A DNA stretch of 39,678 nt from a bacterium (lineage in GTDB: Bacteria > Electryoneota > AABM5-125-24 > Hatepunaeales > Hatepunaeaceae). Shown piece after piece: positions 1-39,678 of the stretch (the stretch's first letter is position 1; each line of letters begins with the position of its first letter). The translations under genes and the position numbers were made by a program. The stretch is from contig JABMRV010000176.1 of assembly GCA_013202285.1 (NCBI GenBank), forward strand, positions 1-39,678. Reading direction: 5' to 3'. The notes under the pieces were generated by a model. It did no database searches and was not told where the DNA came from. It worked only from the letters and a program-made list of their open reading frames with translations.

Positions 1-154
1 ACTTACGTCCTTCTTCGACATGCAGTCGTTCAAAAGGTAATTCAACTCCGAAAGGTATGAACATCTCCGCCCATGCTCTCGCATGTGCATCAGGGCTGTC
101 GATCAGAACGCCGTCCAGATCGAAAAACACTCCCCATTTCTCAGTATCGTTCAA
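1..154 (-). CDS. HAD-family hydrolase, N-terminal fragment (runs off window start)
   Basis: Reverse-strand translation gives VFFDLDGVLIDSPDAHARAWAEMFIPFGVELPFERLHVEEGRK; DxDG HAD motif I. Start probably TTG at 154 or GTG at 130; not in the ORF track because it is open at the window edge. Confidence 0.75.
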   Translation of the reverse strand, partial: MNDTEKWGVFFDLDGVLIDSPDAHARAWAEMFIPFGVELPFERLHVEEGRK

Positions 155-211
155 ATCGTCAGCTACCTTATACGAACAACTTTCTTCATTACAAGTTCAG
201 ATTCAGAGAAA

Positions 212-676
212 TCATGGATGATCTACATCAACAATAATCAACCGCGTTGTACTGCTGTTTCTCGCTCGATCCCAGGTTCGAGCCATCAAAGGATACGGAC
301 CTTCCTGCCAGAGTCGCGCAATCCAGATATATTCGATCCGAAACTCATAGACAGCCTCTGATGAATCTACGGCGACGGATTCCCCGTCAAACTCAAAACC
401 AGCAATGTAAAAGGATGTCCTTGGAGCAATGAGGGAATCTCCTCCACTGCTTCCAAGCACAAAGTCCGGATTATCGAACACATTAACAGCAAGTATCAAA
501 GTATCGTCAACCGTCATTCCGGGAGTGATTCCGATCCACTCGATAACCGGAACCATTGAATCAGTCAGCGTTGCGTTAGTTCCTGCAGGTCCGGTCGGTC
601 CCTGACAGCCTGCAGTCCAAAAGCCTGACACCATTACTATCAATAATATAGTAAAATGCTCGGCTGCCTTATTCAT
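212..676 (-). CDS. Putative lipoprotein with short collagen-like Gly-X-Y tract after the lipobox
   Basis: N-terminal signal, GCQGPTGPAGTNATL after hydrophobic stretch; 8-nt overlap with the upstream gene. Confidence 0.7.
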   Translation of the reverse strand: MNKAAEHFTILLIVMVSGFWTAGCQGPTGPAGTNATLTDSMVPVIEWIGITPGMTVDDTLILAVNVFDNPDFVLGSSGGDSLIAPRTSFYIAGFEFDGESVAVDSSEAVYEFRIEYIWIARLWQEGPYPLMARTWDRARNSSTTRLIIVDVDHP

Positions 677-1676
677 CAGAAGATCCAGTGCGGTTGTTAC
701 TTACCTCTTCTGGCGGTCCAGCAGTTTCATATACCAATTTACAATCGATGAGGAAGTTATTTCCCACTCCATATCTTTCAGTGAGCATGTGCAGTCCATC
801 TTCATCCTTGCTTCCACTCCTGTCCCACTGTGGTAGTCCGTCATCAGCCATGATTATCAGCGAATCTTCTGCGCCGGGCGATTCAAGCCCAATCATGATG
901 AAAAAATCGTCATTTACCACGATACTATTCTCAATGAGATCAAATGTGCGCCATGCTGCTTCACTGGATATCTGCTCTGCCGTTAATGTATCAATCGCTA
1001 TCACACTTTCTGGATACAGGTTACCTTCCCAAATCTTAAGAAAACAGTCGGTCGTATCGGAGATATTTCCTCCGATCATTAAACTCGCCGAAATGAGGTC
1101 ACATCGCTTCGGCGTCGAGAATCTGACCCAGTAATCTGTCGTACCGGCTGTCTCACCGGTTTCTGCATCCCGTTCAGGCAGCATCCACTGCCGTACTGGA
1201 ACGCTGTTATGGTATTTTACAATAACTGTATCCCGCAGGTCATCGGAATAACCGAGGTTAATGGTGACCACAGGCGAATCGGTCAGATTCCCGGCAGTAT
1301 CATAGGCGCGTGCCGAGACGAAATGCCAGCCGGGTTCGAACCAGCGCGTCCCTTCCCTGTTAACTGCCTCAATCGTAACCTCATACGGCGGCTCATCGTC
1401 AAAGAGAACCTGATTGTTGACTATATAGGAACCGTCAAAGGTAAACACGATCTCCCGAATGGCGACGTTATCAACTGCAGTGGCTGCTATGGTGAATTCA
1501 TCCCAGACCTGTGACAGCGGATGCGGCTGCACAAGTTTAATCGTCGGCGGGATCACATCGACGCCCTGTGCATGTTGACCTGAGGGACCCATAGGACCCT
1601 CGCATGCCGTGAAGAGCAGCGATACTAAAGCTGCTGTCAGCACTGTGCGTTTTACTGTTCGCTGGATTTCATTCAT
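669..1676 (-). CDS. Putative lipoprotein with Ig-like region and collagen-like tract
   Basis: Signal peptide, lipobox TACEGPMGPSGQHAQG, followed by PPTIKLVQPHPLSQVWDEFTIAATAVDNVAIREIVFTFDG (bacterial Ig-like style). Confidence 0.75.
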   Translation of the reverse strand: MNEIQRTVKRTVLTAALVSLLFTACEGPMGPSGQHAQGVDVIPPTIKLVQPHPLSQVWDEFTIAATAVDNVAIREIVFTFDGSYIVNNQVLFDDEPPYEVTIEAVNREGTRWFEPGWHFVSARAYDTAGNLTDSPVVTINLGYSDDLRDTVIVKYHNSVPVRQWMLPERDAETGETAGTTDYWVRFSTPKRCDLISASLMIGGNISDTTDCFLKIWEGNLYPESVIAIDTLTAEQISSEAAWRTFDLIENSIVVNDDFFIMIGLESPGAEDSLIIMADDGLPQWDRSGSKDEDGLHMLTERYGVGNNFLIDCKLVYETAGPPEEVSNNRTGSSDE

Positions 1677-2637
1677 ATATTACAACCGCATATATGAGAG
1701 GATTATAAACCGTTTGCGGTCCCCCAGCAAAATGAACCCATTCACCATCCCTGCGTACAACCCCGTGATAATTTCTCCATAAGCCGTTATCAGTCAGAAT
1801 GCCGAGGGAATCACCGACCGAATCATCCGCCGGCGTAAGCAGAACAAAGAAATCACCAGAGAGATGAATTTCGCTCCGCATGATAACATTAAAACCTGCC
1901 CAGTCCAGAGGAGGCTCAAAACGCAGTAGAGAGTTGACGCTGGTTGTGTCGGCATAGAGCAGACTGTCGGGTTGATTATTAAGTGAACTCCAGATTTCGA
2001 AAGCTATCTGCTTATTCCCCGCCCACACGTATGTATCGACATAAAGCCTGGTGCGAAAGCTCCTGATGATACAAGGACCATCAGGTACAAACCGGGTTCC
2101 GATTCCGGTCTGCCACTCCAGCATATCGGGAAGCGTCCATAAAAGTTTGTCTTCCTCCCCTTCGGTATCGAGATAGCTGCGTAGAGTATCATTGCGCGGT
2201 TTCAAGGAGGGATCAGTCTTGTTGACAAATACCAGCGAGGACAGTCCCCAGTGACCGGCGCCGTCCCAGGCACGCGCTTGTATGGAGTGCCGACCTTCGC
2301 TCAAACCGCTGCAATCCCAGCTCACCTGCCAGGGTGGATCGGTTAAAACAAGTCGATCATCCTCAGGTAGAACTCCATCGATCAGGAATTCGACCTGCTC
2401 GACAGTGCCGATGTTCTGGAACTTACCGTCACCGATGCTGCTATCATCGACGGCGAAAGCCTCAAGGACAACACTGTCGTAAATGTTGCTCTGTGCGAGT
2501 GGCAGAATCAGGATCACCTCCGGAGTGCGGATATCTTCCGGCAGAAGCGATACGCCATGTTTACCGGGATCTCCCTCACAGCCGAACAGGAGCAAAATCG
2601 AGAACAGGAACTGTCTTTTTGTCCGTAGATCAAGCAT
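1669..2637 (-). CDS. Putative lipoprotein with Ig-like region
   Basis: LLLFGCEGDPGKHGVSLLPED lipobox plus Gly-X-Y; Ig-like AVDDSSIGDGKFQNIGTVEQVEFLIDG. Start set to internal Met (MLDLRTKR), which removes overlap with the pdxJ-like gene. Confidence 0.75.
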   Translation of the reverse strand: MLDLRTKRQFLFSILLLFGCEGDPGKHGVSLLPEDIRTPEVILILPLAQSNIYDSVVLEAFAVDDSSIGDGKFQNIGTVEQVEFLIDGVLPEDDRLVLTDPPWQVSWDCSGLSEGRHSIQARAWDGAGHWGLSSLVFVNKTDPSLKPRNDTLRSYLDTEGEEDKLLWTLPDMLEWQTGIGTRFVPDGPCIIRSFRTRLYVDTYVWAGNKQIAFEIWSSLNNQPDSLLYADTTSVNSLLRFEPPLDWAGFNVIMRSEIHLSGDFFVLLTPADDSVGDSLGILTDNGLWRNYHGVVRRDGEWVHFAGGPQTVYNPLIYAVVIYE

Positions 2638-2641
2638 CTGA

Positions 2642-3364
2642 TCAGGCGCGGTATCTGTCAATTGTGCTCACCATTTCTCCTACTGCTCTCTCAATACCGG
2701 TCAGAAGCGCCCTGGTGGCAATCGACCTGCCGATATAGAGATCATCTACAAAACGCAGACCGGCGACCGGTCCGACATTCTGATATGTCAAACCATGCCC
2801 GATTGCGGTCACGAGACCGAACTTGTTTGCCGCCAGAGCCGAGTCTTCCAGCCGGTACAAAGCGGCTTCCGCTTCCTCGTCGTTAAGTGCGCCTGAGTAC
2901 TGGGAGGCATCATACACGATACCGGTAAGACTGCATCGTGCTGCTGTTTTCGCCGCGGCAGCTTCAGGCTCCAACAGTGCAAACGGCTGCACACCGGAGG
3001 TTTTGTATTCTGAAGCCACGGCGGTAATCTCTTCGGCGTCGATTTCCATCTGCAGCGGACGAAAATCGCGCACTCCGTCCCAGCCGGATGCAACCAGTAT
3101 CACGCCCTGGGGTTGAAACTTGATAACCTGTTCAACCATCTCTTCACCGAGCGGTGCGATAACGACCAGATCCCCGTGTATCAATTCCCTTATCAGTCGT
3201 ATATCACGCTCGTTAATCAGTCCACCGGTTTTGGTCCAGCCTGCCAGGATCAACTGCGCTCCCGATGTCAGGGCAAGCGAAGCGAGAACAGCAGGTTCGA
3301 GATCGCCTGATTTCTCCGGATCACGAAGCCGCGCCAGGTGGTTAATGTAAAAACCTAATCTCAT
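2642..3364 (-). CDS. PdxJ-like (pyridoxine 5'-phosphate synthase family) protein, catalytically divergent
   Basis: INHLARLRD...NERDIRLIREL...GHGLTYQNVGPVAGLRFVDDLYIGRSIATRALLTGIERAVGEM matches the PdxJ layout, but several family catalytic residues are replaced. Confidence 0.8.
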   Translation of the reverse strand: MRLGFYINHLARLRDPEKSGDLEPAVLASLALTSGAQLILAGWTKTGGLINERDIRLIRELIHGDLVVIAPLGEEMVEQVIKFQPQGVILVASGWDGVRDFRPLQMEIDAEEITAVASEYKTSGVQPFALLEPEAAAAKTAARCSLTGIVYDASQYSGALNDEEAEAALYRLEDSALAANKFGLVTAIGHGLTYQNVGPVAGLRFVDDLYIGRSIATRALLTGIERAVGEMVSTIDRYRA

Positions 3365-3470
3365 TTTACTTTATAGATTGTTTTAGAATTGTTTCCAATT
3401 TATAACATCTGCTGTCAATCCTCTGCGGTTGACAGTCACTATTTCGCATTTTCATACTGCCCTTAAGTAA

Positions 3471-4520
3471 TCACTCAACCTGCTCAGCTATTCCCGTAAT
3501 CTCATTGTTCTTCCTCTGCCTGCTCTTCGTAACTTCGTTCACCAGCACACTTGCCGAGACGAATTTTACACCGGATTCTTCAATCATCGGCGTCGCTGCC
3601 TGTAATGCCTTCAATGTCTTCGAAGTCGCATGTCCGATACCGATTGCCCAGCCTCTCCTGCGCGCAATACCGAATAATTCCTGCAAACGTTCACGAATAG
3701 CCGATGCGTCCCGATAATTGTCGATGAAAATATCCCTGCCGAGTACCGGCACACCAACAGCTCTCGTGTTGGCGTATGCCCGACTTCGAGGTGCGGTACG
3801 GCTGTCGATAAAGATCAGACCCCGCGCCTTTAACTCACCGGCAAACAACTTCATCAGCGGGTCGTCTAAGGTGGCTTTTGAACCCATGTGATTATTCATG
3901 CCGACCGCAAACGGCAGATCGGAAGTTACACGATCAAGAATCAACTTTAATTCATCAGCATCGATACCCACCATCACCATATCACGTTCATCCATTGACT
4001 CCCATTCATCAGGTTCCATCGGCAAATGAATGAACTGCTCAGCGCCGACATCATGAATCTTCCTCCCGATTAAAATCGATTTCAAGTTGCCGGGGAGAAT
4101 CGAAAAGGTTAGATCAAAAGGTAACGCCAGAAAACCCTCAATCATTCTCAGTGTACCCGGAGGACCGAAATCATCGATTATAAGAGCAACCCAGGGAGTT
4201 TTTTTAGAAGGATGACCACCCGGATATGAATCTAACTGTTTGAGAACTTCCCTCTCAACAACTGTATCGGGAGTCGCAGGAATTGAAACAATATCGGGCT
4301 TTTTCTTAACAGGAACAGTTCGCTTCGTTTCGGATCTCAGGGTCTTTCTCTGATCGACCGTCTCCCGTAAGGGTTGAAAATTTTCAACCCATACACAGAA
4401 CCAGACTGCGACCAGTACTGCAGCAACAGGTACACTCAACCCCACCCACCAGGGTAGTCCTGATTGTTTCTTTTTAGCTCTCTTTTTCTTATTCATTGAT
4501 AAAATCGTCGCGCCAGGCAA
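3471..4520 (-). CDS. Divergent polysaccharide deacetylase family protein (YibQ-like)
   Basis: N-terminal TM helix then WVALIIDDFGPPGTLRMIEGFLALPFDLTFSILPG...FIHLPMEP...GMNNHMGSKAT...FIDSRT. Confidence 0.8.
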   Translation of the reverse strand: MPGATILSMNKKKRAKKKQSGLPWWVGLSVPVAAVLVAVWFCVWVENFQPLRETVDQRKTLRSETKRTVPVKKKPDIVSIPATPDTVVEREVLKQLDSYPGGHPSKKTPWVALIIDDFGPPGTLRMIEGFLALPFDLTFSILPGNLKSILIGRKIHDVGAEQFIHLPMEPDEWESMDERDMVMVGIDADELKLILDRVTSDLPFAVGMNNHMGSKATLDDPLMKLFAGELKARGLIFIDSRTAPRSRAYANTRAVGVPVLGRDIFIDNYRDASAIRERLQELFGIARRRGWAIGIGHATSKTLKALQAATPMIEESGVKFVSASVLVNEVTKSRQRKNNEITGIAEQVE

Positions 4521-5016
4521 GGATTCTGAAAAGAGTGTCAGGTTTCACCATACTTACCGAAAACCTGGCATATCCCATTAACGGAACCTCGTTTCCAAAT
4601 GTCAGGTTGAATCCAACCAGGAAATCAAGTGTATCGCCGGGTGCGCTGAATTTGCGAACAGTATCAGGTACGCTGTTCCATTCCAGGTCGATTCGATCAA
4701 AAGCGTGAAACATACCACCGGTTGCCTTCAGATCCGTCTCCCGAAACCAGCGGTCGGAATGTCCGGCATTAACATCATAATAACGGAATTCAAACGTCTT
4801 ATGGAGGCAATCGGCATAGTGAAGTGAATCCCTGTAATCATACGCCAGGGCAAAGTTATCCAGCAATTCTCCCACGGTGCTTTGGTCGGTCCAGATCTTC
4901 TTACCGACATCTCCCTCGATCGGTGCAAACGGATTCAAACAGCCGGTTATTCCAGCAATTGCAGCAATGGTTAAAATAACTGGCAATCCACGAGTATTTT
5001 TAGAAAAAATTCTCAA
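4489..5016 (-). CDS. Putative lipoprotein, NTF2/SnoaL-like style
   Basis: Lipobox GITGCLNPFAP; VGELLDNFALAYDYRDSLHYADCLHKTFEFRYYD and C-terminal FRILAWRDDF. Confidence 0.6.
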   Translation of the reverse strand: MRIFSKNTRGLPVILTIAAIAGITGCLNPFAPIEGDVGKKIWTDQSTVGELLDNFALAYDYRDSLHYADCLHKTFEFRYYDVNAGHSDRWFRETDLKATGGMFHAFDRIDLEWNSVPDTVRKFSAPGDTLDFLVGFNLTFGNEVPLMGYARFSVSMVKPDTLFRILAWRDDFINE

Positions 5017-5039
5017 CCATCAACTCTCTACATTGAATT

Positions 5040-5627
5040 CTAAAACCTCGCTTTAAGATCGCTCCAGCAATCATGTCCGTCGATACGTACATCCCGCCAG
5101 AAAACCAGATACCAACCTCCGTCATCTGCTCGTTTCAATCCGAAATCAAGTTGACCCTGCATCTGACGCGGCGCCGTTTCATTTTTGTGACCGATGTGCA
5201 ACTCGTAATCTGCATAGATTTCAGCAGAATCACCGAGCACAACCGGTTCCCTGTCAAGCACGATAGTCAATTCCACCAGAGAATCCAGTGGAAGATTGTC
5301 AGGACTGAACAATGCCAGAACGTGGCTTCTTTCGTTCTCACGCCCCCAGTTGTCGAAAAGACCGGGGTATCTCAACTGCGTTTCAGAATCCGCCTCGAAT
5401 TGAAAGCTCATCTCCGCTTCACTTGCATCGGAAAAGGACTTCATGTAGTCAACAATCGAGCGACGACCGACAGCAATCTCAAGGTTATTAACTACAATTC
5501 GAGGACTGGATGGAAACTGCCATTCACTTGCGGATGTATCATCAGGGTTTTCAGGGGCTCGAGTACTGAACAGATCACAACTTATTAAGAGAAGTGAAAG
5601 CAGTAATATGAAAAATCCTGTTCTCAT
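5040..5627 (-). CDS. Putative lipoprotein, possible paralog of the preceding protein
   Basis: MRTGFFILLLSLLLISCDLFSTRAPENPDD lipobox; C-terminal WYLVFWRDVRI resembles the neighbour. Start chosen at the internal Met giving a signal peptide (approximate). Confidence 0.6.
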   Translation of the reverse strand: MRTGFFILLLSLLLISCDLFSTRAPENPDDTSASEWQFPSSPRIVVNNLEIAVGRRSIVDYMKSFSDASEAEMSFQFEADSETQLRYPGLFDNWGRENERSHVLALFSPDNLPLDSLVELTIVLDREPVVLGDSAEIYADYELHIGHKNETAPRQMQGQLDFGLKRADDGGWYLVFWRDVRIDGHDCWSDLKARF

Positions 5628-5655
5628 AATATCGAATTCACTTATTATATCTCGA

Positions 5656-6774
5656 CTACACCAGGTATCCTGCCACAGCCTCGGCAATATCAAGTGTCGT
5701 GGAATCGCCACCCATGTCGTATGTTCTGACTTTTCCCTCTTTGATTACACGAGCAATAGCTTCTTCGAGACGAACGGCAAAGTCGATTTCACCCAGCCAA
5801 TCCAGCATCATCTTCACCGTCAACAGCATAGCCATCGGATTGACCTTGTATTTACCGGCATACTTGGGAGCAGATCCATGCGTCGGTTCAAAGACGGCGT
5901 AATAATCACCGATGTTTCCTGAGGATGCAAATCCCAACCCGCCGACAAGCTGTGCGGCGAGATCGGAGATAATGTCACCGAACATATTTTCAGCGACCAG
6001 AACGTCATAATCCTCCGGATTCTTCAACAGCCACATACATTGCGCATCTATATTGGTCTCCCACATTGGAATGTCAGAGTAATCTTTGGCTACCTTTCGC
6101 GCCGAACGGATCATCAATCCTCCGGTCTCACGGAGTACATTGGGTTTATCCACTATGGTAACCGAGCGACGGTTGTGCTTGCGGGCGAACTCAAAAGCAT
6201 TTCGTACAATTCTTTCGCAGCCCTGACGAGTCATAATGCGGCTTGAAAGAGCAATATCATCACCGGCTATTTCACTGAATCTTTTCATCTTCGGGTGGAT
6301 TTCGAGAGCCTGCCGGACTTCGTCCGGAAGAGGATGAAATTCCACACCTGAGTATAATCCTTCGGAGTTCTCGCGAAAGATAGCCAGATCGATACCGTCA
6401 CGGTAATTAAGAGGATTGCCCGGATAGGCTTTGCAGGGTCGCAGATTAGTATGCAGGTTCAGTTCCTGCCGCAGCCTGACAATCGGACTGAAATACTCGT
6501 AACCCTTTCCGTGCAGGCTCGGATCAAGTTCCTCTGCGGCTTCGTCTCTTGGCTTGGATGTTATCGCTCCGAACAGGCAGCAATCAGTCTCTTTGAGGAT
6601 TTTGATTGTCCTCTGAGGCAGCGGATCACCTTCGTATTTCCAGAACTCCCATCCGATATCCCCATGGATGTATTCAGCATCCAATTTCAGCGTATCCAAC
6701 ACGATACGCGCAGCTTCCATTACGTCGTTGCCTACACCGTCACCGGGAAGCCAGGCTATGCGGTATTTTGCCAA
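5656..6774 (-). CDS. Isocitrate/isopropylmalate dehydrogenase family protein
   Basis: MAKYRIAWLPGDGVGNDVMEAA, NLRPCKAYPGNPLNYRDGIDLAIFRENSEGLYSGVE, MFGDIISDLAAQLVGGLGFASSGNIGD, PTHGSAPKYAGKYKVNP. Confidence 0.9.
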   Translation of the reverse strand: MAKYRIAWLPGDGVGNDVMEAARIVLDTLKLDAEYIHGDIGWEFWKYEGDPLPQRTIKILKETDCCLFGAITSKPRDEAAEELDPSLHGKGYEYFSPIVRLRQELNLHTNLRPCKAYPGNPLNYRDGIDLAIFRENSEGLYSGVEFHPLPDEVRQALEIHPKMKRFSEIAGDDIALSSRIMTRQGCERIVRNAFEFARKHNRRSVTIVDKPNVLRETGGLMIRSARKVAKDYSDIPMWETNIDAQCMWLLKNPEDYDVLVAENMFGDIISDLAAQLVGGLGFASSGNIGDYYAVFEPTHGSAPKYAGKYKVNPMAMLLTVKMMLDWLGEIDFAVRLEEAIARVIKEGKVRTYDMGGDSTTLDIAEAVAGYLV

Positions 6775-6840
6775 TCTTCTCCTCTAAATCATTAAATATC
6801 AGTAAATGTAATAAATAGTACCTGTTGAAAAGTCTTTATT

Positions 6841-6953
6841 TTGTCATTCCCGCATTCATTTTGTCATTCCCGCATTCATTTTGTCATTCCCGCGCAGGCG
6901 GGAATCCAGACAAGTTATTGTTATTTCACGGTTACCAGCTTTCATGGGAATGA
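6841..6953. repeat. Dispersed palindromic repeat (copy 1) preceded by 20-bp tandem truncated copies
   Basis: ttttgtcattcccgcattca repeated, then cattcccgcgcaggcgggaatccagacaagttattgttattt...ctttcatgggaatga. Confidence 0.85.
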
Positions 6954-6967
6954 TAATATTTCGTTCC

Positions 6968-6998
6968 CGCCAGGTTTCAAGCGTAGCGTAACCTGGCG
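6968..6998. repeat. Palindromic repeat family B (copy 1)
   Basis: cgccaggtt-tcaagcgtagcgt-aacctggcg, perfect 9-bp inverted arms; second copy at 38198. Confidence 0.75.
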
Positions 6999-7076
6999 AA
7001 AGAAACAGTCGGGTTACTCCGTCAACTGAAGCATGCCACAGCGAAAGCTGGTGTCGGTACTCCACATAAACCCGAT

Positions 7077-7295
7077 TTATTCCACCGGACGCTTGAAAAC
7101 GAAAAAATCCTTGTGAACATCGGGCTTTGAAAGATTGTACGCATTCACCATTTCCCACCCTTCAGAGCCGAGCTGGTTTATGTACTCCCAGAGATTAGGT
7201 CTTTCACTAAGAGGTTCATTATTGACTTTCATCGCACGAGGTTTGGTTGCGGATAATAAGTAACCTTCAAGATATAGATATTCCCACTTCTGCAT
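7077..7295 (-). CDS. Small DUF4177-like protein
   Basis: MQKWEYLYLEGYL...LWEYINQLGSEGWEMVNAYNLS...FFVFKRPV, the KWEY/LG.EGWE layout. Confidence 0.65.
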   Translation of the reverse strand: MQKWEYLYLEGYLLSATKPRAMKVNNEPLSERPNLWEYINQLGSEGWEMVNAYNLSKPDVHKDFFVFKRPVE

Positions 7296-7360
7296 GACTG
7301 GCACCTCCATGAATATGTTGGTTGAAGCTAATTTTCAGTAAATAGAAAATTTATTATGTT

Positions 7361-8248
7361 TCAGATGGCGATCCCAATCCCCAACCGCCAGACTGTACCC
7401 AGATTATTATTGAAGGGTGTTATAGAAACGTCGGCTCGGTATCGCTTAAGCTTGACGCCCGCTCCGAAACTTATACCGCGACTGTCGTGACCGGACATAT
7501 ATCCACCGCGGAGAAACAATACATCAGACCAATCCGTTTCCAAGCCAAGATGAATGTAACTGTCACCATCACGCATATTGGAGCCCTCAAGCGCGAAGAC
7601 AATCCCATATTGCTCAAAGTCCAGGTGTCGTGCCATACCGAAACGAAGCGTGGTTGGAAACGGTTCATCCATGTCATTATATAATTCCATATTCGACAAT
7701 GACATGCCTGCAGTCCAGTCCTCCTTATGCCATTTAATGCCTAAATCGAGAGCATGATAGTCATCCGATCTGTAACCGTATATATCCTCCAGGGCTGTCT
7801 TATAAACTGCTCCGATGGCTATATCTTCACTGATATTAATCCCGGTTCCACCGGCAAATACCACTTGATGGGAGGAGAAGTTTCCCTGGGGTGGTCCGGG
7901 AGACGTGCGCGCTTCAAAATCATCCATCCCCTGGTTGAAGTAATATACTCCCACTCCTCCCCATCCGGTTCGAAATCGAGCCCCTGCAAAACTGCCTCTG
8001 CTGTCCGCTATCCACCTGAAAACCTGAAATCCTATCTCATTCTGCTCTGTCGCAAGGAAAGCAGGATTCCACCATGCAGCCGCACCACCATGCGCATGAC
8101 TGACACCGGTCTCGCCCATCGCAATCTCGCGTGTGCCGTTGGGAATACTAATGAACAGTATGCTGTAACTGGTGTACTCGTCAGAAGCACTGACCGGCAG
8201 TGAAGAAACAGTTAACAGAATGATGATAATATATGTGATTGTTCGCAA
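7361..8248 (-). CDS. PorV/PorQ-like outer-membrane beta-barrel protein
   Basis: Signal peptide, NGTREIAMGETGVSHAHGGAAAWWNPAFLATEQNEIGF motif. Confidence 0.75.
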   Translation of the reverse strand: MRTITYIIIILLTVSSLPVSASDEYTSYSILFISIPNGTREIAMGETGVSHAHGGAAAWWNPAFLATEQNEIGFQVFRWIADSRGSFAGARFRTGWGGVGVYYFNQGMDDFEARTSPGPPQGNFSSHQVVFAGGTGINISEDIAIGAVYKTALEDIYGYRSDDYHALDLGIKWHKEDWTAGMSLSNMELYNDMDEPFPTTLRFGMARHLDFEQYGIVFALEGSNMRDGDSYIHLGLETDWSDVLFLRGGYMSGHDSRGISFGAGVKLKRYRADVSITPFNNNLGTVWRLGIGIAI

Positions 8249-8256
8249 ATTTCTTC

Positions 8257-9231
8257 CTAAAATTCAAATGCGAGAGAGAACATGTGAGCGGCATCCGGAG
8301 CGATGTCCTCGATGTAGAATGCATAATCCAGACACGCTTTTCCATACGTAAGATCAAGGTCCAACCCGAAACCGAAGGTTAAAACCCTACTGTTATAACC
8401 TGTACGTAACGCAAACATCTGTTGTCTGTATTCAATCCCGAAGTGTGGTTCAAGAGCCTCTGAATCATCTCCGATTCGATCAGGATCGGCAATAACGTCC
8501 GAAACCAGCGTCAGGTCAGGCAGCGGATCCCATGCAGCGCCAACTCTCAACAGAACGGGGAAGTCATTCTCCTTAATGGATCTTTCGTCGCCCCAGAGTT
8601 CCGATGCCTGCCAAGTATATCCTGCTCCAAGGTCTCTTAGCTGCAAACCGAATCTCAGGTTCTCTAGAGCCTCATATCTTATGCCTAAATCGACCGACAT
8701 ACCCTTACCGAGAAGGTTCTTATCATCATCGAGAATATCCGGAACGTCACTTATCAACCATTTAATAGAAATCCCCACCGCTATCCTCGGATGAGGTTTC
8801 AGCGTAAAAGTACCATGTATCAGGTTTTCCGAGATCGACGACATTTCGAGTCTGTTGCCGTTGGAATCACGCAGATCAATTTCATCGACTCCCGCACGGA
8901 TTACACCAATAGCAAATCCCCCCATCGGTTTCAGAGGAGTGGAGAATCCTGCATACTTGATGCTGCGGTTAAGCGACATGAACCGGTAGGAAAAGATCGC
9001 CTGGCGGTTCTCTTGCTCGCGCAGACCTGCCGGGTTATAATACCAGTTCATCCCTCCACCGCCTAAGGCGGTGCCGCAATCCCCCATTGCTATGCGCTCA
9101 GCGCCCAGACCGAGACGCAGGAACGCCCCCGCCTGACCTCCCGGTTGGGCTGAAAACACTACTGTTGGAATTATAATATATACGAACAGCGCAATCGCTG
9201 TCAATCGTGCCGGATGTTTACCTCGATTCAT
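8257..9231 (-). CDS. PorV/PorQ-like outer-membrane protein
   Basis: GQAGAFLRLGLGAERIAMGDCGTALGGGGMNWYYNPAGLREQENRQAIFSYRFM. Start set to internal Met (MNRGKHPARL) downstream of the preceding gene. Confidence 0.85.
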   Translation of the reverse strand: MNRGKHPARLTAIALFVYIIIPTVVFSAQPGGQAGAFLRLGLGAERIAMGDCGTALGGGGMNWYYNPAGLREQENRQAIFSYRFMSLNRSIKYAGFSTPLKPMGGFAIGVIRAGVDEIDLRDSNGNRLEMSSISENLIHGTFTLKPHPRIAVGISIKWLISDVPDILDDDKNLLGKGMSVDLGIRYEALENLRFGLQLRDLGAGYTWQASELWGDERSIKENDFPVLLRVGAAWDPLPDLTLVSDVIADPDRIGDDSEALEPHFGIEYRQQMFALRTGYNSRVLTFGFGLDLDLTYGKACLDYAFYIEDIAPDAAHMFSLAFEF

Positions 9232-9241
9232 TACACTGCTC

Positions 9242-10738
9242 CTAATCCATAACCATGATTTTTCCCCACCAACTGCTGCCACCGGTTTTTACACGGTAGA
9301 AATAGACACCGTTGGCAACTATTCTCCTCTGAGAATCCAGTCCATCCCAGATTATCGTACCGTAGCCAATCATATCACCAGCACCGTCTCCAGGCAGTAG
9401 CTTCAAGGTCTCATATACTTTCTCCATTGCGAAGTTGTAGATTGACAGGTTCACATTCATCTGACCGTTCACCGGAAGCTGAATTCGCGTGATATGCCCT
9501 CGTTCCGGTGAGAATGGATTGGGATAAGCATAAGTACTCGGTTCGCCTCCGACTCCGGCAGGTTGGTGTGCCCGGTGGATCCGCCATGTGTACTCCTCCT
9601 TACCGGCATCAAACCATCCTTTCGCCAGTCCGTCATCAGTTCCAATCCAGAGTGTATCTCCCACCGGCGTCACCGAATAGAAATTGACATATTCAAGCAG
9701 TTCACCGATGGTAGGGTCATAAATCGACTGGAGGGGACTATCCCCCCAGTTTAAGCCACGATCAAAGCTTATCCACAGCCCCCTGTCTGCGGCTACATAA
9801 ACAGTATCACCGCGGAAACCGAAATTATGAGCCTTCATGGGACCATATTTTTCAACGAGATACTCAACAAGATACTCGCCATTTAGCAAAACGGTAGAAT
9901 CCAGAGCCGTTGAATCAGAAAGAGCAACCCGCCAGTTTATGCCGTTGTCTCCACTGACACAAACTCCATAATACTCGGAAGCGCGTTCAGCCCTCCATGT
10001 AGCAGCCCAGATATAATTATTGTCCTCGGTCTCTTGAACTCCCAGTGCAGTGACGAAGTTGCCGGATATTGACGAAGTTACTCTCGGTATATGCTGGATA
10101 TTCATCCAGTTGATGCCTTCATCTAATGAAACATTCACACCTTCCGCAGTGCCTGCGATTAATACCCCGTCATGGAAAACCACGCTGAACGCCCGGTGAT
10201 TGTAATGACGAAATGCGCCGAATGGTTCGTCATCTGGAGGATTGATTACCCATTCGTCGCTTCCGTATGGCAGCTTCCTGAGACCACCTCCAAAGCTGGC
10301 AATCCAGACTGCTGAGTCGGAAAGAGCAATATCATAGATCAGGTTCTGAATGTTGGTGGTCGTCGGGTCATATTCAGTTTCGTCAGGTGAATCAACAGGC
10401 TGTGACATCCATGTCCATGTCTCGCCTTCATTTATCGAAAAACCCACTCCTCCTCCAGCGGGTTTCCAGCCGTATTCGGTATCCTCACTGTAAGCCGTCG
10501 CTGCCCAAATAGTATCATCCGTAATCGCTATTGCTGAGATACCACCCTGACCGATGCCATCAGCCTGGTCTATCACACTCCAGCCTCCAGTGAGGTGCAG
10601 TTCAACCAGTCCCTTACCGCTTCCCAACCAGAGGCTGCTATCATGCGGTATTATATCAATGATGCTGTTGGACGGAAGGCGAGCGCCTGACTCTATCTGG
10701 GCATCTATCCGATGATTACCCGGTAGAATCGCACTCAT
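9242..10738 (-). CDS. Beta-propeller-like exported protein with C-terminal PNPF sorting-type domain
   Basis: Repeated DTIWAAT/DSAVWIASFGGGLRKL/DTLWIGTDDGLAKGWF segments; C-terminal YPNPFSPERGHITRIQLPVNGQMNVNLSIYNFAMEKV...GVYFYRVKTGG. Confidence 0.8.
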   Translation of the reverse strand: MSAILPGNHRIDAQIESGARLPSNSIIDIIPHDSSLWLGSGKGLVELHLTGGWSVIDQADGIGQGGISAIAITDDTIWAATAYSEDTEYGWKPAGGGVGFSINEGETWTWMSQPVDSPDETEYDPTTTNIQNLIYDIALSDSAVWIASFGGGLRKLPYGSDEWVINPPDDEPFGAFRHYNHRAFSVVFHDGVLIAGTAEGVNVSLDEGINWMNIQHIPRVTSSISGNFVTALGVQETEDNNYIWAATWRAERASEYYGVCVSGDNGINWRVALSDSTALDSTVLLNGEYLVEYLVEKYGPMKAHNFGFRGDTVYVAADRGLWISFDRGLNWGDSPLQSIYDPTIGELLEYVNFYSVTPVGDTLWIGTDDGLAKGWFDAGKEEYTWRIHRAHQPAGVGGEPSTYAYPNPFSPERGHITRIQLPVNGQMNVNLSIYNFAMEKVYETLKLLPGDGAGDMIGYGTIIWDGLDSQRRIVANGVYFYRVKTGGSSWWGKIMVMD

Positions 10739-10904
10739 CGCCTGACTCGTTAGAAAGATGAGGATTAATCCTGTGAGGATTTTCAGTTTTATCGCTTCAA
10801 ATGTTTGTATCGGTCTTTCTCCGGATTTGTTATCAAGTTACTAAGACTACTTAGTTATTAACACTACTTTGTTAAGTATCCCGGAAGGGGATTACGATGA
10901 ATAG

Positions 10905-10924
10905 CCACCGGCGTCAGCCGGTGG
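10905..10924. repeat. Short perfect hairpin
   Basis: ccaccggc-gtca-gccggtgg. Confidence 0.6.
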
Positions 10925-11052
10925 TCAAGAATGTACATTACACCCCTGATCCTGAAGGGATTGCCCATAACGAATTCTTTGAATTATTTATATTCGTCGT
11001 TCCGGTGGAACAGTCTGTCAGAGAGTAGCGAATTCTGTCTCATTGCCTGCTG

Positions 11053-11114
11053 GCAGACGCCCCCGTCTGCAAGAAATAACAACAACTTGGCTGGAAGACG
11101 AGGGCGTCTTCCAG
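11053..11114. repeat. Paired hairpins in intergenic region
   Basis: gcagacg-cccc-cgtctgc followed by ctggaagacg-aggg-cgtcttccag (10-bp perfect stem). Confidence 0.7.
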
Positions 11115-11170
11115 CGGAAAGATAACATTCTCGGACACTCTGCTGCGCGGGAATGACAAGTCTACTAATC

Positions 11171-12394
11171 CTAATACAACACAAACCTTTCTTCCGCCGT
11201 TAGCAAAGGTTTTGTTCTATATCTACCATAGTTCATATTCTCCCGAGGCGGCATAAATATAAGCGTGTTATAATATGTCTCACCTGATTGCGGCGACAGG
11301 TCTGTTGGAGTCCAGGCAAACGTATATAAAATTCCGGTCTTGGCAGTATCAACCACCGTGAAACCGGCATGGAACTTCCAATCCCCGGCAATAGAACCAG
11401 GATAAGAGCCGTCATCGAAATATGTCCGCTCTAATATCACTCCGGCAGTATCGCTTAAAACCAGTTCTAATCCTCCCAGGTCTCCAACACCCTGATCGTC
11501 GTTCACGATGATCCTGTACTCAAACGTATCAGATCCTGTTTCCGGAAGCCAGACGGTATCGGGTCCGGCTACCTCTGTCACTCGCGGAGGCAGGTTCTCA
11601 AGCCATACCGTATAATAATCGCTCGCTACGGGTTGATGTATCTGATTAAGGTAATGATCGTAAACCCTGATGCAGAATGGATGTTCGCCGGTTGGTAATC
11701 TCGCCGCGACCGACGAGGCTCCCAACTCCCATGTATTCTCACCTCCATACGTCATAAGATGCTGACGGTCGAACCATTCCCCTAACAGCAATTCCACACG
11801 GACAATATCATCCAAGCCATTTGAATCGGCTACAACCACATTGAATGGATCAGCCATGACTCCACTCAAAACGGAATCAGGATACTCAATATCAAAAATT
11901 TGTGGAAGTGAATTATTGCTGAGTGTAATTATCATTTCGAGAGTGTCCGGCGGTTCACCTCCCGATAGAGCGAAGAGAAAGTGATATTCACCCTCATGAA
12001 TGGCAAAGAGCGAATTAATCCTCCGCGTATAGACCGCATTCCCCGGGATCTGGTCGCCGCTGATGGAATCAGCAAATCCAGCAGCATCTTCCCAGCGACC
12101 GTAACTGCCGTCATCATACAATCTGAAATGTGTGGATACCTGCTCGCTTCTTATCTGGCACAGCATCTCACGCCCTGCGGCGATATTTGGTGGATAGACA
12201 CTGATTGAAATCGTATGCATCCATTCCGAATTCACGATCCAGATGCTGTCCAGTACTACCGCGTTCAGCCCCTTCTCGTGCGGATCAGGTATAGGCGTAC
12301 TGATAGGATCGGAACATCCTGACAGTAATAATAAGCATATAACGGCAGAAATAACAGCCGTAGTCGTGCTGTTCATACGAATAAGATATTTCAT
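11171..12394 (-). CDS. Putative lipoprotein with Ig/cadherin-like repeats
   Basis: ICLLLLSGCSDPISTPIPDP lipobox; repeated 'DYYTVWLENLPPRVTEVAGPDTVW...DDQGVGDLGGLELVLSD' style. Start set to MKYLIRMNS. Confidence 0.65.
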   Translation of the reverse strand: MKYLIRMNSTTTAVISAVICLLLLSGCSDPISTPIPDPHEKGLNAVVLDSIWIVNSEWMHTISISVYPPNIAAGREMLCQIRSEQVSTHFRLYDDGSYGRWEDAAGFADSISGDQIPGNAVYTRRINSLFAIHEGEYHFLFALSGGEPPDTLEMIITLSNNSLPQIFDIEYPDSVLSGVMADPFNVVVADSNGLDDIVRVELLLGEWFDRQHLMTYGGENTWELGASSVAARLPTGEHPFCIRVYDHYLNQIHQPVASDYYTVWLENLPPRVTEVAGPDTVWLPETGSDTFEYRIIVNDDQGVGDLGGLELVLSDTAGVILERTYFDDGSYPGSIAGDWKFHAGFTVVDTAKTGILYTFAWTPTDLSPQSGETYYNTLIFMPPRENMNYGRYRTKPLLTAEERFVLY

Positions 12395-12684
12395 TAGAGG
12401 TTTTGGATGACAGAGTTTATGAGGGTGTTCAGGCGTCACGGGCAACCTTTGGTAAAGCCGTTGAAAAATCAGTTACATTTGTCTGAAAATCGTAGCTAAA
12501 GTCGCTTGGACACCTCGCAGTTGATTGAAGGGTGAAACAGTACATCGGTTAACAGCTTAACTTCAGTAATATATAACCAGTATCCCATAAATACAAGGTT
12601 TCTCTTCACAAGATGTTATACGATTTGAATCGCAGTCAGTTCCGGGAAACCGTCTTCCTGTCTAATGCGAATATTACTCTCTTA

Positions 12685-14043
12685 TTACTCGGTCTCATAA
12701 ACGGCAAGCCCCATGCTCTTATCTATCTGCATCTTCATCATGACCATTCCGGTCAGCAGTTTGGGAAAGAAATCAGTCGATTTCTGCGGCATCCGTTCAC
12801 CTGCCAGTGCAATCTCACGCACCTGATCGATACGGGTTGCATTCAAAAGGAACGCTGCTTGATTTCCCTCGTTGCCGATGAGATCAAGCGCCTCATCCCG
12901 CCCGCGTATATAATGAACGTTGCTGTATGAGGCGAGTTTCGCTGCATCGATGCCCAGCAGCTTTTCAAGTAAGGCAGTATGCAGAACTGTCACATCGAGA
13001 CGACGCCAGGTCTCGGAATGTTCACCCTCGACGATTCTGTCCATCGATGTCGGATCCTTAAGAGTCAACAACCTGTAACCGTCCAGCCCTTCCGCAGCAA
13101 AACCGAAGACTGAACGACCGTTTTTGTCAGCCTCATCCAGCGCCGCGTACAATGCCGATCGTTCGGCGTACTCATCAATATCAAAGTCGGGAGCAGCCTT
13201 GGCAAGGAAAGAATTGGGATTAAAACCATCAAGCGAATGAACGAGCCGATGTGTCGGTAGCACTGCAAGACCCGGATCATGCATGTTAACCAGTGTCATC
13301 ATGCGGTGTGTGAATGTTTCCGCCTTTGCCTGTATCGGTTCCTTCCAGTTGCGCTCCATACAATAATTCATATAATCAACTGCGGTCTCATATCGATGAT
13401 GTCCGTCAGCTATGAAGAGTTCCAATTCCTCAAAAAGTTCAGCAATATCTTTAATGAATCCCGGCGAAGTGATGCGATACAACCGATGGATGGCGCCGAA
13501 ATCGTCATTAACCTCCATGATCGGCGAAGCCATCATCAGTTCATCATCGAGCATCTTGTTGATTTTGTTCTCCGGTTCATCGTATAGCATGAAAATCTGA
13601 CCGTCATTCGCCTCAGTCGCCTGCATCAATTTCAACCTGTCCTTCTTGGGACCCGACAGTGTCTTCTCATGTGCCCGTACTTTTGCATCCTTGTCATCGA
13701 GGTTTACCAGGACGATAAGTCCCTTGCGGACGAAAGTTTGCTCATCAACCGTGTATTCCTGATGATAAGGATAAATCGCCGGCCCGCCTTCTCTTATCAA
13801 TATTCGGTCTTCAATCCAACTGTTCCAAAAATTCGCCCCCCGAGTGTATTTGTTATCGTTGGGATTGTCCAGATCTCGTGACTTCCCCATGATAATCCGT
13901 ACGATATTATTCTCATGGCGTTCATAATATTCATCCTGCAGTTTTTCGTCGATCTTGTCATACGGCTGAGTAACCACTTTGCTTAAATCGTCAACTTCAG
14001 CCTTGTTATATCGATAACCTCTGAATGATGCAATCTCTGCCAT
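12685..14043 (-). CDS. DUF1015 family protein
   Basis: MAEIASFRGYRYNKAEVDDLSKVVTQPYDKIDEKLQDEYYERHENNIVRI...LFIADGHHRYETAVDY, characteristic DUF1015 motifs. Confidence 0.9.
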   Translation of the reverse strand: MAEIASFRGYRYNKAEVDDLSKVVTQPYDKIDEKLQDEYYERHENNIVRIIMGKSRDLDNPNDNKYTRGANFWNSWIEDRILIREGGPAIYPYHQEYTVDEQTFVRKGLIVLVNLDDKDAKVRAHEKTLSGPKKDRLKLMQATEANDGQIFMLYDEPENKINKMLDDELMMASPIMEVNDDFGAIHRLYRITSPGFIKDIAELFEELELFIADGHHRYETAVDYMNYCMERNWKEPIQAKAETFTHRMMTLVNMHDPGLAVLPTHRLVHSLDGFNPNSFLAKAAPDFDIDEYAERSALYAALDEADKNGRSVFGFAAEGLDGYRLLTLKDPTSMDRIVEGEHSETWRRLDVTVLHTALLEKLLGIDAAKLASYSNVHYIRGRDEALDLIGNEGNQAAFLLNATRIDQVREIALAGERMPQKSTDFFPKLLTGMVMMKMQIDKSMGLAVYETE

Positions 14044-14093
14044 TAGTTTTCCTTATGATATTATGAGTGTGTTGAAAAAGTTCTATCATGTCA

Positions 14094-14197
14094 TTCCCGC
14101 GCTACTTTGTCATTCCCGCTACTTTAGTCATTCCCGCGCAGGCGGGAATCCAGACAAGTTATTGTTATTTTTAGGATTCAGGCTTTCGTCGGAATGA
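14094..14197. repeat. Dispersed palindromic repeat (copy 2) preceded by truncated left ends
   Basis: Three gtcattcccgc starts, the last giving the full cattcccgcgcaggcgggaatccagacaagttattgttattt...ctttcgtcggaatga. Confidence 0.85.
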
Positions 14198-14304
14198 TAA
14201 CATTAGATGAAATCCTTCAGATCCGGTACATTCTCAATAAGTACTACTTAGATCTCATCCCGAAGCTTCGGGATGACACAACAAAATCTGCGTAAAGAAA
14301 CTCG

Positions 14305-15048
14305 TCATTTCAGCAGCACTAACCTCTCTACCTCACGCTGTCTGCCACCCGTGAGGACTACCATGTAAAGCCCGTTCACTAAATTAGCTCCATCCAAAAC
14401 CATCCGATGCCGACCAACGTTCAGTGTTCCATCGAAGAGCCGCTTTACCTCTCGACCGGAGACATCGCAAAGACTCAGAACCACATCAGCCCTGCGGGTA
14501 AGGGAGAAAGCAACCGTGCAATGAGAATTGAACGGGTTGGGATATATCTCCTCTAATTGGAAATCTATGGGAGAAGCAGGCGAACCTGATTCATCAACTC
14601 CGAGCGTTACTTCAATTATAATGAAAGCATCGGTGTGGTAGATCATTGAACCGGGTTCAAGAAACTCGACAGACATCTCCAATTCCCAGTGATGAACCGG
14701 GTCCCAGTAGAGCAATGTAATCTCTTGACCCTCAAGAAAACCTTCAATCTCATCGGTATATGGATCATCACCCCAGCCTGCAAGACCCCAACCGTTCTGA
14801 GAATCAGGATCCAGAACTGATCTTCCGCCTATATGACCATCCGGAGTAAAACATGCCAGTTCAGAACCTTCAACGACCTCCATACCGTAAATATCTCTTA
14901 CGAGTATTAGCATATTTGTACTTGTTCGGGTCGGGTCGGGCCAATGGTTGTCAATATGATGAATAGGTTTAGCGATCACTCGCCCGGTCTCAAGAGTAAA
15001 TGGCAGTAAGACCAGAGACAGGATAAGTACCGATCTAAGAACATTCAT
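14305..15048 (-). CDS. Exported protein with C-terminal PNPF sorting-type domain
   Basis: Signal peptide; IYPNPFNSHCTVAFSLTRRADVVLSLCDVSGREVKRLFDGTLNVGRHRMVLDGANLVNGLYMVVLTGG. Confidence 0.85.
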   Translation of the reverse strand: MNVLRSVLILSLVLLPFTLETGRVIAKPIHHIDNHWPDPTRTSTNMLILVRDIYGMEVVEGSELACFTPDGHIGGRSVLDPDSQNGWGLAGWGDDPYTDEIEGFLEGQEITLLYWDPVHHWELEMSVEFLEPGSMIYHTDAFIIIEVTLGVDESGSPASPIDFQLEEIYPNPFNSHCTVAFSLTRRADVVLSLCDVSGREVKRLFDGTLNVGRHRMVLDGANLVNGLYMVVLTGGRQREVERLVLLK

Positions 15049-15171
15049 GGTAACTTCCTCTGAACATTTATATCCAATAATTCCATACCATATAAAATAA
15101 ACGATTTCCCTCGTGGAGTCAAGTCTTTTAGAAGAGGCAATATCAAGTCAGCCGGCACGCAATAATAGAAA

Positions 15172-15195
15172 GCCCGATCATTTAACTGACCGGGC
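15172..15195 (-). terminator. Probable terminator for serA
   Basis: Minus strand GCCCGGTCA-GTTAAA-TGATCGGGC followed by TTTCTATTATT, downstream of the serA stop. Confidence 0.5.
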
Positions 15196-15207
15196 AATTA
15201 AAACTAT

Positions 15208-15231
15208 ACCCGGTTTCGGAGAAACCGGGCT
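15208..15231. repeat. Perfect hairpin
   Basis: cccggtttc-gga-gaaaccggg, 9-bp perfect stem between serA and the terminator hairpin. Confidence 0.6.
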
Positions 15232-15251
15232 ACAAATCAATGAACTCAATA

Positions 15252-16148
15252 TTACTTGAAAAAATCAATCAGCAGCGAGGCGATTTCCAGACCGATTCTG
15301 GCTTGAGCCTCACCGGTCGATGCACCTATATGCGGCGTTACACTGACCTTCGGATGACCGACCAGATCTGCCTTCGGCTCAGGTTCGCCCACGAAGACAT
15401 CCACACCGGCGCCTGTAAGCTTTCCCTCATTCAAGGCGGTAATCAGAGCATCTTCATCAACCGTACCGCCGCGTGAGCAGTTGATTAGGAAAGCGCCGTC
15501 CCTCATCGAGGTAAACTCAGCACCGCTCAACACGAAACCTGCCGGATCGACCGGTATGTGCAGGGACAGGTAGTCAGCCTGCGCCAGTACATCCTGTTTC
15601 GGGAGTAGAGTCACATCCAGATCGACCGATTCAACGTATGGATCGTATGCTATAACCTTCATACCAAGCGCCAGCGCCTTCTTTGCCAGCGATTGACCGA
15701 TCCTGCCGATACCAAGTATTCCGAGTGTTTTCCCGGCAATCTCGCTTCCCTTGTACTGTTTCTTGTTCCACTGACCGTTACGCATGGTCAGGTTTGCCGG
15801 TACAATATGACGAGCGAGTGCGAACATGTGAGCCATAGCCAGCTCTGCTACAGAATCAGAACTCGCTGCCGGTGTGTTCATGACCTTTACACCCTTCTCT
15901 TCGGCATACTTGACGTCGATGTTATCCACACCGACGCCGCCGCGGACGATTGCTTTCAGATTGGGAATCCCCGCGTCGATTATATTTTCACGTACTTTCG
16001 TTGCGCTGCGGACGACGATTGCGTCATATTCAGCGATTCGACTCTCCAGTTCGTCTTGTGGAATCTTTGTATCTGATACTTCATGTCCGGCATCTCGCAG
16101 TATCTGCATACCTTCAGCGGACATACCGTCGTTTACTAATATTTTCAA
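15252..16148 (-). CDS. serA: D-3-phosphoglycerate dehydrogenase (short form, no ACT domain)
   Basis: GILGIGRIGQSLAKKALALGMKVIAYDP, INCSRGGTVDEDALI, TPHIGASTGEAQ. Confidence 0.88.
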   Translation of the reverse strand: MKILVNDGMSAEGMQILRDAGHEVSDTKIPQDELESRIAEYDAIVVRSATKVRENIIDAGIPNLKAIVRGGVGVDNIDVKYAEEKGVKVMNTPAASSDSVAELAMAHMFALARHIVPANLTMRNGQWNKKQYKGSEIAGKTLGILGIGRIGQSLAKKALALGMKVIAYDPYVESVDLDVTLLPKQDVLAQADYLSLHIPVDPAGFVLSGAEFTSMRDGAFLINCSRGGTVDEDALITALNEGKLTGAGVDVFVGEPEPKADLVGHPKVSVTPHIGASTGEAQARIGLEIASLLIDFFK

Positions 16149-16220
16149 ATTTTATCTCCTTTACTGTTAGTAAGTAAAAAAGTGAGAAAACACTGAATAA
16201 GAAAAAGTGTTTTTTGATTT

Positions 16221-16255
16221 CTTTCACACTTTCATACTTTCACACTTTCGAACTT
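16221..16255. repeat. 8-bp tandem repeat CTTTCACA-type (locus 1)
   Basis: ctttcaca-ctttcata-ctttcaca-ctttcgaa-ctt, ending at the serC stop. Confidence 0.75.
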
Positions 16256-17346
16256 CATCTGTTCTTACCCATGAATTCCTTCATGAACACGAGTAGGTCT
16301 TCGATGGCTTCTGGTGGAATCGCATTATACATCGAGACTCGAATCCCGCCGACGCTGCGATGCCCCTTCAGACCGTTGAAACCAGCCGTTTTGCCCTCAG
16401 CCACGAACTTCGCTTCGAGATCCTCGCTGGGCAGACGCATGCAGACGTTCATCCAACTGCGGCTGTCCTTATCGACTGGACCACGGTAGAAATCAGCGTT
16501 ATCATCCATGAAGCCGTACAGCATGTCAGCTTTCCTGCGATTGCGGGCTTCCATTGCGTCGAGACCGCCCATATCATCCAACCAGTGCAGCACCCTGTTC
16601 ATGAAGAAGATACCGAAAGTGTTACACGTATTGTACAGGGAGTTTTTCTCCACATGGGTATGATAATTCAGCATGGTTGTCAGACCACCGCGCGCCGTCT
16701 GCAAGAGATCATCGCGGATTATTACCAGCGTAACTCCCGATGGTCCGAGGTTCTTCTGAGCACCGGCGTAGATCATCGCAAAAGGGCTGGTGTCAAAACG
16801 ATGTGAGAAGATATCGCTGGACATATCGCTCACTATCGGCACATTCCCGGTATCGGGGAACTCAAGGAACTGCGTGCCTTTAATAGTATTGTTGCTGGTG
16901 ATATGGACGTAGGCTGCATTTTCCGTCAGCTTAAGTTCATGCTGTTTGGGCAGCCGCATGAAATTAACTTCGTTTCCGTCGAAGGCGATGTTTACGTTTC
17001 CGAAAAGTTTCGCCTCCTTGATCGCCTTGGTTGACCATGAACCGGTATTGATATAATCCGCGGTTTTTCCTTCGAGGAGGAAATTCATGGGCATCATGGC
17101 AAACTGCAACGATGCACCGCCCTGCAGAAACAATACATGATATTCATCACCGAGTTCGAACAGCTTCTTCACCATAGATACGGTATCATTATGAATCGCA
17201 TCGTATTCCTTGGAGCGATGCGACCATTCCATAATGTTCATGCCTGTGTTCTGATAGTTGAACCAGTTCTCATGAATGTATTCAAGAACTTCCAGCGGAA
17301 CCGCTGCCGGTCCGGCGTTGAAATTCCAGATTCTGTCGTATTTCAT
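16255..17346 (-). CDS. serC: Phosphoserine aminotransferase
   Basis: WNFNAGPAAVPLEVLEYIHENWFNYQNTGMNIMEWSHRSKEY...SDMSSDIFSHRFDTSPFAMIYAGAQKNLGPSGVTLVIIR. Confidence 0.95.
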   Translation of the reverse strand: MKYDRIWNFNAGPAAVPLEVLEYIHENWFNYQNTGMNIMEWSHRSKEYDAIHNDTVSMVKKLFELGDEYHVLFLQGGASLQFAMMPMNFLLEGKTADYINTGSWSTKAIKEAKLFGNVNIAFDGNEVNFMRLPKQHELKLTENAAYVHITSNNTIKGTQFLEFPDTGNVPIVSDMSSDIFSHRFDTSPFAMIYAGAQKNLGPSGVTLVIIRDDLLQTARGGLTTMLNYHTHVEKNSLYNTCNTFGIFFMNRVLHWLDDMGGLDAMEARNRRKADMLYGFMDDNADFYRGPVDKDSRSWMNVCMRLPSEDLEAKFVAEGKTAGFNGLKGHRSVGGIRVSMYNAIPPEAIEDLLVFMKEFMGKNR

Positions 17347-17373
17347 TTGAGTTGTTCTCCTTAAAGCAATGGA

Positions 17374-19119
17374 CTAAGTTACTAATAATTCAATTTTATC
17401 AAAAAGGTTTATAATATCTTGGTGTATTTCCTTATTCGTCATTGCTCCTGCTACTGCTTCCCGATTTAAGCTAAGTCCCGAAAAACTTTGTTGCAAACGA
17501 TTGAAAAGAGATTCATCCGAGTGAAACAACAATTCTTTACCATTGACTACTTTAAATACGTTTGCATCTAAGCTTCTCCAATCCTTATTTCGTGGTAAAG
17601 TGAGGTTTTCATCGGTAAAAAATGTATCTATGACCTGATGATAAGGAATTGCAAATAAATCATCTGTAACGTTCAGCATTTGTCGTAATGCCCTTCTCCA
17701 AGCGTCTGGAACAAGAAGATAATTTTCGATGTTCTTTCGTTTCCATTCAAAGAGAACCGCATTATCCTTATCAGGATGGAAAGCTGTTTCTTTCGAATCA
17801 TAATCAAACACTACCAAATGTTTCACTTTCGGGATGATTAACCTTAGTGATTTAAAATGTTTCTCGGCTCTTTCCAGCATTGTTTTTTTATCACCCCCGT
17901 GCATGCTGCGGAAATAAATTCTTCTGATATATTCGTCATATTCGAGTATGTTTGCCCATTTTCTGATTATTCGCTCATCGTTATCCCCCTCGACATATAC
18001 TATATAGGGTGAGGAACGTAAGCTCGTAATTTCTTGGTTTGATACTTCAGACATTGCTCTGATGACGTCTGGTTTGGAGGATTCTCGAGTTGGTTTGCCA
18101 CTCAATAGAGAGATGAACCTGTTTGCATCGACACCTCTTATGAGTTCCTCAGAGTGAGTCGCTATTATAAATTGAATACCGCGTTCTTGTGACATTTTGT
18201 CAAAGTAATCCAAAATAACTCGTTGAAGGTTGACATGAAGGTGCGCATCGGGTTCATCTATCAGGATGGTAGTAGGCTTAAAACCGTAGAGAAAAGCCAG
18301 CAATGTCAGGGTCTGATGAAATCCGCTGCCACCGGCAATAATATCATAGTTTTTTTTGTTTTCTACATACTCACATTTTATCTGGGTATCGACATGTCTT
18401 TCATATTCGGGTTTGTTAAGATCAACATTGAACCACTTACTAATGACCTCAGATATCTGACGCCAGTATTCATGATCATTTTCCTTATCTTTCTTTGTCG
18501 CCTCCTCTTCCTTTATTTTCTCTTCTTTCTGTTTAACTAACAACATCAAATTTCTCAAGATACTTCCTGGTTGACCCTTGCCAACTTGTTTCCTAAGTAC
18601 AGATATATCTCTCCACTCCTCAACTGGTTCTAATCCTGAGAATGGCGGTACGTAAGCGACAACGGGTAAAACCTTTTCCTTTTTACGAAAATCTGCCCAA
18701 CCTTCTGAGGGAATTGCAAATACCGATTGGGGTGAGTTATATCTTAATTTGGTACCAAATTCTTTTTCTATTCCATCACTTTCACGCCAAGTTACATTAA
18801 TCTCGATAAGAATATATTCCTGCTTTTTCTTATCACTTCTATTAATTGGTGTATATTTTCTATCGACTTTCTCGTTCCAGAGCAAATTGAATTCAGGAAC
18901 GGGAACTGCTGTAAAATTCGGCAATACGATCTGAATACCTGATTTACCTGTTCGCTTTGTACGACGGAATTCATCAATACAGAATTGCCAGATCGCCAAA
19001 GCTTGCAATATGGTACTCTTGCCGCAATTATTCTGACCAACGAGCAGGTCAAAGTTTGTGAAACTGTAAGTCTGTTCTTTAATGCTTTTAAAATTTCTGA
19101 TTACTAATTTCGTTATCAT
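17374..19119 (-). CDS. OLD-family ATP-dependent endonuclease (ABC-type ATPase + TOPRIM)
   Basis: Walker A GQNNCGKST, signature GGSGFHQTLTLLA, Walker B TILIDEPDAHLHVNLQ, TOPRIM YVEGDNDERIIRKW and VVFDYDSKE. Confidence 0.88.
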   Translation of the reverse strand: MITKLVIRNFKSIKEQTYSFTNFDLLVGQNNCGKSTILQALAIWQFCIDEFRRTKRTGKSGIQIVLPNFTAVPVPEFNLLWNEKVDRKYTPINRSDKKKQEYILIEINVTWRESDGIEKEFGTKLRYNSPQSVFAIPSEGWADFRKKEKVLPVVAYVPPFSGLEPVEEWRDISVLRKQVGKGQPGSILRNLMLLVKQKEEKIKEEEATKKDKENDHEYWRQISEVISKWFNVDLNKPEYERHVDTQIKCEYVENKKNYDIIAGGSGFHQTLTLLAFLYGFKPTTILIDEPDAHLHVNLQRVILDYFDKMSQERGIQFIIATHSEELIRGVDANRFISLLSGKPTRESSKPDVIRAMSEVSNQEITSLRSSPYIVYVEGDNDERIIRKWANILEYDEYIRRIYFRSMHGGDKKTMLERAEKHFKSLRLIIPKVKHLVVFDYDSKETAFHPDKDNAVLFEWKRKNIENYLLVPDAWRRALRQMLNVTDDLFAIPYHQVIDTFFTDENLTLPRNKDWRSLDANVFKVVNGKELLFHSDESLFNRLQQSFSGLSLNREAVAGAMTNKEIHQDIINLFDKIELLVT

Positions 19120-19164
19120 AACATCTTCCTCCCTATGCCTTCCCCAATATTCCAGCCACGAACG

Positions 19165-19212
19165 TCAAGCCGCCGGTCCGGGATTGAAGTTCCAGATTCT
19201 TTCGTATTTCAT
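19165..19212 (-). pseudogene. Relic of serC 5' end (15 codons then TGA)
   Basis: Reverse-strand ATGAAATACGAAAGAATCTGGAACTTCAATCCCGGACCGGCGGCTTGA = MKYERIWNFNPGPAA*, versus serC MKYDRIWNFNAGPAA; preceded by AGGAGG. Confidence 0.8.
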
Positions 19213-19266
19213 TTTAAGGTTGACCTCCTGAAACATTGTATGTAAGTTTTTTGTTAAATTTCTTAA

Positions 19267-19371
19267 TTACTTTTCTCTTTTAGATCTTAAAGCAATCCGC
19301 AAGCACCACAGGAATCCTCCGTAGAGAACCACGCAGCCGAAGACCAACATAATCCACGCTGAAACAGGCAT
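19267..19371 (-). CDS. MetS-like NSS transporter small subunit (34 aa)
   Basis: MPVSAWIMLVFGCVVLYGGFLWCLRIALRSKREK*, single TM helix, start overlaps the stop of the NSS transporter; matches the methionine/alanine importer small-subunit pattern. Confidence 0.8.
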   Translation of the reverse strand: MPVSAWIMLVFGCVVLYGGFLWCLRIALRSKREK

Positions 19372-20861
19372 TATTGCACCTCCTTGCGTTTGAATTTAAT
19401 GCCGAGGAAGACTGAGATCGCAATCACCAGGATAATCATCCCCCAGCCACCGATCCAGTTAGCCCAGACAGGATAACCACCATAGGGTTCAGTGATACCT
19501 TTGATGAGAGATGAAATTAAAAAGTAACCCAAAATCAGTGGAGTAATAAACATTATGCAGATATCCCACCAGATCCCGATCCTTACTTCCGATGTTTCAT
19601 TTATCTCTCGGCGTAACTTCCTTGCCCCGAAAAACCATCCGATTACTATGCACTCCACCAACGCGATGGTCACTAAACCATAGTCGGACACGTAGTGATC
19701 TACGATGTCCAGCCAGTAGAGTCCTCCACGAGTGATGAATAACATTCCGATGATAAAACCTATGATGGATATCCATATTACAACCTTGATGTGCGTAATG
19801 CCAAGCGCATCTTTTAAGGGTGTGGCAAATCCTTCCACGAGGGAGAACGCCGAATCTATTCCCAGTGTCAGGAGCATAAAAAAGAACAGCACGCCAAAAA
19901 ACGGAGCCCAGAATGGTAGCTGTGAAATGATAGTGGGATAGGTTATGAATGCCAGGTCAGGTCCTGATTCAACGACGTCCTGTACAGGAACTCCCGTTTG
20001 ATAAGCAAGGAAACCGAGGGCTGAGAAAACAGCAAATCCGGCGAAAAAGCTGAATCCACAGTTGAGTAACCCGGTCATAAAAGCATTATTGGAGATATCG
20101 GCATCCTTGGGTAGATAACTGGCGTAGGCAGCAAGCACCGCCATCCCCAGAGACAGGGAAAACAGAACCTGTCCATAAGCCGCCAGCCAGACTCGCGGAT
20201 CAGCGAGCTTGCTGAAATCCGGTTGAAGATAATAGGTCACACCATCCACCGCACCGGGCAGGGTCAATCCTCGAATTGCCAGGATCACAAGGCAGAGCAC
20301 CGGTAAAGGTACCGTCACCATCACAACCTTTCCCACCGACTTGATGCCCTTCCAAAGAATTGCCACTATTGCAGCCCAGGTCAGTACAAGTCCGATTAGA
20401 AGAGGACCCTGGATAGCGCCCAGAACACCGGGACCGGATGACATGTTAAGAACGTGTTCTCTGAAGAAACTTCCAGCATCGTCGCCCCATGCCAATTTCA
20501 AGGAATACCAGATATAATCCCACGACCAAGCCATAATCGCACAGTAATATGTAACGATTGTAAAGGCACACAGACAAGCGAGCCAACCCGCCCAAGCCAT
20601 AAAGGGTCGTATAGACTCAAATGCTTGTGGAGCGCCTCCCTGTGCGCGTTTACCCATCACAAATTCCAGCATTAACAGCGGAAAACCACAGGTGAAAAGG
20701 GCAAAGAAGTAAGGGATGAGAAACGCTCCGCCGCCGTTCTCATAGCAGATGTAAGGGAACCGCCAGACATTACCAAGCCCGATGGCGGATCCCACCGCCG
20801 CCATTATAAATCCTGTGCGCGACGCCCAGTTTTCCCGTGAAATTGTCATGTTAAATCCCAT
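19371..20861 (-). CDS. Neurotransmitter:sodium symporter (NSS/SNF) family transporter
   Basis: RENWASRTGFIMAAVGSAIGLGNVWRFPYICYENGGGAFLIPYFFALF, canonical NSS N-terminus. Confidence 0.93.
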   Translation of the reverse strand: MGFNMTISRENWASRTGFIMAAVGSAIGLGNVWRFPYICYENGGGAFLIPYFFALFTCGFPLLMLEFVMGKRAQGGAPQAFESIRPFMAWAGWLACLCAFTIVTYYCAIMAWSWDYIWYSLKLAWGDDAGSFFREHVLNMSSGPGVLGAIQGPLLIGLVLTWAAIVAILWKGIKSVGKVVMVTVPLPVLCLVILAIRGLTLPGAVDGVTYYLQPDFSKLADPRVWLAAYGQVLFSLSLGMAVLAAYASYLPKDADISNNAFMTGLLNCGFSFFAGFAVFSALGFLAYQTGVPVQDVVESGPDLAFITYPTIISQLPFWAPFFGVLFFFMLLTLGIDSAFSLVEGFATPLKDALGITHIKVVIWISIIGFIIGMLFITRGGLYWLDIVDHYVSDYGLVTIALVECIVIGWFFGARKLRREINETSEVRIGIWWDICIMFITPLILGYFLISSLIKGITEPYGGYPVWANWIGGWGMIILVIAISVFLGIKFKRKEVQ

Positions 20862-20946
20862 GTAATAGAGAAGAAATTTACAGGAAGTTTCTTGCTTAAG
20901 TGAAAACTTAACTTATTTGAAATGTTTTGTCAACTGTTTACAGTTC

Positions 20947-21126
20947 TTAGAGTTCGAATAATTCAGATGGTATGATTTTTTGATTCCTCGCTGAATCTTG
21001 TGGGTAAGGTTCGCAGTGATTGTAAATTTCCAGTTCCTGCACAATAATTGATCCTGAAAGATAACCACCTGAAGCGCCACTGTCAACCGTTGAAAGACTG
21101 TTCATCTGCAACTGCAACATATCCAT
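20947..21126 (-). CDS. Possible 59-aa small protein of unknown function
   Basis: ORF MDMLQLQMNSLSTVDSGASGGYLSGSIIVQELEIYNHCEPYPQDSARNQKIIPSELFEL* with GAGGA upstream of ATG; divergent from cheD-like gene. Confidence 0.35.
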   Translation of the reverse strand: MDMLQLQMNSLSTVDSGASGGYLSGSIIVQELEIYNHCEPYPQDSARNQKIIPSELFEL

Positions 21127-21297
21127 GCAATCCTCATAATTAGAAAGTCAGATTGTTAGATACTTGAATTGACCATACTTTATTATTATATTCGTATTCA
21201 ATTCATAGCACCAATTTGGTTCACTTCTATCAATGCGGCAGGTGCTGTAATTACTCAAATCGCAGTATCATCTATTCACTTTTAACGGGAAATTAAA

Positions 21298-21783
21298 ATG
21301 GCAACGCTTATCGTCGGGGTCGGTGAGTGCAAAGTCTCTAACAAGAACGGAGACAAAATCAGGGCTTTGACGCTGGGATCCTGCGTCTCGGTAATAGCCT
21401 TCGATCCGAAAAATCACGTTGCCGGTATCCTTAACATTGCCCTGCCCGACTCATCCATCAACAAAAAGCGTGTCACTGAACACCCCGGAATGTTTGCAAA
21501 CACCGGCATACCTCTGTTATTGCGTATGATGACTAAGTCAGGCTATGATGGAAAATCCGAATTGATTATAAAGCTCGCCGGGGGATCTACAATCCTTGAT
21601 TCTAACCAGACCTTTAATATCGGAAAAAGGAATATTCTTGCCGCTCGTAAGGCTTTGCATACCGTCAATCTGAAACCGGAAGCTGAGGATGTCAGCGATA
21701 ATTACAGCCGAACAGTCTCAATCGACGTTGTAACGGGAATAGTCATAGTATCATCACCGGGGAAGGGGCAATGGGATCTATGA
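21298..21783 (+). CDS. CheD-like protein (chemoreceptor deamidase family), catalytically divergent
   Basis: VGVGECKVSNKNGDKIRALTLGSCVSVIAFDPKNHVAGILNIALPDS...IKLAGGSTILDSNQTFNIGKRNILAARKAL...AEDVSDNYSRTVSIDVVTG. Confidence 0.85.
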   Translation: MATLIVGVGECKVSNKNGDKIRALTLGSCVSVIAFDPKNHVAGILNIALPDSSINKKRVTEHPGMFANTGIPLLLRMMTKSGYDGKSELIIKLAGGSTILDSNQTFNIGKRNILAARKALHTVNLKPEAEDVSDNYSRTVSIDVVTGIVIVSSPGKGQWDL

Positions 21784-22646
21784 ACGTTAAGCAAATGGTC
21801 GAACAACGCATCGGCGATATGGAAGTTCTGCCGAATGTGGTAATGAAATTGTTATCATTCACCGATGATGACGATCATTCCCTTAAAGACGTTGTAGCCG
21901 TCATCCAGAACGATCCCTCCCTGACAACCAGCGTGCTGCGTGTAGCGAATTCCGCTGCTTATGCTCCACGTACAGCCGTAACAACCCTCTCCAGAGCTAT
22001 TGTCATGTTAGGCGAAAAAATGGTTACAGGCATCGCCATCGGCTCCTGCCTTTCTCATATGTACAATGATTCACTTGATGGATATGAGAGCGTTAAAGGA
22101 GAATTCTGGAACCATTCCTTACGTTCAGCGATTGCAGCAAAGCAGATCAGCGGTTACGCCTTGAAGGACATTCAGGGAGATTTTGCCTTTACCGCCGGTC
22201 TGTTGCATGATATTGGAAAATCTGTCATCTCTGACTTTCTTATCGGTTCGAGTGAAATGTTGCGTAACTGGCTGGAGAGCGGGCAGGTTGAAGATTTCAT
22301 CCAGGCTGAAAGGAACCTTCTCGGTACAGACCATGCCGAAGTAGGATACGCTATATCCGTTAAATGGGGACTGCCTGAAATTCTGTGTGATGTTATCAAA
22401 TATCACCACCAACCCGGTCAGGCTCCCGAGGAAGAACGAGGTGTCCTGTACACAGTCCATCTCGGTGATATGGTAGCCCAGCTCGGCGGTTCAGGTACCG
22501 GTTCTGACAATCTGGCATATAAGATCGACGAGAACTATAAAGATTACATCAACATCGATGAGAGGAATCTAGATCTGGTTTTTCTTCAGGTACAGGATGA
22601 ATTCTGGGGAATAAAATCGGAGATCTTCTCAAGCGATAGGAATTAG
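21771..22646 (+). CDS. HDOD domain protein
   Basis: LPNVVMKLLSFTDDDDHSLKDVVAVIQNDPSLTTSVLRVANSAAYAPRTAVTTLSRAIVMLG...AGLLHDIGKSV. Confidence 0.92.
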   Translation: MGSMNVKQMVEQRIGDMEVLPNVVMKLLSFTDDDDHSLKDVVAVIQNDPSLTTSVLRVANSAAYAPRTAVTTLSRAIVMLGEKMVTGIAIGSCLSHMYNDSLDGYESVKGEFWNHSLRSAIAAKQISGYALKDIQGDFAFTAGLLHDIGKSVISDFLIGSSEMLRNWLESGQVEDFIQAERNLLGTDHAEVGYAISVKWGLPEILCDVIKYHHQPGQAPEEERGVLYTVHLGDMVAQLGGSGTGSDNLAYKIDENYKDYINIDERNLDLVFLQVQDEFWGIKSEIFSSDRN

Positions 22647-22895
22647 TATTACTTCACGTAGCCCGCATTCCTCGAATCCGTGGCAAATCCCAAAAGCTAT
22701 AAACAATACCTACCACTACCATCCAACGCAAATATCAATCAGGTATAATAAAATTCTCGCTTGATGATTTTACGATAAAATACTCTTGACCATAAGTTAG
22801 GCTTACCATATATTGTATGTAAGACAACATTATGTTGTGTCCGTCGTATTATATTAGCCCCAACAAACATTCAAAAAAAACACAAAGGAAGACGA

Positions 22896-23879
22896 ATGAA
22901 AAAAACAGGTGTCATTCTTACAGTCATTATCAGCTTCGTGATGAGCTTGTTAACAATCCACCCGGTGCAAGCTGAGGAGGTGACAGGCTGTCCCTTAGGA
23001 TTGAAAAAAGGTGTGATCTGGCTCAGATCGAGCACCGGTTACACATCAGCCGATAAGGTTTACTGGAACGCCAACCATGCAGAAGATCCCGAAATAACGG
23101 ATATTCTGGATGACTGGCACGCGCGGACAAAGCGGATTCACTTTAGGGTCGGTTACGGCTTAATGGACCGACTGGATATAGGAGTGGCTCTCGAATATCT
23201 GGACAAAGACATCAAAAAGCAGGTCTGGAAATGTAACCAGCAGAGTACTTGGACACCGGTCTGGAAAAGTAATAAAGCTCACGGTTTCGGAGATGTCTGG
23301 TTCACGGCAAAATATAAACTGATAGCTGATCGGGATCGGATCGAGGCAGTGTCGGTAGGGCTCGGTCTTAAGCTGGATGCCGCTGACGACCCTCTGGTTA
23401 CCAAAGGAATCGGAACTGGCACCAAAGACATCAGGCTTTGCGTTCTGTCACACTTAAACCACGGTCTCTTTCACTCCTGTTGCCACATCTTTTACGAATC
23501 ACGAGGTGAGGTGCGGGAGATCGAGGTAAAAAACTCGGAAGGACAGATGGTCCCATGGACGAAATCCGACTGGAACCTGGGCGACAAGCTCAACTACAAG
23601 TTCAACATTGAATATGGTCTCAACGAAGCAGGGACATTCCATGCACATCTCGCCGCTGTCGGCTGGCTCAAGTTTGAAGATAAGAATGCGAATGATGATA
23701 AGGTATCGGACAGCGACCGTTACGAACATTCCCTCTATCCAAAGATCGTCTTCCTACCTGAAGGTGAAAACGAAGAGCATCGAAAGGTTGCCTTCGGTCT
23801 TAAGATTCCGCTGAGTGTTAAAAAGGATTTCAGTTCAATGATTCAACCGAAACTGACCATGATGTGGACCTTCGGGTAA
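22896..23879 (+). CDS. Putative outer-membrane beta-barrel protein
   Basis: Signal peptide (MKKTGVILTVIISFVMSLLTIHPVQAEE); alternating amphipathic strands, C-terminal ...LTMMWTFG. Confidence 0.6.
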   Translation: MKKTGVILTVIISFVMSLLTIHPVQAEEVTGCPLGLKKGVIWLRSSTGYTSADKVYWNANHAEDPEITDILDDWHARTKRIHFRVGYGLMDRLDIGVALEYLDKDIKKQVWKCNQQSTWTPVWKSNKAHGFGDVWFTAKYKLIADRDRIEAVSVGLGLKLDAADDPLVTKGIGTGTKDIRLCVLSHLNHGLFHSCCHIFYESRGEVREIEVKNSEGQMVPWTKSDWNLGDKLNYKFNIEYGLNEAGTFHAHLAAVGWLKFEDKNANDDKVSDSDRYEHSLYPKIVFLPEGENEEHRKVAFGLKIPLSVKKDFSSMIQPKLTMMWTFG

Positions 23880-23880
23880 T

Positions 23881-23963
23881 AATTATGGGGACACCTTATT
23901 TAACTTCTATCTTTGCTTATATTGGTTAGTTAGTAAAATATTAAGTAAGGTGTCCCCATTATT
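23881..23963. terminator. Long inverted repeat between convergent genes, possible bidirectional terminator or REP-like element
   Basis: aattatggggacaccttatttaa ... ttaagtaaggtgtccccattatt between convergent CDSs. Confidence 0.65.
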
Positions 23964-23971
23964 CCTCTCTG

Positions 23972-25444
23972 TTATGATACATCCAACGACATTATGTATT
24001 CATGCATTGCTCGTGAAGCCCTTTTCCCCGCTCCCATCGCCAGGATAACCGTTGCTGCACCGATAACTATATCACCTCCCGCATAAACACCCTTAATGGA
24101 AGTCACACAGGTATCATCATCGGCGAGGATATTACCCCACTTGTTAGTCTTGAGATCCGGCGTGGCTTTTACCAACAGAGGATTGGCGCCGTTACCGATT
24201 GATACGACCACCGTATCAACCTCTAATACCCACTCGGATCCTTCAATAGGTACAGGTCGGCGACGACCCGAAGAGTCCGGTTCGCCAAGCTCCATCTTGA
24301 GAACCGTCATGCTCTTTACCCAGCCGTTGCCATCGTCGTTGATCGCGACAGGATTATTAAGGAGTCGGAAGATAATACCCTCTTCCTCTGCATGTTCTAT
24401 CTCTTCATCACGAGCCGGCATTTCCTTTCGGCTGCGGCGATAGACAACTGTAACCTCTTCAGCGTCCAGTCGCAATGCAGTTCGAGCGGCGTCCATCGCC
24501 ACGTTACCACCACCGATTACTGCTACTTTCTTGCCGCGGATAATCGGTGTATCGTAGTTGGGAAAGTCGTACGCTTTCATCAGATTGGCGCGGGTAAGAT
24601 ATTCATTGGCAGAATAAACACCATTCAGGTTCTCACCGGGAATATTCATAAAATATGGCAATCCGGCTCCGACACCGATGAAGATCGCATGAAAACCCTC
24701 TTCATTGAACAGTTCATCTATGGTTAAGTATTTACCGATGAGGGCATTATAGACGATCTTAACACCGAGCATTTTCACATAGTCAACCTCCGCCATAACG
24801 ATGTCCTTTGACAAACGGAACTCTGGAATACCATAGATCAGCACGCCACCCGGCTTGTGCAGAGCCTCATAGATGGTTATATCATGCCCAAGCTTAGCCA
24901 ACTCACCAGCGACTGTCAATCCGGCGGGTCCTGCACCGACTATTGCCACCTTTCTACCCGTCGGAGGCGCGATCTCAGGAACGCTGATCTCCATGTTCTC
25001 CCGTTCCCAGTCAGCGGCAAACCGTTCGAGCCTGCCGATGGCAACCGGTTCTCCCTTTATTCCGATGACACAGACAATCTCACATTGCTCTTCCTGCGGA
25101 CAAACACGACCGCATATCGCAGGCAGTGCATTTTCATCCTTTAGAATCTTTATCGACTCGGCAAACTTATTATCTCTGATCGCCTTGATGAAAGCCGGAA
25201 TATCGATCTCAACCGGACAGCCATCAATACACACCGCCTTTTTACACATAATACACCTGGATGCCTCAATCATCGCCGTCTCAGGTGAAAATCCATACGG
25301 TACTTCATTGAAGTTATGAATGCGCTTCAGTGGATCCTGTTCAGGCATAGGCTGACGGGGGATCTTGGGCTTCTTCGGTTTGAGCGCCTTTCCTGCAGGT
25401 TTTCCCGGCTTGGCTTCTATTTTCTTTTTTATCTCTTCAGACAT
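23972..25444 (-). CDS. NADPH-dependent glutamate synthase small subunit-like / NfnB-like
   Basis: CIMCKKAVCIDGCPVEIDIPAF, CGRVCPQEEQCE, VAIVGAGPAGLTVAGELAKLGHDITIYEALHKPGGVLIYGIPEFRL. Confidence 0.9.
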   Translation of the reverse strand: MSEEIKKKIEAKPGKPAGKALKPKKPKIPRQPMPEQDPLKRIHNFNEVPYGFSPETAMIEASRCIMCKKAVCIDGCPVEIDIPAFIKAIRDNKFAESIKILKDENALPAICGRVCPQEEQCEIVCVIGIKGEPVAIGRLERFAADWERENMEISVPEIAPPTGRKVAIVGAGPAGLTVAGELAKLGHDITIYEALHKPGGVLIYGIPEFRLSKDIVMAEVDYVKMLGVKIVYNALIGKYLTIDELFNEEGFHAIFIGVGAGLPYFMNIPGENLNGVYSANEYLTRANLMKAYDFPNYDTPIIRGKKVAVIGGGNVAMDAARTALRLDAEEVTVVYRRSRKEMPARDEEIEHAEEEGIIFRLLNNPVAINDDGNGWVKSMTVLKMELGEPDSSGRRRPVPIEGSEWVLEVDTVVVSIGNGANPLLVKATPDLKTNKWGNILADDDTCVTSIKGVYAGGDIVIGAATVILAMGAGKRASRAMHEYIMSLDVS

Positions 25445-26306
25445 TAATTTTTCCCTTCTCAGCGAGCTTATCAAGTCTGCATTTATGGTAAAGGTCCAAC
25501 GATTCCTTCTCCTGTTTGATGTATGCTCCCTGGCGCAGTATCAGCTCTTCATAGTTAACCAGATGTCCGTCGAATTCAGGTCCATCCACGCATACAAAAC
25601 GAGTATCATCTCCAACTGTAACTCTGCAACCGCCGCACATGCCGGTTCCATCGACCATTACAGAGTTCAGGCTGACCACGGTCTTCAGATCGTATTCACG
25701 GGTAAGATTGCTGACAGCTCTCATCATCACCACCGGACCGATTGCGACGCACAGTGCGATATCCCTTCCTCTATCAAGCAGTTCCTTAAGAGCGTCGGTT
25801 ACAAATCCGTGAATGCCATAGCTACCATCATCCGTTGTGACGATCAATTCATCGGATACCGACGACATCTCATCCTCCATTATCAAAAGGTCTTTATCGC
25901 GAGCGCCGATGATGGAGATGACTTCGTTGCCAGCTTTCTTCATCGCAACGGCGATGGGATATACCGGAGCCACTCCGATACCGCCGCCGATACAGACGAC
26001 TTTGCCAAAGTTTTCTACATGCGTCGGTTTGCCGAGCGGACCGACAATATCGAGAATCTCGTCGCCTACTTCGAGATCGCCCAAGGCGTAGGTTGTCTTG
26101 CCTACTTCCTGAAAAATCAGCCTGATGGTTCCTTCTACCGGATCTGAATCCACAATGGTCAGCGGTATCCTTTCGCCGTATTCGTTAATGCGCAGGATGA
26201 TAAACTGACCTGCTTTCCGTTTGCGGGCTATATGCGGAGAACTTACCGTGATATCCTTGACGCCCTCCGACAAAATATGTTTCTCAAGTATCTCGTTCAT
26301 TACCAT
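25437..26306 (-). CDS. Sulfide/dihydroorotate dehydrogenase-like FAD/NAD-binding protein, NfnA-like
   Basis: GGGIGVAPVYPIAVAMKKAG, MCGGCRVTVGDDTRFVCVDGPEFDGH [2Fe-2S] motif, adjacent to the partner gene with 8-nt overlap. Confidence 0.9.
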   Translation of the reverse strand: MVMNEILEKHILSEGVKDITVSSPHIARKRKAGQFIILRINEYGERIPLTIVDSDPVEGTIRLIFQEVGKTTYALGDLEVGDEILDIVGPLGKPTHVENFGKVVCIGGGIGVAPVYPIAVAMKKAGNEVISIIGARDKDLLIMEDEMSSVSDELIVTTDDGSYGIHGFVTDALKELLDRGRDIALCVAIGPVVMMRAVSNLTREYDLKTVVSLNSVMVDGTGMCGGCRVTVGDDTRFVCVDGPEFDGHLVNYEELILRQGAYIKQEKESLDLYHKCRLDKLAEKGKINV

Positions 26307-27912
26307 CCTTTATATCTATGGATATTTGATTATCCTTGCCTTTTTCACGCTGTGCATTGGCAAATGGTGTTTTACCCCAGGGTAGGTTAGGTCGTTTCCC
26401 GTCAAACATCTCTTCGATTGTCAGTATTTGAATTCTTGGGAATTTGCGTCCCCAAAACTCACTTTCATAGAATCCTGCTGCAACAGCTTCGGTTATCATA
26501 GACTTTGTCGGAGGAGTAAGCGTTAAGAATATTCCTACTGGTTCGTTCTCTCTGTCAAGAACACCAACCAGATCGCGTATATCCCTGACACTCACATTCT
26601 CGCCTCCTTTAACCGAGACGATAGCTCGCTTATAATCCTCGGTGGGTCCGGCGAAGTATGGTATCACCCCGTCTATTCCCCGGTCTGCACCTTTCTTTTT
26701 ACCTGCAACCGGTTGTGCATTTATTCGTGTGAGTCCCCACCACTGGAATTGCCATTTATCCCTGCGTGCAAGATCCCGCGCACTGGCGAGGTCTATCGGT
26801 GCGCCAATAGTCTCAATTTCAATACCTGCAAACGCATCCTGCATACGACGTTCAATCAGATTGATGGCAAGATATGTTATGTCTATACCAATCCAACGTC
26901 GTTCGAGTTTCTGCGCTGCATGAACTGCAGTACCACAGCCACAAAAAGGATCAAGTATAACATCACCAGGATTGGATGAAGCGCTTATTATACGATTCAG
27001 TAATTCAAGCGGCTTTTGTGTCTGAAATCCAAGTCTCTCTTTCGCCTGCGAATTAATTGGAGATATATCAGTCCATAGCGATTGTAACACGGAACCTTTC
27101 GCTTCATCAAGATAGCGTTTAAGTCTAATCCCGCCTCTTTTGGTGTAATGGAGTCGATTTTCTCCATCTAATTTTTTCATAGTAACAAGAGGAACTCTCC
27201 AGAGCGACCTCACGCCTTTAAAAGTGTATTCATACCCTCCACCCGTTAATCCTTTCGCTGTGAGATTATCATCCATCCATATCCTTCCGTCTTTGTCTTC
27301 ATATCTAAAGCGCTTCAGGTATTTCGGACTGTATTCTGAGAATATTTTGTTCCAGGTATAATTCGAACTCTTTGTATAGAACCATATTATATCGATATTT
27401 GAGCCATATTTAATGGGATCGCTGTGAGCCGTAGTTCGCTTCCAGACTATCTCATTTTTGAAATTCGTCGGCCCAAAAACCGAATCGAGTATAACTCGCA
27501 AATAGGAACCTGCCGTAGGATCACAGTGCAGATAAATCGATCCGGTTGATTTTAAGACCCTGTGCAACTCTACTAACCGTACAGCCATCATTACGAGATA
27601 CGCCGTCATATCGTTATGTCCAAAACCATCCACCATCGCTCCCAGCAGTTTAGCGACATCCTGTCGAGAACCTCGCATAACATCATCATAAGCCCGCATT
27701 GTAGAGTCACCCCAATGCCACGAATCCTCAAAAGCCTCAATCTGCGCCTCACTGGCTGCCCCGGATGATTCACGAAAGAGAACATTATAGGATCGTTTAG
27801 AGTTAAAGGGTGGGTCGAGATAAATCAGGTCAATCGACTCGTCGGGGATGTGCTCGCATAAAATATCGAGGTTGTCCCCATAGTACAGAATGTTCGTTTT
27901 GATTTCTGGCAT
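26284..27912 (-). CDS. Beta-class DNA methyltransferase fused to a C-terminal Mrr-like domain
   Basis: DLIYLDPPFNSKRSYNVLF (motif IV), DVILDPFCGCGTAVHAAQKLERRWIGIDI (motif I), C-terminal KGADRGIDGVIPYF...AIVSVKGGENVSVRDIRDLVGVL. Start set to MPEIKTNILYYG. Confidence 0.85.
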   Translation of the reverse strand: MPEIKTNILYYGDNLDILCEHIPDESIDLIYLDPPFNSKRSYNVLFRESSGAASEAQIEAFEDSWHWGDSTMRAYDDVMRGSRQDVAKLLGAMVDGFGHNDMTAYLVMMAVRLVELHRVLKSTGSIYLHCDPTAGSYLRVILDSVFGPTNFKNEIVWKRTTAHSDPIKYGSNIDIIWFYTKSSNYTWNKIFSEYSPKYLKRFRYEDKDGRIWMDDNLTAKGLTGGGYEYTFKGVRSLWRVPLVTMKKLDGENRLHYTKRGGIRLKRYLDEAKGSVLQSLWTDISPINSQAKERLGFQTQKPLELLNRIISASSNPGDVILDPFCGCGTAVHAAQKLERRWIGIDITYLAINLIERRMQDAFAGIEIETIGAPIDLASARDLARRDKWQFQWWGLTRINAQPVAGKKKGADRGIDGVIPYFAGPTEDYKRAIVSVKGGENVSVRDIRDLVGVLDRENEPVGIFLTLTPPTKSMITEAVAAGFYESEFWGRKFPRIQILTIEEMFDGKRPNLPWGKTPFANAQREKGKDNQISIDIKDGNERDT

Positions 27913-28000
27913 TTTATCCTCAATTAACCTGGTTTCCAGCTTATGACGAAATGACATACTGAAAGTAACAGACAGAAATGTCTGTTCCACTTACTTCCTG

Positions 28001-30745
28001 TTAATTCAACAGTTCCCGATTATTTACAACTATCACCAATTGATCCCGACAACTCGCCAGCTTCTCTCTCTCGTGAGTGATAACATCTTCCGGCGCTTTA
28101 TTGATGAATTTGTCATTTGACAGTTTGGCTTCTGCGCCCCTGATCACTCCCTGCAACCGCGCAATATCCTTATCCAGTCGCTTTCGCTCAACATCGATGT
28201 CGATTAAACCGGCAAGCGGTACATAGACCTCCGCCTCATCGACAACTGCGGCTGCCGATTGAGGTGGAGGAATGCCGTCAAATGTTATATCCGACAATGT
28301 TGCCAGCCGTTTAACAAGCTCAATATTTACTTTAACTAATTCACGTTTTTCGTTGCTGCACCCAGCTATAACAACTTTCGCTCTCTTGCTTGGTGGCACC
28401 GTCATCTCAGCGCGAATATTGCGAACCGAGCCGATCAGCCGTTGGAGAAACCCGAATTCTTTCTCAGACTTGCTGTCATGCCTGAAGTCCTCTATTTGCG
28501 GATAAGGTTGGGTCATTATACTGACGCCGTTCCCCCCTCCTTTTATTTTTCCACTGGAAACCGTGGGGGAAGTTTCTGTTGCATTTCGTATCCCCTGCCA
28601 CATCTCCTCAGTGATGAAGGGCATTCCGGGGTGGAGCAATCGCAAAGCCGCTTCGAAAACTGCCACTGCTCGCCCTAACGCCTCACACCTTGTCTCCAGC
28701 GGCTTGTCATCCGTTAGACGAACCTTGACCAACTCAAGATACCAGTCGCAGTACTCCTTCCAGATGAAGTCGTAAACCGCCGTCATACAGTCGTTGAGTC
28801 GGTATTTTTCTGCGTTTTCCAGCACCTTCTCTGTGACCGAGTGCAGTCGGCTGACGATCCAGCGGTCGGGCAGTGGAGCATCTTCTAACTCTATCAGAAT
28901 GTCATCGCGAAGCGTGAAACGTTGTGGTGATCTCACATCGCCTTGAGATTGCTTCGCTTCGCTCGCAATGACATCAAGTTTTGACATCAGGAATCGGTAG
29001 CTGTTCCACAGTTTATTGGCAAAGTTACGACCTCCCTCAAAACGGGAAGGAGTCAACCGTATGTCCTGTCCCTCTGATGCCAGTGTGATCAGTGTGAATC
29101 TGACCGCATCAGCCCCGTACTGATCGACCATATCAGTAGGATCGATTCCGTTGCCCAACGACTTCGACATCCATCTGCCCTGCTCATCCCTAATCATACC
29201 GGTTATGTAAACATCACGGTATGGGACATCGTTCATGAATTCCATGCCAGCCATTATCATCCGCGCCACCCAGAAGAAGATGATGTCATAACCGGTCACC
29301 AGTACATCGGTCGGATACCAGAACTTAAGGTCATCGGTCTTCTTAGGCCAACCGAGAGGCGAGAATCCCCACAGCCAGGAACTGAACCAGGTGTCAAGTA
29401 CATCCTCATCTTGTTTAAGCTCGTCGCAACCGCATTTCGGGCATTTATCGGGTGTCTCGGTTCTGACTATTATCTCGTTACATTCCTGACAGTACCAGAC
29501 CGGTATCCTGTGCCCCCACCAGAGCTGCCGGGATATGCACCAGTCGCGTATGTTCTCCATCCATGAGTAATAGACCTTCTCCCATCGTTTTGGATAGAAT
29601 TTTATTTTGCCCTCTCGAACAACCTTAATGGCAGGTTCGGCGAGTGGTTTCATTTTGACGAACCATTGACGCGACAAGTATGGCTCGATGACAGTATGAC
29701 ATCGTTGACAGTGACCGATCGAAGTCACGTGATCTTCGATCTTATCTAACAGTCCACGCTCGCGCATCGCATCGATAACCGCATCACGCGCCTTGAAACG
29801 ATCCATCCCCTGAAACTGCTCACCTGCATTCTCATTCATCACGCCGCCTTCATCCATCACAATCACGGAAGGGAGGTTATGTCTCTGACCCATCTCGAAG
29901 TCGTTTATATCATGTGCAGGCGTTACTTTTACCTGCCCTGTACCGAATTCAGGATCGACGAGTTTATCCCGGATAATGGGGATCTCTCTCTCAATCAGCG
30001 GAAGGATTACCGTTCTGTCCCACAGGTGTTTGAACCGTTCGTCTTTCGGATTGACCGCAACGGCTGTATCGCCCAGCATCGTCTCAGGGCGGGTAGTAGC
30101 GACGGTAACGAACTCATCGCTGTCTTTAATCGGATACCGGAAGTACCATAAATGATGATCATGCTCGACATGGTTAACCTCCTCATCCGATATCGCGGTA
30201 CGACAGCGGGGACACCAGTTGACGATGTAATGACCTCGATATATTAATCCCTTCTCATAGAGATGAACAAAAACGGCTGCAACCGCCTTCGACAGTCCTT
30301 CATCGAGGGTAAACCTCTCACGCGACCAATCGGCTGAATCACCTAACAGCTTTTTCTGTTCAAATATCCGGTTACCGTACTGTTCCTTCCACTCCCAGAC
30401 TCTTTTGACAAATTTCTCTCGACCCATCTCCTGCCGGGTTGTTCCCTCTTCGGCAAGCGTCTTCTCAACGACATTCTGAGTGGCAATGCCGGCGTGATCC
30501 TTACCCGGCTGCCAGTGAGATTCATATCCCTGCATTCTCTTCAGACGGATCAGCATATCCTGCAGGGCATCCTGCAGAGCGTGTCCCATGTGCAGTTCAC
30601 CGGTGATGTTGGGCGGTGGCATCAGGATGCAGTAAGGTTTCTTTCCCGAACCCGGATCGGTACGGAACAGATTATGTTCTTCCCAGTAGCGGTACCATTT
30701 GGCTTCAACCGCCTTTGGATCGTATGTTTTTGATATATCGGTCAT
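28001..30745 (-). CDS. valS: Valyl-tRNA synthetase
   Basis: PPPNITGELHMGHALQDALQD (HIGH), DEQGRWMSKSLGNGIDP (KMSKS), valine-specific organisation, coiled-coil C-terminus. Confidence 0.95.
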   Translation of the reverse strand: MTDISKTYDPKAVEAKWYRYWEEHNLFRTDPGSGKKPYCILMPPPNITGELHMGHALQDALQDMLIRLKRMQGYESHWQPGKDHAGIATQNVVEKTLAEEGTTRQEMGREKFVKRVWEWKEQYGNRIFEQKKLLGDSADWSRERFTLDEGLSKAVAAVFVHLYEKGLIYRGHYIVNWCPRCRTAISDEEVNHVEHDHHLWYFRYPIKDSDEFVTVATTRPETMLGDTAVAVNPKDERFKHLWDRTVILPLIEREIPIIRDKLVDPEFGTGQVKVTPAHDINDFEMGQRHNLPSVIVMDEGGVMNENAGEQFQGMDRFKARDAVIDAMRERGLLDKIEDHVTSIGHCQRCHTVIEPYLSRQWFVKMKPLAEPAIKVVREGKIKFYPKRWEKVYYSWMENIRDWCISRQLWWGHRIPVWYCQECNEIIVRTETPDKCPKCGCDELKQDEDVLDTWFSSWLWGFSPLGWPKKTDDLKFWYPTDVLVTGYDIIFFWVARMIMAGMEFMNDVPYRDVYITGMIRDEQGRWMSKSLGNGIDPTDMVDQYGADAVRFTLITLASEGQDIRLTPSRFEGGRNFANKLWNSYRFLMSKLDVIASEAKQSQGDVRSPQRFTLRDDILIELEDAPLPDRWIVSRLHSVTEKVLENAEKYRLNDCMTAVYDFIWKEYCDWYLELVKVRLTDDKPLETRCEALGRAVAVFEAALRLLHPGMPFITEEMWQGIRNATETSPTVSSGKIKGGGNGVSIMTQPYPQIEDFRHDSKSEKEFGFLQRLIGSVRNIRAEMTVPPSKRAKVVIAGCSNEKRELVKVNIELVKRLATLSDITFDGIPPPQSAAAVVDEAEVYVPLAGLIDIDVERKRLDKDIARLQGVIRGAEAKLSNDKFINKAPEDVITHEREKLASCRDQLVIVVNNRELLN
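28901..28972. repeat. 72-bp dispersed-type repeat inserted in frame in valS
   Basis: gtcatcgcgaagcgtgaaac...gcttcgcttcgctcgcaatgac with inverted GTCAT...ATGAC ends; encodes VIASEAKQSQGDVRSPQRFTLRDD. Confidence 0.8.
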
Positions 30746-30779
30746 GGATGGTTATCAGTTTTTGATAATCAGTTGTCGG

Positions 30780-31328
30780 TTATTGGTTATCGGTATTGTT
30801 GCTGGAATGGTGTCCGGTTGGCTGGGATAGATCGGTCAGAAACCACCGCACCTCCCGTGACCGGCGAAATGTAAACACCGTCAGCGCATCTCCAAATATA
30901 TGCAGCATCTTCTGAACGTGCAACCTCCCCCTGTTCGGCCAATCCCAAATCCACTTAATAAAATCCAGGTCGATCCGCTCCCGGCAGCCCACGCCCAAGT
31001 CCGATCTGGTCTTCCCATAGTTCCCCACCAACCGTTTCACCATCCTCCACAGAGATACCAACCGTGGGAAATCGAGGAAGATCACCGTATCGGCAGCTTC
31101 CAGCCGGATGTCGAGCGACATCCCGTAGTTACCGTCGATCACCCACGAACTGCGCTGCGTCAGCTCCTCCTGGATCCGCCGCCACTCATCCTCCGGCGTC
31201 GCTACCCACCCGGGTCTCCAGTAGAGCTGGTCAAGGTGGATCACCTCAATCCCGAGTTCAGCGCCGATCCTGCGTGCCAGCGTCGATTTTCCGGAACAAC
31301 TCGGGCCGATAACCGCGATGCGTTTCAT
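30780..31328 (-). CDS. P-loop kinase (adenylate kinase/topology-modulation-like)
   Basis: MKRIAVIGPSCSGKSTLARRIGAELGIEVIHLDQLYWRPGWV...WVIDGNYG. Confidence 0.85.
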   Translation of the reverse strand: MKRIAVIGPSCSGKSTLARRIGAELGIEVIHLDQLYWRPGWVATPEDEWRRIQEELTQRSSWVIDGNYGMSLDIRLEAADTVIFLDFPRLVSLWRMVKRLVGNYGKTRSDLGVGCRERIDLDFIKWIWDWPNRGRLHVQKMLHIFGDALTVFTFRRSREVRWFLTDLSQPTGHHSSNNTDNQ

Positions 31329-31394
31329 AGTAGATGATAGATTCTAACGTGGGAGTTTTAGACTATAATACGATTTTCATACTTGCATGGTAGA

Positions 31395-31432
31395 GAAAAA
31401 CCGACCCGAAGCAGCTCCGGGTCGGTTTGAAA
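31395..31432 (-). terminator. Rho-independent terminator downstream of nuoN
   Basis: Minus strand AAACCGACCCGGAGCTGCTTCGGGTCGGTTTTTC, 11-bp stem followed by T-run. Confidence 0.85.
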
Positions 31433-31448
31433 AAGTCCTGTGGTTGTT

Positions 31449-32924
31449 CTAAACAACTCGGCTCTTTATCCATTCCGCCAGGGGCTGCCACCAGATCCCC
31501 AACACCAGCGTAGGCACCACGGTTACAAGAGTAAGCGCTGCTGTCAACTTGCCAAGATTGAATTCCTTACTGACCTGCGGTTCCATTGCAGGTGATGGAT
31601 CATAAAGGAACATATCACGGATAACTCTCACATAGTAGAACAGCGATACCACCGCGTTGGCGATACCGATGATCGCCAATCCCCACATCTCAGCCTTGAC
31701 CACCGCAGCAAAAAGATAGAACTTGCCGATAAATCCGGCTAACGGAGGCAGTCCGGTCAGGCTGAAAAGGAAAACCGCCAACGCCAGTGCAGGCAAGGGA
31801 TTGCTCTTGCCAAGCCCCCTGAAGTAACCTATGGAATCGCCTCCCAGACGACGCTCGACGAGATCCACCACGAGAAAGGCGCCCAAATTCATAAAAAGAT
31901 AGACTACAAGGTAAAGTAAAATTGCCTGCGTTGCAAGGCTGTGCAACTCCGTATTGGGATGGACCAGCACTGCAAATCCCATCAGGATGTAACCTGCATG
32001 GGCGATTGATGAATATGCAAGCAGCCGTTTCAAGCTGTTCTGCCAGATCGCTCCCAGGTTTCCGAAGGTCATGGTCAGGGCTGAGGCGATAGTCAATAAT
32101 CCAACCGCAGATATGCCGAGCGAAGGCTCCATAGTCGCTATCAGTGGAGAAATACGGTATAATGCCGCAAATCCAGCCGCCTTCGGAAGTACCGAGAAGA
32201 AAGCCGTTATCGCCGTCGGAGAGCCTTCATACACGTCCGGGCACCAGAAATGCATCGGCACCATGGCGATCTTGTAACCGATGCCTGCGAGTATCAGTAC
32301 GATACCCACGAGATGAGCATGGCTGTCGATACCGATTAAACCCGCTGCCATAGCTGGTAAACCCGTCTCACCGGTCAGACCGTAGAGAAGCGAGAATCCA
32401 TACAGCATCAGACCTGATGAGAACGCCCCGAACAGAACATATTTAAGCGATGCCTCACCTGATCGAGGATCTTGTCTCTTATAACCAGCAAGCACATACG
32501 ATGGTATTGAAACAAGCTCGAAAGCCACAAACAGCGTTACAAGATCGTTGGATCCGGCGAGGATGAACATCCCCAATACGCTTGACAGAACGAGGATAAA
32601 CGGTTCACCTTCGTTTTTGAAGGTGGAAGCCATGATTCCCAGGGATATCATCGCCCCGATAGCAAAGAACACGCGGAAGAAAACCGTTACGCCATCCTGA
32701 ACGACCGCCCCGAAAAGATAACTGCCAACCTCCTTGTCACCGGTCAGAGCGATTACAATCAACAGCAGAAACAGGATGCTGCCGCTGAATGCCGATACGA
32801 CCCCACGCCTTCGTTTGATAATTAGATCGACGATCAGGAACAGAAGCAGACCACCAGCCAGTAAAAGCTCAGGGATGAAAGGAATAAGCTGACGCGGATC
32901 GAAACTTATGGCAAGGTCACTCAT
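31449..32924 (-). CDS. nuoN: NADH-quinone oxidoreductase subunit N
   Basis: Proton-pumping antiporter-like family; GIGYKIAMVPMHFWCPDVYEGSPTAITAFFSVLPKAAGFAAL. Confidence 0.93.
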   Translation of the reverse strand: MSDLAISFDPRQLIPFIPELLLAGGLLLFLIVDLIIKRRRGVVSAFSGSILFLLLIVIALTGDKEVGSYLFGAVVQDGVTVFFRVFFAIGAMISLGIMASTFKNEGEPFILVLSSVLGMFILAGSNDLVTLFVAFELVSIPSYVLAGYKRQDPRSGEASLKYVLFGAFSSGLMLYGFSLLYGLTGETGLPAMAAGLIGIDSHAHLVGIVLILAGIGYKIAMVPMHFWCPDVYEGSPTAITAFFSVLPKAAGFAALYRISPLIATMEPSLGISAVGLLTIASALTMTFGNLGAIWQNSLKRLLAYSSIAHAGYILMGFAVLVHPNTELHSLATQAILLYLVVYLFMNLGAFLVVDLVERRLGGDSIGYFRGLGKSNPLPALALAVFLFSLTGLPPLAGFIGKFYLFAAVVKAEMWGLAIIGIANAVVSLFYYVRVIRDMFLYDPSPAMEPQVSKEFNLGKLTAALTLVTVVPTLVLGIWWQPLAEWIKSRVV

Positions 32925-34438
32925 AACACTGTCGCACTCTGTACAAGGTCGCCGAGGAAACTCAGCGATTTATTCATCAAGTTGAGAACCGGATGCGGAT
33001 AGACACCGAGAAACAGTACAATGACTGCCAGCGGTACAAGTGTAAACAACTCACGACCGTTGATGTCGGTAATATTCTCATATTTAGGATTAGTGGCGCC
33101 GAAGAACATCCGCTGTAATGTCCACAGAAGGTAAGCTGCCGTAATAACGATACCAAAGACGGAGATTATGGTAAATGTTCTAAATACCGGGAATGCTCCG
33201 ATAAAGACCATGACTTCCGAAATAAATCCGCTTAATCCCGGCAATCCCAACGAGGCGAAGAAAGCCAGCGCAAATATCCCGAGATAACGCGGCATTACGT
33301 TAGCCAGCCCACCGAAACCATTTATATCCCTATGATGCGCACGGTCATAGATAACACCGACCAGGAGGAATAGCATTGCCGTGATAGTGCCGTGATTGAA
33401 CATCTGGAAAACAGCTCCGGTCATTCCCGCATCGGTGAATGCCGCCATTCCGAGCATCACGAATCCCATGTGGGATATGGAGCTGTAGGCAACAAGTTTC
33501 TTCAGATCCTTCTGCGCCATCGCACAGAACGCTCCATAGATAATATTTATCATCCCCATCATTGCCAGGAACCATGCCAGGTATTTGGTAGCATCGGGAA
33601 GGATCGGATAACTGATACGCAGCAGACCGTAAGTTCCCATCTTCAGCAGCACGCCTGCCAGGATGACCGATACGGCAGTTGGCGCCTCAACATGAGCGTC
33701 CGGCAGCCATGTATGAAACGGGAAGACCGGCACCTTGATCGCAAACCCGATGTACAGACCGAACCACAGCAGCACCCGGTAATTCAGCAGGACATTACCG
33801 ACATGGTTGTTCTGGTTCATCATGTGCAGCATGTTGAATGTGTGTCCACCTGTGACCGGATCCTGTACGTTGAAGTAAAACACGAGCATCACGATCAGCA
33901 TCAGAACCGAGCCTATCAAAGTATAGATAAAGAACTTGATGGCAGCGTAGATCCTTCGAGGTCCTCCCCAGATGCCTATGAGGAAGTACATCGGCAGCAG
34001 CATGATCTCCCAGAAGACATAGAAGAGGAAGAAATCGAGCGCGACGAACGTTCCCATCATGCCGGTTTCCAGCAGGAGGAACATAGCGTGATAGCCCTTG
34101 ATTCCCTTGCTTATTCCCCAGGATGCGGGAATACAGAGGAAACAGAGCAACGCTGTTAACAGCACCATCGGGAAGGATAACCCGTCAATTCCGACAAAGT
34201 ACTGGATATTGAAAAACGGTATCCACGAATGCTGTTCCACAAACTGGAAGCTGTTCCGGTCATTGATCCCGATCATATCTGTATTGAACTGCGGGTACAG
34301 CGAGATTGCTATTACCAGTACAATACCGGTCACAACCAGCGCCGTCCAGCGTACCAGCTTATCATTATTCCGCGGCAGGAAAGCGATTACAACCGCTCCG
34401 ACAACCGGCAGAAACGTAATCAGTGTTAGTTTGCCCAT
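32921..34438 (-). CDS. nuoM: NADH-quinone oxidoreductase subunit M
   Basis: GFAIKVPVFPFHTWLPDAHVEAPTAVSVILAGVLLKMGTYGLLR; KKLVAYSSISHMGFVMLG. Confidence 0.95.
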   Translation of the reverse strand: MGKLTLITFLPVVGAVVIAFLPRNNDKLVRWTALVVTGIVLVIAISLYPQFNTDMIGINDRNSFQFVEQHSWIPFFNIQYFVGIDGLSFPMVLLTALLCFLCIPASWGISKGIKGYHAMFLLLETGMMGTFVALDFFLFYVFWEIMLLPMYFLIGIWGGPRRIYAAIKFFIYTLIGSVLMLIVMLVFYFNVQDPVTGGHTFNMLHMMNQNNHVGNVLLNYRVLLWFGLYIGFAIKVPVFPFHTWLPDAHVEAPTAVSVILAGVLLKMGTYGLLRISYPILPDATKYLAWFLAMMGMINIIYGAFCAMAQKDLKKLVAYSSISHMGFVMLGMAAFTDAGMTGAVFQMFNHGTITAMLFLLVGVIYDRAHHRDINGFGGLANVMPRYLGIFALAFFASLGLPGLSGFISEVMVFIGAFPVFRTFTIISVFGIVITAAYLLWTLQRMFFGATNPKYENITDINGRELFTLVPLAVIVLFLGVYPHPVLNLMNKSLSFLGDLVQSATVL

Positions 34439-34443
34439 AGGCT

Positions 34444-34809
34444 TTATTTCTTCAAATTGTTATTGGAATTCTTTTTGCCTGCTTCTATTCTATCCAGTTC
34501 CTTGATCAGAACAGGAAGCTCTTCGATAACTGTTTTCCACACGATATCTTCATCAACGGATAAATAATCATGAGCGATCTTATGTCTCATACCGATAATT
34601 GCTTTCCAGGGAATTTGAGGATGTCTATCACAGAAATCCCTGGATAACTGACTTGCTGCTTCGCCTATAACCAGTATTAAGTATGTCAATGTTCTTCTAA
34701 GCAGTCTGTTCGTATCGTAATCAAAGCGATCTTTGTTTTCTACCGAATCCAGAGCCTCGCGAGCAAAGTCCAGCATATGACCGATATAGATTAAATCATT
34801 CTTCTGCAT
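34444..34809 (-). CDS. HepT-like (DUF86) toxin
   Basis: MRHKIAHDYLSVDEDIVWKTV carries the RX4HXY motif; overlaps upstream nucleotidyltransferase gene. Confidence 0.85.
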   Translation of the reverse strand: MQKNDLIYIGHMLDFAREALDSVENKDRFDYDTNRLLRRTLTYLILVIGEAASQLSRDFCDRHPQIPWKAIIGMRHKIAHDYLSVDEDIVWKTVIEELPVLIKELDRIEAGKKNSNNNLKK

Positions 34810-35104
34810 AAAGAGGCTCTAAATCTTTCAAAACCAACTCACGAATCCGGTAATTCAGAAACTTGGATGTTATCAGATCCAGTCGTCTTCCTCCCATTAA
34901 AACCGAAAGTTCACTCTCAATCTGATATAATCGGATGAATCCGGGCACATTATTTGGATCAAATGTGACCAGTACATCCACATCGCTGTCACCACGAAAA
35001 TCATCCCGCAAGACAGAGCCAAACAATGCCAGCTCGGTTATTTTCCATTTCTTACAGAATTTCTTGATCCTGCCGGAGTCTATTTCAATTTGTGCTCTCA
35101 CCAA
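34796..35104 (-). CDS. MntA-like nucleotidyltransferase antitoxin
   Basis: LFGSVLRDDFRGDSDVDVLVTF: GS...DxD minimal nucleotidyltransferase motif; 14-nt overlap with the HepT-like gene. Confidence 0.87.
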   Translation of the reverse strand: MVRAQIEIDSGRIKKFCKKWKITELALFGSVLRDDFRGDSDVDVLVTFDPNNVPGFIRLYQIESELSVLMGGRRLDLITSKFLNYRIRELVLKDLEPLYAEE

Positions 35105-35174
35105 TTACTCTACTTTCTCCTCTCTTATCAAGCATCCTAAACTATTCCAGTAGGCGGGATAATCCTGCCCTGCT

Positions 35175-35906
35175 TTAAATCCGGCAGGGCCAATAATACT
35201 TCACATCACCTGCAGGAAAAATAAGATTATCCTGCATTTCCCCATCATCCATTAAATCAGTTTTCCAACATCCACTCATTCCTTTCCATGTTGCCCATGC
35301 TGAAATCAGAGCATCCCATTCGTGGTCGTTTTTACATCCAATAGATTTCTTAATACCAAGCTTACCTGTTAGCCAATTATCCATATCAGTTTTATCATTA
35401 CTATAATCATGGATTTTTTCACAACTTCTCATAGCATGATACAATACCTTCGGATGCGTTTCATTTATTATAATGTTTGGGAAAATTGCCCTAAGTCTGA
35501 TAGCTAACGCCATTCCCTGCACAGCCATTGCACCAAATGTCGAATTTGATGAAAGCACACTATTACTTATTTTTCTTGTTTTGCTAACATCATTTGAAGT
35601 TATCCTATTGAATTCACTTTTATATGTATCCTTTAATAGGTTATCCATGCTTCTCCAACCTGCTTCACCCGTCGACCAAGATAAGAAAGCATCTATACCT
35701 ACGCCATGTAGTTGAACTATCTTTTGGTCACCTAAAATCCATTCGATCACTTCGTCCACATAATTGCATGTTTTCAACCGGACATCTACAACGACGGAGT
35801 TTGAAATTTCGATTAATGCAATTCCGTTGGCATTCTTTCCGCCTGGATCATAACCAAGAATATTTAAATCTTCATCGCTCACTTTCACACTTTCACACTT
35901 GCTCAC
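35175..35906 (-). CDS. DUF429-like (predicted RNase H-fold) protein
   Basis: LGYDPGGKNANGIALIEI...GVGIDAFLSWSTGEAGWRSMD...HPKVLYHAM...CKNDHEWDALISAWATW. Confidence 0.65.
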   Translation of the reverse strand: MSKCESVKVSDEDLNILGYDPGGKNANGIALIEISNSVVVDVRLKTCNYVDEVIEWILGDQKIVQLHGVGIDAFLSWSTGEAGWRSMDNLLKDTYKSEFNRITSNDVSKTRKISNSVLSSNSTFGAMAVQGMALAIRLRAIFPNIIINETHPKVLYHAMRSCEKIHDYSNDKTDMDNWLTGKLGIKKSIGCKNDHEWDALISAWATWKGMSGCWKTDLMDDGEMQDNLIFPAGDVKYYWPCRI

Positions 35907-35913
35907 TTACCAA
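35882..35913. repeat. 8-bp tandem repeat CTTTCACA-type (locus 2), overlapping 5' end of the DUF429-like gene
   Basis: ctttcaca-ctttcaca-cttgctca-cttaccaa. Confidence 0.7.
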
Positions 35914-35924
35914 CTTCCCTCCTT

Positions 35925-38162
35925 TCAAACTAATTTAAGAATAATAAACAACCCGATCACCACCAGCGTATATAGTATATACCTCTGCAACTGTCCCCCC
36001 TGAAACAGTCTGACGATTCTCCCGCAGATGCCTATGAACCAGGCACTCAGGTTGACCAAACCATCAACAATATAGAGATCGAACCAACCCTCAATCATGG
36101 CGAACATCCTGCCAAGCCAGGCAACGCCGTTCACCATACCGTCGATAATATACAGATCAAACCAGCCCATTATTCTCGAAAACACGATTGTTCCGTTGAC
36201 GGCAGTATATTGATAGATCTCATCTATCCACCATTTGTGGTACATACCCTGGTAGATCACACCAAGACGCTTCTGCCACAACGCCGGATCGATCTTTTTC
36301 CAATGGTAACCCGCGGTTGCAATCAGGATACCAAGCGTCGCCATAATGATCGAGATAATCATTGCACGGGTATGAGCCGTATGATGAATGTCGTGATGTT
36401 CATTATGCTCGGTATGCATAGCCGATGTGGTTACATGACCGGTCTCACCGGCAACCGACTCCTCGGTTGCGTGTGCGGTTCCGCCTTCCGCACCCGCAAC
36501 CTCAGAGTGATGAATTGTCGCCTCTTCGACTGAAATAGCTTCCTGAACTGCTGCTTCGGTCTCTTCGTTGTTTACCGTGTGTGTAATAAGTTCAGCCTCA
36601 TGTATCATCTCGACATTATAGGCACGTTCCGGATCCTTGAAAAGGTGAGCAAACCAGCCGTCGGCTGGTGAAAATGGATTTAAGCTAAAGAAGAAGAAGA
36701 AACTAAGTATAGCCAGAGTCACCAACGGAAATGTCATTACCCACGGCGATTCATGCATCTCCTTCTCAGCCTCCGGACCGGGACGGAATGTTCCGGCAAA
36801 CGTCAGGTAAATCAGTCTGAACATGTAGAACGCAGTCAGAATTGCCGCTCCGAATCCGAAAACTGGCAGCAGCCAGTGCTTGGGATTCTGCATCCAAAAG
36901 GCGAGCGTGCCGCCGAGGATCGAATCCTTGGAGAGGAAACCTGAGAAGAACGGGACGCCGCTCAGGGAGAGAGTCGCTATCAGGAAGGTGATGAATGTTA
37001 TCGGCATTAACTTCCTGATTCCGCCCATGTTGCGCATATCCTGCGGTTCTGCGTCGCTGTGGATGTGATGCAGAGCTTTGTGCATGGCATAGATGATCGA
37101 ACCGGAACCGAGGAATAAGCAGGCTTTGAACATGGCGTGAGTAACGAGGTGGAAGAAACCAGCCATGTATGACCCGGCGCCGAGCGCCATCACCATGTAG
37201 CCTAATTGAGACAGCGTGGAATATGCGAGAACCCGCTTAATATCGTACTGCGCTACCGCAATCGTTGCGGCGAACAGCGCGGTAAACCCACCGATATAGG
37301 CTATAACAAGCGAGGCATCCGGCGTGAGGATGGAAAACAGCCTGGCAATCAGGTACACACCCGCGGCAACCATGGTCGCTGCGTGGATCAGCGCCGATAC
37401 CGGAGTCGGACCTTCCATCGCATCCGGAAGCCACACATGTAGCGGGAACTGCGCCGATTTCCCCACTGCGCCGCAGAAGAGAAGCACTCCTGCCACCGTC
37501 AACAGTCCCATGCTCAACTCACCGCTGGCAATCCCGTTAGTTACAGCTTGAGCGATCTCGCGCAGATTCAGCGTTCCGAACGTCGTAAAAACAAGCAGGA
37601 TACCCACCAGCATACCCGCGTCACCGATACGATTGACTATGAACGCCTTCTTGCCGGCATCCGCCGCAACGTCCTTCTCATGCCAGAATCCAATCAGTAG
37701 ATAACTTGACAAGCCGACCAGTTCCCAGAAAGCATAGATAATCAACAGATTATCCGCCAGCACCAGTCCGATCATACTGAAGGAGAAAAGACTGAGAAAC
37801 GCGAAGTATCGTGAGTACTTGGGATCACCATGCATGTAACCGACGCTGTAGAGATGCACGAGCGCGGAGATCAGCGTCACAACGACCAGCATCATGATCG
37901 CCATATTATCGATGCGATAACCAATGGTTAAGTGAAAATCACCCCACCTGAGCCAGTTGAACGATGCCAGGTCCGCAATGAAATCGGGATCATAATTCCC
38001 GATCATGTACTTGAAGAACAGGTATAATGACGCGAAGAGCCCTGTCCAGATAGAAGCAAGGGAGAGCCAGTCGCCACCTCGCGGCAGTCGTTTACCGAGT
38101 AGTATTACTATACCAAACGTAACCAGCGGTGCAAGTAATATATATGTAACCAGTCCGAACAT
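35925..38162 (-). CDS. nuoL: NADH-quinone oxidoreductase subunit L
   Basis: GKSAQFPLHVWLPDAMEGPTPVSALIHAATMVAAGVYLIARL; YDIKRVLAYSTLSQLGYMVMALG. Confidence 0.95.
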   Translation of the reverse strand: MFGLVTYILLAPLVTFGIVILLGKRLPRGGDWLSLASIWTGLFASLYLFFKYMIGNYDPDFIADLASFNWLRWGDFHLTIGYRIDNMAIMMLVVVTLISALVHLYSVGYMHGDPKYSRYFAFLSLFSFSMIGLVLADNLLIIYAFWELVGLSSYLLIGFWHEKDVAADAGKKAFIVNRIGDAGMLVGILLVFTTFGTLNLREIAQAVTNGIASGELSMGLLTVAGVLLFCGAVGKSAQFPLHVWLPDAMEGPTPVSALIHAATMVAAGVYLIARLFSILTPDASLVIAYIGGFTALFAATIAVAQYDIKRVLAYSTLSQLGYMVMALGAGSYMAGFFHLVTHAMFKACLFLGSGSIIYAMHKALHHIHSDAEPQDMRNMGGIRKLMPITFITFLIATLSLSGVPFFSGFLSKDSILGGTLAFWMQNPKHWLLPVFGFGAAILTAFYMFRLIYLTFAGTFRPGPEAEKEMHESPWVMTFPLVTLAILSFFFFFSLNPFSPADGWFAHLFKDPERAYNVEMIHEAELITHTVNNEETEAAVQEAISVEEATIHHSEVAGAEGGTAHATEESVAGETGHVTTSAMHTEHNEHHDIHHTAHTRAMIISIIMATLGILIATAGYHWKKIDPALWQKRLGVIYQGMYHKWWIDEIYQYTAVNGTIVFSRIMGWFDLYIIDGMVNGVAWLGRMFAMIEGWFDLYIVDGLVNLSAWFIGICGRIVRLFQGGQLQRYILYTLVVIGLFIILKLV

Positions 38163-38197
38163 TTTTTTCAGTTTGAAAGTGTGAAAGAAAATTGTTC

Positions 38198-38232
38198 CCG
38201 CCGGGTTTCAAGTAAAGCGTAACCTGGCGGGG
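38198..38232. repeat. Palindromic repeat family B (copy 2)
   Basis: ccgccgggtt-tcaagtaaagcgt-aacctggcgg; related to 6968-6998. Confidence 0.7.
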
Positions 38233-38246
38233 ATTAACTTTCTCGT

Positions 38247-38552
38247 TTATCCCCTTAGTAAATTAGCTTTATCAACCTCGCTGGTTGATTTTAGACGGTA
38301 GATATTAAGAAAAACCGCCAGCGCAACTGCCGCCTCTGCAGCAGCCACGATTACTACGAACAGGGCAGCAACCTGACCGTTTATATTTCCCCATGAGAAG
38401 TGACTGAAAGCCACAAAATTCAAGCCCGCGGAATTGAGAATCAACTCGATGCCCATCAGTACTGAAACAGCGTTCTTGCGGGTCATCACGGCAAGCAGTC
38501 CGAGGAGGAAGAGCACTGCAGAAACGAGCAGGTAAACCGTCAGGGAGTCCAT
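38247..38552 (-). CDS. nuoK: NADH-quinone oxidoreductase subunit K
   Basis: Small 3-TM protein; VLMGIELILNSAGLNFVAFSHF...VAAAEAAVALAVFLNIYR. Confidence 0.95.
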   Translation of the reverse strand: MDSLTVYLLVSAVLFLLGLLAVMTRKNAVSVLMGIELILNSAGLNFVAFSHFSWGNINGQVAALFVVIVAAAEAAVALAVFLNIYRLKSTSEVDKANLLRG

Positions 38553-38553
38553 T

Positions 38554-39057
38554 TCACTCCTCCATCCAGAAATATCTCGCCAGCCGCATAGCTCCTACCA
38601 GAGCCGCTAACAACAGTATGCTTGCAACCTCGAACGGCACCAGATAATCGCTCAAAAGCAACCTGCCTATTATCTCGGTCGTCTCTTTCGTCTCCGGAGT
38701 CACTGTATGCCACTGTGATGTAAGTATCACCGCGACAAGAACCACCCCGATCAGCGTAATAGGAATCAATGCCAGGTATCGCTGATGCGTCTGCTGCGGT
38801 ATGTCTAACGTCATAATCCTGGTGGTGAGAAAAACACCGAAGATTATCAGGGTCAATATCCCGCCGACATAGATCAACAACTGCGATGCCGCCAGGAAAT
38901 CAGCCGACAGGTAGAGATACAGCACCGCCACACCGAAGAACGTGAACAACAGGGCAAAAGCGCTGTATATCACCCGTTTGTGAAATACGACCACTGCAGC
39001 AGATGCTATCGTCAGCAACACGAAGCACCAGAATATGAGTTCGCTAATGAATTCCAT
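38554..39057 (-). CDS. nuoJ: NADH-quinone oxidoreductase subunit J
   Basis: YSAFALLFTFFGVAVLYLYLSADFLAASQLLIYVGGILTLIIFGVFLTTR. Confidence 0.95.
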   Translation of the reverse strand: MEFISELIFWCFVLLTIASAAVVVFHKRVIYSAFALLFTFFGVAVLYLYLSADFLAASQLLIYVGGILTLIIFGVFLTTRIMTLDIPQQTHQRYLALIPITLIGVVLVAVILTSQWHTVTPETKETTEIIGRLLLSDYLVPFEVASILLLAALVGAMRLARYFWMEE

Positions 39058-39163
39058 GTTTCATTTATTCTAGCGGTTGAACTTCTTGTTAATTAAATTG
39101 TACAACTTTCAGTGTTATTCCTGCGGAGCAGACTTTCCGAGAATGAATCAGATGCCTAAACCG

Positions 39164-39245
39164 CATCATCCCAGCGAAAGCTGGGATCCAGTAACGCCCG
39201 TAATATCAGCAACTTCTCTGGATTCCAACTTTCGTTGGAATGATG
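39164..39245. repeat. 82-bp palindromic element with inverted hairpin ends
   Basis: catcatcccagcgaaagctgggatccag ... ctggattccaactttcgttggaatgatg: 28-nt inverted ends, each forming a hairpin. Confidence 0.85.
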
Positions 39246-39296
39246 ATATCCGAGCTGTTTTCGTATTCTCAGATAGACTGGAAGGCAGGAGTTCAG

Positions 39297-39584
39297 TCAA
39301 GTCAAACCTTCGTAGAGGTCTTTCCATTCAGGATTGTTCTTCTCGATCAACTCCATTTTCCACTGCCTCCTCCATGCTTTCAGTTGTTTTTCCCGTTGAA
39401 TTGCAGCCGCATGATAAGGCGTTCCCTCGTAATATACTAACATATGAACGCCGTATTTCTTGGTGAATCCTCCAACCCCCCCGGATTTGTGTTCCGCAAC
39501 TCTGCGAATTAATTCATTGGTAGTCCCGATGTAGAGGGTGCCATTGCGCCTGCTCGCAAGGATATATACCCAGAACATTGCCAT
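39297..39584 (-). CDS. Stand-alone GIY-YIG domain protein
   Basis: FWVYILASRRNGTLYIGTTNELIRRVAEHKSG...YHAAAIQREKQLKAWRRQWKMELIEKNNPEWKDLY. Confidence 0.92.
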   Translation of the reverse strand: MAMFWVYILASRRNGTLYIGTTNELIRRVAEHKSGGVGGFTKKYGVHMLVYYEGTPYHAAAIQREKQLKAWRRQWKMELIEKNNPEWKDLYEGLT

Positions 39585-39629
39585 GATTCCGCGCTTCCCT
39601 CTGACTTATAATTCCAACTCCACTGAACT

Positions 39630-39678
39630 CATCATTCCAACGAAAGTTGGAATCCAGTAGCGCCGAGCACAACATTCG
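39630..39678. repeat. Second copy of the palindromic element (runs off window end)
   Basis: catcattccaacgaaagttggaatccagtagcgcc, related to 39164-39198. Confidence 0.75.

Follow-up and report, generated by a model that had tools for sequence, protein, structure and literature searches.

We describe here an OLD-family ATPase/nuclease gene (hereafter OLD) that lies between two different 5' ends of serC in a 39,678-nt stretch of DNA, called the window below, from a bacterium of the Hatepunaeaceae (contig JABMRV010000176.1, assembly GCA_013202285.1). The two 5' ends fit exactly around OLD, which has a foreign base composition and is absent at the serC locus of the relatives. The event at serC is real and local. 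It probably reflects a single recombination, a one-off and not some new class of mobile element. Its logic is a known one, varied here in that a single gene is inserted and an integrase is lacking. The locus offers a clean snapshot of a lone defence-type gene entering a housekeeping operon, with the target intact and no visible mobile-element machinery.

Organization of the serC locus

On the minus strand, the genes run from a symporter gene through the serC relic, OLD and the intact serC to serA (Table 1). A first-pass annotation had placed OLD between two serC 5' ends, and its coordinates proved correct. The intact serC is 61-83% identical to the serC genes of family relatives, and the serA-like gene, which is a conserved neighbour of serC in them, anchors the locus. 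The insert holds hardly more than the OLD ORF: the second copy of the repeat begins 2 nt past the OLD stop codon, 27 nt separate this stop from the serC ATG, and the relic stop lies 45 nt ahead of the OLD start. The relic ORF reads ATG AAA TAC GAA AGA ATC TGG AAC TTC AAT CCC GGA CCG GCG GCT TGA.

An intact ORF of 15 codons that has a strong AGGAGG and ends so close to OLD might be a retained leader coupling OLD translation to the serC leader, and not debris, its origin being then a secondary matter. No terminator-like site was called from the relic to serC, as such a leader would have it. However, no homologous leader was found in the relatives and one genome only carries the relic, and we consider this reading quite improbable.

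Table 1. Features of the serC locus in the window.
Feature	Position	Strand	Basis
serA-like phosphoglycerate dehydrogenase, downstream of serC	15252..16148	-	Pfam 2-Hacid_dh + 2-Hacid_dh_C
Intact serC, phosphoserine transaminase, 363 aa	16255..17346	-	NCBIfam TIGR01364, 471.7 bits (cut-off 443.6)
Second repeat copy: Shine-Dalgarno, start and first 15 codons of intact serC	17302..17371	-	Local alignment of OLD flanks
OLD-family ATPase/nuclease gene, 581 aa	17374..19119	-	Pfam, PADLOC, fold match, motifs
Spacer between relic and OLD, with OLD ribosome-binding site GGGAGG	19120..19164	-	Sequence
serC 5' relic, 15 codons + stop, MKYERIWNFNPGPAA*	19165..19212	-	nhmmer E 2.5e-14 vs serC 5' ends
Upstream part of relic repeat, AGGAGG at ~19224-19229	19213..19238	-	Local alignment; BLAST core to 19233
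Sodium:neurotransmitter symporter-type gene, upstream of relic	19371..20861	-	Pfam SNF

The two serC 5' ends

The repeat spans about 65-75 nt, from some 26 nt upstream of the ATG through the Shine-Dalgarno sequence to codon 15. BLAST paired 17303-17365, the core of the second copy, with 19169-19233 (65 columns, 83%, E 2e-11), and the local alignment of the two OLD flanks scored 85, the best of 200 shuffles being 34. In an nhmmer search with a profile of serC 5' ends made without the relic sequence, the relic match stopped at about codon 15-17, and serC similarity was absent from the spacer past about codon 17. The two 45-nt segments had been described in the first-pass annotation as having few, mostly synonymous differences and unrelated flanks; the former holds, but the flanks are related upstream of the ATG over the stretch given above.

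A degenerate serC-start pattern had 2 matches in this genome, only the two sites flanking OLD, and no more than 1 in any of the 38 other phylum genomes examined, while none of 395 genomes of another phylum had two matches close by on one contig. The pattern search in this genome and the 38 others rules out a general repeat occurring away from serC, an outcome that had been named in advance as contrary to the insertion. The serC start is genuinely duplicated, far beyond what chance would give, and in this genome only.

Between the two 45-nt coding stretches there are 6 differences, namely four synonymous codons, one D/E and one A/P exchange, and the E, P and A at the variant sites are all found in genuine serC proteins of relatives. 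At third positions the copies differ in 5/15 cases (0.33); for the same stretch, the serC of the window diverges by 0.32-0.46 from those of the four nearest genera of the family. Since the copies diverge about as much as serC does between genera, the relic resembles part of a different working serC. Compared with the three nearest relatives, the relic shows 5, 6 and 5 differences out of 45 and the intact 5' end 8, 7 and 7. The relic thus appears marginally nearer to them, as would be expected if it is the native copy and the insertion is recent. These results support the earlier view of two different serC 5' ends, the second serving the intact gene, and this second copy may have been supplied by the insert. 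A clear mosaic signal was not found in the serC body, and the first 150 nt of serC are not unusually distant from relatives.

A different explanation is that a staggered break or a tandem duplication produced a second copy of about 70 nt from the serC start, with OLD captured between two copies that drifted afterwards. In this case a donor with its own serC would be unnecessary, and the 77-bp nrtD repeat described below is an actual instance of a long gene-end duplication around an OLD-type insertion. Simulated drift in place kept the start, gained no stop and made at most two amino-acid changes in about 10% of runs, which is the frequency at which it yields differences as mild as these. However, the relic, though free to decay, keeps its ATG, frame and Shine-Dalgarno sequence with mostly synonymous or conservative changes, and it is no farther from the relatives than the intact copy. 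To our knowledge, no transposon makes a target duplication of about 70 nt, which also counts against it. We therefore hold this explanation to be rather unlikely. On these differences, recombination with another functional serC is mildly favoured over a drifted target duplication, 15 codons being too few to settle the ancestry.

The serC locus in relatives

The comparison covered eight family genomes and seven from a sister family, with no genus-mate among them; in a few of these 15, serC lies so near a contig end (a few hundred bases) that the upstream region is only partly readable. Neither OLD nor the relic is present at serC in any of them, and nearly all retain the serC-serA order. This rules out a shared ancestral arrangement, and the relatives did not all share relic and OLD, as they would if the first-pass annotation had been wrong about an insertion. 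That OLD was inserted at the serC start is supported by its AT-richness, by its absence in the readable relatives and by the conserved serC-serA order. The DNA upstream of serC in relatives has similarity to the upstream DNA of neither repeat copy, so it gives no indication of which copy is native. In three relatives, SNF-type genes are found 2-3.5 kb upstream of serC, with weak similarity (30-32% identical) to the symporter of the window.

Additionally, one family relative (G006, L024:9153-10975) encodes a candidate defence ATPase (PADLOC PDC-M07A, E 1e-60) together with a partner gene; the two lie immediately ahead of serC and follow another symporter-type gene. From this case, defence genes may recurrently settle in the region upstream of serC.

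The OLD gene and its homologues

OLD has a GC content of 37.6%; that of the window is 47.3%, that of serC and of the symporter gene 49%, and that of the surroundings 47-49%. Homologues at 49-58% identity lie in other contexts, scattered across many phyla (Proteobacteria, Chlorobiaceae, Bacteroidetes, Bryobacterales, Nitrospirae and others). Because OLD is AT-rich and its homologues are so scattered, it is taken as horizontally acquired. There was no OLD match in plasmids or phages, no serC start was found in viral contigs, and two viral contigs carry a truncated OLD homologue; on these results a phage or plasmid carrier was discarded. A search for OLD centred on a second phylum gave no match at E 1e-100.

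The closest homologues often belong to an operon in which a type III-like methylase gene precedes OLD and a UvrD-like helicase gene follows it (L057:2229-8857, L041, L042, L043, L044 and L046), the first codons of the helicase overlapping or coming after the OLD stop. At several such loci, inspected by eye, apparently just a short 5' fragment of the helicase is left after OLD. In a genome of the same family (G005, L066:405-3560), a 53% identical OLD is located between lipA-like and odhB-like genes, followed by a truncated nucleotidyltransferase.

The N-terminal part of the OLD protein is an ABC/SMC-like ATPase (Pfam AAA_15, AAA_21 and SMC_N), and the PADLOC profiles NsnB, AriA, Old and GajA match the protein. 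The Walker A motif G28xNNxGKS and the Toprim-type residues E377, D381, D439 and D441, in the motifs YVEGxxDER and FDYD, are invariant in 16 homologues. No Toprim Pfam model was called on the protein. Its predicted fold (mean pLDDT 79) matches the OLD of T. scotoductus (6p74) over the full length with E 8e-13 and a TM-score of just 0.28-0.31, and also matches GajA (8sm3) and PtuA entries with low E-values and modest TM-scores. Motifs and predicted fold together indicate a C-terminal Toprim domain.

Class 1 OLD proteins and GajA (Class 2) likewise have an N-terminal ABC ATPase and C-terminal Toprim-type acidic residues, and Class 1 OLD is a single gene, as here (PMC10568477). Gabija (Class 2 OLD, GajA-GajB) has a UvrD-like GajB gene adjoining OLD, whereas the neighbours in the window are serC and the symporter gene. 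The OLD of the window fits none of the named subfamilies well and seems to be a single-gene offshoot of the helicase-linked subfamily. By analogy with the superfamily of ATPase/Toprim nucleases (PMC10568477), OLD is a probable anti-phage nuclease with a putative role in defence.

Origin of the insertion

The best explanation that we can offer, to which we would give an even chance, is that the native serC recombined once with incoming DNA in which OLD stood immediately ahead of a further serC 5' end. Horizontally acquired, OLD would have arrived with this second 5' end right downstream of it; the incoming serC end would have paired with the resident serC, and the far side of OLD would have joined the resident gene at codon 15. 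The route may have been homology-facilitated illegitimate recombination, or a small circle may have integrated by a single crossover. The relic would be what is left of the native 5' end, while the second 5' end keeps serC whole, and the former serC leader would now drive OLD, the relic serving as a small leader ORF. Homology-facilitated illegitimate recombination was described in laboratory systems (PMC3240628), where one end is also anchored by homology and the other joined without it, and where foreign DNA likewise ends up beside a homologous gene with no recombinase gene involved. Here, in contrast, we infer the route from the anatomy, and both the assignment of the native copy and the expression of OLD from the old leader are putative.

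Recombination with DNA carrying OLD and a serC start explains the structure without any special enzyme. The first-pass annotation had mentioned recombination with a foreign serC as its alternative, and this fits at least as well as the logic of SXT elements that it had put first. The collections searched, in which genomes are sparse around this genus, contained no donor with OLD immediately ahead of serC. Should a donor or an empty site come to light, the locus would represent a concrete recombinase-free route for the spread of lone defence genes.

It could also be that an integrase-bearing island of the SXT or dusA type entered serC at its 5' end, provided a substitute for that end and later shrank to OLD. 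SXT/R391 elements at prfC bear an integrase and have the same anatomy as dusA islands. The dusA-specific islands supply the new 5' end of their target and imperfect direct repeats result (PMC4482086), and the serC locus equals them in the insertion at a housekeeping 5' end, the old end left behind, the similar new end and the imperfect repeats. They differ in that the dusA islands bear an integrase and have short attachment sites (19-28 bp in dusA/dusB islands), whereas here one 1.75-kb gene is found with a repeat of about 70 nt and no integrase remnant. The genome does encode two large serine recombinases, on small contigs (L079:290-2125 and L080:2892-4454; G000 contigs C145 and C87), but these are other contigs with no piece of serC, possibly integrative elements unrelated to serC. 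Two tyrosine recombinases of 301 and 303 aa are Xer-sized and lie among housekeeping genes. Furthermore, the ORFs that precede serC in the relatives showed no integrase, serC as an attachment site was not found in the literature, a SerC relative is encoded by only two viral contigs, and none of the 38 phylum genomes has a second serC-start match that would denote recurrence at the same site. Altogether, such a decayed island seems improbable to us. The site-specific logic of SXT-type elements is not borne out, with only OLD in the insert, recombinases unlinked to serC and other OLD loci that look different; the accompanying remark that the cargo is a single putative defence gene with no integrase visible agrees with an insert that lacks a recombinase gene.

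Gene-end duplications at other OLD loci

About 20 homologous OLD loci with readable flanks were checked for flanking gene-end repeats, and just one of them (L058) has a long one. There, a 77-bp direct repeat (4683-4759 and 7090-7166, 97% identical) from the nrtD 3' end encloses a frameshifted OLD homologue and a HicB-like gene. This case differs from that of serC, as another gene is involved and the 3' end is repeated, not the 5' end. Apart from this exception, the idea that OLD cassettes routinely duplicate the 5' end of their target was unsupported in these loci. The other defence-type inserts in the window had no similar flanking duplications.

A broader reading would make the OLD subfamily a set of minimal integrase-free cassettes that enter housekeeping genes via captured ends, the foreign end regenerating the target, with serC (5' end) and nrtD (3' end) as its cases. 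We keep it open on account of these two cases, at a very low probability; unlike as they are, two cases are too few to make a mechanism.

Other features of the window

A HepT-like/nucleotidyltransferase pair and an unassigned 243-aa protein (34444-35906) are inserted between NADH dehydrogenase chain-5-type and chain-4-type genes (nuoL/nuoM-like). Between valS and an oxidoreductase gene, the window encodes a DNA methylase fused to a Mrr-type restriction domain (26284-27990). It also contains an intergenic 138-bp direct repeat, 82% identical, at 6823-6960 and 14070-14204.
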